DNA of 58,519 nucleotides from Candidatus Omnitrophota bacterium (GTDB taxonomy: Bacteria; Omnitrophota; Gorgyraeia; Zapsychrales; Zapsychraceae), in assembly GCA_028280285.1 (NCBI GenBank), contig JANQMA010000011.1:1-58519 (forward strand). The letters run 5' to 3'. Position numbers and translations under genes: made by a program. Positions 1 to 58,519 of the stretch are shown here, piece by piece; within the stretch, counting starts at the first letter, position 1; every line of letters starts with the position of its first letter. A model generated the notes under the pieces. The model did not search any database, had not been told where the DNA came from, and worked only from the letters and a program-made list of their open reading frames with translations.

Positions 1-240
1 TTTCTTACTTTTTTACCGAAGGTAAAAAAGGAAACTATATCCGCAACGGCAATCCCTGGCCGGAAACGGATTTTTAGCTTGACATTCCACTTGTTTGTCT
101 GTAAGTGATTTGATATTATTTAGCATAAAGACATATTACCACACAAATAAGTGGAATGTCAAGCTAAAAATCCGTTTCCGGCCAGGGATTGCCGTTGCGG
201 ATATAGTTTCCTTTTTTACCTTCGGTAAAAAAGTAAGAAA
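1..240. repeat. Long inverted repeat at window edge (arms 1-92 and 149-240 perfect; 1-98/143-240 with one mismatch)
   Basis: tttcttactttttt...gacattccactt (1-92) is the exact reverse complement of 149-240; the right arm covers the 3' end of the first CDS. Confidence 0.95.
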
Positions 241-1360
241 GCAAAGGATGCTCTATTTTTTCAAAAGACTCTTCGTTTTTTAAATTAGACTGCGCCACAT
301 AGGTCACCTGATCAGTACCGTCAACAAGAATGTGATACCATGGTTGACTCCGGTCGGGCTGTGTCTGATTGCCGTAATACCAATCATCCGATGACTGACA
401 AAAGTCATCAAAATCGACAATCACCCCCCTATAGCCATATTTTTTATGACGTACAACTTGGCCCGATTTAAAAGCCATAGCCTCGCGCATAATAATACTT
501 TCTGGAGAGATCTGTGCCAAATCACTATCGATGAGCATAAAGTCCAATTGCTTAAACAGATCAATCATAGCGGAAGAAAAATTATCTTCTTCCTGCAGTT
601 GATAGGCCCGGATAATATTGGCCAGAAACCGGCGAATCATTATCTGCGCACTTACTTCTTCGTGAAGGATATCTTCGATACCCTGCAAACGGCTGTCTTG
701 CACGCGGATAATATCTTCTTGATGAATAATTTGTCCTGAACTGAAACAATCTATGAATACAAGATTATTATTCACATTAACACGTGATAAAAAATGTCCG
801 GGAAAATGGCAGCCTTCGATTTCAAGGCCAAGCCGCCAACCGACAAGCATATAAACACTCGATAGGCTGATCGGAATACCCTTTTTCTCACGGATCACAT
901 ACGTCAAACTACTGTTATGCGGATTATAATAATCTTCCTCATCGCCTCTTAACCCGACTTCTGTAAATAAAAATTTTGCCAATAAAAACGGACTAATTTC
1001 GTGATAGCGTTCTTTATAACTTAAAGCCAAATCGTCCAGTGTGTCTTTGAGACCTGTCCTTCCGTCGATATTTTCCATAAAATCCGCTATTAAAGAAAGC
1101 GCTGTCTCGAGTTTTTCATATTCATCTTCGATTTTAAACCATTGGGGCCAAAGATCGATTAATTTGTTTACTTTATGTTTGAAATAAATACAGTCGAGTG
1201 AAGCTCTTTGTAGCGGGGTAAGCAAAACATTGAGTTTTCTTATCTCCTCCTGTAAAGCAGGGCCATACGATTGTAAGGTCAGCGAGATGGATTGGCGAAC
1301 ATCGGCAGAATCATCATCAAGGAGTTTGATAAGGTGAGGAAGCTGCTTAGGATCTGTCAT
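164..1360 (-). CDS. SirB1/transglutaminase-like protein with C-terminal YccV/HspQ-like (hemimethylated DNA-binding) domain
   Basis: Transglutaminase-like core2 motifs (YNPHNSSLTYVIREKKGIPISLSSVYMLVGWRLGL...GCHFPGHFL) followed by GQVVRHKKYGYRGVIVDFD...YYGNQTQPDRSQPWYHILVDG, typical of YccV-like domains. Confidence 0.85.
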   Translation of the reverse strand: MTDPKQLPHLIKLLDDDSADVRQSISLTLQSYGPALQEEIRKLNVLLTPLQRASLDCIYFKHKVNKLIDLWPQWFKIEDEYEKLETALSLIADFMENIDGRTGLKDTLDDLALSYKERYHEISPFLLAKFLFTEVGLRGDEEDYYNPHNSSLTYVIREKKGIPISLSSVYMLVGWRLGLEIEGCHFPGHFLSRVNVNNNLVFIDCFSSGQIIHQEDIIRVQDSRLQGIEDILHEEVSAQIMIRRFLANIIRAYQLQEEDNFSSAMIDLFKQLDFMLIDSDLAQISPESIIMREAMAFKSGQVVRHKKYGYRGVIVDFDDFCQSSDDWYYGNQTQPDRSQPWYHILVDGTDQVTYVAQSNLKNEESFEKIEHPLLSYFFTEGKKGNYIRNGNPWPETDF

Positions 1361-1496
1361 TAACTCCTCCTTGTAGTAGGGTTAATATCTGTCTATTCTT
1401 CTTATAGACCCCTTACAAGGAATTTTCAAGAACAACTTTATTTTTTTTGATATTTTTATAATTCTCGTCGACAAAATGACCGTACAAAATCCCTTT

Positions 1497-2153
1497 TTAC
1501 TCAATTTCTGCCGCGAGTTTTTGCATAAGATCTTTGGCTTCATCCACAAGGCCGGCCGGAAGCAGTTTAATAGCATCCATGTCCTTATAAAAAGTCCCAA
1601 GGGCCGAAATGAGCTTCTTCACCGACTGATTGCTGCGATTCTGCCTCTCTTCTTCCGGATCAACCGGAGTGCGTTCCTTAATCATGGTTCCCAATTCCTT
1701 GCGCACCTCTCCAGCATCTTTGCCTTTATCAAAAACATATTTACGCAAACGGTCATAATCGTCTTTAACCAGTTCTTTTTTTGACTTGGCTAAACGCAGG
1801 ACATCGACCGCATCATAATTCGGCACATTAACGGCCTCTTTGTCCTCCGCAAAACTTTTATCCAAGTACTGCGGCTCATCTTGCTCGACAAACAAATAGG
1901 CCTTGAGCAACTTAAGGCATAGTGTTTTTTTAAGCCCTACTTCTTCTTCCGTATAGTCTTCAAATTTATCAAACCCCCACGCATGAAACATCTTATCCTG
2001 ATGGACTGTGTATAAATGCCTTCCTAAGTTCAGCCACGACATCTTAAACTCTTTCGAATATTTAAGAACGTCTTCACGGATTTGATCTCCGATCATGTCT
2101 GTCTTATCGGCCTCTTCTTCTTTTTTACTAATGGATAAATCAACTACACTCAT
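1497..2153 (-). CDS. Hypothetical protein (218 aa, charged, helical)
   Basis: Long ORF in the same orientation and tight spacing as its neighbours; family not recognised. Confidence 0.7.
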   Translation of the reverse strand: MSVVDLSISKKEEEADKTDMIGDQIREDVLKYSKEFKMSWLNLGRHLYTVHQDKMFHAWGFDKFEDYTEEEVGLKKTLCLKLLKAYLFVEQDEPQYLDKSFAEDKEAVNVPNYDAVDVLRLAKSKKELVKDDYDRLRKYVFDKGKDAGEVRKELGTMIKERTPVDPEEERQNRSNQSVKKLISALGTFYKDMDAIKLLPAGLVDEAKDLMQKLAAEIE

Positions 2154-2166
2154 TGTGTTTCCTTTC

Positions 2167-4296
2167 TTATGGCATCTGGCTTTTAAGATAATTTAAATAT
2201 TTCTCTTCGAGATTATAACCTAAGTCACGGGATTTATAGGCATCCTCTATCGCTTTTTTATTTTCACGCATGGCCGATAAAATAAGTGAACGTTGAAAAT
2301 AGGCTCCGGCATTTTCTTCATCCAGTTCAATCACCCTGGAAAAGTCATGATAGGCTTCGGCTAACGCCATCTTCTCTTTATAGATTAACCCGCGGCTATA
2401 ATAGGCCTTGGTCAGGGTTTCATCCGCTTTGATCGCATTGGAATAGTCGGCCAGCGCCTTGTCGAACAAACGTTTTTGCATATAAATATTGCCGCGGTTA
2501 TTATAGGCCTCGGCATATGCCGGATCAAGCTCTATCGCCTGGGTATAGTCTGCAATGGCTGCGGCAATATTACCCATTTTTTTATAGGTAAATGCCCGGT
2601 GATAATACGTGTGCGCCTTTTGCTCATATTGAAGAGCACTATTAAAATCCTCCAAAGCCTCTTGATAACGTTCCATCTCGCCATAAACATTACCGCGATT
2701 ATTGAAAGCCTCGGCATAGGTCTGATCAATGGCAATGGCCTTACTGTAATAACTTAATGCCGTATTCAGTTGTTCCATATCATAATAAACTTTTCCTAAA
2801 TTATAAAAAGGTTCGACATAGTTAGGTCTTAAAGAAAGCGCCCGTTTGAAATCTTTAATGGCAAGTTCATGCTTACCCTCATCAGCATACATCCCTCCAC
2901 GATTATTATAAACACCAGGATAAGCAGGATTAATGGCGATAGCCTTATTAAAATGCTCGAGCGCCTTATCGTATTGCTCACTCTTCCAATATTCATAACC
3001 CAAATTATCGTGCACTTTAAATTGCCCTGGTGCGGTCTTAAGCGCATTTTGCCACAAAAGAATTTTATCCTGCCATACCACATTTCTTTTGACCGTTAAA
3101 AACCCAAGGACTCCGATCATAATAACAATAAGCCCATAACGCAGACGCTTAAATGTGATGTATTGATTAATAAGAAGACTGAACACCAAAAACACACCCA
3201 CCGATGGCAAATAGCACCGGTGCTCATAAATCACATGATGGATGGGAATGATCGACGACTCCACACTAATCGTCAGAAAAAACCAGAAAAAACCAAAAGA
3301 AAGCAGTCTGTTACGCTTGAAAAGAAAAACACCCAAGCCAAACAAAAACAGTAAAAATAAAAAACCCGCTAATGTCTTTGCTTCAAAAAAACTGCGCGAT
3401 AATGGGAATTGATAATCAATGCTTTGATTAACCGGAAAAACAAAAAGCCTTAAATAAGTTGGAATGACGCGAAATTGCGTTAGAAAATATTTCGGCGCCG
3501 TAATAATATCGCCCTCATAATTGCCCGAGGAAACCTGCATGCCAAAAACCTTCTCTAAACTGAAATGCGAAAACGATGGCACAACGGCTAAAAATACGAT
3601 CAAAACCACAAGCACCCATTTTTGCTTTTTGAAAAAATTGAACGCATCAAAGAAAAACACCTCAATACAAATAATCATAAGCGGGAGTGTAAACGCAATC
3701 TGTTTCGTAAATAGGGCAAGAATCCCGGCTAAAATAAAAACAGCATAATACCCCTTCCGGCTTTTAAGTCGCGCTATAAGATAACCCCATAGACTCAATA
3801 AATAAAAAAATGTCGCAAGTGAGGCAAAACGCTGGACGATATAAGTGACCGCCTGTGTTTGCAGGGGATGTGCAATAAATAATAAGGCTGTTAAAAGGGC
3901 AATGGCCTTAGCTTGAGCTAACGGGTACTTCCCTTTAAGGCTTGGTGTTTGGCATAATAATTGAATCAAGGCATAGACCAGGATGCCAGAAGATATATGA
4001 ATCAGAAGATTGGTTAAATGATAGCCGAAAACTTCGTATTTAAAAAAATGATAGTTAAGCGCAAATGTAAAAAATGCAACAAAACGGCTTGGATGAGCCA
4101 AAGACTGCCAGATAGCAGACAAATCATTAATGTCACGTATGTTGCGGTTTTTAACAATGTACGGCAAATCATCGAACTGAAACGGCACTGTAAAAGAGTT
4201 GTAATAACAGATAATGCCTAAGGCGGAAATGGTAAGTATAGGAAGATTATTGATAAAAATATCGGCAAGTTTTTTCATCAAAAAAGTAACATTCAA
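2167..4296 (-). CDS. Polytopic membrane protein with C-terminal TPR array (TMTC/DUF1736-like architecture)
   Basis: Multiple hydrophobic segments, then at least 7 TPR units (e.g. AYNNRGNIYMQKRLFDKALADYSNAIKAD). Confidence 0.85.
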   Translation of the reverse strand: MNVTFLMKKLADIFINNLPILTISALGIICYYNSFTVPFQFDDLPYIVKNRNIRDINDLSAIWQSLAHPSRFVAFFTFALNYHFFKYEVFGYHLTNLLIHISSGILVYALIQLLCQTPSLKGKYPLAQAKAIALLTALLFIAHPLQTQAVTYIVQRFASLATFFYLLSLWGYLIARLKSRKGYYAVFILAGILALFTKQIAFTLPLMIICIEVFFFDAFNFFKKQKWVLVVLIVFLAVVPSFSHFSLEKVFGMQVSSGNYEGDIITAPKYFLTQFRVIPTYLRLFVFPVNQSIDYQFPLSRSFFEAKTLAGFLFLLFLFGLGVFLFKRNRLLSFGFFWFFLTISVESSIIPIHHVIYEHRCYLPSVGVFLVFSLLINQYITFKRLRYGLIVIMIGVLGFLTVKRNVVWQDKILLWQNALKTAPGQFKVHDNLGYEYWKSEQYDKALEHFNKAIAINPAYPGVYNNRGGMYADEGKHELAIKDFKRALSLRPNYVEPFYNLGKVYYDMEQLNTALSYYSKAIAIDQTYAEAFNNRGNVYGEMERYQEALEDFNSALQYEQKAHTYYHRAFTYKKMGNIAAAIADYTQAIELDPAYAEAYNNRGNIYMQKRLFDKALADYSNAIKADETLTKAYYSRGLIYKEKMALAEAYHDFSRVIELDEENAGAYFQRSLILSAMRENKKAIEDAYKSRDLGYNLEEKYLNYLKSQMP

Positions 4297-4302
4297 AAAT
4301 TG

Positions 4303-4362
4303 TATTTAGTCGTTAGTAATTTGTAATTGGTCGACCAATTACTAACTACCAATTACCAAATA
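4303..4362. repeat. Intergenic hairpin made of degenerate ~7-nt words (W1)
   Basis: Arms tatttagtcgttagtaatttgtaattggtc / gaccaattactaactaccaattaccaaata, 24 of 30 positions complementary; words TTAGTCG TTAGTAA TTTGTAA and ACCAATT ACTAACT ACCAATT. Confidence 0.8.
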
Positions 4363-4367
4363 CTTTT

Positions 4368-5177
4368 TCAAAATTGCAATGGATCGGAGTACTGAAATGT
4401 ATAATTGAGCGTATCTTTTATTTTGGCATTGCTGACAATTTTGCGGGAAGATACTTTCTCATCAAATTCCGGCACATCATATCCCAGTTTTTCACAACAC
4501 TTGAGATAAAAATCTTTACGCACGGGATGCTGATCGGCACACACATTATATACACCTGCAGAAATCTTATTCTCAATAGCCTGTGTCATTATACCGATAC
4601 AATCCTCATAATGCACAGTATTCATTTTAGCGTGAGAATTTTGAATAATCCGCCCCTTTTGTCCCAACATTAAGTCAGCCGATCGCGCGCCATGCCATAT
4701 ACCCGCTAGTCGTAGAACGACACTCTGTACATGGTCCATATTGAGAAACAGCTGTTCACACTCCCATAAAACTTTTTGACGATCGGTCGACAGAGGCAAT
4801 TGTTGATCTTCTTCGACAACAGCGTCACTGTCTGGATAAATAGATGTCGTGCTTGTGAATACTGCCAAGTTAATGGTGGATTGTTGAATCGCATGCACAA
4901 CAGATTTGATTTGATCTAAATATTGGCAGGGATCTTTGAAACTTCTTAAAAACGGCAGCGTAACAACAACCACATCAGCATCAAAAAAATCAGGGTCAAG
5001 GGCCTGAGCGGCCTCTTCAATCTTAAAGACAAACGGCTCAATGCCGTTTTGTTTCATTGTTTCAGTTTTATCAGCACTGGTCGATGAGCCGCGTACGGCA
5101 CATCCTTCATTGGCTAAATACACCGCCAAGGGCATACCTAAACGCCCACACCCTAAAACACTCACCTTCATGTTCAC
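4368..5177 (-). CDS. NAD(P)-binding SDR/epimerase-like protein
   Basis: N-terminal Rossmann motif VLGCGRLGMPLAVYLANEG; YeeZ/epimerase-like layout (TSTTSIYPDS, LRLAGIWHG). Confidence 0.8.
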   Translation of the reverse strand: MNMKVSVLGCGRLGMPLAVYLANEGCAVRGSSTSADKTETMKQNGIEPFVFKIEEAAQALDPDFFDADVVVVTLPFLRSFKDPCQYLDQIKSVVHAIQQSTINLAVFTSTTSIYPDSDAVVEEDQQLPLSTDRQKVLWECEQLFLNMDHVQSVVLRLAGIWHGARSADLMLGQKGRIIQNSHAKMNTVHYEDCIGIMTQAIENKISAGVYNVCADQHPVRKDFYLKCCEKLGYDVPEFDEKVSSRKIVSNAKIKDTLNYTFQYSDPLQF

Positions 5178-5695
5178 TAGTCTAAATAAACCTTAAGCTC
5201 GGTCCAGGTTTTCTGCCCGATAATACCATCCACTTTAAGATCATGGTCCTTTTGAAAAGCATGAATAGCCTGCTTAGATTGGCGGCCGATTTTTCCGTCA
5301 ATACCGCCTTCATAATAACCGGCATTTCTAAGGGCTGTTTGAATCGTTTTATGATCTACGTTGACACGCACAATCGCCTGAGTTTTAAGAGACTTTTTCT
5401 TTGCCTGTGCTGCAGTAGATGATTTTTTCTTAGGCTTTTGTTGATACGGTTCATATTCAATAAAATTATCGTCGGTCTCTTCTTGATAATTTCCATCCTC
5501 AAATTGGCTGACAAGTCTATTGAGAGATGAAATTTCTTGTTTAAGCGATACAATTTCCGCTTCCTTTTCATCTAACTGACGTTTAAGCTGAACCGTTTGA
5601 ACCTTAAGTTCGCTATTAAGACTGCTGCTTTTAGAAGAAGCACATCCGCTCACCATTAAGCTTAATAAACACACAAGTAAGAATTTAAAGTACAC
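5177..5695 (-). CDS. Lipoprotein with coiled coil and C-terminal peptidoglycan-binding domain
   Basis: Lipobox LMVSGCAS; IQTALRNAGYYEGGIDGKIGRQSKQAIHAFQKDHDLKVDGIIGQKTWTEL is a PG_binding_1 signature. Confidence 0.9.
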   Translation of the reverse strand: MYFKFLLVCLLSLMVSGCASSKSSSLNSELKVQTVQLKRQLDEKEAEIVSLKQEISSLNRLVSQFEDGNYQEETDDNFIEYEPYQQKPKKKSSTAAQAKKKSLKTQAIVRVNVDHKTIQTALRNAGYYEGGIDGKIGRQSKQAIHAFQKDHDLKVDGIIGQKTWTELKVYLD

Positions 5696-5718
5696 AGCAA
5701 CCTCCTGAATTTATATTT

Positions 5719-7521
5719 TTATTTTCTTAAGCTCATTGTGTCAGACCATTCATACTCTGTTTCCAGAAGAAGCGCTGACTGAATATAAGCCAGATGTGAA
5801 TATCCCTGCGGAAAATTCCCTGTTAATCTTTTGGTTGTAATTTCAACATCCTCTGAAAATAACCCCAAATGATTGGAACAACTATTAATTTCCTCAAACA
5901 TTTCCCGCGCCTTGTCCACTTCACCGATTAAGTACAAAGCATTAATCATCCAAAACGTGCAGACGATAAAACAATTTTCAGGCGCGCCAAATTCATCTTC
6001 ATCAATATATCTAAAGGTTAAATTATTTTTGACAAGATGTTTATACGAATTTTTAACCGTGCTTACCATGCGCGGATCATCCGCCGGTAAAAATCCATAG
6101 TGAAGCATAAGCAGATTAGAGGCATCATACACATCCGACCCATAATACATAGTGAATGATTGAAGCTCTTCATTCCATCCGTTTTTAAGAATATCGATTT
6201 TAATCTCCTCTGCCAGAAGCGACCAAGGCTCAACATAATTGTCCCGGCCTAAAAATTTCGCAATACTGACGGCCCTTTCCACCGCCACCCAACTCATAAG
6301 CCTTGAATGAACATAATGCTGCAAGGCCTCGCGCCTTTCCCAAATACCGCTGTCAGGACATTTCCATGTATCCCGCACACGATTAACCAAAGAGCGCACC
6401 ATAGTCCAGATCTCTTCGTTCAACTGGTAGGAAGTCCTCTTGTTAACGACAAAAAATGTATAGATCGTCTCCATTAATTGCCCATAGACATCGTTTTGTT
6501 TTTGACGGTAGGCATCATTACCGATCCTAACCGGTTTGGAATCTTCATAACCGGCTAAATGATTGAGCTCAAGCTCATCAAGTTGCTCCTCGCCATTAAT
6601 ACCGTACATAACACCAATGTCTTCATGTTTAAGTTGGATCTTATCTAAAATGAACTCGAGGAACTCACCGGCGGATGATATGTGGCCGATACGCACATAA
6701 AGATCAATAATCATCGCGGCATCGCGCACCCAACAAAACCGGTAATCCCAATTACGATCACGACCGATAATCTCCGGCAGTGATGTTGTGAGGGCAGCAA
6801 CAACAGCCCCGGTTCGCTGGAACATTAACAGCTTGAGCGTAATGGCCGAACGCAATATTTCCGCTTTGTATCTTTTAAGATTCTTGGTTTTCTGCTGCCA
6901 ATCAAGCCAATACGCCTTTGTCTTTTCATACTCGACATAAAGTTTGTCATTATCGATCTTATCCACTTTTTCGTTGAACGACAGAAGAAAAAAGGAATGC
7001 TCAGGAAGCTCAAGTTCTTTGCTGTCTAATATATCTTGATAATCAAAGTCACTGTAAAGATAAAAACTATTATAATGACCCTTTTGCGATTTGATTTTTA
7101 AATACTCATCCTCAATGTCATAATCGGCCCCGCCCAATGCATAGTTGGGCCGGGCATCCAACTCAACTCTCATCTTTGGACTTCCTGATAAAACACGCAA
7201 TTTACGATGCACCTCACTTGGATAATAGTACTCATCGCGCGGGGTCGCAAAACGCGGCATATAATCGTTTATTTCAAAAATACCGTCCGTGGTTGTGAAT
7301 GTTGTTTTAAGAATAGCGGTATCCACAATATATTCTTGTTTGGAGGACACCAAATTAGACGGAATGATTTTGAAGAAACCGCCCTTCTCTTTGTCTAAAA
7401 TCTGGGCAAAAACAGAGGGCGAATCAAAGTAAGGCAGACATAGCCAGACAATACTGGCATCATCTGTGATTAAAGCAGCACTGGAGCAATTACCAATAAT
7501 CCCATAGTTATAATTATTCAC
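5719..7521 (-). CDS. Glycoside hydrolase family 15 protein (glucoamylase/trehalase-like)
   Basis: YGIIGNCSSAALITDDASIVWLCLPYFDSPSVFAQILD; EIIGRDRNWDYRFCWVRDAAMII; GLFSEDV...GNFPQGYSHLAYIQSALLL. Confidence 0.95.
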   Translation of the reverse strand: MNNYNYGIIGNCSSAALITDDASIVWLCLPYFDSPSVFAQILDKEKGGFFKIIPSNLVSSKQEYIVDTAILKTTFTTTDGIFEINDYMPRFATPRDEYYYPSEVHRKLRVLSGSPKMRVELDARPNYALGGADYDIEDEYLKIKSQKGHYNSFYLYSDFDYQDILDSKELELPEHSFFLLSFNEKVDKIDNDKLYVEYEKTKAYWLDWQQKTKNLKRYKAEILRSAITLKLLMFQRTGAVVAALTTSLPEIIGRDRNWDYRFCWVRDAAMIIDLYVRIGHISSAGEFLEFILDKIQLKHEDIGVMYGINGEEQLDELELNHLAGYEDSKPVRIGNDAYRQKQNDVYGQLMETIYTFFVVNKRTSYQLNEEIWTMVRSLVNRVRDTWKCPDSGIWERREALQHYVHSRLMSWVAVERAVSIAKFLGRDNYVEPWSLLAEEIKIDILKNGWNEELQSFTMYYGSDVYDASNLLMLHYGFLPADDPRMVSTVKNSYKHLVKNNLTFRYIDEDEFGAPENCFIVCTFWMINALYLIGEVDKAREMFEEINSCSNHLGLFSEDVEITTKRLTGNFPQGYSHLAYIQSALLLETEYEWSDTMSLRK

Positions 7522-7596
7522 TTCTTTTCAGACCTTTCTTGATAATGCCGCTATTTTAGCATAAAGAAAATATATATCTCTAACTGTCTAAAATTT

Positions 7597-8325
7597 TTAA
7601 AGCTGCGGTATTAGCTCAGTAGTCACCTCTGATTCAACCGGCGTAATTACCATAAAATCCGTGCCAGGTTCTCCGGTAAATTCAGGGTATGTTTGACGAA
7701 AAACCTCAAAAGCCTTTAATGTGTTTTGGTTTGCTTTGGCTTCATATTCAAAGCCGGGCTTGATCACAGGAATCCCCCCCCAATTAATCTTCTCTTTTGT
7801 CCCCTCTATCATGAGGTCTCCTATATACAAAGCCGCATCCACTCTCGCATTGAAAAGAATATTAATCGGTTCCACGGCAAGCGTTGAGCTGACAGGGATA
7901 GAGATGTCTGTCATTTGGTAGGCCCCTTCCGGCAGCTCCATAAAAAAATAACCTGCCTCTGTAGTCGTTATCTGCCACGGCAAGGATTCATCCTGTTTTC
8001 GATCACCAAGCGTAAGGTTAAAACGGGTTGATTCGTCACTTAAACTTTTAATAGAAAGAAGTGCGTAAGATTTATTTAAGACACCGGTGAAATTAACTTT
8101 GCCAAATACAATACCGGTCGGAACAAGAGGCCCCTCTCCCTCGATCTCTTCTTGAACAAGGACTTCGGCATCAGCGGTATCGACAGTAGGTTGCTGTTTA
8201 AGCTCCTCGGCAATACTTTCTGCCTTTTCAATAATATTTGTTTCAGAAACCGGCTTAGTCGATTGAGTTGTGGCACATCCGTAAAAGGCCAACATTAAAA
8301 ACAGTGGGAAAATGATTCTAGGCAT
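7597..8325 (-). CDS. Hypothetical lipoprotein
   Basis: Signal peptide with lipobox LAFYGCATT. Confidence 0.75.
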   Translation of the reverse strand: MPRIIFPLFLMLAFYGCATTQSTKPVSETNIIEKAESIAEELKQQPTVDTADAEVLVQEEIEGEGPLVPTGIVFGKVNFTGVLNKSYALLSIKSLSDESTRFNLTLGDRKQDESLPWQITTTEAGYFFMELPEGAYQMTDISIPVSSTLAVEPINILFNARVDAALYIGDLMIEGTKEKINWGGIPVIKPGFEYEAKANQNTLKAFEVFRQTYPEFTGEPGTDFMVITPVESEVTTELIPQL

Positions 8326-8371
8326 TATTTATAAATAGTAGTATTTATTAGAATGACCTAAGTCTAACAAA

Positions 8372-8407
8372 AAAAATAGCGGAAGGCAACAACCCTCCGC
8401 TATTTTT
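8372..8407 (-). terminator. Rho-independent terminator (probably bidirectional)
   Basis: aaaaatagcggaaggcaacaaccctccgctattttt downstream of the 8427-8780 CDS. Confidence 0.85.
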
Positions 8408-8426
8408 AGCTCGCCAAAGGCAAGCA

Positions 8427-8780
8427 TTATTCAGTCAGAACCGCTGACTTTTTGGGGGAGAAGATCTTTTTTTTCCAATAAATCTTGACATTCAAACTGT
8501 GCTTGAAATTAACCCTTACCGGTTTACGGTTATAGGTAATATCAAATGTTCCGCGCACAACAAAATGAAGCTTTTCCAATCTCAGATTAGTATCTGCCGA
8601 TTTGATGATATCAACCCGTGGCGTAGGATCTATGGCTTTATCATGGTTATGGTCAATTTTATACTCAAATTTCTTATTGACCACAGTCGTCGCATCCTTA
8701 TCCTCTATTTCCTGCAAGATAGACATGGTCTTCATTCGCTTATTCAAATCTTTGTCTGTTTTGTATAACATTTTTTTCAT
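8427..8780 (-). CDS. Hypothetical protein (ORF track start at 8849 probably too far upstream)
   Basis: AAGGAGCC ribosome-binding site directly before ATGAAAAAAATG at 8780; putative promoter -10 lies at 8812-8817, inside the longer ORF. Confidence 0.65.
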   Translation of the reverse strand: MKKMLYKTDKDLNKRMKTMSILQEIEDKDATTVVNKKFEYKIDHNHDKAIDPTPRVDIIKSADTNLRLEKLHFVVRGTFDITYNRKPVRVNFKHSLNVKIYWKKKIFSPKKSAVLTE

Positions 8781-8811
8781 CAACGGCTCCTTAGGTTCCC
8801 CAACTAGTGAG

Positions 8812-8874
8812 AGTATAGCACCCGCGAAAGCCGAAACAAGGCCTGACAAGGCCCTTCAAGAAAACGTTTTCTTG
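8812..8874 (-). promoter_or_regulatory. Putative sigma70 promoter with upstream 18-bp perfect palindrome CAAGAAAACGTTTTCTTG
   Basis: -10 TATACT (8812-8817), possible -35 TTGTTT (8834-8839); palindrome at 8857-8874. Confidence 0.5.
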
Positions 8875-8952
8875 CTATTTGTCGACGAGAGATAAAAATG
8901 GTCAGAAAAATAATGGATAAATAGGGTTGCCTGCGTAAGGTAAAAAAATAAA

Positions 8953-9010
8953 CTTGGGGACACTCTCAAAATGGGCGCTTTAAATGCGCCCCGTTTGAGG
9001 GTGTCCCCAG
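8953..9010. repeat. REP-like inverted repeat with GGGGACAC arm ends, adjacent to plsY stop
   Basis: cttggggacactctcaaaatgggcgc ... gcgccccgtttgagggtgtccccag. Confidence 0.8.
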
Positions 9011-9011
9011 A

Positions 9012-9632
9012 TTATTGTCTTTTCTTATATAACGGAACCCGCGGCTCCTGGCCGTTTAAAAGACGCTTGATATTCGGCCTGTGGCGAAAGACGACAAAGA
9101 CACAAATAAGCACCCCGCAGCCAACCAACTCAAGGGGCTGATCGGTCAGAACCATTGCCACAGGAAGGAAAACCGCTGCAACAATTGAAGATAGCGACAC
9201 AATGGTCGATATGAGAAAACAGGCGATCCAGACCAAAAGGGTCAGCCCGACCACAAGCTGTAGAGACTCTATTTGGAGCATAAATCCGATCAGAACCCCA
9301 AGGCTTGTGGCAATGCCCTTACCACCTTTAAATTGGAGGAAAACGGTCCAATTATGCCCACAGACCGCAGCCACACCCAGCAAAATTAACTGCATATTGC
9401 TGCCAAGCCCAAGCAGATTGGAAAGTCCCCAAACCGCGATAACCCCTTTGAGGATGTCCAAAAACAGCACAATAAACCCCGGCCCCTTGCCCAGAACGCG
9501 GAAGACATTGGTGGCCCCGACATTACCGGAACCATGCTCACGGATATCAATCCCCTTAAGCTGCCTGCCAAAAATATAGGCTGTTGGGATCGAGCCGATG
9601 AGATAACTGATAAGAATACCTAAAAAAATCAT
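9012..9632 (-). CDS. plsY: Glycerol-3-phosphate acyltransferase PlsY
   Basis: YLIGSIPTAYIFGR...DIREHGSGNVGATNVFRVLGK; FKGGKGIATSLGV; FRHRPNIKRLLNGQEPR. Confidence 0.97.
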   Translation of the reverse strand: MIFLGILISYLIGSIPTAYIFGRQLKGIDIREHGSGNVGATNVFRVLGKGPGFIVLFLDILKGVIAVWGLSNLLGLGSNMQLILLGVAAVCGHNWTVFLQFKGGKGIATSLGVLIGFMLQIESLQLVVGLTLLVWIACFLISTIVSLSSIVAAVFLPVAMVLTDQPLELVGCGVLICVFVVFRHRPNIKRLLNGQEPRVPLYKKRQ

Positions 9633-9638
9633 TGTGAA

Positions 9639-9908
9639 CTAACCTAAACTCCTATAGGAAGATCTGCGGTGTTTGACCGCAACAATAATGACAATAACCT
9701 GATCATCAATAACCTGATAAATAATACGATAATTACCGCTGCGTATCCGGTAAAGATTTTTAAAACCTTGTAATTTTTTGCATCCCGAGGCCCTGGGGTC
9801 CTCGCCGAGTAAATCGATTTTGCGTTTGATCTTTATTAAATATTTTTGGGGAATTTTGGTTAAATCCTGCTTAGCACGTTTTTCGAAAACAACCTTATAC
9901 ACACTCAC
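9639..9908 (-). CDS. RelE/ParE-family toxin
   Basis: MSVYKVVFEKRAKQDLTKIPQKYLIKIKRKIDLL...KLQGFKNLYRIRSGNYRIIYQVIDDQVIVIIVAVKHRRSSYR. Confidence 0.92.
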   Translation of the reverse strand: MSVYKVVFEKRAKQDLTKIPQKYLIKIKRKIDLLGEDPRASGCKKLQGFKNLYRIRSGNYRIIYQVIDDQVIVIIVAVKHRRSSYRSLG

Positions 9909-10153
9909 CCCTTCAATTTCTTCTTAAAAAACAGCTCCATCTCCTTTTCATCAACAAGTTCCATATTTTTAAGTCTTTCTTCTGCCAAAGCACGATCCTC
10001 TATATCTTCCATAATTTCAAGCAACCGTTCTTTAATAGCTTCCTCAACAAAAAATTTACGTGAAACACCATTTTTCTGACAATACAAATCTAAACTTTTT
10101 TTAATTTTGTCCGAGATACGGACTCCCAATAACACATCTTTCGGTTTAATCAT
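9905..10153 (-). CDS. Ribbon-helix-helix-like antitoxin (ORF track start 10165; ATG at 10153 better placed)
   Basis: 4-nt overlap with downstream RelE; VRISDKIKKSLDLYCQKNGVSRKFFVEEAIKERL; GGAGGG site before ATG at 10153. Confidence 0.8.
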   Translation of the reverse strand: MIKPKDVLLGVRISDKIKKSLDLYCQKNGVSRKFFVEEAIKERLLEIMEDIEDRALAEERLKNMELVDEKEMELFFKKKLKG

Positions 10154-10185
10154 GCTTCCCTCCAATGTTATCTAATACAATCAAA

Positions 10186-10203
10186 TGATAACATATGATA
10201 TCA
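10186..10203. promoter_or_regulatory. Putative TA autoregulatory operator
   Basis: Imperfect palindrome tgataacatatgatatca (16 of 18 self-complementary) upstream of the antitoxin. Confidence 0.45.
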
Positions 10204-10365
10204 CATTAGACAAATTATATTATTAATCCTTTAACTCCAACACCTCGACACCTAAATGCCAAACACACCTTTCTTATTAAATCCCCTGATGGCAACACAA
10301 CCGCATTTATCTATTGAGTCACGTAATCCTTCCATTTTTCAGTAACCCATGGCATACTAAAATAC

Positions 10366-10677
10366 ATGAAAAAGGCTCTAATTATAATCTGTGTATTATC
10401 TCTATTTCTCACAGGGTGCACTTCCTTAAATCGTTTTGCAGATAAAAACAAAGAGTACTTCTCAAGCACAACATATCCTGCAACAAAAGTAGACTTAAGC
10501 TTGATAAAAGATACGGAATTCCCTCTTAATATCGTTGAGGATTACGGAGCTTTTGCATTGTTTCGACCTGTAAGATTTGTATTTGGTTTGATAAACCTGC
10601 CTCTGTCCGTGTTACTTGACACAATATTTTTACCAAGTGACATAAAAAATATTGAACCTAGCGAAGTTGAACAATAA
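10366..10677 (+). CDS. YceK/YidQ-like small lipoprotein
   Basis: Lipobox LFLTGCTS; FALFRPVRFVFGLINLPLSVLLDTIFLPSDI resembles the YceK/YidQ family. Only convincing plus-strand CDS. Confidence 0.8.
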   Translation: MKKALIIICVLSLFLTGCTSLNRFADKNKEYFSSTTYPATKVDLSLIKDTEFPLNIVEDYGAFALFRPVRFVFGLINLPLSVLLDTIFLPSDIKNIEPSEVEQ

Positions 10678-10695
10678 CGTTTAATTTATCCACAT

Positions 10696-10831
10696 TAGTC
10701 TTTTAACTCTAAAAGCTCAACACCGGTGACTGGGTCATGGGTTAGGTGCGGGGCGAAGCGCTGGCCCGTTTCGGGGTTATATTTAACGGACTCAGCTACT
10801 TCTTCTGTGTTTTCTTTGCTGCGCCTCTTTT
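10696..10831 (-). pseudogene. Remnant (3' end) of the 11563-11925 lipoprotein gene
   Basis: Minus strand encodes NTEEVAESVKYNPETGQRFAPHLTHDPVTGVELLELKD*, matching the C-terminus SVKYNPETGQRFAPHLTHDPVTGVELLELKD* of the intact gene; no start codon, in-frame stop just upstream. Confidence 0.9.
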
Positions 10832-10954
10832 ATAAAACAAACGCATTTCTTCTAACCACTGCATTTTTTTAAGTGGTGAGGTTTTATACCAACGAATGCG
10901 CATTTCATCAGTGACATTAGAATAATAACGTCCTTTTTTCTTTAATTTAATCAT
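10796..10954 (-). CDS. Small 52-aa basic protein, overlapping the nucleotidyltransferase stop (not in ORF track)
   Basis: Own translation: MIKLKKKGRYYSNVTDEMRIRWYKTSPLKKMQWLEEMRLFYKRGAAKKTQKK*; start overlaps the upstream CDS end by 8 nt. Confidence 0.65.
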   Translation of the reverse strand: MIKLKKKGRYYSNVTDEMRIRWYKTSPLKKMQWLEEMRLFYKRGAAKKTQKK

Positions 10955-11459
10955 CGTTTAACTCCTTCACACGCCTTAATTCGTCCAAATCAATCAGGTC
11001 CTGCGGCCGTCCTGCTTTTTTCTTTAACTTAACTAGTTGTTCAAAAGCAATAACCGGCACTTTAATTCCGGAAATTTTAAAAATCTTTTTCTCAACATGC
11101 GCATAATTCATTAATTGACCAATAGAAACATCAACCATTTTATAATTATCCTTTTTATGGTAAAAAGACAACACTTTCATATTCTTATCCTTAATCCACG
11201 TCTTGCGAATTTTCGGATCTGTAAACTCTTCAAGAGTCACAGGAACTTTAGGAGAATAACCTAGATCTGTAATTGCCTTAAAGAATTTTGTAATATTCTT
11301 GGACTCTAAATCAATCATAATATCAATATCCATCGTGCTACGATGGATACCATAGAGAATGGCCGCGACACCGCCAAAAACAACATAATCTACTCTTGCA
11401 CGATTAAGCGCTCTTAAAACGTCTTCATAATAAAACATAACCTTCCTGTCCAATCTCAT
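10947..11459 (-). CDS. Nucleotidyltransferase-fold protein (AbiEii/DUF6036-like)
   Basis: DYVVFGGVAAILYGIHRSTMDIDIMIDLE is a GG..A...H...T.DID minimal nucleotidyltransferase signature; C-terminal LVKLKKKAGRPQDLIDLDEL. Confidence 0.85.
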   Translation of the reverse strand: MRLDRKVMFYYEDVLRALNRARVDYVVFGGVAAILYGIHRSTMDIDIMIDLESKNITKFFKAITDLGYSPKVPVTLEEFTDPKIRKTWIKDKNMKVLSFYHKKDNYKMVDVSIGQLMNYAHVEKKIFKISGIKVPVIAFEQLVKLKKKAGRPQDLIDLDELRRVKELNDD

Positions 11460-11562
11460 CTAAAACAAAATTTATCCGTAAGATTAATTATATATAACTG
11501 ACTCTAACAACGCAACGGTGAATGCTGTAAAAAAGGATCAAGATACAAAATAAATGTATTAT

Positions 11563-11925
11563 TTAATCTTTTAATTCCAATAGTTCGACGCCGGTGACTG
11601 GGTCATGGGTTAGGTGCGGGGCGAAACGCTGGCCTGTTTCGGGGTTATATTTAACGGACGGCGTATCACTGGTGTACGTTTCTGAAATAGACTGAATGGC
11701 CGATTGGGCCTCCGGATCATTTTGAATCTGATCCGTTAAGTCGGCGACTTCTTCCTCTGTTAGCTGTTCACCGCTAATCGCACCGGCGACTGAGCCAATC
11801 GCCCGCTTTAAATCCTCCGTTGTTTCACCTTCATTAAGCGACGGACGCACTGTCTGGCAACCCTGCGCCTGGAGACAGATTAGCAAAATGAGAAATGGAA
11901 ATAAAAGTCGATTCATGGAATACAA
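11563..11925 (-). CDS. Hypothetical lipoprotein (intact copy)
   Basis: Lipobox-like QAQGCQTV; its 3' end is duplicated at 10696 and perhaps 10224. Confidence 0.8.
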   Translation of the reverse strand: MYSMNRLLFPFLILLICLQAQGCQTVRPSLNEGETTEDLKRAIGSVAGAISGEQLTEEEVADLTDQIQNDPEAQSAIQSISETYTSDTPSVKYNPETGQRFAPHLTHDPVTGVELLELKD

Positions 11926-11936
11926 TACTGCAATGT

Positions 11937-12083
11937 AAGTGATAAAGTGATAGTAGCGATAGAGTGATAATAAAAAGATAAAAAATTTTGAAGATGATCA
12001 AAAAATATTAAATGATTTGATAGAAAACACTTCCATTAATTCAGTATTTCTATCACTTTACCACTATTATCACTCTATCACTT
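11937..12083. repeat. Inverted repeat of degenerate 8-9-nt words (W2)
   Basis: Left aagtgataaagtgatagtagcgatagagtgata vs reverse complement of 12051-12083 aagtgatagagtgataatagtggtaaagtgata: 28 of 33 identical. Confidence 0.8.
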
Positions 12084-12099
12084 TTTATCCCTTTTCCTA

Positions 12100-12687
12100 T
12101 TACTTAAGAAACCGAACCCGGTCAACCGGCCAGTAGATAAATTCAGCTTTACCGATAACATTCTCTTCGGGCACAAATCCCCAAAAACGGCTGTCTGAGC
12201 TGGCTGCACTGTTGTCCCCTAAAACAAACACATGGCCTTCAGGCACAACCACCTTTTGATGAAATTGTCCGTATTGCCCTTTATTGTAATAGTAGATATT
12301 TTTGATAATCTGCTCTTCGATCAGCTCACCCTCAACATAAACGTCGCCGCGTTTGATTTCGACCGTCTCGCCACCAAAGGCAATAAGACGTTTGATGAAA
12401 TCCTTCTTAGGCTTGCCCGGATAAACAAAAACAATGATATCCCCCCGCTGAGGCTGTGAGAATCCAGGTAATCTTTTTTTGGTGAAGGGCACTTTGGCGC
12501 CATAGCGGAGTTTGTTGACCATAAGCCGGTCTTTGACAAGCAGCGTCGGGATCATTGATCCGCTGGGGATTTTAAAGGCTTGAATAAAAAAGGTGCGGAT
12601 AAACATCGCCAGCACAAAGGCGATAATAATGGACTCGATCCATTCCCGTGCGGCCGAACCTCGATTGTTTTTCCGTCGTATAAACAT
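12100..12687 (-). CDS. lepB: Signal peptidase I
   Basis: IKIPSGSMIPTL-type motif (FKIPSGSMIPTLLVKDRLMVNKLRYG), KRLIAFGGETVEIKRGDVYVEG, GDNSAASSDSRFWGFVPEENVIGKA. Confidence 0.97.
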   Translation of the reverse strand: MFIRRKNNRGSAAREWIESIIIAFVLAMFIRTFFIQAFKIPSGSMIPTLLVKDRLMVNKLRYGAKVPFTKKRLPGFSQPQRGDIIVFVYPGKPKKDFIKRLIAFGGETVEIKRGDVYVEGELIEEQIIKNIYYYNKGQYGQFHQKVVVPEGHVFVLGDNSAASSDSRFWGFVPEENVIGKAEFIYWPVDRVRFLK

Positions 12688-12688
12688 A

Positions 12689-14479
12689 TTATAACTTTAA
12701 TGCCGCGGTAAACGCTTCTTGCGGAATCTCCACATTACCCAGCTGTTTCATCTTCTTTTTGCCCTGCTTTTGCTTCTCCCAGAGCTTTTTCTTACGCGTG
12801 ATGTCGCCCCCATAACATTTCGCCGTGACATTTTTACCTGCCGCCTTGACCCTGGCGCTGGAGATGATACGCCCGTCGCAGGAGGCCTGCACACGCACTT
12901 CAAAAAGCTGTTGCGGAATAAGTTCCTTGAGTTTGGTGACAAGGGCCAGGCCCTTTTCGTAAGAACGGTCTTTATGAACAAGAAACGAAAACGCGTCACA
13001 AATTTTATCGTTAATCAGTATATCCAACTTGGCCACCTTTGTCGGCAAAAATCCTTTAAATTTATAGTCCACCGAACCGTATCCGCGCGTGATGGATTTA
13101 ACCATATCGTTAAAATCAACGATGACCTCGGAGAGCGGAATATCAAAAATGATTTTCATGCGATCCGAGACATATTCGCTTGAAACAAACACGCCCCGTT
13201 TGCGTTTGGACAACTCCATCACCCCGTCCATATGCTCAACCGGTGTCATCACCGTAACCGTCAAATAAGGCTCTTGCGCTTCGGCAATATTGGATAGGTC
13301 CGGCAATTCGTTGGGGCTATCGATATCTTTTGTTTCGCCGTCTTTAGTTTGAATACGAAACTGAACATTCGGCGTTGTTAAAACAAGATTAAGATCGTAT
13401 TCGCGCTCCAGACGCTCTTGCACAACCTCCATGTGAAGCAGACCTAAAAATCCGCATCTAAATCCATGACCAAATGATTGGGATGTCTCCGGTTCAAACA
13501 CAAGACTCGGATCACTTAAACGCAACTTCTCAATCGCTTCACGCAAAGGCATATAATCTTTGGAATTAACCGGAAAGACACCGCTAAAGACAAGCGGATT
13601 AAGCTGCCGGTATCCTTCCAAAGGCTCGGCGCAGGGACTCGCCGCATCTGTAATCGTATCTCCGACCCGCACATCGCGCGGCTCATGAATATTGCATGTA
13701 ATATACCCTACATTGCCCGTAGCTAATTCTTTACCTTTAGTCATCTCAGGCCGGAAAACACCAATCTCTTCGACCGTGAGTGTTTTATCCATATGCATCA
13801 TTGTAATCTTCATGCCTTCTTTTAAAACCCCATCGAGCACACGCACATAAATGATAATGCCTTTATAAATATCATATTTCATGTCAAAAATCAGTGCTTT
13901 AAGCGGCGCCGAAGGATCACCGTCCGGCGGCGGAATAAAAGCGACAATCTTTTCAAAGAGCTCCTTAATCCCCATCCCTTCTTTAGCCGAAACCAAGCAC
14001 ATATCTTTATCATCAAAATTGAATACCTCCATGAGCTGCAGCTGCGCGTGTTCAATATCGATATTGGCAATGTCAATTTTATTGAGAACAGGGAGTATTT
14101 CGAGATTATTATCGATGGCTAAATAATAATTGGCGACCGTCTGCGACTCAACGCCTTGCGATGCATCGGCCACCAAAAGCGCGCCTTCACAGGCACGGAG
14201 TGACTTCTCAACCTCATAGGAAAAATCGACATGCCCCGGCGTATCGATCAGATTAAATGTGTATTCTTTGCCATTATCGGCTTTGTAGTTGAGGCTGACA
14301 GCAGATGCCTTGATGGTGATCCCGCGCTCGCGCTCCAAATCCATATCATCGAGCAGCTGATTTTTAAATTTACGCTCATCAATAGCACCGGTAAATAAAA
14401 GCAACCGGTCGGCCAAGGTGGATTTGCCATGATCGATGTGCGCAATAATGGAGAAGTTACGGATAAGACTTTGATCCAT
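12689..14479 (-). CDS. lepA: Elongation factor 4 (LepA)
   Basis: IRNFSIIAHIDHGKSTLADRLL; C-terminal AKCYGGDITRKKKLWEKQKQGKKKMKQLGNVEIPQEAF. Confidence 0.98.
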   Translation of the reverse strand: MDQSLIRNFSIIAHIDHGKSTLADRLLLFTGAIDERKFKNQLLDDMDLERERGITIKASAVSLNYKADNGKEYTFNLIDTPGHVDFSYEVEKSLRACEGALLVADASQGVESQTVANYYLAIDNNLEILPVLNKIDIANIDIEHAQLQLMEVFNFDDKDMCLVSAKEGMGIKELFEKIVAFIPPPDGDPSAPLKALIFDMKYDIYKGIIIYVRVLDGVLKEGMKITMMHMDKTLTVEEIGVFRPEMTKGKELATGNVGYITCNIHEPRDVRVGDTITDAASPCAEPLEGYRQLNPLVFSGVFPVNSKDYMPLREAIEKLRLSDPSLVFEPETSQSFGHGFRCGFLGLLHMEVVQERLEREYDLNLVLTTPNVQFRIQTKDGETKDIDSPNELPDLSNIAEAQEPYLTVTVMTPVEHMDGVMELSKRKRGVFVSSEYVSDRMKIIFDIPLSEVIVDFNDMVKSITRGYGSVDYKFKGFLPTKVAKLDILINDKICDAFSFLVHKDRSYEKGLALVTKLKELIPQQLFEVRVQASCDGRIISSARVKAAGKNVTAKCYGGDITRKKKLWEKQKQGKKKMKQLGNVEIPQEAFTAALKL

Positions 14480-14482
14480 TGT

Positions 14483-15160
14483 TTAGTTCTTATTCATGAT
14501 TTTACAGATTTCGTCGACGGTTTGTTCGATGGAAAGATGGGTCGAATCGATGACAATCGCATCGTCGGCCTGTTTAAGCGGGCTTGCTTTGCGGGTGGAA
14601 TCATTATGATCGCGGGCTTCGATAGTTTTTTTAAGCTCTTGCTCATCTACCTCTTTACCGGCCGCCTTTAAATCTCTTAACCGTCTTCGTGTTCTTTCAT
14701 TCACATCGGCATCAAGATAAAACTTATATGTCGCATTGGGAAAAACAACCGTGCCGGCGTCCCTTCCTTCAATGACAACATTGTCGGCCTCACCCATTTT
14801 TCTTTGCCAGCCGACAAGCACTTCGCGTACACCCGGTATCTTAGCAATGTCCGACGCATCCGCCGTTACCTCCGGCACACGTATGGCTTTACTGACATCT
14901 TCCCCATCTAAATACACCGTTACTTCGCCATCAACATAATTGAGCTTAACCTCGCTATTTTTCGTAAGATTGATCACCGCGCCTTGATCATCGAGAGAAA
15001 GGGATTGACGCTGAGCCTTCAATGCAACCGAGCGGTACATTGCGCCTGTATCGATATACGTGTACCCGAGCCTGGTGGCAAGCCCCTGGGAGACGGTGCT
15101 TTTCCCGGCGCCGGCAGGCCCGTCAATCGTGATTATGCATGGATTATTTGACAAACTCAT
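14483..15160 (-). CDS. cmk: Cytidylate kinase
   Basis: ITIDGPAGAGKSTVSQGLATRLGYTYIDTGAMYR; VIEGRDAGTVVFPNATYKFYLDA. Confidence 0.97.
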   Translation of the reverse strand: MSLSNNPCIITIDGPAGAGKSTVSQGLATRLGYTYIDTGAMYRSVALKAQRQSLSLDDQGAVINLTKNSEVKLNYVDGEVTVYLDGEDVSKAIRVPEVTADASDIAKIPGVREVLVGWQRKMGEADNVVIEGRDAGTVVFPNATYKFYLDADVNERTRRRLRDLKAAGKEVDEQELKKTIEARDHNDSTRKASPLKQADDAIVIDSTHLSIEQTVDEICKIMNKN

Positions 15161-16001
15161 CGCGCTTTTTCTGAGCTTTCGTAAAATGTTCGATCAGGCT
15201 TTTGCGGTCGGATTCAACAATCACATGACGAAGCCGCGCTAAATTTTCGACATACGTGTCCAATGATTTGATAATATTTTTGGCATTGGACATGCAGATG
15301 TCATTCCACATCTGGGCTGATGAAGAAGCAATACGTGTTGTGTCGCGCAGACCTGTGGAAGCAAACTTTAAATGTTCTTGCGGCACTGTTTCCATTAAAC
15401 CGAATGCCAAAAGATGTGGCAGATGTGATGTGTAAGATAAAATCTCATCATGTTCCGCCGCTGTCATAATCGACACTTGAGCGCCGATCTTTGTCCAAAG
15501 TTTTTTGACTTTCTCCGTAGCACCGCGATGTGTTTTTTCTGTCGGTGTAATAATACAACGCCCACCGGCAAAAAGATCGGCCGTTGAATTCTCAGCGCCT
15601 TTTTTTTCAGAACCGACAAGCGGATGTGAACCGACAAATAAATTCGGCTGCTGAAGTGTCTTTTCGGCGTACTCGACAATCTCTGTCTTGGCACTGCCGA
15701 CATCGGTCACAATAGCACCTCTCTTTAAATACGGCGCTACTGTGCCGAGAAGTTTAATGATCGATTCGACTGGCGTAGCCATAACAACCAAATCGGAATT
15801 GCGCACACCTTTTTGAATATCGGTCTGCGCACTATCAATGGCCTTAACTTTTAAGGCTTCTTTGAGTGATTCTTGTCTGTGCGATAAGCCAACCACTTCC
15901 CGGGCCAGTTTATTTTTTTTGATTGCCATTCCAAGCGAGCCGCCCATAAGACCGACGCCGACAATGGTAACACGTTTGAATAATGTTGATCGTAATATCA
16001 T
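15144..16001 (-). CDS. tyrA: Prephenate dehydrogenase
   Basis: VTIVGVGLMGGSLGMAIKK; VTDVGSAKTEIV; GSHPLVGSEKKGAENSTADLFAGGRCIITP. Confidence 0.93.
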   Translation of the reverse strand: MILRSTLFKRVTIVGVGLMGGSLGMAIKKNKLAREVVGLSHRQESLKEALKVKAIDSAQTDIQKGVRNSDLVVMATPVESIIKLLGTVAPYLKRGAIVTDVGSAKTEIVEYAEKTLQQPNLFVGSHPLVGSEKKGAENSTADLFAGGRCIITPTEKTHRGATEKVKKLWTKIGAQVSIMTAAEHDEILSYTSHLPHLLAFGLMETVPQEHLKFASTGLRDTTRIASSSAQMWNDICMSNAKNIIKSLDTYVENLARLRHVIVESDRKSLIEHFTKAQKKRDEFVK

Positions 16002-16002
16002 A

Positions 16003-17019
16003 TTAAAGTTCCCTATCTACAGCTTGTGCTATTTTGCGTGTTTCATCCATGAGTTTGGTGAAATTAACCGGCAGAAGCGACTGTGCTCCGTCGCTGAAGG
16101 CCTCTTCCGGACGGTCATGCACTTCGATTTGAAGGCCGTCACATCCAGCCGCAATGCCTGCACGGGCACCGCTACTGACCAATCCCCATTTACCGGTCCC
16201 GTGACTTGGGTCAACGATAATCGGTAAATGCGATAAATATTTAATAATCGCAACCGCATTAATGTCGAGTGTATTTCTTGTCATTGTTTCATATGTTCTG
16301 ATACCGCGCTCACAGAACATAACATCAAAATTACCGTTCGCTAAAATGTATTCGGCCGACATAAGCCACTCTTTATACGTTGCACTGATCCCGCGCTTAA
16401 GCATAACCGGTGTTTTAACTTTCCCGACTTCCTTGAGAAGATTAAAATTTTGCATATTCCGCGCACCGATTTGAAGAATGTCAGCATATTTGCAGACAAG
16501 CTCCACATCACGCGGATCCATGACTTCCGTAATGGTCGCTAAACCATATTTTTTCCCAACGTCTTGAAGAATCTTCAAACCTTCTTCCCCCATTCCTTGA
16601 AAATCATACGGGGATGTGCGCGGTTTAAATGCCCCACCACGGAGAATAGTTGCCCCGGCGGCCTTCACTTCTTTGGCGATCGCTTCTAATTCATCACCAC
16701 CTTCAATCGAACAAGGGCCCGCCATGACATGCAGTTTTTTACCACCAATACTCACATCATCGGTGATTTTAATAACCGAATCTTCTTTTTTGAATTCACG
16801 CGACACCAGACGGTACGGGGCAAGCACAGGAATAACCTGCTCAACACCTGGAAAAACCTCCAGTGGTGTGACGCGCAATACATCTTCAGGCCCAATCAGA
16901 CCGATGACCGTACGCTCCACTCCGCGTGATATATTGGCCGAAAGTCCGAGTTTTTCAGCCTTTTCAATAATATGTTGAATTTGATCTTCGGTCGCCCCCG
17001 ACCTTAATACAATAATCAT
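16003..17019 (-). CDS. aroF: 3-deoxy-7-phosphoheptulonate synthase (type I beta)
   Basis: MAGPCSIEG; LRGGAFKPRTSPYDFQGMGEEGLKIL; LPIIVDPSHGTGKW; GLQIEVHDRPEEAFSDGAQSL. Confidence 0.96.
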   Translation of the reverse strand: MIIVLRSGATEDQIQHIIEKAEKLGLSANISRGVERTVIGLIGPEDVLRVTPLEVFPGVEQVIPVLAPYRLVSREFKKEDSVIKITDDVSIGGKKLHVMAGPCSIEGGDELEAIAKEVKAAGATILRGGAFKPRTSPYDFQGMGEEGLKILQDVGKKYGLATITEVMDPRDVELVCKYADILQIGARNMQNFNLLKEVGKVKTPVMLKRGISATYKEWLMSAEYILANGNFDVMFCERGIRTYETMTRNTLDINAVAIIKYLSHLPIIVDPSHGTGKWGLVSSGARAGIAAGCDGLQIEVHDRPEEAFSDGAQSLLPVNFTKLMDETRKIAQAVDREL

Positions 17020-17065
17020 TTTTTCCTCCTAGATATGCACTATACGAACGCCATAAATGACATCC

Positions 17066-18157
17066 CTACCCTTTTAATATTTTTAATGCTTTGATAAACT
17101 TTTTATTTTCCGTTGCCTTACCAATCGACACACGCAAATAGTCCTTCATCCCCCAGGCACTCATATCGCGTACAATCACACCCTTTTTTAAAAGCGCACG
17201 CACAATACTGCTTGCACGAGTGCCCACTTTAATCAAAATAAAATTGGTGCAGCTCTCAACAAACGACAGATTAAGAGCCCTTAAATTTTTATAAAGATAT
17301 TGTCTTTGCCTCTCTATTTTACGTGCAAGCGCTTTGTAGTACGCTTTATCCTTAAGTACCGCGACAGCACCGACCTGCGCTAATGTATTCACATTAAACG
17401 GCTCTCTGACTCTGTCTAAATAATCAACCACCTCAGGGTGCGCGATTCCATAACCAACACGCAGACCCGCCAGACCGTACATCTTTGAAAAAGTACGTGT
17501 AACAATCACATTCTTATTACTCCTCAATATTTTAAGAGAATCCGCATAATCTTTCTGCGCGACATATTCATAATAGGCTTCATCAATAAACACCAATGTG
17601 TTTTGTGGCAGGCCTTTTAAAAAGGCTCTTATTTCGTGAGCGGTAAAATACCATCCCGCCGGATTATCGGGATTTCCTAAAAAGACGATCTTTGTTTTGC
17701 GCGTAACAGCCTTTTTCATGGCCGCCAAGTTGTAGCGAAAATCTTTGTTAAGTGGCACTTCTTTAATCTTAGCTCCTTCGATTTTTGAGGCGAGCTTATA
17801 GATGAGAAATGACGGTTTGGCAATCACAACCTCATCGCCCGGTTTTAAAAAAGCACGCGCCGCAAAGACAATGATCTCATCCGAACCGTTGCCGAAAATA
17901 AATTGCTTCGGGTTTACCTTAAGTTTTTTGGCCAAAGCTTCTCTTAAATAAAAACAATCCCCATCAGGATATCGATTAAGCTCACGCGCGGCATTGGCAA
18001 TAGCCTGCACAACTTTCGGCGACGGCCCATAAGGGTTTTCATTGGATGCCAGCTTAACTACACTTTTTAAACGAAACTCCCGCTTAACCTCTTCGATCGG
18101 CTTACCGCCGACATACGGTTTAATCGTATGGATTGATTTTTTTGCTAAACTTCTCAT
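17066..18157 (-). CDS. hisC: Histidinol-phosphate aminotransferase
   Basis: LASNENPYGPSPK; VIVTRTFSKMYGLAGLRVGYGIA; PLP-fold class I/II layout. Confidence 0.95.
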   Translation of the reverse strand: MRSLAKKSIHTIKPYVGGKPIEEVKREFRLKSVVKLASNENPYGPSPKVVQAIANAARELNRYPDGDCFYLREALAKKLKVNPKQFIFGNGSDEIIVFAARAFLKPGDEVVIAKPSFLIYKLASKIEGAKIKEVPLNKDFRYNLAAMKKAVTRKTKIVFLGNPDNPAGWYFTAHEIRAFLKGLPQNTLVFIDEAYYEYVAQKDYADSLKILRSNKNVIVTRTFSKMYGLAGLRVGYGIAHPEVVDYLDRVREPFNVNTLAQVGAVAVLKDKAYYKALARKIERQRQYLYKNLRALNLSFVESCTNFILIKVGTRASSIVRALLKKGVIVRDMSAWGMKDYLRVSIGKATENKKFIKALKILKG

Positions 18158-18165
18158 ATTATCTT

Positions 18166-18241
18166 GAATTAAGGGGACACAATACTTAATTATTTGGACA
18201 CTACCGCCAATTATTAATTAAGTATTGTGTCCCCTTAATTC
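18166..18241. repeat. GGGGACAC inverted repeat, copy 1
   Basis: gaattaaggggacacaatacttaatta ... taattaagtattgtgtccccttaattc; fills the pheA-hisC gap and abuts the pheA stop codon. Confidence 0.95.
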
Positions 18242-19296
18242 TATACCGGATATGACCCGACCACTTTTAAGTATTTACACATACTATCGAGCTGATCGAG
18301 TGCTTTTGTTACATTCTTACTATTACGGTGCCCTTCAAAATCAACGAAGAAATAATAATCCCATGCACGTTTTTTGGAAGGGCGCGATTCAATTTTGGTC
18401 AAATTTATCTTATTCTGTCTAAACGGAACAAGCATATCGTGCAAAGCGCCTACCTTGTCTTTAATCGAAAATAAAATAGATGTTCGGTCTTTGCCTGTCG
18501 GCGGAACATCCTGATCCGAAACAACGAGAAAACGTGTCGCATTATGCGCAACATCTTCAATATTGGCCTTTAAAATAGGCACTTCATAGACCTTAGCGGC
18601 CAGGCTTGAGGCGATCGCCGCGGCAAACTTTTGTTTAGATGCTTTCTGTGCCGCTTCTGTTGTCGATGCCATTAAAATTTGTCCGGCATCAGGCAGATTC
18701 TGCGCCAACCAGTTGCGACACTGACCAAACACCATTGGATTAGAATAAATATTTTTAACATCCTTTAAATTACATTTCGCCATAATATTATGCGAAATCT
18801 TAAGCAGAATCTGCGCACAAATTCTTAAATCGGAATCAACAAGAATATCAAATGTGTGTGTCACAGCCCCTTCAACCGAATTTTCAATCGGCACAACCCC
18901 GTAATCGCATTCTTTGTGCTCAACTTTTTGAAACACTTCGGAAATACTGTTGCATGAAACATACTCAACCTGCGAGCCGAACTTTTTGTTAGCCGCCATA
19001 TGCGTAAATGAGCCTTCCGTTCCCAAATAAGCGATATGCAACGATTCCTCAAGTGATAAAGAACTCGACATTATTTCACGATACACGGCCTCAAAGGCTT
19101 CATCGGTCATCGGCCCCTTATTAAGCTCCTTAAGCTTGTCTAAAACTTCTTTTTCCCTGTGTGGTGCATAAATCGGGGAGTTTTCTTGCTTTTTTAATTT
19201 ACCGATTTCAACACTCAACTTGGCCCGTTCATTGATAAATTTGACCAATTTGGCATCGAGCGCGTTAATTTTTTTTCTTAAATCATTTAAGCCCAT
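18241..19296 (-). CDS. pheA: Bifunctional chorismate mutase / prephenate dehydratase
   Basis: N-terminal chorismate mutase (LRKKINALDAKLVKFINERAKLSVEIGKLK); AYLGTEGSFTHMAA; VPIENSVEGAV; C-terminal ACT domain. Confidence 0.95.
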   Translation of the reverse strand: MGLNDLRKKINALDAKLVKFINERAKLSVEIGKLKKQENSPIYAPHREKEVLDKLKELNKGPMTDEAFEAVYREIMSSSLSLEESLHIAYLGTEGSFTHMAANKKFGSQVEYVSCNSISEVFQKVEHKECDYGVVPIENSVEGAVTHTFDILVDSDLRICAQILLKISHNIMAKCNLKDVKNIYSNPMVFGQCRNWLAQNLPDAGQILMASTTEAAQKASKQKFAAAIASSLAAKVYEVPILKANIEDVAHNATRFLVVSDQDVPPTGKDRTSILFSIKDKVGALHDMLVPFRQNKINLTKIESRPSKKRAWDYYFFVDFEGHRNSKNVTKALDQLDSMCKYLKVVGSYPV

Positions 19297-19299
19297 TGA

Positions 19300-20031
19300 T
19301 TAATTATCCTTTAAATCCTCTGTTTCTTCTAACTCTGATTTAGCTTCTTGCTCTATTTCTTCAATTTCACTAACCTGCTCTTGTTCAATATGTTCTTTGA
19401 CTTCCTCAGATGGTGCTGTTTCTTCAGATGCGTCACCTTTTTCTTCTTCAGGCAGAAGCGAAGGAAACTCTTCGAGCTTCGGCAAATTATCAAGCGACTT
19501 AAGGCCGAAGTATTGTAAAAATTGTTTGGTCGTTCCGTATAAAAACGGACGACCAGGCACATCTTTACGCCCAACCACCTTGATCAACTCTTTATTAATC
19601 AAATGCACAACAACACCGTCGGAGTTAACACCGCGTACAAGTTCAATATCCGCGCGCGTAACCGGCTGCTTATAAGCCATAATCGCAAGTGTCTCAAGCG
19701 CCGGTTTAGAAAGCTTTTCTTTATGCTTTGTTTTATAAAATTCTCTGACATAGCTCGCATAATGCGGATTGGTACGCATTTGATAACCACCGGCAATTTC
19801 AACAATGGTCATACCCCCGTCACGCTCGCTATACTCATTCATTAACGCATTAACTGCCTTTTTGACCTCAGCACCATCAGCGGTATCGATCGCCTTTTTT
19901 AATTGATCAAGTGTAACCGGCTTTTCATTAACAAACAAAAGTGTCTCAATAATGTTTTTGATATACGTGTTAACTTCTTGTTTTTCTACAGACTCTTGTT
20001 GTGTGTCTTCAGCAATATTATCCATAGTCAT
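19300..20031 (-). CDS. scpB: Segregation and condensation protein B
   Basis: IIETLLFVNEKPVTLDQLKKAI; LSKPALETLAIMAYKQPVTRADIELVRGVNSDGVV. Confidence 0.95.
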   Translation of the reverse strand: MTMDNIAEDTQQESVEKQEVNTYIKNIIETLLFVNEKPVTLDQLKKAIDTADGAEVKKAVNALMNEYSERDGGMTIVEIAGGYQMRTNPHYASYVREFYKTKHKEKLSKPALETLAIMAYKQPVTRADIELVRGVNSDGVVVHLINKELIKVVGRKDVPGRPFLYGTTKQFLQYFGLKSLDNLPKLEEFPSLLPEEEKGDASEETAPSEEVKEHIEQEQVSEIEEIEQEAKSELEETEDLKDN

Positions 20032-20037
20032 CCTTAT

Positions 20038-20682
20038 TTAGGTATTAACCTTTTGCTTATAAATTTCGTTTAAAAGCTCTTCCGCTGAATTAATACTGTC
20101 GGTTTGTTTGAGCGCTTTTTCAATCATCGAAGCGGCTTCTTGCTTTTTATATTGTAGCTGAAGCAAAACTGTTAAGGCTTCTTCTTGCCAATCGACCGCC
20201 TCTGTTTTTTCAACCACGGCAGCGGCTTTATCTTGAATCAAACAAAATTTACCGACTTTCCCCTGCAACTTGGCCACAATCTCACGCGCACGCTGCATAC
20301 CAATACCAGGCAATGTCTTTAAATAAGCAGCATCACCGCGATCAATCGCCTGAGTAATCTCGGCAATCGGTTTATTAAGCGCCCGTACCGCTGCTTTAGG
20401 ACCGATACCGGAGACTTTAATAAACTGTAGAAAGAAGTCGCGCTCAATATCGTTCAAAAATCCAATGAGCATCGGCAAACCACTTGCCTGATTGATCTGC
20501 ATATAATAATACGTTTTTAAATGAACCTTGCCTTCTTTGTCTGTCGTCTCATCAATACGCGCAATGACTGAACCCGGCACCAATACTTCATAGGAAATAC
20601 CATCAACGTCAATAACCAATGATTGTTCGTATTTTTCTTTTAACTTACCTGAAAGACTGACGATCATATCAATGAGCCCCAT
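20038..20682 (-). CDS. ruvA: Holliday junction branch migration protein RuvA
   Basis: MIVSLSGKLKEK (probable start a few codons in); VSGIGPKAAVRALN; LKTLPGIGMQRAREIVAKLQGK. Confidence 0.93.
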   Translation of the reverse strand: MGLIDMIVSLSGKLKEKYEQSLVIDVDGISYEVLVPGSVIARIDETTDKEGKVHLKTYYYMQINQASGLPMLIGFLNDIERDFFLQFIKVSGIGPKAAVRALNKPIAEITQAIDRGDAAYLKTLPGIGMQRAREIVAKLQGKVGKFCLIQDKAAAVVEKTEAVDWQEEALTVLLQLQYKKQEAASMIEKALKQTDSINSAEELLNEIYKQKVNT

Positions 20683-20729
20683 AAAGGGGCGAAATTGACT
20701 TCGAGCTACTCAAGTAGCGAGAAGTTCCA

Positions 20730-21203
20730 CTAAACTAAATGCAAATACCCAAATGCCATGGCCAGTGCGTCGCTGGCATCAAGCGTTAATTGCTTCTCTT
20801 TAATGTGCAGTAGAGCGGCAATCGTTGAACGTGTGCGCTGTTTCGACGCATTCCCGTTACCAACAACCGCCTTGCGAACCTTCTTAACACTTAATTCAAT
20901 GAGCTCAACGTTTTGACGTGCTGCCAGCAAACAAATCACGCCACGTGCGTGACCTAAAATAAGTCCGGTTGTTGGGTAGGAATGATGCGTATAAGCCTTC
21001 TCCAATACCAAAACATCCGGTTTAAATTCAACAATGATATCTTTTAAATTGGAATAAATCCTGTTAAGCCTGTTTTGAATCAAATCTTTTTGTTTCGGTT
21101 CAATCGTCCCCGTCTCAAGAAGCTTGATATCAGATTTGCTGCAAGCTTCAATGACACCGTACCCTGTCGCTTTTAAACTAGGATCTACGCCAAGAATGAT
21201 CAT
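20730..21203 (-). CDS. ruvC: Crossover junction endodeoxyribonuclease RuvC
   Basis: ILGVDPSLKATGYGVIE; VLVLEKAYTHHSYPTTGLILGHARGVI; DASDALAMAFGYLH. Confidence 0.96.
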   Translation of the reverse strand: MIILGVDPSLKATGYGVIEACSKSDIKLLETGTIEPKQKDLIQNRLNRIYSNLKDIIVEFKPDVLVLEKAYTHHSYPTTGLILGHARGVICLLAARQNVELIELSVKKVRKAVVGNGNASKQRTRSTIAALLHIKEKQLTLDASDALAMAFGYLHLV

Positions 21204-21952
21204 TAACCAGCGGCTTTTTCCATTTCTTCGTCAGAAATGTCAAAGTTAGCATAAACCTTCTGAACATCTTCATGTTCATCTAATGCTTCCATGAGATTGA
21301 GCAATGCCTTAACATCATTACCTGTCACGGCAACCGTCGTGCTTGGCAACATAGTCATTTCAGCGGTTACAACTTCAATGCCTTTGCCGTCCAATGCTTC
21401 CTTCACATCTTGTAGCACTTCAATCGGACAAAAGACTTCATGATATTCGCCTTCCGATTTAATATCTTCGGCCCCGGCATCCAAGACAACTTCCATCAAA
21501 TCGTCTTCGCTGATCTTGCTCTTTTCAATCGAAATAAAACCTGACTTTGAAAACAAAAATGATGTGCTGCCCGCGTTCGCCATATTCCCGTTCTTTTTAT
21601 TTAAAATATTACGCAACTCAGCGGTTGTGCGGTTTTTATTATCCGTCAGACCTGTGATCATCATCGCCACACCGCCTGGACCGTACGCATCAAATGAAAT
21701 TTCTTCATACGTTACCCCGGGAAGCTCACCCGTTCCTTTCTTGATCGCCTTATCAATATTATCCGACGGCATATTCGCACCCTTGGCACGATCAATCGCA
21801 TTACGTAAAGCCGCATTCGTATCCGGATCCCCACCGCCTTGACGTGCAATCGCTGTAATTTCACGAATAAGTTTAGTAAAAGCCGCTCCGCGCTTAGCAT
21901 CCGCTGCCGCTTTTTTGTGTTTAATAGTTGCCCATTTACTATGTCCTGACAT
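21203..21952 (-). CDS. yebC: YebC/PmpR-family protein (ORF track start 22000 is 16 codons too early)
   Basis: MSGHSKWATIKHKKAAADAKRGAAFTKLIREI; GGAGGAATC site directly upstream of ATG at 21952. Confidence 0.97.
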   Translation of the reverse strand: MSGHSKWATIKHKKAAADAKRGAAFTKLIREITAIARQGGGDPDTNAALRNAIDRAKGANMPSDNIDKAIKKGTGELPGVTYEEISFDAYGPGGVAMMITGLTDNKNRTTAELRNILNKKNGNMANAGSTSFLFSKSGFISIEKSKISEDDLMEVVLDAGAEDIKSEGEYHEVFCPIEVLQDVKEALDGKGIEVVTAEMTMLPSTTVAVTGNDVKALLNLMEALDEHEDVQKVYANFDISDEEMEKAAG

Positions 21953-21973
21953 GATTCCTCCTTCAATGACGAC

Positions 21974-22007
21974 ATAATTTATGAAACCATCTGGTTTCAT
22001 AAATTAT
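21974..22007. repeat. Perfect hairpin in yebC leader
   Basis: ataatttatgaaacca-tc-tggtttcataaattat. Confidence 0.9.
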
Positions 22008-22022
22008 CCGTCGGAATTGAAT

Positions 22023-22144
22023 CCCGCCTTTTGGCGGAATATGTTTTAATTCAATAATCCGATTAAATTATTTATACCAACCGCCAAAACGGCGGGATAA
22101 ATTCGACCTCACAACTTAAGTTCGCTTATGCTCCTTAAGTTGTG
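22023..22144. repeat. Cluster of palindromes between rnpB and yebC
   Basis: CCGCCTTTTGGCGG (22024-22037), CCGCCAAAACGGCGG (22081-22095), and cacaacttaag...cttaagttgtg (22110-22144). Confidence 0.85.
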
Positions 22145-22155
22145 GCCTCATTTAT

Positions 22156-22545
22156 AAAACAGGCCTTCACTTAAGCCGAGTTTTGTTAACCTCTTCGCGA
22201 GGCAATGGTTATTCAACTCACTCTAAAGATCACTCTTTAGACTCTTGCAGCCTACCCGTGCATCCAAACGCGGCGGACCACCACTTTGCACCTATTTGGC
22301 ATTGCTCCATGTAGAGATTGCTCGTTTCACCCTTAATAGCGTATAGCGCATAGCGTATAGCGTATAGATCTTAAATCTAAACGCTAAACGCTTTACGCTA
22401 AACGCTAGAAAGTCTCGTCTCTGTAGCTCTAATCCTCCTCGGTTAAACGAAGAGACCAGAATTACCTGGTTACATTGTCCCTTGGAGCTCGGACTTTCCT
22501 CCCCGGACATCGCGATACCCAGGGCAACCATTATCAGCCTGTTTT
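22156..22545 (-). ncRNA. rnpB: RNase P RNA (bacterial class A-like); ends approximate
   Basis: Minus strand: GGGGAGGAAAGTCCGAGCTCC, GGGTGAAACGAGCAA, TGGAGCAATGCCAAATAGG, ACGGGTAGGCTGC, ACAAAACTCGGCTTA; P1 aaaacaggc/gcctgtttt pairs the ends. Confidence 0.96.
22337..22407. repeat. Heptad-word hairpin (W3) inside rnpB
   Basis: TAGCGTA TAGCGCA TAGCGTA TAGCGTA TAGAT-cttaa-ATCTAAACGCTAAACGCTTTACGCTAAACGCTA; arms 28 of 33 complementary. Confidence 0.95.
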
Positions 22546-22987
22546 ATTTTAAAGAACTCGTTGCGAGACGATCCGCTTCTTGATTTTTTTCCCGCAACAC
22601 ATGTATTAACTCAACGCTTTCAAAGGCCGCCTCAAGTTGCTTGACTTGTTCCCAAAGCCCTTTAAGCGTTTCATTTTTTATTTTGTATTCTCCCAACACT
22701 TGTTTATAAACAAGCTCACTGTCGGTAAATATCTTTATTGTCTTAGCCTTCATTACGACCGCTTCTTGAAGCGCGCAAATTAGAGCCGAATACTCCGCAA
22801 TATTATTCGTTGCTTCTCCAATCGGCCTGGCAATTTCTTTGACAACCGCACCGTTTTGTTTAATTACAACACCGATACCGGCGCGCCCCGGATTACCGCT
22901 GCAGGCCCCATCCACGGCTATTTCCAAATGCTCACCCAAGATCTTCCTCAAGGTATAAAATTCTCTGACAGTATTCACACGGAACAA
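22544..22987 (-). CDS. RNase HI-family protein (true start may be a downstream TTG)
   Basis: LEIAVDGACSGNPGRAGIGVVI; NNIAEYSALICALQEA; TDSELVYKQVLGEYKIKN. Confidence 0.92.
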   Translation of the reverse strand: MFRVNTVREFYTLRKILGEHLEIAVDGACSGNPGRAGIGVVIKQNGAVVKEIARPIGEATNNIAEYSALICALQEAVVMKAKTIKIFTDSELVYKQVLGEYKIKNETLKGLWEQVKQLEAAFESVELIHVLREKNQEADRLATSSLK

Positions 22988-23663
22988 GCTCTGTGTTCAT
23001 CTTAATCGCATTGACCATTTGTGGTGTTACATTCATATGACAACCACCACAAGAGTTGCCACCTATTACCGGAACAATCGCAAGACCTTCTCGACGCTCT
23101 AATATCTTTTCATAACGCGCTTTCATGGTTGGATCAATGTCACGGGCCGCTTCTTCACGCCCGGTTTTAAGTCCTGTTACCTGTGTTTCGATTTCTTTGA
23201 TCTCGCCTTCAACAACTTGTTTTTTGGCCAAATACTCTTTTTCACGCTCGGCAAGTACGGCCTTTTCTTTCTCAATATCTTGATTAACCGCATCGGCCTC
23301 ATCAAATGAAATTAAAATCTTTTCTTCGATCTGTGATTTATCAGCCTTGATGCTTTCTATTTCCGAAATTTTGGCAGAGTACTCTTTGTTTGTTTTAAGC
23401 TCGGACAATACGGTATTAGCTTTCGCAATCTCATCCTCTTTCGCTTTTAGCTCTAATTCCTTTTCCTTGCGATCTACCTGAATATGTTTAAGTTTCTCTT
23501 CTAACGCATTTAAATGGGTCTTGGTTTCTTCAAACTCGTTTTTTAGGTTTTCAATGATCTGCGGCTTTTCTTGTAAATCCTGATTGAACTTGTAAATCTG
23601 TTCATCGATTTTTTGGACTTCGACTAACTTTTTAAGCTGATCTTTTACAGATGTTTCTGTCAC
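22932..23663 (-). CDS. C4-type zinc ribbon domain coiled-coil protein
   Basis: Long coiled coil, then VPVIGGNSCGGCHMNVTPQMVNAIK...ELVPCEYCQRILYLEE. Confidence 0.9.
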   Translation of the reverse strand: MTETSVKDQLKKLVEVQKIDEQIYKFNQDLQEKPQIIENLKNEFEETKTHLNALEEKLKHIQVDRKEKELELKAKEDEIAKANTVLSELKTNKEYSAKISEIESIKADKSQIEEKILISFDEADAVNQDIEKEKAVLAEREKEYLAKKQVVEGEIKEIETQVTGLKTGREEAARDIDPTMKARYEKILERREGLAIVPVIGGNSCGGCHMNVTPQMVNAIKMNTELVPCEYCQRILYLEEDLG

Positions 23664-23692
23664 AATAACGTCCTTTTGTTAGGTGTATTAAC

Positions 23693-23766
23693 TGGGCCCA
23701 CCTGGATTCGAACCAGGGACCAATGGATTATGAGTCCACTGCTCTAACCGACTGAGCTATGGGCCC
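23693..23766 (-). tRNA. tRNA with CAT anticodon (elongator Met or Ile2; not initiator); CCA not encoded
   Basis: GGGCCCATAGCTCAGTCGGTTAGAGCAGTGGACTCATAATCCATTGGTCCCTGGTTCGAATCCAGGTGGGCCCA; 7-bp acceptor stem, loop CTCATAA. Confidence 0.95.
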
Positions 23767-23895
23767 GCTTCAAATACAAGTGGATCAAAAAGCCTTGAAC
23801 CCCTATCTTTTAGGCAAATTTGTCTCCTAGCATATCATACGGGCCTAGCGGTTTCAACAGATTTGTCGGGCCGGTCTCTTATATATATACTAATA

Positions 23896-24061
23896 GAATT
23901 AAGGGGACACAATACTTAATTATGTACTAACCGTTTCCCGCACCGGGGGCGTCTGCACCGGGCGTAATAGGGGTCAGAGCACTAATACTAATATATTAGT
24001 GCTCTGACCCCTATTATTTTTTTCTGATTTACTGTAATTAAGTATTGTGTCCCCTTAATTC
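23896..24061. repeat. GGGGACAC inverted repeat, copy 2, with a second inverted repeat nested inside (23966-24015)
   Basis: Outer gaattaaggggacacaatacttaatta/taattaagtattgtgtccccttaattc; inner aataggggtcagagcactaat/attagtgctctgacccctatt. Confidence 0.95.
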
Positions 24062-24073
24062 TTAATTCCAAAA

Positions 24074-24105
24074 AAAAAGGCCTACTGTTTAACAGTAGGC
24101 CTTTT
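24074..24105 (-). terminator. Rho-independent terminator after rpoD
   Basis: aaaaaggcctactgtttaacagtaggccttttt. Confidence 0.92.
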
Positions 24106-24124
24106 TCTTTGATCTAAGCGGCAT

Positions 24125-25771
24125 TTAGATGACTTCATCTTCGCGCGCCGCCATATCCATAAATTGTTTGATACGCCGTGAACGGGTCGGATGCCGAAGC
24201 TTCCTGAGCGCCTTTGACTCAATCTGGCGCACACGCTCACGCGTGACATTGAACTCTGTCCCTACCTCTTCCAGAGTCCGTGTGGTGCCATCCGTAATGC
24301 CGAAACGCAGCTCTAAAATTCTGCGTTCACGCTCATCCAATGTATCTAAGACATGCGTGATCTCATCTTTAAGCATGGATTGCAGCGTCGCATTCGCCGG
24401 TGAAATGGCCTTTTTATCTTCGATAAAGTCCCCAAAGTTAGTGTCGCCTTCATCTCCAATCGGTGTTTGAAGAGAAATCGGCACCTGAGAAATCTTAAGG
24501 ATCTCTTTAACCTTGGTGACCGGAATACGCATTTGCTTAGCAATTTCCTGCGCTGTCGGTTCACGCCCGTATTCCTGCACGAATAGACGCGAGACACGGA
24601 TGATCTTATTAATTGTTTCGGTCATATGCACCGGGATACGGATTGTCCGTGCCTGATCGGCGATCGAACGCGTAATGGCTTGACGAATCCACCACGTCGC
24701 ATAAGTCGAAAATTTATATCCGCGTTTGTATTCAAACTTCTCTACCGCACGGATAAGCCCCATGTTTCCTTCTTGAATTAAATCAAGAAAGGACAAACCG
24801 CGGTTGATATATTTTTTGGCAATACTAACAACCAGACGCAAGTTTGCCTCAACAAGCAGCTTTTTGGCTTTGTTGAACTTTGACTGTCTTAGCTTAATAA
24901 CACGGATCTGTTCTTTAATGACTTTAGGTGTTTGGCCTAACTCTTTAAGAACAGTCTGTTTCTCAGATCTAAGTGCTTTTGATTCGGCCGTCGTTAGTTT
25001 ACGTCGACCTTTAAGTACTTTCTCAATTTTCTCAACACGCGTAACCATGTCGATAATGCGCGCCACAAGCTCTTCGTTAAACGAAGCAAGCAGTTTAAAC
25101 TCAGCCAAAAACTGCGCTGACTTTTCTGTCCCGGCTTTAGTGCGGGCAACGCCTTTTTTAATCCGGTTAAGCTCTTGGATAAGTTTCGGCCGGCGTTCAA
25201 GCTCATCTTTAATCACGTCCTCAACATTAATCTCTTCACCTAAAACACGGTTGACTGCCTTAAGCGCTTCCTTGCGCGCATAAGCTGTCATGTAAAGCGC
25301 TTCGGCAAATTTATGCTCGGCCTCTTCGATTCGTTTAGCTAAATTGATTTCGTTTTCCCGTGAAAGCAGAGGAATAGACCCCATCTGTTTTAAATACATT
25401 TTCACAGGGTCATCAAGAGGAATAAATTTCTCCGAATAGACTTCATCCGCCTTATTTTCTTCGCGGGCACGACGGACTTCTTGCTCACGTGATTCTTCGC
25501 CAATTTCACCCTTTTCCGAATTATCATCCGATTCGATAATCTTGATATCTTTCCCGTCTAGAATATCAAAGACGCGATCGATTTCTTCCGATGAATCAAC
25601 AGAATCAGCCAATGTATCATTAACTTCGTCATAGGTCAGAAAACCTTTTTTCTTACCCATTAAGACGAGCTTTTCGATATCTTGGCCTAAATCATTCTTC
25701 TTATCATCTGAAGCGCTTTGAGACATCTTTGTTTTTTCAGAAGATTTTTTTGCTGCTGGTTTTCTCCCCAT
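24125..25771 (-). CDS. rpoD: RNA polymerase primary sigma factor (RpoD/SigA)
   Basis: [117 protein letters not shown]. Confidence 0.98.
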
Positions 25772-25775
25772 ATCT

Positions 25776-27548
25776 TTATTTCCCCGATAATTGGTTTTTT
25801 TGTCTTAATAATTCGTAAACCTTTTCCATATCTTTGTTGGCTTCGGCTTCTTTAATGGCCAGATTAAGACTTTCGCTGAGAATATTTTTCTGCTGACGTT
25901 TAATGCGTCCAAGACAATCAGCATAAATTTTGTCTTTATCTCCGACGAAATCCTCGGCCTCAAAGATCAGCTCGGATATCAAATCCGTGATCGATGGATC
26001 TGCTGCATCAAAAAGGTTTGCGTTATTAAGATCGAGATTCTGATCAAAAAGTTCATAAATTTTTTTGACTATCGTTCCGATTCGTTCGTCTTGAAATTCA
26101 TCAATCGATAAATCAGCCCTTGCCTGAGTTATAAACTTTTGATCCGTGAGCATTAAGCTCAAGATGTTTCGCTCTTCGGCAGGAATGGTTTTTTGTTTTG
26201 GAGCTTTCGTTTGTGTTTGCTCCACGGGTGCCTGCCGGCGTTTATCACCTTGAACTAACTTATTAAATTCTTGAACAATTACTTCTTTGTTAACTCTTAA
26301 TTTACGTGCGAGTTCTTCAATATAGCCCACACGTATCACTTCATTCTCAAATTTACTAATCATCGCAAGCATCTCAGCGACTATCTTTGCCCTTGCTTCA
26401 ACACTGTTGATATCAAATTTATTCGTCAAATAATCAAATTTGTAAGCAAAGACCGACTTGGCATCTTTAAGCTTCTTTAAAAATTCTTCTTTACCATGAT
26501 TCTTAACAAAAGAATCCGGATCAGCCCCCTCATCCAAAACGGCAATCTTCACATTCATCTCTTCTTCAATGAGCAAATCCAAACTACGGATCATCGCCGC
26601 CACGCCGGCTGAGTCGGTGTCAAAAAGCAAAACAACATTACGCGTAAAACGCTTAACCGAACGTATTTGCTCTATCGTCAACGCCGTCCCGCATGAGGCC
26701 ACAATATTTTCAATGTCTGCTTGCCGTGGCGTAATACAATCAAGGTATCCTTCAACGATAATCGCGTAATCCAACTTGGCGATGGCGTGCTTAGCCAAAT
26801 GCATGCCGTAAAGATGCCGCCCTTTTGTATAGGCATATGTCTCCGGCGAATTAATGTACTTCGCCTGATCGTCCGCCAATGTCCTTGCACCAAACGCGAT
26901 CGCATTACCGAAGGAATCAAAAATAGGAAAAATAATGCGTCCGCGAAACCGGTCATAATACCCTTCTTTATTATTACGCTCAACAATCAACCCTGCTTTT
27001 TCCATCATGGCCAAGCTGACATTTTTTGCGCGCAAATGGTCAATGAGTCCATCCCAGCTATCGGGAGCAAAACCCAGCTGAAACAATTTGACTGTCTCAA
27101 GATCAAGGCCGCGTCCTTTTAAATAATTACGCGCCTCGACTGTCGCTTGCGATTTGTCACAGAGCAATGTGTCACAAAAATAATCAACCGCCTGACGGTT
27201 GACTTCAAATAATTCTTTTTTAAGATTTTTACTTTCAGTCGACGACGATCGTGTATCCGGAACGGTTACACCGACTTTATCCGCCAATATTCTCAAGGCT
27301 TGCGGAAACGAAACGTGTTCCATTTGCATGACAAATGAAATAACATTTCCTCCTTGGCCTGTTGAGAAACAATGAAAAATCTGTTTATCAGGGCTTACAA
27401 TAAAAGACGGTGTCTTCTCATGCGTAAATGGAGACAACGCCTTAAAATTTCTACCTGCTCTTTTGAGTGGAATATAGGAAGATATAACTTCAACAATATC
27501 TGACCGGTCTAATACTTGCGCAATAACATCTTCAGGAATCAACCCCAT
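25776..27548 (-). CDS. dnaG: DNA primase (ORF track start 27590; ATG at 27548 likely)
   Basis: [90 protein letters not shown]. Confidence 0.97.
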
Positions 27549-27635
27549 AAAAGCGTCCCGGTTCTCACCTACCAAATTCTTATAAATCAAATATTTTTAG
27601 GAAGATACAACCCTATTCCCCCATAAGGTGGTGAA

Positions 27636-27678
27636 AGTATAACACACCCCCTATAGGGTGTCAAGAAAACGCTTTCTT
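27636..27678 (-). promoter_or_regulatory. Consensus sigma70 promoter for dnaG-rpoD, with palindrome overlapping -35
   Basis: TTGACA (27659-27664), 17-nt spacer, TATACT (27636-27641); aagaaaacgctttctt at 27663-27678. Confidence 0.8.
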
Positions 27679-27823
27679 TGCGAAAATAACTTTTTTTAAT
27701 TTATAAATAATTGAAAATAAATAACTTATGAAAACACCGCCAAATGCCTGGAAAAGTATTTCGCAAAGTTTCTTAATTAATTATCTATAGATCTAGAGAT
27801 CACAATACAAGGTTTAATATTTA

Positions 27824-30800
27824 TTAAACACCGGCACTGGCCGTTAATTCTTCGACCTCTTTTTTGTCAGAAAGCTTAACCGAGACAACGCGGGAAATAC
27901 CATTTTCAGGCATTGTCACCCCATACAGGATATCCGATGCAGAAATGGTTTGTTTATTATGCGTGATAACCACAAACTGTGCAATTTCGGCAAACTTCTT
28001 TAACATGGTGCCGAAACGGTCAACATTGGCATCATCAAGCGCCGCGTCAATCTCATCAAGCACACAGAAAGGAGATGGCTTGACCTTAAATACACCAAAG
28101 ATAAGCGCAATGGCGGCCATCGTACGCTCCCCCCCGGAGAGAAGACTAATGTTTTGCAGTTTTTTACCAGGAGGTCTGGCCACAATATCAATGCCGGACT
28201 CTAAAACATTATCCGGATCAAGCAAAATGAGCTGCGCATCCCCGCCGCCAAAAAGCAGTTTAAAATGCTCGCGGAAAGAAACATCAACCTTTTCAAAGGT
28301 ATCGAGAAACATTTGCCGCGTCGAACGGTTGATCTTGTTGATGGTGCTCATCAATTGTGATTTCGCCTCCAAAAGGTCAGCCTGCTGCTGAGTAAGAAAT
28401 TCAAAGCGTTCTTTTAATTCTTCATACTCTTCGATGGCAACCAAATTAACACTGCCGAAGGCATCACATCTTTTGCGTAGTTTTCTGATTTCCTCCGGCG
28501 CTGTTTCAGGGTCAAAAACAAATTCTTGGTTTACGGCGGCAACCTTTTCCTCGGCCTCGGCTTCTGCATCTGCCGTTGATTGCTGCTCGTCTTCCGTACT
28601 GGCAGACGCCTGAACCTCGTCAGAAAAACTCGGGGCCTCTTCTTCACGCTCAAGGATTTCTTCATAAGAAATCTTATACGATTGAATGAGTTTATCTTTA
28701 ATCGCTTGTTCTTTAAATGACAACTCCTGCGCGCTAAGCTCATGTGTGTGCGCAAACTTTTTGATTTCGTCCAATTCATCCTCAATAGACTTCATACTGG
28801 AACGCACGGTGTTAATCCTCAGACCAACTTCTTCTTTCTGCGCTTCAAATTCCGTCAAAGAAGTGTGCAGCGATTCTCTGCTTGATTTAAGTTCAGTAAT
28901 GTTATGCAGATGCTCTTCATTCTCTTTTCTGTAAGATTCTTTTTTCGTTTCATAATCCGCCACTTCATCATCAATGCTTTTCATCTCCTCCAAACATCCA
29001 TCAAGCACTTCTCTGTACATCGCCTCATTGGCCTGCACATCATGCAGTTTGTGCTTTTGTCCTTCGATCTCTGTTTTAATCTGAGCAATCGTTACATTCA
29101 CTTCTTCACGCTCAAGAAGTTTTTGCGCGATGGCCTCTTGTTTAGCTTTGATATCGGTCTTCACATCTTCTTTGTCCTGATTGACCGTATCCAATTTATA
29201 ATTAACTTCTTCTTCACGTTTACGCGCCGATTGAATCACAAGCTCGATCTCATCGACCTCATCATAGACACCGCCCAACTCGCCGTTGAGTTTACCCGTT
29301 TCCGATTTAATATCATTACGCTGAGCGATTAAAACAGAACATCCGGTTTCTTTATCAATGATTCTTTGCTCAAGTCTTTCAAAGTCAGACTCAAGGTCGG
29401 TGATCCATTCTTGTAACTCTTCCTTTAAACTGGTTAATCTTGCCGACTCACGTGTATGCTCTTCGATCTTGCGTGTAATTTGCTGCGGATCGAGTTCAAT
29501 GAATTTATTTTCACAAAGGATTTCGTACTTTTCCCCAACGACCCTGATCTCTTTAATCTTACCGATAATCCCGGTATGATTGTCATCAGGCCTTATATCA
29601 ACGATCAATCGCCCATCGATCGTCGGCTCGGGGTTTTCCTGATATTGACTTTGCAACTCTTCAATAAATTCTTTCTGAGAAATAGCCAAAAGCTTTTTCT
29701 TCTCGGTTGCATCGATTTCCGACAAAATGATTTTGAGTTTTTTGATTTGGTAATCGAGCGTTGCGCGATCCTGTACGCGTTGCACCTTAAGGAAATTAAT
29801 CGAACCCTGCAAATGCACAATCTTTTGTGTTAAGTATTTAAACTTGTTTTCGACTTCGCCTTTTTCGTCATGAATTTTTTGCAGTTCAAGTTCCAAACGT
29901 TTGCGCCTTGCAAGCGCGCCCTGCAATTCTTTCATATTTTCGGTCAGATTATTACGTAGTTGCATTTGTTGCGAAGTCAACGTCAATAAAAGCTCCTCAT
30001 TTTCTTTAATTTTTTCCTGAGAGACCTTCACCGTCTTTTCGATTTCATCAACCGCATTAAGGTTTTCTTCAAGTTTGGTGGTATTTTCTTCGACGATGTT
30101 TTGAGCCTCAACAACACTTGTCTTTAATTCATCGATTTTAGTCTGCTGCTGGGCACACTTTTCTTTAAGCTGCTCTTTTTGTTCGGCATATTTAAGCTCA
30201 TTTTGTTCGAGATTGGTGATACGTTCTTGATTAAAGCCGATTTGACGATTGTTTAAATCGATCTGTCCGTCAATTTTGATCTCTTGTGTTTTAAGATCAT
30301 TCACATTCTGTTCAATCTCGTCTAAAAAGTTGATTTCATTGTTGAGTCTCTCTGCAACTTCTTCCAGTTCAGAAGATAACTCGGTTTCCTTCGACTTCAT
30401 ATTGTTAAGCTTAGTATTCATCTCCGACTTTTTATCTTCAATGGATGCCATTTGATGTTTGGCCAGCATAATCTCTAAATACTTAAGCTTTTCATATTCT
30501 ACTTTGTACTTTTTTGCTTTATTCGCTTGTCGTTCGATTGAGCCGATCTGACGTTTAACCTCGACGACAATGTCATTGACGCGCAGCAGATTATCATCGG
30601 TGCTTTTGAGCTTCGACATCGCTTCTTTTTTCTTAGCCTTGTATTTCGTAATACCGGAGGCTTCATCCAGAAGCAAACGTCTTTCTTCCGGACGGGCACT
30701 TACGACCGTATCGACCTTGCCCTGCTGGATCAAAGAATATGTCTCGGCGCCAATTCCTGTACCCATTAAAAGCGCCTGGATGTCTTTTAAACGCACGCGT

Positions 30801-31150
30801 GATTTGTTCAGAAGATATTCGCTTTCTCCCGAACGAAAGAGCCGGCGGGTCACCGTTACTTCATCATAGTCAATATCAAGCTCGCGCTTGTCATTGGAAA
30901 GTGTTAGACTTACTTCAGCGAAGCCTAAGGCGGGTTTGTGTTGGGTGCCGTTAAAAATAACATCCTCCTTGGCCGATCCGCGCAACTCTTTAATACTTTG
31001 CTCGCCCAAAACCCAGCGGATCGAATCAAAGACATTACTTTTACCGCATCCATTCGGTCCGACGATCGCGGTGATCCCGTCCTCAAAATTGAGCACCGTT
31101 TTTTCGGCAAATGATTTAAATCCAAATATTTCTAACTTTTTAAAATGCAT
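27824..31150 (-). CDS. smc: Chromosome segregation protein SMC
   Basis: MHFKKLEIFGFKSFAEKTVLNFEDGITAIVGPNGCGKSNVFDSIRWVLGEQS; LSGGERTMAAIALIFGVFKVKPSPFCVLDEIDAALDDANV. Confidence 0.97.
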   Translation of the reverse strand: MHFKKLEIFGFKSFAEKTVLNFEDGITAIVGPNGCGKSNVFDSIRWVLGEQSIKELRGSAKEDVIFNGTQHKPALGFAEVSLTLSNDKRELDIDYDEVTVTRRLFRSGESEYLLNKSRVRLKDIQALLMGTGIGAETYSLIQQGKVDTVVSARPEERRLLLDEASGITKYKAKKKEAMSKLKSTDDNLLRVNDIVVEVKRQIGSIERQANKAKKYKVEYEKLKYLEIMLAKHQMASIEDKKSEMNTKLNNMKSKETELSSELEEVAERLNNEINFLDEIEQNVNDLKTQEIKIDGQIDLNNRQIGFNQERITNLEQNELKYAEQKEQLKEKCAQQQTKIDELKTSVVEAQNIVEENTTKLEENLNAVDEIEKTVKVSQEKIKENEELLLTLTSQQMQLRNNLTENMKELQGALARRKRLELELQKIHDEKGEVENKFKYLTQKIVHLQGSINFLKVQRVQDRATLDYQIKKLKIILSEIDATEKKKLLAISQKEFIEELQSQYQENPEPTIDGRLIVDIRPDDNHTGIIGKIKEIRVVGEKYEILCENKFIELDPQQITRKIEEHTRESARLTSLKEELQEWITDLESDFERLEQRIIDKETGCSVLIAQRNDIKSETGKLNGELGGVYDEVDEIELVIQSARKREEEVNYKLDTVNQDKEDVKTDIKAKQEAIAQKLLEREEVNVTIAQIKTEIEGQKHKLHDVQANEAMYREVLDGCLEEMKSIDDEVADYETKKESYRKENEEHLHNITELKSSRESLHTSLTEFEAQKEEVGLRINTVRSSMKSIEDELDEIKKFAHTHELSAQELSFKEQAIKDKLIQSYKISYEEILEREEEAPSFSDEVQASASTEDEQQSTADAEAEAEEKVAAVNQEFVFDPETAPEEIRKLRKRCDAFGSVNLVAIEEYEELKERFEFLTQQQADLLEAKSQLMSTINKINRSTRQMFLDTFEKVDVSFREHFKLLFGGGDAQLILLDPDNVLESGIDIVARPPGKKLQNISLLSGGERTMAAIALIFGVFKVKPSPFCVLDEIDAALDDANVDRFGTMLKKFAEIAQFVVITHNKQTISASDILYGVTMPENGISRVVSVKLSDKKEVEELTASAGV

Positions 31151-31178
31151 TCAATTCCCCTTTTATCCTAGTTGAAAA

Positions 31179-31349
31179 TTACATATCATCTTGATCGAGC
31201 CACGCATCGATTCTATCTTTTTTAAACCGCCATTGCCCTACGGTCTTAATGGCTGGAATCTTGCCCTTTTTAAGCCAATCGTACACCGTGCGCTTCTTGA
31301 CCCGCAAATAATCGGCCACTTCCTCAATTGTCATCAACCCTTGATCCAT
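31179..31349 (-). CDS. Excisionase/MerR-like helix-turn-helix protein, 56 aa (below ORF track cutoff)
   Basis: Own translation: MDQGLMTIEEVADYLRVKKRTVYDWLKKGKIPAIKTVGQWRFKKDRIDAWLDQDDM*. Confidence 0.9.
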   Translation of the reverse strand: MDQGLMTIEEVADYLRVKKRTVYDWLKKGKIPAIKTVGQWRFKKDRIDAWLDQDDM

Positions 31350-31539
31350 TATTGTCTACTTCTCATATATAATTAATACCTTCTTAGATTATTATTAATA
31401 AAAAGACGTGTCAATTATATTATCCTTTTTTTTCACAGTTTAATCCGTATCAAATCAAAAAGTTACATTTATTTACATTATTTGACATATTTATGCAAAA
31501 AAATACCCCACAGAATAAAAATCCCATGGGATACTAAAT

Positions 31540-31607
31540 CGTACTTGGGACTTAGACCTTAGGACTTAGGTTTCCACGATGTCCTAAGTACCAAGTCCTA
31601 AGTCCAA
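31540..31607. repeat. Heptad-word hairpin (W4)
   Basis: cgtacttgggacttagaccttaggacttaggtttccacgatgtcctaagtaccaagtcctaagtccaa; aligns ungapped with W6 at 50 of 68. Confidence 0.9.
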
Positions 31608-31613
31608 TGTAAT

Positions 31614-32813
31614 TTAACCTTCCCCCTCCATAGACGGTAGTGGCCGGTTAATTTCCACATCTGCCGCATAGTCAACACCTTCGAGCCCAAAGCCAAAAAG
31701 CCTTAAGAAATCTTTGTCATAAGTATCTAAGTCAGAGACATCCAACAGATTGTCCTGGCTGAGATTATCCCAATACCCATTAACTTCCGTTTGGATATCT
31801 TCGCGCATTTCCCAATCATCTACACGGATAAACCCATTATCATCAACCTTACCGGCATACAAACGTTCGGCAAACATGCGGTAAATCTGATGAATGCAAA
31901 GTTCTTCAACCCCCTTCGCCTGCATGACCCGCGTTAAGATAATAAAGTAAAGCGGGATAAACGGAATCGCCGAACTGGATTGCGTCACAACAGCTTTATT
32001 AACCGATATAAACGCGCGTCCGCCGACTTTATCTTTTAATTTTTTATCTAATTCTTTTGAAGTCGATTCGAGGTGGTCTTTAGCACGTCCGATTGTTCCG
32101 TTACGGTAAACAGCCGTAGTTAACTCTGGCCCAATGTAGGAGTACGCAACCGTGCGTGCGCCATCCTCCAAAGCATCGGCTTCAAGAAGCGCATCGATCC
32201 ACAGTTGCCAGTCCTCCCCGCCCATAACTTTTTGTGTTTGCGCAATATCATCATCCGTTGCAGCTTGAAGCGTCACTTCTTCTAATTGACGGGCAGCTAT
32301 ATTAATGGAAAGATTGGTATAATCTTTACCTATCGGCTTTAACACGGACTTATACACTTCCCCATTTTTCGGATCCTGACGACGGGGTGAAGCCAGACTA
32401 TAGACAACCAAATCGACTTTCCCTAAATCGTTCTTAATCGTTTCAATCACTTTCGCACGCATCTCATCGGAAAAGGCGTCGCCATTAAAACTTTTCGCAT
32501 ACATGCCTTCGGCGTGCGCTTTTTCTTCAAACGCAACCGAATTATACCACCCGGCCGAGGCCGTGCGTTTGCCGTCTGAGGCCTTCTCAAAAAAGACACC
32601 AATGGTGGCTGCTTTATTACCGCCAAACGCCGCGGCAATACGCGAAGCAAGTCCATAGCCCGTTGATGATCCGATCACTAAAACTTTTTTACCGACACTG
32701 CTCAAAGCGGGCTGAGATTTCACATAATCAATTTGATCCTGCACATGTTTAGCACACCCCTCGGGATGAGCTGTTGTGCAGATAAACCCGCGGATTTTTG
32801 GTTGGACAATCAT
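31614..32813 (-). CDS. fabV: Trans-2-enoyl-CoA/ACP reductase (FabV)
   Basis: IVQPKIRGFICTTAHPEGCAKHVQDQIDYVKSQ; VLVIGSSTGYGLASRIAAAFGGNKAATIGVFFEK; YSYIGPELTTAVYRNGTIGRAKDHLE. Confidence 0.97.
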   Translation of the reverse strand: MIVQPKIRGFICTTAHPEGCAKHVQDQIDYVKSQPALSSVGKKVLVIGSSTGYGLASRIAAAFGGNKAATIGVFFEKASDGKRTASAGWYNSVAFEEKAHAEGMYAKSFNGDAFSDEMRAKVIETIKNDLGKVDLVVYSLASPRRQDPKNGEVYKSVLKPIGKDYTNLSINIAARQLEEVTLQAATDDDIAQTQKVMGGEDWQLWIDALLEADALEDGARTVAYSYIGPELTTAVYRNGTIGRAKDHLESTSKELDKKLKDKVGGRAFISVNKAVVTQSSSAIPFIPLYFIILTRVMQAKGVEELCIHQIYRMFAERLYAGKVDDNGFIRVDDWEMREDIQTEVNGYWDNLSQDNLLDVSDLDTYDKDFLRLFGFGLEGVDYAADVEINRPLPSMEGEG

Positions 32814-32825
32814 ATTTCCTCTTTC

Positions 32826-34040
32826 TTATTTTTCAATAGACGCTTTTTTGGCAACAATCACAATACCAGATCTTGTTAAGGTAAACCGTTTTTTATCTTC
32901 CTCGTGATCGTAGCCGATCTGCATGCCTTCGGGGATAGTGACACGCTTATCAATAATGGCATTTTTAATACGCGCATTTGGGCCAACGACAACCCCTTCC
33001 ATAATAACAGAGTTTTCCACTTTTGCATTCTTACAAATGACAACATTAGGTGATAGCACCGACTTTTTCACAAAACTTGATTCAATAATACATCCGCCTG
33101 AAATAATCGAATCCACAATGGTGCGATCCTCCCCGACAATCTTTGATGGCGGGTACGGCTCATAATATGTGCGCAGTGGCCAATCTTTATCATAGATATT
33201 AAATGATGGGCTCTCGCTGACCAAATCCATGTTCGCCTGATAGTACGCATCACGCGTTCCAATATCTTTCCAATACTGAATTTCTCCCCGGTTATTAATG
33301 AACTTATGGACAAAGATTTTCTTTTTATTGGCCAACATTTGCGGAATAATATTTTTGCCAAAATCATGCTGCGAGCTATTATCTTCGGCATCACGCTTAA
33401 GCGCGTTCAACAAAGCTTCTTTATTAAAAAGATAAATCCCCATAGATGTTAGAATATTATCTTTATCCCCGGGAATCGTCTTCGGGTTTTGAGGCTTTTC
33501 TTCAAACCCGAGAAGAAAACTCTTTTTATTTATTTCAATCACACCAAACTGCGGCGACTCTTCTTTAGGCACAACACTACAGGCCACTGTCATATCGGCC
33601 CCGGACTTTATGTGATTGTTGATCAACCGTCCATAGTCCATTTTGTAAACATGATCACCGGCGACAATCAGAATTAACTCCGGATTATGATCCTCAATCG
33701 CATGAGCATTTTGATAAATAGCATCGGCCGTACCCCGGTACCATTCGGAGCTGATCTGCTGTTGCGCCGGAATAATATCAATGAATTCCCCAAGCTGGGT
33801 CGAGACCACATCCCAGCCGGCCAATAAATGTTTTTGCAGAGAAAATGATTTGTATTGCGTTAAGATGCAGATCTTACGCAAACCGGAATTAATGCAATTA
33901 CTTAAAGTAAAATCAACAATCCGGTAAATACCGCCAAACGGCACAGCCGGCTTTGTGCGGTCACGCGTTAAAGGATCCAGCCTCTCCCCGCGCCCTCCGG
34001 CCAAAACAAATGTTAAGATATCTTTTGTATTAACTGACAT
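32826..34040 (-). CDS. glgC: Glucose-1-phosphate adenylyltransferase
   Basis: FVLAGGRGERLDPLTRDRTKPAVPFGGIYRIVDFTLSNCINSGLRKI; W.RGTADAIYQN; GDHVYKMDY. Confidence 0.97.
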   Translation of the reverse strand: MSVNTKDILTFVLAGGRGERLDPLTRDRTKPAVPFGGIYRIVDFTLSNCINSGLRKICILTQYKSFSLQKHLLAGWDVVSTQLGEFIDIIPAQQQISSEWYRGTADAIYQNAHAIEDHNPELILIVAGDHVYKMDYGRLINNHIKSGADMTVACSVVPKEESPQFGVIEINKKSFLLGFEEKPQNPKTIPGDKDNILTSMGIYLFNKEALLNALKRDAEDNSSQHDFGKNIIPQMLANKKKIFVHKFINNRGEIQYWKDIGTRDAYYQANMDLVSESPSFNIYDKDWPLRTYYEPYPPSKIVGEDRTIVDSIISGGCIIESSFVKKSVLSPNVVICKNAKVENSVIMEGVVVGPNARIKNAIIDKRVTIPEGMQIGYDHEEDKKRFTLTRSGIVIVAKKASIEK

Positions 34041-34111
34041 ATTTTGTTTTTAATGTTAAATAATTGTGCGTATTGTACAACGCGCAAGGTTAATTTGCAA
34101 TATTGTCTTGC

Positions 34112-34179
34112 TCGTACTTCGTACAGCGTACTTAGTACATCGTGGATCACGAAGTACGAAGGTCGATGTGCGACGTACG
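34112..34179. repeat. Heptad-word hairpin (W5), inverted relative to W4/W6
   Basis: Reverse complement cgtacgtcgcacatcgaccttcgtacttcgtgatccacgatgtactaagtacgctgtacgaagtacga aligns ungapped with W6 at 57 of 68. Confidence 0.92.
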
Positions 34180-34190
34180 ATTTAGATTTA

Positions 34191-36398
34191 TTACTGCTCC
34201 AGTCTCTTCATCCTTTCAAGCACCTTCGGATGAGAATCATGGACGCCTTGTGCCACCTGATAGACTTCTCGCGCTAAATCAATTTGGCCCCTATCATAAA
34301 GTAAATCCGCCACCTCAAGGACTTCCTCAATATAGAGAGGTTTAATCTTTTTGATATCTTTGATCCTATTGACACCTTGTTCATATCGCTCTAATTGAAC
34401 ATCAAGCAGACCACAAAATATCTGAAACTTGCTACTCTTAGGGTTAATTTTAAGCGCACCGTCACACTGCTCTTGCGTTTTATCATACATTTTAAGTTCA
34501 TAATAGGCCTGTGCAACATCATACCGCAACTCCATATTATTCCCGAATACCAGTTTGGCCTGGCGAAATTTTTTAAACGCCTCTTCATAATTTTCCCTTT
34601 TCATCGCAATTTTCCCAAGCGTATGATACGCGAAGCCTTCACGTGGATGAATAGTAATGGCCATATCAGCCTCCTGCTCTGCCAAATCAAGCAGATTGAG
34701 ATTAAACAGCATCCGCGCACGCAGCGCGTATTGAAAACCGGGCACATTCGTAAGGCCAAGTGCGAGTAAGTCAAACTCCGGCACCTGCCACTTTTCAATA
34801 TCTATTTCAAGTTCTTCTATCCATTTTTGATTGGACGGAATATCTTTTAAATAGATAGCCGCATCATAATTAAAATAAATCAACCTCCACTCTTTGGATT
34901 TATGAAAATATTGCAAAAGTGGCGCCGGCACACCTGTTTTCCCGGCATGTAAAAATGCGGCCGTAATAGGGTATTGATTTAAGTTTTTCTCAAGCAGTTT
35001 TTTATCACCAAGCCATAGATCTTTATATTCGGTAAAAAACTTCGCACCATACAGTTCTGTCCGCCCATCGATAAAAACTTTGATAGCGGGATGCGTCCTG
35101 CCGATCAGATAAGCGCCGGAATTAAAATCATTGAGAACATTACCTTGAATTTTATGTTCAACCAGAAAGTCCACCGCTTTATAAGGGTGACTTCGTTTGC
35201 TAAACTTTCCATCATACGCCGATTTACGCTCCATCTTATCAAAGTCATAATACCCGTTGAGCCCTAAGGCAAAAATAAGCTGAAAAATCCATGCCCCAAC
35301 GACAAATTTACAAATAAGAGAAAGCATACACACTATCTTTTCAGAAACCTTGATCTTGTTATCGGAAAAATCAAGGTATTGCATATTAACCAACACAGCA
35401 AAATAGGCCATGACCGCAAAGAACACAATATTGCGTGCCGCGTTAATGGAAAAAATAAGAAATACCGCCCACATAAAAAGAGCACTGACATCAATCTTTT
35501 TAAAATTGACCATAAAGCTGAATGCGGAGATCAAAATCAAAAGTCTAAAATGAAAATAAGGCCGCATAGCAAACAGATTATCCTTGGTGATCGGCTTTTG
35601 CAGCTCAACGATATTTTCAAAAAATACCTTCGTTTCGCCACTTAAAGAGAACATAATTTTCAGTGGATACATAACCCCTTCGATAAAAAGCGGATTGACA
35701 AAACACGCGGCACTCACAACCAAAAACCCGACATGAAGTCTAACAAATTCTTCTTTTGTCAGATTGCCTGTTCTGCCCCACTCAAAAGGCAAAGGAATAA
35801 ATCTGCGCACATATTCCGCCGCCATCCCTATTAACATCATAAGCGGACCGAATATAAAAAATCCGTGCGTATTGACCCATAGCACTTGAATGAAAAAAAG
35901 CGCAAACAAAGACCATTTTTTATGCAAATGGGACGATAAAACAAAAACATAGGAGGCAAAATAAAAAAGACTGAAAAGATCAGGACGGTGCGTAAGGCGT
36001 GACTTATAGACGAGAATAACCAGCAAAAGAAGCAGCAGCGGTGTTAAGGGCCGTTCGCGGTTATAGCCCATCATAAATAGAATCGCAACGGTCGCCATAA
36101 CCACAACCGTCTGCATGTTCACAAGGCCTTGGGTACCGGCCACAAGGTAAGATAAATACGCAATGACCTGAAAAAGCCATTCATGATTGTTCCAATGTAC
36201 ACCTTGACGTGTAAATGATAAAATGTCAACCTCAGGGATAAGCCCCGTCTGGACAATATGCTTTCCAACCGCTAAATGCAGCCACAAATCAAAATCCTTT
36301 ATCTCAATACTGAGAAGGAATCCAAGAAAACTAAATAAAACCGCAATAAATATCCATGTTCCGTAGAGATTAAGCTTTTTCCAAAAGAAGTCTGACAT
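34191..36398 (-). CDS. Polytopic membrane protein with C-terminal TPR-like repeats
   Basis: About 10 hydrophobic segments, then ADMAITIHPREGFAYHTLGKIAMKRENYEEAFKKFRQA-type repeats. Confidence 0.85.
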   Translation of the reverse strand: MSDFFWKKLNLYGTWIFIAVLFSFLGFLLSIEIKDFDLWLHLAVGKHIVQTGLIPEVDILSFTRQGVHWNNHEWLFQVIAYLSYLVAGTQGLVNMQTVVVMATVAILFMMGYNRERPLTPLLLLLLVILVYKSRLTHRPDLFSLFYFASYVFVLSSHLHKKWSLFALFFIQVLWVNTHGFFIFGPLMMLIGMAAEYVRRFIPLPFEWGRTGNLTKEEFVRLHVGFLVVSAACFVNPLFIEGVMYPLKIMFSLSGETKVFFENIVELQKPITKDNLFAMRPYFHFRLLILISAFSFMVNFKKIDVSALFMWAVFLIFSINAARNIVFFAVMAYFAVLVNMQYLDFSDNKIKVSEKIVCMLSLICKFVVGAWIFQLIFALGLNGYYDFDKMERKSAYDGKFSKRSHPYKAVDFLVEHKIQGNVLNDFNSGAYLIGRTHPAIKVFIDGRTELYGAKFFTEYKDLWLGDKKLLEKNLNQYPITAAFLHAGKTGVPAPLLQYFHKSKEWRLIYFNYDAAIYLKDIPSNQKWIEELEIDIEKWQVPEFDLLALGLTNVPGFQYALRARMLFNLNLLDLAEQEADMAITIHPREGFAYHTLGKIAMKRENYEEAFKKFRQAKLVFGNNMELRYDVAQAYYELKMYDKTQEQCDGALKINPKSSKFQIFCGLLDVQLERYEQGVNRIKDIKKIKPLYIEEVLEVADLLYDRGQIDLAREVYQVAQGVHDSHPKVLERMKRLEQ

Positions 36399-36400
36399 AA

Positions 36401-37273
36401 TTATCCCTCAATAATAAAATGCCCTTTAGTTTTTTCAATCAATCGCCCCTTATCAGGAATCTTGAGATCAGTGGAGCGTTCTGTCGAACGATATTCCACC
36501 GCCGCGGTTAAAAGCTCCTGGGTATAAGGATGCAGTGGATTATCAAAAATATCATCACAGGATCCCAATTCAAGCACTTTACCTTTATACATGACCGCGA
36601 TTCTATGACAAAGACGTTTTACAACTTTTAAATTATGTGAAATAAAAAGATAAGTAATGTCATGCCTCTTTTGTATTGCCGTCAATAATTGAAGAATCTG
36701 ATCCTGAATGAGAACATCTAGAGAAGAAACGGCCTCATCCAATATTAATAATTTCGGACTCAAAATAAGCGCCCGGGCGATGGCAATGCGCTGCCTTTCC
36801 CCGCCGCTGAATTCGTGTGGATAACGGCTGAGAATATCCCCCGATAATTGCACCTCTTTAAGCAGAGATATCATTTTCTGTTCTTGCTCTGCCTCTGATT
36901 TATATTTCACTTCATCGAGGCTGATCGCTTCTTTGAGAATTTCACGCACTGTAAAACGCGGATCAAGGCTGCTGTACGGATCTTGAAAAACCATTTGCAC
37001 ACTTTTGCGCAGGGGCCGGAACTTACGATTACTCATACGGGTGATATCAGTGCCATCGAAAATGATTTGACCGGAATTAATCCCGTATAATTTGAGGATG
37101 ATCCTCGCCAAAGTTGTTTTACCACAGCCCGACTCTCCGACTAAACCGAGATTTTCCTTATGATTAATAGTGAGTGAAACATCATTCACAGCCTCTATCG
37201 CGGATTCTTTTGTACCCAATAAACTTTTTACCCCACCAAAAGTTTTATAAATATTATTCAGCTTGAGTAACAT
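36401..37273 (-). CDS. Oligopeptide/dipeptide ABC transporter ATP-binding protein (OppF/DppF-like)
   Basis: LVGESGCGKTTLARIIL; MVFQDPYSSLDPRFTVREI; FSGGERQRIAIARALILSPKLLILDEAVSSLD; NPLHPYTQELL. Confidence 0.95.
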   Translation of the reverse strand: MLLKLNNIYKTFGGVKSLLGTKESAIEAVNDVSLTINHKENLGLVGESGCGKTTLARIILKLYGINSGQIIFDGTDITRMSNRKFRPLRKSVQMVFQDPYSSLDPRFTVREILKEAISLDEVKYKSEAEQEQKMISLLKEVQLSGDILSRYPHEFSGGERQRIAIARALILSPKLLILDEAVSSLDVLIQDQILQLLTAIQKRHDITYLFISHNLKVVKRLCHRIAVMYKGKVLELGSCDDIFDNPLHPYTQELLTAAVEYRSTERSTDLKIPDKGRLIEKTKGHFIIEG

Positions 37274-38064
37274 TATTTTACCTCAACAGCCTTTAGCAAA
37301 TCTTTTGTGTATTCTTCCTGCGGCTTCTCAATAACTGTATTTGTTTTACCCGCTTCAACAACTTCGCCTTGCTTCATAACAATAACCTGATCTGACAAAT
37401 GTTTCACGAGCCCTAAATCATGAGAAACTAAAACAATAGAAAGTTTTAGCTTGCTGCGCAGATCGTGAAACAATTCAATAATTTTTGCCTGAAGCGTAAC
37501 ATCCAAACTGCTCGTCGGTTCATCCGCAATGATTAAATCAGGATCGGCCGCAATTGCCTGTGCGATCATCGCGCGCTGACGCATCCCTCCGCTCAATTGA
37601 TGTGGATAACTCATGTAAATGCGCGCAGGATCCGGCAGGCCAACAAGGTCAAACAAATGGAGTATTTTTTCTTTTCTTTGAATGACCCCTTGCTGCGTAT
37701 GAAACCGCAAAACTTCATCAATTTGATCACCAATAGTAAACACAGGGTTAAAGGCATACAACGGTTCTTGAAACACAACACCAATCTCACGACCACGGAT
37801 CTCTTGCATCTTTGATTCCGAAAAGGCCGATAAATTAAACCCTTTATAAAGTATCTGTCCGGAACTGACCTTAAGCGCAGGCGATAAAAGCTTTAAAATA
37901 GACATGCCTGTTGTTGTCTTACCTGATCCTGAACCCCCGACAAGCGCTGTCACCGACTCGGGCTCAACAGAAAAGGAAACATTCCGCACAATCTTTGCCC
38001 CTGTCTGTTTCACCTCAACCGATAGATTTTGAACAGTCACAATCGGATTAGGCATTGGCCTCAC
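37273..38064 (-). CDS. Oligopeptide/dipeptide ABC transporter ATP-binding protein (OppD/DppD-like)
   Basis: ALVGGSGSGKTTTGMSIL; VVFQEPLYAFNPVFTIGDQI; LSGGMRQRAMIAQAIAADPDLIIADEPTSSLD. Confidence 0.95.
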   Translation of the reverse strand: MRPMPNPIVTVQNLSVEVKQTGAKIVRNVSFSVEPESVTALVGGSGSGKTTTGMSILKLLSPALKVSSGQILYKGFNLSAFSESKMQEIRGREIGVVFQEPLYAFNPVFTIGDQIDEVLRFHTQQGVIQRKEKILHLFDLVGLPDPARIYMSYPHQLSGGMRQRAMIAQAIAADPDLIIADEPTSSLDVTLQAKIIELFHDLRSKLKLSIVLVSHDLGLVKHLSDQVIVMKQGEVVEAGKTNTVIEKPQEEYTKDLLKAVEVK

Positions 38065-39154
38065 CTTCTCCTTTTAAAAGCGGATCAAAACAATCACGCA
38101 ATACATCACCGACTACATTAAAACAAATCACCGTTATGAAAATAAAAAAACCAGGAATCAAAATCCATGGATGCAGTTTAATATGCGCAATCGCCATCGC
38201 ATCGGTGAGTAAATTCCCCCAACTGGCAATCGGATCTTGTATCCCAAGGCCGATCAAACTAAGCGCTGCCTCACCCAGAATATATCCCGGAATGGAAAGC
38301 ATAATCGCCACAATCGAATACGACAGTGTATGCGGCAAAATATGCCGTATAATAATTTTTAAATCGGATAATCCCAAAGTCTTGGCCGCCAAAACATATT
38401 CTCTTTGCCTAAGAGAAATCGCCATGCCGCGGATGATACGCGCAAGGCCGGCCCATCCGATAAAGGACAAAATTACCACAATCGCTAAATAAATCTGAAA
38501 CGAATTAAAACTGTCCGGCACCGCCGAACGCAGCGCAAGCATCAAATAAAATCCCGGGATCATCATAAACATCTCACACCCACGCATAATAATACTATCG
38601 ACACGCCCGCCGTAATAACCGGAAATCCCGCCGACCAAAAGACCAAGTGTAAAAGAAATACTCACACCGATAAGCCCAATGGATAGAGACACTCGTGCGC
38701 CATATAAAATACGCGAAAACAAATCCCTTCCCCTGGAGTCTGCCCCCCACAAATAGACGCGCCCGGGTGCTTCGACGCCAAATAAATGCCTATCGGTTGG
38801 AATAATCCCGAGGAATTTATATTTATCCCCTTTGACAAAAAAGCCAAAATGATATTTTTCATTGACTACTTCCGTATAAACACGTTTATGATACTCATCA
38901 AAGGTAAACGAAATACCATAGACATACGGCCATGTTAAGTTCCCATATGCATCTTTAAAATGAATCTTGCTCGGTGGTGCGTAGGAATGACTACGCACCT
39001 CAGAATCATAGGTATAAGGTGAAATAAAATCAGCAAAGACGGCCGTAAAATACAATAAGCAAAGAATACTTAAACAAAACACACCAAATTTATTTTGTTT
39101 AAACGCAGCAAAGGCGAGTGCCGTTTGATTTTTTGATTTTGAATTATTTCCCAT
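38048..39154 (-). CDS. ABC transporter permease (OppC-like; ORF track start 39196)
   Basis: FGVEAPGRVYLWGADSRGRDLFSRILYGARVSLSIGLIGVSISFTLGLLVGGISGYYGG; permease motif region near GLGIQDPIASWGNLL. Confidence 0.94.
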   Translation of the reverse strand: MGNNSKSKNQTALAFAAFKQNKFGVFCLSILCLLYFTAVFADFISPYTYDSEVRSHSYAPPSKIHFKDAYGNLTWPYVYGISFTFDEYHKRVYTEVVNEKYHFGFFVKGDKYKFLGIIPTDRHLFGVEAPGRVYLWGADSRGRDLFSRILYGARVSLSIGLIGVSISFTLGLLVGGISGYYGGRVDSIIMRGCEMFMMIPGFYLMLALRSAVPDSFNSFQIYLAIVVILSFIGWAGLARIIRGMAISLRQREYVLAAKTLGLSDLKIIIRHILPHTLSYSIVAIMLSIPGYILGEAALSLIGLGIQDPIASWGNLLTDAMAIAHIKLHPWILIPGFFIFITVICFNVVGDVLRDCFDPLLKGEGEANA

Positions 39155-40112
39155 AACGTATCCGTGGATCCGACCACGCAAGTAATATATCGGCAATCAA
39201 ATTCCCTAAAAGGAGCAACACTCCTCCCATGAGCATACTACTCATCACAAGATAAATATCTTTGGCGCGCACTGCAGTCAGCATGAGTGACCCAAGCCCG
39301 GGCCAATTACACACAATTTCAATTAAGGCCGCACCACCGAGCAAACTCGAAAGCTCATACCCGAAAAGCGTAATCAGCGGATTAATAGCATTACGCAGCG
39401 CATGCCGGTAAATAATCCGGTTTTCCGGCAGCCCCTTAGCCCTGGCCGATAGAATATATTGCTGACGTAAAACTTCCAGAAAATTCCCGCGCATAATCCG
39501 TTGCAGACTCGCGATCGAACCGAGCGATATCACCACCGTCGGTATAATCAAATGCTTGAGAAGATCAATGATCTTGCCGTACCACGGTAGATCATCGTAA
39601 TTCGCGCTATACATGCCGCCGAGAGGAATACCTCCGATCTGCGCTGCTCCATAGAGCAAAAGCATGGCCAAGAAAAAACTCGGCATGGAAAGCCCCATAA
39701 AAGAAAAAATCGATAAGGTTTTATCAATAAACTTATTGCGATGCAGTGCCGCCCATATCCCCAGCGGAATAGCCAACATCCATGTCAAAAGCATGCTGGC
39801 CAGTGAAAGGATAAATGTATTAAACAAGCGATCGGCAATAATACGGGACACCGGCACATTGTAGAAAAAGGAATACCCGAAATCTAATTTCAGAATATTT
39901 TTAAGCCAATAAAAATACTGAACCAAGACAGGTTTATCGAGTTGATATAACTCCTCATAGCGGTTGAGTGTATCCTCTGAGATCGTCGGATCAAGCCTGA
40001 GGGAATCAAAAAAATTGCCGGGCGTCATTTGCATCAAAGCAAATGTAAGAAGCGACATCACCAAAAGCAATGGAATCGCAACTAAAATTCTTTTGATAAT
40101 AAATTTAGTCAT
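39144..40112 (-). CDS. ABC transporter permease (OppB-like)
   Basis: FIIKRILVAIPLLLVMSLLTFALMQMTPG; YILSARAKGLPENRIIYRHALRNAINPLITLFGYELSSLLGGAALIEIVCNWPGLG. Confidence 0.95.
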   Translation of the reverse strand: MTKFIIKRILVAIPLLLVMSLLTFALMQMTPGNFFDSLRLDPTISEDTLNRYEELYQLDKPVLVQYFYWLKNILKLDFGYSFFYNVPVSRIIADRLFNTFILSLASMLLTWMLAIPLGIWAALHRNKFIDKTLSIFSFMGLSMPSFFLAMLLLYGAAQIGGIPLGGMYSANYDDLPWYGKIIDLLKHLIIPTVVISLGSIASLQRIMRGNFLEVLRQQYILSARAKGLPENRIIYRHALRNAINPLITLFGYELSSLLGGAALIEIVCNWPGLGSLMLTAVRAKDIYLVMSSMLMGGVLLLLGNLIADILLAWSDPRIRYGK

Positions 40113-41862
40113 TGGTTTTAATATATATCTCTTCTAGATTGTAAAACAACCCGCCATAACTCGTTGGATTGAGATTACCAAATTTATTACGCACCGCATA
40201 AAGCCTACTGGAAAGCACTGTGTAAATCAGCGGAAGCTTATCAGAGACAATACGCTGATGCTCATCGTAAAGCTCTTTGCGTTTATACGGATCAAGCTCC
40301 TGCACACCTTGAGTAAAAATATCATCAATGCGCGCCTCCCAATCAGTCGCCGGTTTTTCCTGCCGCGGGTACCACATATGCAGATTGCCGTCGGACGCCC
40401 AAACATTCTTCCCGAAATGCGGCTCCTCCCCGCCTGTGAGCCCGAGGACAATCGCATCCCACGCATACGTCGATGTTAATTTGGCCACAATATTGTTAAA
40501 CTCAAGTGTCAAAAAATTTACTTTCATCCCCAACTGTTCAAGATCAGCTTTAATGATTGATGCGATTTTTTCCCGCGCAGTGACACCGGCATTGGTGTAG
40601 AGGTTAAACTCGACCGCATTACCATCCTCATCTTCAATAATGCCGTCGCCATTACGGTCAATAAAACCTTCGGCCGCAAGTATCTGTCGGGCGCGCTCAG
40701 GATTATAATCATACTTAGTCACATCCGGATTAAAGAAAAAACCGGCACTGGGCCCCATGGAAGAGTGTTGATGATAGCCAAATCCATTCATCACAATTTC
40801 GATAATCTTATCTTTGTCAATCGCATGGGCAACGGCTTTGCGGAAATTAACATTGGTAAACCATTTCAGTTTAACCGGGTCAACAAAAGGCTCTTTGGTC
40901 TCCGGATGAACACCTCTGTTTTGATTAAAAAAGATAAAGTTACTGCCCTTGGCCGCGCCAATATCAAGCACTTCAAAATTACCTTTTTCTTCCAAAGGCT
41001 TGACCAAAGGATAATCCGATGCCCGCAGACCGATTACGTCAAGCTCACCGTCCATAAATTTAAGGACTTCAACATCCTGATTTTGGACAATCAAATAAAT
41101 AAGTTTCTCAACATAGGGAAAAGCATTGCCCTCTTCATCCTTCATCCAATAATCTTTATTACGCACGTAAACAAGGCGCTGGCCCGGCTGGTATTTCACA
41201 AGGCGGAAAGGTCCTGTCCCGATAATATCTTCCGGCGGTGTATCAATACCCCACGTAAAATTGAACTTACCCTCTTCAACCGACTTTTTTAAAATATGCT
41301 CAGGCAGGATTGATTGGCCTAAACTTTTCAAAAACGGTGCAAACCTGACAGGCAGTTTAAACTGCACTGTATAGTCATCGAGTTTGATAACCTCAAACTG
41401 TTTGCCTTCAATCGTATAAATATCTTTGGCCGAGTTAGGAACATCTTCATTAAAAATCAAATCGTTAAAAGTAAAAACCACATCATCGGCGGTTAAAAGT
41501 TCCCCATCAAACCATTTCACTCCTTTTCTTAAATAAAATATCCAGTTAAGACCTTCTTCATCAACTTCCCATGATTCGGCCAAATGCGGCAACACCTCAC
41601 CGGTAACACCATCGGATGTGGTCAAACCTTCAAACAATTTGGCGAGCACATCTGTTGTGGAGGTTTCTTTAGCTAAGACTTCGTTAAATGATTTTGGATC
41701 TGATGTTGTGGCAAGGACAATCTGCCCACCATAAGGCGGCTGGGCAAAAACGCCTGAAATAAAAATAAAAAGAAATAATTGGAAGACGCCAATTACACGC
41801 GGCAGGATTAGGAATGTATAGCGGTTTAGTTTAGTCATCACATTGGAGGTTTTGCTTGGCAA
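40105..41862 (-). CDS. ABC transporter substrate-binding protein, SBP family 5
   Basis: Signal peptide; LAESWEVDEEGLNWIFYLRKGVKWFDGELLTADDVVFTFN; FRKAVAHAIDKDKIIEIVMNGFG. Confidence 0.94.
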   Translation of the reverse strand: MPSKTSNVMTKLNRYTFLILPRVIGVFQLFLFIFISGVFAQPPYGGQIVLATTSDPKSFNEVLAKETSTTDVLAKLFEGLTTSDGVTGEVLPHLAESWEVDEEGLNWIFYLRKGVKWFDGELLTADDVVFTFNDLIFNEDVPNSAKDIYTIEGKQFEVIKLDDYTVQFKLPVRFAPFLKSLGQSILPEHILKKSVEEGKFNFTWGIDTPPEDIIGTGPFRLVKYQPGQRLVYVRNKDYWMKDEEGNAFPYVEKLIYLIVQNQDVEVLKFMDGELDVIGLRASDYPLVKPLEEKGNFEVLDIGAAKGSNFIFFNQNRGVHPETKEPFVDPVKLKWFTNVNFRKAVAHAIDKDKIIEIVMNGFGYHQHSSMGPSAGFFFNPDVTKYDYNPERARQILAAEGFIDRNGDGIIEDEDGNAVEFNLYTNAGVTAREKIASIIKADLEQLGMKVNFLTLEFNNIVAKLTSTYAWDAIVLGLTGGEEPHFGKNVWASDGNLHMWYPRQEKPATDWEARIDDIFTQGVQELDPYKRKELYDEHQRIVSDKLPLIYTVLSSRLYAVRNKFGNLNPTSYGGLFYNLEEIYIKTND

Positions 41863-41882
41863 ATCCTCAACAATACAAATGC

Positions 41883-42236
41883 TTATTCGGCAGCCTCAAG
41901 CGGTAGTGCTGTTTCTTGCTCTGGCAAATCCCCGGCCGGTATTTGCACCTCTTCAGGTATGACCACCTCGGTTGCCGCCTGTGTGGCCACCTGATCAGGC
42001 ATTAAAGACTTTCCTTTTGATGTTGATAGTACTGCGAGTGACAAACACGTAACAAAATACAATATCGCTAAAACCGTTGTGCTTTTAATCAAAAATTCAT
42101 TCGTCTGTGTTCCAAACATTGATTCGGCCGAAGCAAAACCTTCGGTCAAACCTCCACCTCTTCCTGACTGCATCAAAATAACAAGAAGCAGCAGCACACA
42201 AACAAGTACATGAATAGCAATTACAAATCCCGTCAT
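41883..42236 (-). CDS. secG: Preprotein translocase subunit SecG
   Basis: IHVLVCVLLLLVILMQSGRGGGLTEGFASAESMFGTQTNEFLIKSTTVLAILYFVTCLSLAVL. Confidence 0.93.
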   Translation of the reverse strand: MTGFVIAIHVLVCVLLLLVILMQSGRGGGLTEGFASAESMFGTQTNEFLIKSTTVLAILYFVTCLSLAVLSTSKGKSLMPDQVATQAATEVVIPEEVQIPAGDLPEQETALPLEAAE

Positions 42237-42253
42237 AACTTGCTCCTTTAATT

Positions 42254-42321
42254 CGTACTTGGTACTTCGACCTTCGTACTTCGTGGATTAGGATGTACTA
42301 AGTACGATGTACGAAGTACAA
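42254..42321. repeat. Heptad-word hairpin (W6)
   Basis: CGTACTT GGTACTT CGACCTT CGTACTT CGTGGATTA GGATGTA CTAAGTA CGATGTA CGAAGTA CAA. Confidence 0.92.
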
Positions 42322-42341
42322 ATGTTAAAAATTAATCGGAC

Positions 42342-43112
42342 TCACCCTGTCACTTTGCTAATGGCGCCTTTGACAATGCCTGCGAAAGAATCGCTCTTTA
42401 AACTGGCACCACCCACCAAAGCCCCGTCGATATCCGGCTGGGCAATCAATTCTTCAATATTATCCGGTTTGACACTGCCGCCGTATTGCAGACGTACAGC
42501 ACCCGAAACTTCTTCATTATACAATTCTTTTAAAAGACCACGTATATACTGATGAACCTCTTGCGCTTGATCTGGTGTGGCCGTCTTACCTGTGCCGATA
42601 GCCCAGACAGGTTCATACGCAATCACCATTGCGGCCACTTCATCCGCCGTGAAACCGCTCAAAGCGCCTGTCACATGATCGCGAACCACATCAAATGTTT
42701 GATCCCCTTCACGTTCTTCTAAACTCTCCCCGACACAAACAATCGGGATCAAACCGCTGTTTAGCGCTGCGCGGATTCTTTTATTCACTGTTTCATTTGT
42801 TTCGCCGAAATATTGACGCCTTTCTGAGTGACCAATAATCACATATTTACATCCAGCAGCTTTAATAATCGGGCCCGACATCTCGCCGGTAAAAGCCCCG
42901 GCATCTTCCCAAAACAAGTTTTGCGCGCCCAATTCGATATTCGAGTCCCGAACAACATCATTCACATCTGTCAGCGCAACCGCCACAGGACAAACAACAA
43001 TGTCAACCCCTTCGACATCGCTTACTTCACGTTTTAGTTCTGTCACAAGCTCAATGGCTTCATGTGGTGTTTTATTCAATTTCCAATTTCCTGCAATAAT
43101 AGGTGTTCTCAT
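42342..43112 (-). CDS. tpiA: Triosephosphate isomerase
   Basis: RTPIIAGNWKLNKTPHEA; VIIGHSERRQYFGE; AYEPVWAIGTGKTATPDQAQEVH; LQYGGSVKPDN. Confidence 0.98.
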   Translation of the reverse strand: MRTPIIAGNWKLNKTPHEAIELVTELKREVSDVEGVDIVVCPVAVALTDVNDVVRDSNIELGAQNLFWEDAGAFTGEMSGPIIKAAGCKYVIIGHSERRQYFGETNETVNKRIRAALNSGLIPIVCVGESLEEREGDQTFDVVRDHVTGALSGFTADEVAAMVIAYEPVWAIGTGKTATPDQAQEVHQYIRGLLKELYNEEVSGAVRLQYGGSVKPDNIEELIAQPDIDGALVGGASLKSDSFAGIVKGAISKVTG

Positions 43113-43124
43113 AATTAAATCCTT

Positions 43125-44315
43125 TCAAACTTTCGCTTTTTCACTCAAAGATGAAATACCTGGAAGGTCTTTTCCTTCCAAAAATTCAAGGGATGCCCCG
43201 CCACCCGTCGATATGTGTGTCATGGCATCATCCACACCAAATTTTTTAGCGGCCGCAGCTGAATCACCCCCACCAACGATGGTTGTGGCATCCGTCAGAC
43301 TTGCAAGATGTTCGGCTATGGCTTTGGTTCCTTCAGCATAAGCATCCACTTCAAAAACACCAACCGGCCCATTCCACACAATCGTTTTGGCATTATTAAG
43401 CGCACCTTTAAATGTTTCAATCGTTTTCGGTCCGATATCAAGCGACTCCCAATCATCTTCAATATCCTCAACAATTTTCTTTTCTTCCGGCTTGCCGAAA
43501 TCTTGAACGACCAAAAAGTCTTCGGTCAGATGAATAGAAACGCCTTTTTCTTCCGCTTTAGCCAAAAGTTCTTTGGCTGTCGCCACACGGTCATCTTCAC
43601 ATAATGATTTGCCGATATTCTTTCCTTGAGCCTTTAGAAATGTATAAGCCATGCCCCCGCCAATAATGATAGAATCTGCCTTTTCAAGCAAGTTTTCAAC
43701 CAGAAGGATTTTATCGGATACTTTGGCCCCGCCTAAAATAACCACAAACGGCCTGTCAGGATCTGTGACGGCCTTACCTAAATAAGCGATTTCTTTTTCC
43801 AGAAGAAAGCCTGCCGCCGAAGGCAAATATTCGGCAATCCCTGCTGTGGAGGCATGTGCACGGTGGGCTGCCCCAAAGGCATCATTGATGTAGACATCCG
43901 CAAAAGAGGCTAGTTGCTCGGCAAAGGCAGGATCATTTTTTGTCTCTTCCCCATGAAAACGCAGATTTTCAAGAAGGATAATGCGTGCATCGGTTGACTC
44001 AACAGTGCTTTTAACCCCGTCCCCCACACAATCATCGCATTTCACCACTTTTTCTCCAATCAAAGATTCGAGCCTTGCGGCCACCGGCGCCAGACTCATA
44101 GAGTCAACCACCTGCCCCTTAGGGCGACCTAAGTGGCTCATAAGTATTAACTTAGAACAATTTTGTTCGAGAATATATAAAATCGAAGGTAGTGCTGCCT
44201 GAATACGGATATCATCGGTTATATTAAGATTATCATCCAGCGGAACATTAAAGTCCGCACGCATAATGACTTTTTTATCTTGAAGGTCTACATCTTTTAT
44301 TGTCAGTTTTTCCAT
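43125..44315 (-). CDS. pgk: Phosphoglycerate kinase
   Basis: KKVIMRADFNVPLDDNLNITDDIRIQAALPSI; LMSHLGRPKG; NDAFGAAHRAHAST; HISTGGGASLEFLEGKDLPGI. Confidence 0.98.
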   Translation of the reverse strand: MEKLTIKDVDLQDKKVIMRADFNVPLDDNLNITDDIRIQAALPSILYILEQNCSKLILMSHLGRPKGQVVDSMSLAPVAARLESLIGEKVVKCDDCVGDGVKSTVESTDARIILLENLRFHGEETKNDPAFAEQLASFADVYINDAFGAAHRAHASTAGIAEYLPSAAGFLLEKEIAYLGKAVTDPDRPFVVILGGAKVSDKILLVENLLEKADSIIIGGGMAYTFLKAQGKNIGKSLCEDDRVATAKELLAKAEEKGVSIHLTEDFLVVQDFGKPEEKKIVEDIEDDWESLDIGPKTIETFKGALNNAKTIVWNGPVGVFEVDAYAEGTKAIAEHLASLTDATTIVGGGDSAAAAKKFGVDDAMTHISTGGGASLEFLEGKDLPGISSLSEKAKV

Positions 44316-44371
44316 AGTACAGCCCTTATTTATATATATTTATATTAACACTATATTTTCAGGAAGCCTGT

Positions 44372-44399
44372 ATTATAACGAAGCTTTGGGATTTGTCAA
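44372..44399 (-). promoter_or_regulatory. Sigma70-type promoter for pgk-tpiA-secG
   Basis: TTGACA (44394-44399), 16-nt spacer, TATAAT (44372-44377). Confidence 0.75.
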
Positions 44400-44406
44400 T
44401 AAATGA

Positions 44407-44484
44407 GCGTTAGGCTTATAGAGGAACCCCGCTGCATTCTTGAAGAATGCAAGAAGCGGGGTGACGAACATAAGCCTTACAGCG
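44407..44484. repeat. Nested palindromic element
   Basis: Outer gcgttaggcttat/ataagccttacagcg; inner ccccgctgcattctt...aagaatgcaagaagcgggg. Confidence 0.85.
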
Positions 44485-44520
44485 AATTTACCTGCGACGC
44501 GAAGCAGAGCAGGACTCAAA

Positions 44521-45882
44521 TCACTTCATCTCTGCCACCCGCATAATCGCCATAATCATCCCCATAGACACCCACATAAGAGTGGCCAGCTGAATAGAAT
44601 AAAAATGGGTATCAACAAATGAATGCGCTAAGAAACCCATAAACCCGGACATCAATCCAATACTTACAGAGCGCAAATACCTATCTGAAATTCTAGAATA
44701 ACAGGCTAAAAAATTACCTAAAAAAACAAGCATCATCCAAGCGTAGGTCAAAAACCCCACAAAGCCTATTTCGGCCGTCATGCGCAGAAATGAATTATGA
44801 GGAAATTTACGCTCCGTCATTTCCGTATACGTATTAAGCCCCATACCAAAAACAGGATAGGTTTTAATCACCTGCCAGGCTTCACGCCAAAAACCAAAAC
44901 GCCCAGAGGCTGAAAAGTGCTCATCTTTTTTGACCTCTCTCCATAAATTAATAGGCTCGCCACTTGAGCCTCTTTCCTCCTTTTTAATTTCCTTTCTGTC
45001 AACAGATACAGATGCTAACTTAATCTCATTCTGAAGCTGCCTGTATCTATCTGTCATAAAAGATACATTACGGTATTTATGCATCTGAGGCATAAATATT
45101 CCCAAAAAGCATCCTATTAAAAGGATATAAATCAATGATCGTTTATTGTGTAGTAAACCGATCAACACAACAACCATAATAATAAGGGCTGCCCAAGCTC
45201 CTCGAGAATACGTCCATCCTACACATACTAATAAAATAGTGATAAGACAAAATAACAATGCCGTCCATTTTTTACTTGAACGCATCTCACCTAAATAAAA
45301 GTTAAAAACCCCGAAACTAAGCCCGAGCATAAGCATTAAATAGGCTCCCAGATCATTAGGATGTTTTAATGTCGACATTATCCTTACTTCCTGTACTAAG
45401 GAGCGCTTAAGGATAAACCCCTCTCCAGTATAAAACTGCCAAAGACCATTAATACCGACAAGAGTCATAGATGCAAAAAATATTTTAATAATGGTTACTA
45501 TTTGCCGTCTATTTTGAAACGTTTCCACAAAAAAACACATAAACAAAATATTTTGTAAAAATTCAAAAAATAAATTACTTAAACTACGCAGTGGTATTTG
45601 GCTAAAAATAACGGACAATATTCCGGCGGCCACAAACAATAAACACGGAACATTCAAAAATCCAATATCAGGCAAGTACTCTTTAAGGGAAGAAAAAAAT
45701 GAGCGCCCGGTCTGCATAGCCACTTGCATCCTACACGTTTTTTTAATCAAATAGCTCAACATTAATAATCCAAAAATCAACTCACACGCCGCCGATGATA
45801 TGGGCAACATAAATGCCAAGATATAAAATAAAAAAACCATCACTTGATCGCAATGGCGTATAATCGACTCACACTTACTCAT
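44521..45882 (-). CDS. O-antigen ligase/polymerase family membrane protein
   Basis: Polytopic; VFGMGLNTYTEMTERKFPHNSFLRMTAEIGFVGFLTYAWMM is a Wzy_C-like H.xxL..E.G motif. Confidence 0.88.
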   Translation of the reverse strand: MSKCESIIRHCDQVMVFLFYILAFMLPISSAACELIFGLLMLSYLIKKTCRMQVAMQTGRSFFSSLKEYLPDIGFLNVPCLLFVAAGILSVIFSQIPLRSLSNLFFEFLQNILFMCFFVETFQNRRQIVTIIKIFFASMTLVGINGLWQFYTGEGFILKRSLVQEVRIMSTLKHPNDLGAYLMLMLGLSFGVFNFYLGEMRSSKKWTALLFCLITILLVCVGWTYSRGAWAALIIMVVVLIGLLHNKRSLIYILLIGCFLGIFMPQMHKYRNVSFMTDRYRQLQNEIKLASVSVDRKEIKKEERGSSGEPINLWREVKKDEHFSASGRFGFWREAWQVIKTYPVFGMGLNTYTEMTERKFPHNSFLRMTAEIGFVGFLTYAWMMLVFLGNFLACYSRISDRYLRSVSIGLMSGFMGFLAHSFVDTHFYSIQLATLMWVSMGMIMAIMRVAEMK

Positions 45883-45885
45883 ACT

Positions 45886-47846
<1,961 letters not shown>

Positions 47847-47862
47847 AACTGTTTTTCCTTCC

Positions 47863-49158
47863 TCAATCTTCAACTAATCTATTAGCTCCCAATCCAATAC
47901 CGAGTGCGGCCAAAAACCAAAAATGAGTAAATAACTGCAATGAATAAAAATGAACGTCGAAAAACGCGTGAATCAAATAAATTATTATGCCCCAAGACAT
48001 CATAGAAATCAAAATTTTCACAGAATCGTCCAATATATATATCAAGCAGCCAAACAATTCTCTAACTAGACCCCATATAATCCATAAAAAAGCAAAACCG
48101 GCAAAAACACCGGACTCGGCAAACACTTGTAAATAACAATTATGGGCATACGCCGGCGGAAAGGGCTGGAAGGTACCCTCTATATTTTGTTTTCTGCGAT
48201 ACTCCTTCGATGCCGGCATATACTGGTTTAACCCATGCCCCAGCCATGGTTTGGCCTTAATCATTTTGAGTGTATCCTGCCAAATACCCAGCCTCCACTT
48301 CATAGCCTTTTGCACCTTGTCTGAAGATAACCTTTTTGCCCAAGGGCCATCACCTATACCTTTATTGACAAAAACACCAAGCATAATTAAAGCAATGACA
48401 ACAGCAAACAAAACCTTATAATTTTTATATATTAATGTTTGCAGTACTAAAGTTAGCCCCACTGCGACACATCCTATGCGTGATTGTGTTAAAATAAGCG
48501 CTGTGCCAAACACAAAAAACCCTATGAGCAGTAACGCCTTATAGGAAAAAATTTTTTTAATCCGCAAAATAATGCAAAAATATCCTGCTGTTAGTGGAGC
48601 TATATACGCCGCTAATGAGTTTGCATATTTAAACGAAGCAGTTGCCCTGCCTTCCGGCCCTATTTCCCGTCGATTAAATAGATCATACCCAGAAAATACT
48701 TGCCAATATGCATCCAAGGCAACAGCCGTGGCCGTAAAAAACATAAATCCGATAGCAGTAACATAGTGTTTCTTCTTTGTAAAAACCTCAAGCACCAAAT
48801 AATAAACAAGAAACCATTCTAGTGTTTTGCGAAAAAAGCTTGGCACCGCAACATCTCTATATTCCGTAAAAAAAGCGGACAGAAATGAAAAAATCAAAAA
48901 TAAAAGAATAGGCCAGTCGATGACACTTTGAGGTGGACGAAAAGATTGAACAATAAGAGAAAAAGAAAAGCTACGGTTAATCCGAATCCTTTCAGCACAC
49001 AATAACATTCGTTTAAGACACCACAATAAAAAGCCGACATTAATCGTCACCTCAATTACCGCACCGCTATAAGGCAGCCAGAAGATACAAACAAATAATA
49101 AAAACCGAATGACATGATCCAGGTAATTTCGTACTGCAGTCAGCGTTAAGTTTGGCAT
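47863..49158 (-). CDS. O-antigen ligase/polymerase family membrane protein
   Basis: Polytopic; [21 protein letters not shown]...[22 protein letters not shown]. Confidence 0.88.
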
Positions 49159-49161
49159 AAC

Positions 49162-50613
49162 CTAGTAAGCACCTTTTCCTTTAATCACAACCGGTACCGT
49201 CTGAAATAAAATGTTTAGGTCCAACCATAACGACCAATTGTTAATGTACCACATGTCCCACTTAACCAGCCGTGCAAAAGATATATCACTACGCCCGCGG
49301 ATTTGCCATAGGCCCGTAATACCGGGCCTGACATCCAATCGGCGCAACTGACGAAGGTCTTCTTTACGAATCTGTTCAATCGGAAGTGGCCTGGGACCGA
49401 CGAGGCTCATATGCCCCAAAAACACATTAAATAACTGCGGAAACTCATCAATACTATAACGGCGCATCCACCGTCCAACCGGTGTAATACGCGGGTCATC
49501 CTTCATTTTAAAAATCGGCCCGTCAACATCATTCTTATTTTTCAATTGTTCCAACTCTTTATCGGCATCAGTATACATGCTGCGGAATTTAAACATACGG
49601 AACTTTCTACCCGAACGCCCATAGCGTTTGGAAAAATAAAACGGAATCCCTTTACTGTCCGCCATAATAATAATCCCCATGACAAAATAAAACGGCAAAA
49701 GCACAATAATAGAAGGAGTAACCACAATAAGATCAAAGACACGCTTACCCCATTGCTTAACAAGGGGCGTTGCGTGGCAATACTCCAAAATAGGAATGAT
49801 GCCGATATTATATTTTGAGTAATCGCTTTGCATGAGTTGAAAACCTTGGGGCACAACACGCACAGCAACACCAAGCTTCTTGGCTTCTTCTAAAATTTTA
49901 AGAAATACCTCAGAGTTATGATGTAGTGTTATAAAAACTTTATGGACAAACTCATTACGGCAGACACGGCGGAAATCCTCTATTTTACCAAGCACCCTTT
50001 CTTCATTGTTCGTTGCACCATTCGTTTTAAAATCATCGAGAAACCCAACAACATTGAGCCCAATACCTGGACGCTGACGGATTTCATTAAGAAGCGTCAT
50101 ACCCACCTTACCTTTACCGATAATAACCACATTAAGATTGTTGTAGCCATGTGCAACGATATAATTAACAAACATTCTTTTAAGTACGCGCCATATCGAC
50201 AGAAACAAAGCCATAAACCCTGTCCCCAATCCCAAGACTGTCCGCGGAAAACCCTCAAATTTAAACGCGTAGAGCGCAACGATCACAAGCAAGGTACTTG
50301 TTAAAATGGCATGAAAAAGTTCACCGATTTCAAATCCCTCTAAAACTTCCCGACGGGTTTGATAGAGAAGCTTTCTTTCCAGCATAAAGACAACTGTCAC
50401 AACCCAAAAAACAAAAATCAAACGAAAGTCATTATCCGGATTAATAAAAATATTGTAGAGTGTGATATCAAAAGGGACCGTGGTTTGTCTTATAGTACAG
50501 GCGAGATAAATAGATAAAATAACTACAGTAATATCTATTAATAGATAGGTGAAATGAATTAATATCTTGCGGACATTGGAGCTCATATAATCGGCAAGCT
50601 CCTTACTAAACAA
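49162..50613 (-). CDS. Undecaprenyl-phosphate sugar phosphotransferase (WcaJ/WbaP-like)
   Basis: KRVFDLIVVTPSIIVLLPFYFVMGIIIMADSKGIPFYFSKRYGRSGRKFRMFKFRSMYTDADKELE; RRYSIDEFPQLFNVFLGHMSLVGPRPLP; RPGITGLWQIRGRSD. Confidence 0.96.
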   Translation of the reverse strand: MFSKELADYMSSNVRKILIHFTYLLIDITVVILSIYLACTIRQTTVPFDITLYNIFINPDNDFRLIFVFWVVTVVFMLERKLLYQTRREVLEGFEIGELFHAILTSTLLVIVALYAFKFEGFPRTVLGLGTGFMALFLSIWRVLKRMFVNYIVAHGYNNLNVVIIGKGKVGMTLLNEIRQRPGIGLNVVGFLDDFKTNGATNNEERVLGKIEDFRRVCRNEFVHKVFITLHHNSEVFLKILEEAKKLGVAVRVVPQGFQLMQSDYSKYNIGIIPILEYCHATPLVKQWGKRVFDLIVVTPSIIVLLPFYFVMGIIIMADSKGIPFYFSKRYGRSGRKFRMFKFRSMYTDADKELEQLKNKNDVDGPIFKMKDDPRITPVGRWMRRYSIDEFPQLFNVFLGHMSLVGPRPLPIEQIRKEDLRQLRRLDVRPGITGLWQIRGRSDISFARLVKWDMWYINNWSLWLDLNILFQTVPVVIKGKGAY

Positions 50614-50628
50614 AAATTTTTATTCAAT

Positions 50629-51390
50629 CTAAACATTTTTTTTAGGGACAATCAATTGTTTGACTAATAAAAAAATAAAAATAGAATTACCCACCAAGTA
50701 ACGTTTCCAAAGGCGCCTCGGCTCACAGCAAAGACGAAAAAACCACTCAAGCCCAATAGACCGCATCCATTGAGGCGCCCTGGGTTTCACACCGGCTAAA
50801 AAATCAAAGGCCGCCCCTACACCGGCGATAATCGGCACATCAAGTAGATGACGGTGGTTAGCCATCCAAACATCCTGTTTGGGAGAACCTAAACCAATCC
50901 ATACAAAATCCGGTTTAAGCGCATTAATACGTTCTAAAACCTCATTATCCTCCATATCTCCGCTCTTACGAAACGGTGGTGCGTAACATCCGGCTATTTT
51001 TAGATCAGGATGTTTTTGGGCTAGCTCTTCTTTGAGCTTTTCTAAGGTTTCCGGCATGCCTCCATAAAAATAATGCCGATAGCCTTTTTGTTCACTGATA
51101 GTGAATAAACGCGCCATAAAATCAGCGCCCGAAACCCGGCCTAAACCTTCGTGTCCAGCCAACCGCCCACACCATACCAAAGGAACGCCATCAGGCGTCA
51201 CCATATCCGCATTATTGATAATTGTGCGATATGCATTATCAAATTGCGCATCAACAATGGTTGATACAGGGGCAACACAAATATAGCGTTTCCCGCCTTC
51301 CTTCAGCCAACGCTCAACAGTCGCGCAAGCTATATCCATATTGGTATCAGCGACTTTTACTCCTAAAAGGTCGAAGCAGTCTTTTTGCAT
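50629..51390 (-). CDS. WecG/TagA/CpsF family glycosyltransferase
   Basis: ADMVTPDGVPLVWCGRLAG; RVSGADFMARLF; YFYGGMPETLEKLKEEL; WIGLGSPKQDVWMANHRHLLDVPIIAGVGAAFDFLAG. Confidence 0.97.
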   Translation of the reverse strand: MQKDCFDLLGVKVADTNMDIACATVERWLKEGGKRYICVAPVSTIVDAQFDNAYRTIINNADMVTPDGVPLVWCGRLAGHEGLGRVSGADFMARLFTISEQKGYRHYFYGGMPETLEKLKEELAQKHPDLKIAGCYAPPFRKSGDMEDNEVLERINALKPDFVWIGLGSPKQDVWMANHRHLLDVPIIAGVGAAFDFLAGVKPRAPQWMRSIGLEWFFRLCCEPRRLWKRYLVGNSIFIFLLVKQLIVPKKNV

Positions 51391-51477
51391 ATTATGATAT
51401 TAGTACTATTATTAGTGCTTTGAGAGGTTTAAGGATAACACAAGGCGGCTGGATCATAAAGGGATTTTTTAGGATGT

Positions 51478-51552
51478 AATTAAGGGGACACAATACTTAA
51501 TTCCTAACATAGCTAATTAAACAAATAATTAAGTATTGTGTCCCCTTAATTC
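51478..51552. repeat. GGGGACAC inverted repeat, copy 3, overlapping the 3' end of the next CDS
   Basis: aattaaggggacacaatacttaatt ... aattaagtattgtgtccccttaattc. Confidence 0.95.
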
Positions 51553-53013
51553 GATAAAATCATTAACCATAGCTGCAATAAGGATAATATAAAACGGAGC
51601 TATCGGAAAAGCATAGCGGGTAAGAATTAAAAACAAGGCGTATAATCCCATAAACCCAATGATAATCGTCATGAGCAATAATCTTACAGCATAATCATTA
51701 TTTTTTTTATCTAAAAATTGCCTGCGCCTACGCCATAAAAAGGCACAATGATACACAAAGGCGCAAATCGTCAAAACCCCCGCACCGAAACGAACGATAA
51801 AACGCACTGCCTTTTGTGAATGAATCTCGGCAAGCCATTTGGGATAGGCAACAAAACCTATTTTCGTTGATTCCCAAAAAAACATCTTGGGAAATTCAAG
51901 CAAACAAAATAAAGCATAATAGTGCGGCCTCTCTAAAATGTGGTTAATTGCAAGCTTCACCGTTTTTTTGCTTCTGTCCTTTTCTTCCGCAGATAAGTGG
52001 TCTTTTAATAAAGGCCTATTACGCCCTATATCCAAAAAATAGCGGCAGCGCTCATCTTGACACTTATCTTTTCCAGCCGCCCCAAAGTAATAGTCGCTTG
52101 CATAAAACATTGTGTAGTCACAATCAAGTCTTGAAAAGAGACTGCGGCATACGCCTTCCCCGGGAATACCGGCTAGATGCGATAAAATAATCTTCGCATT
52201 AATATCATTGGTTCTTTTGTACGTAATGCCAAAAAAGGCATAATCAAAACGGGTTGTCATTTGAAAATTACCGTTACTTTTATAGTTAGCATATTTGTAA
52301 GCAAAGACACCGGCTGATAAAACACAAAAACTAATAAAACCAACGACGATTATATTCTTACACTGACGCCATTTTCGTTTTTTTGCGCTCAAGGCTGCAT
52401 ACAAAAAGAACAAGATTAGAACAACTTTAAATACATGCTCAAAGACAGCCTTGGCAAAGGTAGCGATTAGAAAAACACTTCCCAGTAAAATACCGATATT
52501 GATTATTTGAGCTATATTTTCCGAGGAAAGCTTACCCCAAAGGCGGTACAGTATAATTATCAAAAGTAAAGCAACCGGCAACGTAACGATTTCGGAATAC
52601 AAACTAAGCGCAGCATTAAGTAATGCCGGTGACAATCCTATATAACCGACGGCAATCAGCTTAAATACCCGACGGATTTTAAGCTGCCCCATAATCCATA
52701 GAGCAAGCAATTGAGTAATTAATAGACACAGAAGTTGAAATATCTTTTGGATAATTTGAAAATCAATATTTGTTTTGGCAGCTAAAAAATGTGAAGCGGC
52801 CATGACCATTAAATAAACAGGCTCTCGATGCGGCCCGGTCTGAAAAAACCACGACCATCCTTGCTCATATAAAAGTTTGCCAGACTGCAAATAACCAATC
52901 GCATCCATTTTGATTTCCATCTGCGAGGCAAACAGCAGATAAATCCAGAAGCATAAACATATACCGAAAATAACGAGATACGATTTCTGTTTATTCATCC
53001 ATTCTAACATCAT
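51529..53013 (-). CDS. Polytopic membrane protein (glycosyltransferase-like) of the polysaccharide locus
   Basis: Many hydrophobic segments; GPHREPVYLMVMAASHFL near the N-terminus; C-terminal ELRGHNT* lies in the repeat. Confidence 0.75.
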   Translation of the reverse strand: MMLEWMNKQKSYLVIFGICLCFWIYLLFASQMEIKMDAIGYLQSGKLLYEQGWSWFFQTGPHREPVYLMVMAASHFLAAKTNIDFQIIQKIFQLLCLLITQLLALWIMGQLKIRRVFKLIAVGYIGLSPALLNAALSLYSEIVTLPVALLLIIILYRLWGKLSSENIAQIINIGILLGSVFLIATFAKAVFEHVFKVVLILFFLYAALSAKKRKWRQCKNIIVVGFISFCVLSAGVFAYKYANYKSNGNFQMTTRFDYAFFGITYKRTNDINAKIILSHLAGIPGEGVCRSLFSRLDCDYTMFYASDYYFGAAGKDKCQDERCRYFLDIGRNRPLLKDHLSAEEKDRSKKTVKLAINHILERPHYYALFCLLEFPKMFFWESTKIGFVAYPKWLAEIHSQKAVRFIVRFGAGVLTICAFVYHCAFLWRRRRQFLDKKNNDYAVRLLLMTIIIGFMGLYALFLILTRYAFPIAPFYIILIAAMVNDFIELRGHNT

Positions 53014-54182
53014 GCATTCATCACTTTCGCATAGATCCCTATAAGATTTTTATAAGATGACTTATCGCTATACTTCGATTCATATTCTTTATACACAGTT
53101 TGGCGCATACGTTCCAACTGACCTTCATCATTAAATACTTGTTCCAACTTTTTTCTTACCGAACCTATGTCATCAACATCAAATAGCCACCCAGTCTTAC
53201 CCTCACTAATAATCTCCAGATGGCTCCCTAAACGGCTCGCTAAAACAGGAACACCATAAGCAAAGGCCTCGGCAATAATCATCGGAAAGTTTTCATAGCA
53301 GATCGACGGCACAATCACACAACGTGCACAGGCTAATACAGGTTCTAATTGCTCTTTTGGTAAATGTCTGCATAACTCCACATTTTTTAAATCATTTTTT
53401 TTAATCAGCATACGTATCTCATCCAATAACGGCCCGTCCCCGATAACCCTTAGTAAAGGATAATCATTTTTCCAGGCCTCAATTAAAACTTTTATCCCCT
53501 TTTCCTCACTGATACGGCCTATATAGGCATAGTAATTCCCCATTGGTTGGACCTTACAATCATCTTTATGCGATATAGCATTTGGCTTCACAAACACTTT
53601 TTCTGCAGGCAAACTCATTTCGACAAACTGCTGTTTAGCAAATTGTGTTAACGCGATAAAAGCATTGACCTTTGTTTGCCATGTTTTCTGTTTCCAATGC
53701 TTACTAAGCATGCCCACCAAAAGAAAAGTTAATAAGTGAGAATTTTTAAAACTTCGTTGCCCTATGGACTTCCATAGAGTTTTTTGTGGATCACCGGCAA
53801 CAACTGGAGTATTTGGAAACAACAACCCACTAGGAATAAATAGACGATAATTATGAAGACTTTGTACAACCGGCACATTCATTTCACGACAAGCATCATA
53901 AACGGCCGGAGTTACAAGATAAAAAATATTGTGACAATGGACGAGATCAGGTTTAAACGTGCTAATTTTACTTTTTATATCTTGATATGTCTGTCTAGAC
54001 CAGCTTAATTGTAGGAGATGATTTATTTTTCCTAGAAGTGAAGATTTAACAATCTCGACATTCTCACGATAATAAACATCTACCTCATGACCATTTTTTT
54101 TTAAAATTGCGATGTCTGCCTCAACTGCCGACTCTTCTCCACCGCGATTGATATAACAATTATGCACAATTAATATTTTCAT
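53010..54182 (-). CDS. Glycosyltransferase family 4 protein
   Basis: ILIVHNCYINRGGEESAVEADIAILKKNGHEVDVY; YIGRISEEKGIKVLIEAW; VPSICYENFPMIIAEAFAYGVPVLASRLGSHLEII. Confidence 0.95.
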   Translation of the reverse strand: MKILIVHNCYINRGGEESAVEADIAILKKNGHEVDVYYRENVEIVKSSLLGKINHLLQLSWSRQTYQDIKSKISTFKPDLVHCHNIFYLVTPAVYDACREMNVPVVQSLHNYRLFIPSGLLFPNTPVVAGDPQKTLWKSIGQRSFKNSHLLTFLLVGMLSKHWKQKTWQTKVNAFIALTQFAKQQFVEMSLPAEKVFVKPNAISHKDDCKVQPMGNYYAYIGRISEEKGIKVLIEAWKNDYPLLRVIGDGPLLDEIRMLIKKNDLKNVELCRHLPKEQLEPVLACARCVIVPSICYENFPMIIAEAFAYGVPVLASRLGSHLEIISEGKTGWLFDVDDIGSVRKKLEQVFNDEGQLERMRQTVYKEYESKYSDKSSYKNLIGIYAKVMNA

Positions 54183-55646
54183 TTAAGCAATTTGTTCTGT
54201 ATATCGCTTACGACAAACATCGTAATAATGAGCTGTAACTCCTACTATGCACCACATAGGAATAGCAGTGTACGGCACTTCAAAAATTAATAAAAAATTA
54301 GCCGCTACAAACCAATTGATCACCATGCTGCAAAGTAAAATACCATTTAAATTCTGTGTTTTAACAAAAAAACATATTGCTTTAAGCAAATGAAAAGCAA
54401 GCAACAGTAAAAAAACAACACCGACCACACCTATACGATAGATAATATGCAAATAAGAATTATGAACAGCGATCCATCCATCACGCTTCCATTCACTATC
54501 ACCCCACCCCAGTATTTCAATACTCTTCGAACGTGTTGGCTTACCGAAGCCAAACCCAAATATAGCCCTCTCACTCACCAACTCTCTGATAAGATCCCTC
54601 CATATAAAAAGGCGGAACATTATATTAACCATACTCGTCTTAGAATCCTTATTCAAATACAAGTTTTTAACATTTCTTTTTAATTGATCATGATCTATTA
54701 AATTATTACGACTTTGTTCAACACTAGTATTAGGCTGTTGATGATTAACTTCCTTTGTTTTGACTTTTTTGATTTTTTTAGCATTATAAAGATTAATACC
54801 GAAGTCATGTTGCCACTTTTTGGTCTTTTGCATCTCCAGCTGCTGATGTTTTTGAACAATTTTATCTTGATGAATAAATCGATTTTTTAATTTATTATAA
54901 TTAAAAATCGTCTCAAGAGTTTCATAGTTAAAACAAAATACACCAATAATACACCCAATAGCTGCCAAACTAACGAATATTTTATACAGTATTTTTGCCC
55001 GCCACATAGCTACAAGTGAAATACTAATCAACAGCAATGAAGCCATGTTAGCTACAATAATCATACGTGCCGTATAAATAAACCGCGTGTAAGGCGTAAT
55101 AATTAATAAAATTATTAATAAAGCATACTTTATTTTTCGATTGGAAATATTTTTGGTCGATAATAACGCAAGAATAAAATACACAAACATCCAGTTAGTA
55201 TTGCCGCAAAACATCAAAAAAACAGCCAGCATGTAAATGAAAATATTTTGCCACTGTTTATTCGAATACGGCGATAAAAAGGTATAAGTAAAAACAGAAA
55301 ACAACGCATAATTAAACATTTGCGCATGGCGAAAGGCTAAAATCCCCCAGTTGTTGAAACCAACTAAAGCATGCATCAAAACGAAAGTGATAAATAAAAA
55401 TACGCAGATATTAAATTTGTTTAATACCAGATTTTTTGAGAAGCACAAACATAGAATAAAAACCACAAAATTGAACAGCAATAAAAACTCACCGACAAAT
55501 ATTGGAAAACTCAAAAAGCTAAACTGCACGTGAAGTTTTGCAAAGACATTGGTATAAGCTAAATATAGAACAAAAAATGTCAGATTAACCAGCAAACCCA
55601 AGTGTCCAATAATAACTGGCATCTTTATGGCACGATTTTCTTTCAT
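54183..55646 (-). CDS. O-antigen polymerase/ligase-like membrane protein (ORF track start 55742 overlaps upstream gene; ATG at 55646 likely)
   Basis: Polytopic; ERAIFGFGFGKPTRSKS...IAVHNSYLHIIYRIGVVGVVFLLL. Confidence 0.83.
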   Translation of the reverse strand: MKENRAIKMPVIIGHLGLLVNLTFFVLYLAYTNVFAKLHVQFSFLSFPIFVGEFLLLFNFVVFILCLCFSKNLVLNKFNICVFLFITFVLMHALVGFNNWGILAFRHAQMFNYALFSVFTYTFLSPYSNKQWQNIFIYMLAVFLMFCGNTNWMFVYFILALLSTKNISNRKIKYALLIILLIITPYTRFIYTARMIIVANMASLLLISISLVAMWRAKILYKIFVSLAAIGCIIGVFCFNYETLETIFNYNKLKNRFIHQDKIVQKHQQLEMQKTKKWQHDFGINLYNAKKIKKVKTKEVNHQQPNTSVEQSRNNLIDHDQLKRNVKNLYLNKDSKTSMVNIMFRLFIWRDLIRELVSERAIFGFGFGKPTRSKSIEILGWGDSEWKRDGWIAVHNSYLHIIYRIGVVGVVFLLLLAFHLLKAICFFVKTQNLNGILLCSMVINWFVAANFLLIFEVPYTAIPMWCIVGVTAHYYDVCRKRYTEQIA

Positions 55647-55650
55647 TATT

Positions 55651-57822
55651 CTATGTAAAACATCCTTGATAAATTTTATCGATAGCGATAATCTCATTGT
55701 CGATCGTGAAACGCTCAACAACATCTTTATACGCATTTTCACCTAGCCGCAAAGCTTCGGCGTCATCATTGACTAAAGACACAATATGCTCCGCCAAAAT
55801 CCGTGTTTCATACGGAGGCGCGGCCAGCCCATTTTTTTGATGAATCAATACTTCATTTACACCCGCAACAGAAAATCCGACAACCGGCATTTTATGAGAA
55901 AACGCCTCCAATAATCCAACGGGACAGCCTTCCCGCATAGAGGGCATGACAAAGACATCGATGTTATTTAAAAAGCCTCCTATATCATCCACCCATCCGA
56001 CAAAATCGATGCGTCTGTCGACACCCAGATCAAAGGCTAATTGTTTTAATCGACTCTCTTCCTCTCCGGAACCGGCAACAACAAATTTGACATGCGGCAG
56101 ACGGGCATGAATGTAACTTATAGCTTCGATAAAGTAATGCACCCCCTTATCTTTTGTTAAACGGGAGACACTGGCCACCACCTTAGCATCATGATTGTTA
56201 TGCGCCATAACATTTTGCGTATCCGGCACAGAAATGCCGATGGGAATAACCTGAATATCAGATACTTCCCTTGAAGCTTCTAAAACTTCCTGCCTTAAAT
56301 CATTGGACACCGTAATCGTTTTGCAAAAAGCTTTACGAATAGCATTATTAATATGACGATAACAAAACTGTTTCCATTTCGGAATGCCGTTTGTTTCATC
56401 CAACAAGAACTTTCCTTCGACAGATGAAATAAGGCATCTCCCACCGGAAAGCAGCGCAGAAACATAAGCCAAAATATCACTATGCAGAAAAAACGAATGA
56501 ACAATATCCACCCTCTCACTTGACCACAAGTGTCTTAAACGGCTAATACCTCCTAAAAATAAAGTGTTAAATGAAAATGGAACATAATAGATATCTTCCG
56601 CCTTTACACCACCCGATTTAAAAAAATTAACCATCTGATCTTTGCAACGCGAATAAAAAACCAAAAGCACTCTGTATTTTTGATGATCTAAATGACGGTA
56701 TAATTGCAGCATATGTTGGGAAGTCCCTCCCAAACCGTGCAACGCTGTACATAACAAAGCAACCGTCTTTCGTTTATTTTGAGCAGCCGGTGCTTTTTTT
56801 CGGATATTTTGGATATCCAAAATTTTATTAATCCACGTATTACATGGTTGATAATTTTTTATAAAAACACAAAACGAAGGAAAAACAGAGAAAAAAAGAC
56901 TGACAATCCCAAATATAAATAAGTGCGGATGACCTAAACTAACCTTTATCGTCTTAATAAAATTTTGGCGGGCAAACTTAACATCAGCGCCAATAACCGA
57001 CCAACCTTCGCGAAAATAGAAATTACCGCAACATTGATTGTACTTGTGTTTTGTCAACCATCCTTTTTGAACATGTTTGCCAACCACATTAATGGCCTTT
57101 TGCACCCGGAATCCATCAGCGCTGACATTAGCCGCGTGCACGCGATAATCACCATGAACTCCATCAACATATTCAATTTTATATTGCCGTGCAATATTTA
57201 ACCACAAGTCATAATCTTCCGATGCCACCAGATCCTCTGATTCATCAAATCCACCAACATCATCCAAAACCTGCTTTTTGACCAATGCTGAGGAAGCAAC
57301 AACAAAATTACAATTCAATAGTTGATCGTAACAATATCCTTTAATGTCATGAACATTCGGCCCAACCACTTTTTTAATAGACACACCTTCACCGTTAATC
57401 ATATTAAACGTACAATAAACTAAACCAATTTCTTGATCGCGACTAATCACTTTCACTTGTTGAGTAGTTTTATCTTCATACCAAACATCATCTGAGTCTA
57501 AAAAAGCAATATATTCACCCTGAGCTTGTTTAATCCCGTAATTACGTGACGCTGCGATGATGCCTTTATTGGCAAATTTAAAATATTTAATCACCCGGGT
57601 ATTTTCCTCACCCGGCTGATTATCCTGAAAAGACTTAACAATTTCTTCTGTTTTATCGGTCGAATAGTTATCGACAATAACAATTTCAATATTCGGATAG
57701 GTCTGGTCTAATACGGATTTGATGGCGATCGGCAGATACTGGGAGTGATTATAGGTAGGGATAACAACAGAAACCAATGGAGACGTCGTCAAACTAACCA
57801 TTTTTTTCTGCGCACCTTTCAA
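55651..57822 (-). CDS. Bifunctional GT2-GT4 glycosyltransferase fusion
   Basis: N-terminal GT2: VSVVIPTYNHSQYLPIAIKSVLDQTYPNIEIVIVDNYSTDKT, IAFLDSDDVW; C-terminal GT4: VASVSRLTKDKGVHYFIEAI, MPSMREGCPVGLLEAFSHKMPVV. Confidence 0.94.
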   Translation of the reverse strand: MKGAQKKMVSLTTSPLVSVVIPTYNHSQYLPIAIKSVLDQTYPNIEIVIVDNYSTDKTEEIVKSFQDNQPGEENTRVIKYFKFANKGIIAASRNYGIKQAQGEYIAFLDSDDVWYEDKTTQQVKVISRDQEIGLVYCTFNMINGEGVSIKKVVGPNVHDIKGYCYDQLLNCNFVVASSALVKKQVLDDVGGFDESEDLVASEDYDLWLNIARQYKIEYVDGVHGDYRVHAANVSADGFRVQKAINVVGKHVQKGWLTKHKYNQCCGNFYFREGWSVIGADVKFARQNFIKTIKVSLGHPHLFIFGIVSLFFSVFPSFCVFIKNYQPCNTWINKILDIQNIRKKAPAAQNKRKTVALLCTALHGLGGTSQHMLQLYRHLDHQKYRVLLVFYSRCKDQMVNFFKSGGVKAEDIYYVPFSFNTLFLGGISRLRHLWSSERVDIVHSFFLHSDILAYVSALLSGGRCLISSVEGKFLLDETNGIPKWKQFCYRHINNAIRKAFCKTITVSNDLRQEVLEASREVSDIQVIPIGISVPDTQNVMAHNNHDAKVVASVSRLTKDKGVHYFIEAISYIHARLPHVKFVVAGSGEEESRLKQLAFDLGVDRRIDFVGWVDDIGGFLNNIDVFVMPSMREGCPVGLLEAFSHKMPVVGFSVAGVNEVLIHQKNGLAAPPYETRILAEHIVSLVNDDAEALRLGENAYKDVVERFTIDNEIIAIDKIYQGCFT

Positions 57823-58519
57823 TCAATTTATTCACTTCTTCTTCAACATTATTGTTAAAGCTAAAGCCTGCCGACTGAAATGACTGGACATCATAGACAA
57901 ACCGTTCTTGTGGTTCTTTGAAATCATCATCCACATCAACTTCAATGCCTTTTTGCACTTTAATCTGTCGCGCAATTAATTGCCCCACCTCAACCATGCT
58001 CATACAATTGCCCCCACCTAAATTGAAAACCATATCAGAGTCATTGGCCGATTGAGAAAAAAGCGTATAGTCAACCGCACGCACGACATCATCCATAGGA
58101 ATAAAATCACGGCAAGGGTTACCTAGCGGTTTAATGATGTGCTCACGCAAGGCGCTTAAACAAAACGCATTGAATACCAACCTCCATACCGACTCTGCGA
58201 CATCAAGATCGGCTGGCGCCCCAAAGCCATTGGATAAACGAAAGATAATTGTCCGCATATGCCCAGAAAATTGACGCACAATATTTTCAGCCGCCAACTT
58301 CGTCCGCCCATAAACACTTTCGGGATTACAGACTGTCTTTTCCGTTATTTCGCCTTGTAGTTTATCGGCATGACCATAGACTTGAAAGGTAGAAAAATAG
58401 ACAAGCTGCTTTACCCCAACCGACTGGGCCGCTGTTAAAAGCGCCTGTGTTCCTTGGACGTTGATTTTTTCAGCTAGATCAGGATCATCTTGGCATGCCT
58501 TTTGCGGAAGTCCTGCTAA
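57794..58519 (-). CDS. NAD-dependent epimerase/dehydratase, 5' end beyond window
   Basis: ORF continues past the annotated start: ...AEKINVQGTQALLTAAQSVGVKQLVYFSTFQVYGHADKLQGEITEKTVCNPESVYGRTKLAAENIVRQF (YxxxK motif). Confidence 0.92.
   Translation of the reverse strand, partial: LAGLPQKACQDDPDLAEKINVQGTQALLTAAQSVGVKQLVYFSTFQVYGHADKLQGEITEKTVCNPESVYGRTKLAAENIVRQFSGHMRTIIFRLSNGFGAPADLDVAESVWRLVFNAFCLSALREHIIKPLGNPCRDFIPMDDVVRAVDYTLFSQSANDSDMVFNLGGGNCMSMVEVGQLIARQIKVQKGIEVDVDDDFKEPQERFVYDVQSFQSAGFSFNNNVEEEVNKLIERCAEKNG

Follow-up and report, generated by a model that had tools for sequence, protein, structure and literature searches.

We analyzed a 58,519-nt stretch of DNA from Candidatus Omnitrophota bacterium, hereafter the window, with which (58.5 kb) a 131-kb contig begins; the genome comprises 2.23 Mb in 50 contigs. 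Three hairpins in it, W4, W5, and W6 (Table 1), are intergenic, as the first-pass annotation had it, and lie roughly 6, 11, and 20 nt past a stop codon, respectively; on recomputation the ungapped identities were again 50/68 (W4/W6) and 57/68 (reverse-complemented W5/W6), and the two W4 pairs that it had singled out (10/58 and 24/44) do change from U-A to G-C relative to W6. Complementary terminal arms that give a long stem, as in elements of intervening sequences (IVSs) and their proteins (IVPs), are present in all three. Their loops are 5–12 nt and hold no S23/IVP ORF, so that W4–W6 could belong to an IVS/IVP family only as ORF-less members. No S23/IVP gene occurs within the window; such genes elsewhere in the genome carry the same kind of arms. 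W4–W6 also lack the 23S rRNA location of a classical IVS, being intergenic, and loci with the same kind of arms are found in 23S.

Table 1 Heptad hairpins of the window and the genes next to W4–W6
Feature	Position in window	Strand	Remarks
TAGTAATTGG-type heptad hairpin	4303..4362	.	Vocabulary also flanks the IVP gene of L186
TAGCGTA-word heptad hairpin	22340..22404	.	Architecture of W4–W6; vocabulary also flanks an IVP gene (G000:C22:201-512)
W4, ORF-less heptad hairpin	31540..31607	.	Mixed words, combining two vocabularies (CGTACTT and TAGGACTT)
trans-2-enoyl-CoA reductase gene	31614-32813	-	W4 directly past its stop codon
W5, ORF-less heptad hairpin	34112..34179	.	CGTACTT words; W6 best matched when inverted
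TPR-protein gene	34191-36398	-	W5 directly past its stop codon
secG	41883-42236	-	Neighbor of W6
W6, ORF-less heptad hairpin	42254..42321	.	CGTACTT words
Triosephosphate isomerase gene	42342-43112	-	Neighbor of W6

Heptad words and covariation

We searched for complementary 28-nt arms with 7-nt self-similarity required in both. In the window this heptad detector returned W4, W5, and W6 together with two hairpins made of other words (4303-4362 and 22340-22404). It returned none in 10 Markov-1 simulated windows and almost none at other lags, on which grounds chance similarity of low-complexity DNA was rejected. An intrinsic terminator was likewise rejected, as no T run follows the stem at W4, W5, or W6.

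The three hairpins had been read as a family evolving by concerted word change under hairpin constraint, with no transposase noticed nearby and no mobile element invoked. The family itself stood: the hairpins are dispersed, their shared heptad words change together in each copy, and pattern searches and fetched stretches raise the number of heptad hairpins in the genome from three to dozens. The covariation hardly exceeded chance: eight W-like copies had 5 two-sided pairs, whereas shuffles had 3.0 ± 1.2 and reached the observed count in 49 of 500. Repeated words alone already make both arms change in step, and axes slid by 7 nt pair too, which leaves more than one pairing register. Covariation was therefore rejected as proof of RNA function.

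Other repeats are present in the window. Near-perfect inverted repeats (AATTAAGGGGACACAATACTTAATT...AATTAAGTATTGTGTCCCCTTAATT) occur twice (18161-18250 and 51471-51560) and belong to a different repeat family that is not heptad-built. Long hairpins unrelated to heptads lie at about 23960-24020 and 8950-9010; one is near-perfect (TAATAGGGGTCAGAGCACTAATA...), and the other consists of CTTGGGGACACTCTCAAAATGGGCGC and its complement.

Word vocabularies across the genome

Genome-wide pattern matches numbered 41 for CGTACTT, 79 for TAGCGTA, and 65 for TAGGACTT, against 0–1 for the reversed patterns, and correspond to an estimated ~12, ~39, and ~22 hairpins, respectively; these copy numbers, obtained from pattern searches and fetched stretches, are lower bounds. 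The genome has at least 10 word vocabularies with a common layout of about four 7-nt words, a short center, and complementary words, the fetched stretches adding, among others, GTGATCT, AGGTGTT, TAGTAATTGG, GTTTAAA, GTTGCTA, GAGCTNG, GTTGTTG, and GATGCTA. In a sample of 98 hairpins, 70 lay between two long ORFs, with a stop codon at a median distance of 11 nt, and 24 overlapped simply called ORFs, some of them genuinely long.

TAGCGTA-type hairpins apparently lie within long ORFs, some of which share a motif, at seven loci (L090, L091, L093, L094, L095, L097, and L100), and recall the in-frame palindromic inserts of Rickettsia. At L096 (1729-1817, 4229-4315, and 5009-5105), TAGCGTA hairpins have a center of 30–40 nt containing words of another vocabulary, as if elements were nested.

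S23/IVP genes between heptad arms

Class-level relatives also have heptad hairpins, nearly all of them at lag 7, and we therefore tested S23/IVP genes as the partner. The profile PF05635 (S23, the 23S-rRNA intervening-sequence protein, IVP), to which the solved structures 2GSC and 2RLD are related, has six matches in the genome. All five complete genes (L184–L188) are flanked by complementary heptad arms, with the words GTGATC (twice), TAGTAATTGG, TAGCGTA, and GATCCTAG (once each), and the remaining match, which lies at a contig end, has a visible left heptad arm. With one locus added from each of 29 class relatives, complementary lag-7 arms were found at 32 of 34 IVP loci; lags 4, 5, 6, 9, and 10 gave 0/34 and lag 8 gave three, and none of 28 triosephosphate isomerase control loci had lag-7 arms.

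In this genome the TAGCGTA vocabulary occurs both with an IVP gene and, about 39 times, without an ORF, and ORF-less hairpins overall are many-fold more numerous than IVP copies. The genome, which is 93% complete, yielded no IVP gene with CGTACTT or TAGGACTT words, so the link of W4–W6 to IVP genes consists of family resemblance together with a locus in a relative (L191), whose IVP arms (ATCGTATTTCGTATTTAGTAC) are similar to CGTACTT words. The left arms share an invariant G column in 76 of 77 full elements and 96 of 98 hairpins; an invariant C column is rarer (39/77 full elements). Of 70 IVP genes, 63 have the same sense as the gene upstream, and the left arm lies at a median of 2 nt from the stop codon of that upstream gene.

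Distribution across phyla, plasmids, and 23S rRNA

A scan of named genomes yielded 80 IVP loci, 77 of them with enough flank for the arm test, that span Omnitrophota, Gemmatimonadetes, Alphaproteobacteria, Bacteroidetes, Patescibacteria, Clostridia, Planctomycetes, and others. Lag-7 arms were present at 53 of the 77 and lag-8 (octad) arms at 8, and about a fifth had neither 7- nor 8-nt arms at the thresholds used; flanks shifted by 1.5–2.3 kb gave one lag-7 match in 273 tests. The arms of L265, L274, L307, L318, L322, L325, and L334 consist of 8-nt words, a second and discrete word length, and give no signal at lag 7.

Five IVP loci checked with Rfam sit inside 23S rRNA and are also heptad-armed, and the classical rRNA IVS is therefore the same kind of element at another site. 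All 10 plasmid IVP loci (nine cyanobacterial, one from Azospirillum) are heptad-armed, and the phage records searched gave no IVP match. On plasmid pPg_01 of Pseudanabaena galeata (L345), an IVP element whose arms have grown to well above 10 heptads (AGCTAAA) lies between cas6 and cas4.

IVP similarity is positively correlated with arm-word similarity (r = 0.41, 66 non-redundant loci; reached by 0 of 1000 permutations). The correlation is also found within Omnitrophota (r = 0.53) and is unchanged when host G+C is controlled. Shared descent would produce it too, and it therefore demonstrates that protein and words travel together, not yet that the one binds the other.

Filled, ORF-less, and empty sites

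A plasmid of Trichormus variabilis ATCC 29413 has an IVP element between two genes, just past a stop codon, which is absent from the ~98% identical plasmids of Nostoc linckia, Aulosira laxa, and Nostoc carneum. Relative to N. linckia, the Trichormus plasmid has exactly 428 nt extra, and GTAAT, single in the empty site, flanks the insert (a 5-bp duplication). At a second plasmid site a TTCTA duplication is indicated, with one further base change, so that only the GTAAT duplication is clean. At two plasmid sites the arms and the IVP gene are missing jointly from the empty relatives, leaving 3–13 nt between the genes. A further site (site C) is full in two plasmids (L348 and L364), empty in a third (L360), and in a fourth (L359) occupied by an ORF-less hairpin with related heptad words, which is the arrangement of a miniature element (MITE): an ORF-less copy where full and empty relatives exist. 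No ORF-less hairpin insertion with a clean target duplication was seen in the filled/empty comparisons.

Within Omnitrophota, three IVP elements of one genome (G041) are missing at syntenic places of another (G047), where 1–29 nt stand in place of 434–498 nt, with a right-arm remnant at one of the three places; one ORF-less hairpin of G041 is missing from G047 as well. The pgk-tpi site of G047 was rejected as an empty site, since the right arm and the first IVP codons remain there, and it represents a decay intermediate. At the first IVP site of G041:C16 (L219), the right heptad arm contains the start codon of the fabD-like gene that follows, and the insertion therefore seems to have altered the first residues of that protein.

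Alternative explanations

The hairpins might have come first, through slippage and template switching in quasi-palindromes or as 3'-end structures kept by the host, with IVP genes landing in their loops. The known rRNA IVSs replace small loops such as tetraloops (PMC4990558), a Coxiella array that differs by one heptad between strains fits slippage, and the numerical excess of ORF-less hairpins over IVP copies points the same way. However, arms and IVP gene are missing as a whole unit at the two empty plasmid sites and likewise at two of the G047 places, and IVP protein and arm words are correlated, and we consider this order of events improbable, although less so than the other alternatives.

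We find it very unlikely that no mobile element takes part and that the hairpins are RNA devices maintained by the host at mRNA 3' ends, serving as stabilizers, as terminators, or as sites for RNase III. Their position directly past stop codons (median 11 nt) would suit such a role, and the Xanthomonas and Nostoc heptamers near stop codons are mostly transcribed and have been read as G-quadruplex repeats (PMC4692102). Against this, the W hairpins have no terminator-like site of their own, covariation is weak, elements are missing from relatives at the same place, and many unrelated words serve, so that no regulatory sequence is fixed. A terminator-like hairpin with a T tail does lie just downstream of W4 (31502-31535, - strand) and is separate from it.

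Least likely of all is a REP/REPIN-like origin, with palindromes mobilized by a REP-associated Y1 transposase: the hairpins are dispersed, intergenic, palindromic, and of high copy number, and the genome has four Y1_Tnp matches, yet none of these four loci has heptad arms within 900 nt, the arms consist of tandem 7-nt words in many vocabularies instead of one 20–40 nt palindrome tagged with GTAG/CGTC, and heptad arms belong to IVP genes instead. A reverse-transcriptase partner, as in diversity-generating retroelements with Avd, was rejected because the genome has no RVT_1 match; IVP scored 27.2 bits with the bAvd profile, below the cut-off of 40 bits.

A probable mobile family with ORF-less members

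We conclude, with a probability of roughly three in four, that W4, W5, and W6 belong, as ORF-less (miniature) members, to a mobile family of IVS/IVP elements. This reading builds on the arm architecture, the association with IVP genes, the presence/absence polymorphism, the single clean 5-bp duplication, the ORF-less version at a site that is full or empty in other plasmids, and the IVP/word correlation observed here. A full-length element measures ~430–480 nt. Its left arm has about four degenerate 7-nt words, its right arm is complementary, and between them lies a gene, usually oriented as the host genes are, that encodes the S23/IVP four-helix-bundle protein. The element occupies the gap between two genes, past the stop codon of the first and ahead of the start of the second, and the same kind of element inside 23S rRNA is the classical IVS. 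In RNA the arms would probably pair as a long stem and, on the model of rRNA IVSs, be cut by RNase III; such cutting would make an insertion cheap, whether it sits past a stop codon or in an rRNA loop that tolerates it.

We know of no DNA-joining or transposase activity of IVP. The protein may recognize the arm words and act in trans on ORF-less copies, and slippage or unequal exchange could keep the words of one arm alike.

A wider view, which we hold tentatively and at somewhat less than even odds, is that IVP elements form a distinct mobile class that crosses phyla and has no known transposase or reverse transcriptase of its own. The words, of 7 (or 8) nt, would serve an S23/IVP oligomer as repeated binding sites, the protein would co-evolve with its vocabulary as lock with key, and one genome could accommodate many vocabularies with swarms of ORF-less copies moved in trans. 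Ribosomal IVSs, cyanobacterial heptamers, Xanthomonas heptads, and the P6b stems of trnL introns would then be local outcrops of this class.

Relation to known systems

The IVSs of 23S rRNA, inserts of selfish appearance, have been known since 1990, and their mobility was only guessed. Arms of 7-nt words provide a measurable signature that ties them to IVP genes among ordinary operon genes in many phyla and also to ORF-less hairpins in large numbers. Filled and empty sites are now precisely defined, one with a 5-bp duplication, and there is a testable idea of what S23 may bind. Cyanobacterial STRRs were reportedly described by Mazel et al. in 1990 as dispersed tandem heptamers in Nostocales. 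Nostocales plasmids carry heptad-armed IVP genes, whereas STRRs were described as tandem repeats and not as arms of an element.

A close known counterpart of the full element is the 23S IVS of Coxiella burnetii, which has a 28-bp terminal stem and, upstream of its ORF, heptameric GACAGAT repeats whose number varies among strains (PMC4990558). Like the full IVP elements, it is about 430 nt long, with an S23/IVP ORF and complementary ends (28 bp being four heptads); W4–W6 differ in having no ORF, in lying between protein genes, and in the many vocabularies and high copy number within one genome. Excision of rRNA IVSs by RNase III has been shown, whereas IVS mobility has been a hypothesis (PMC4990558). 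The rRNA insertions of CPR bacteria sometimes encode IVP (PMC11270868), and a kinship of the IVP family with Avd of diversity-generating retroelements has been pointed out (PMC10053308).

Other heptamers have also been described. Rehm et al. reported GGGNATC-type heptamers near stop codons in Xanthomonas and Nostoc, with four units preferred and, in Xanthomonas, many inverted pairs, and interpreted them as G-quadruplex repeats with no mobile-element association (PMC4692102). As in the present hairpins, the units are 7 nt, typically four in number, often in inverted pairs, and located near stop codons between aligned genes, but each organism studied had a single vocabulary and no link to S23/IVP was drawn (PMC4692102). 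The P6b stem of the Nostoc trnL intron is made up of Class I (TDNGATT) and Class II (NNTGAGT) 7-nt repeats (PMC4476775). These resemble heptad arms in being degenerate 7-nt words with complementary partners, the word class having been replaced repeatedly between lineages, and differ in lying within a group I intron where no IVP gene has been reported. A tRNA paper (PMC5733544) contains nothing on heptads.

Bacterial MITEs are similar in being short, ORF-less copies with inverted repeats that occur beside full-length relatives. Here, however, no known transposase family is involved, the parent carrying IVP instead of a transposase, and the terminal repeats are tandem words and not one fixed sequence. 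REP/REPIN sequences with TnpA-REP (RAYT) share the dispersed, intergenic, palindromic, and high-copy character, and differ from the present hairpins, which have word-built arms and IVP as their partner instead of a Y1 transposase.

A search that covered a minority of the subscription papers found none in which arms of heptads were brought together with ORF-less hairpins and with IVP genes located elsewhere than in rRNA. Heptads were thus known separately in the Coxiella IVS, Xanthomonas, Nostoc, and trnL introns, and joining them is likely, although not certainly, new. The comparison suggests a common origin for the heptamer repeats of all four, and it brings several puzzles that had stood apart under a single kind of mobile element, found in many bacterial phyla.
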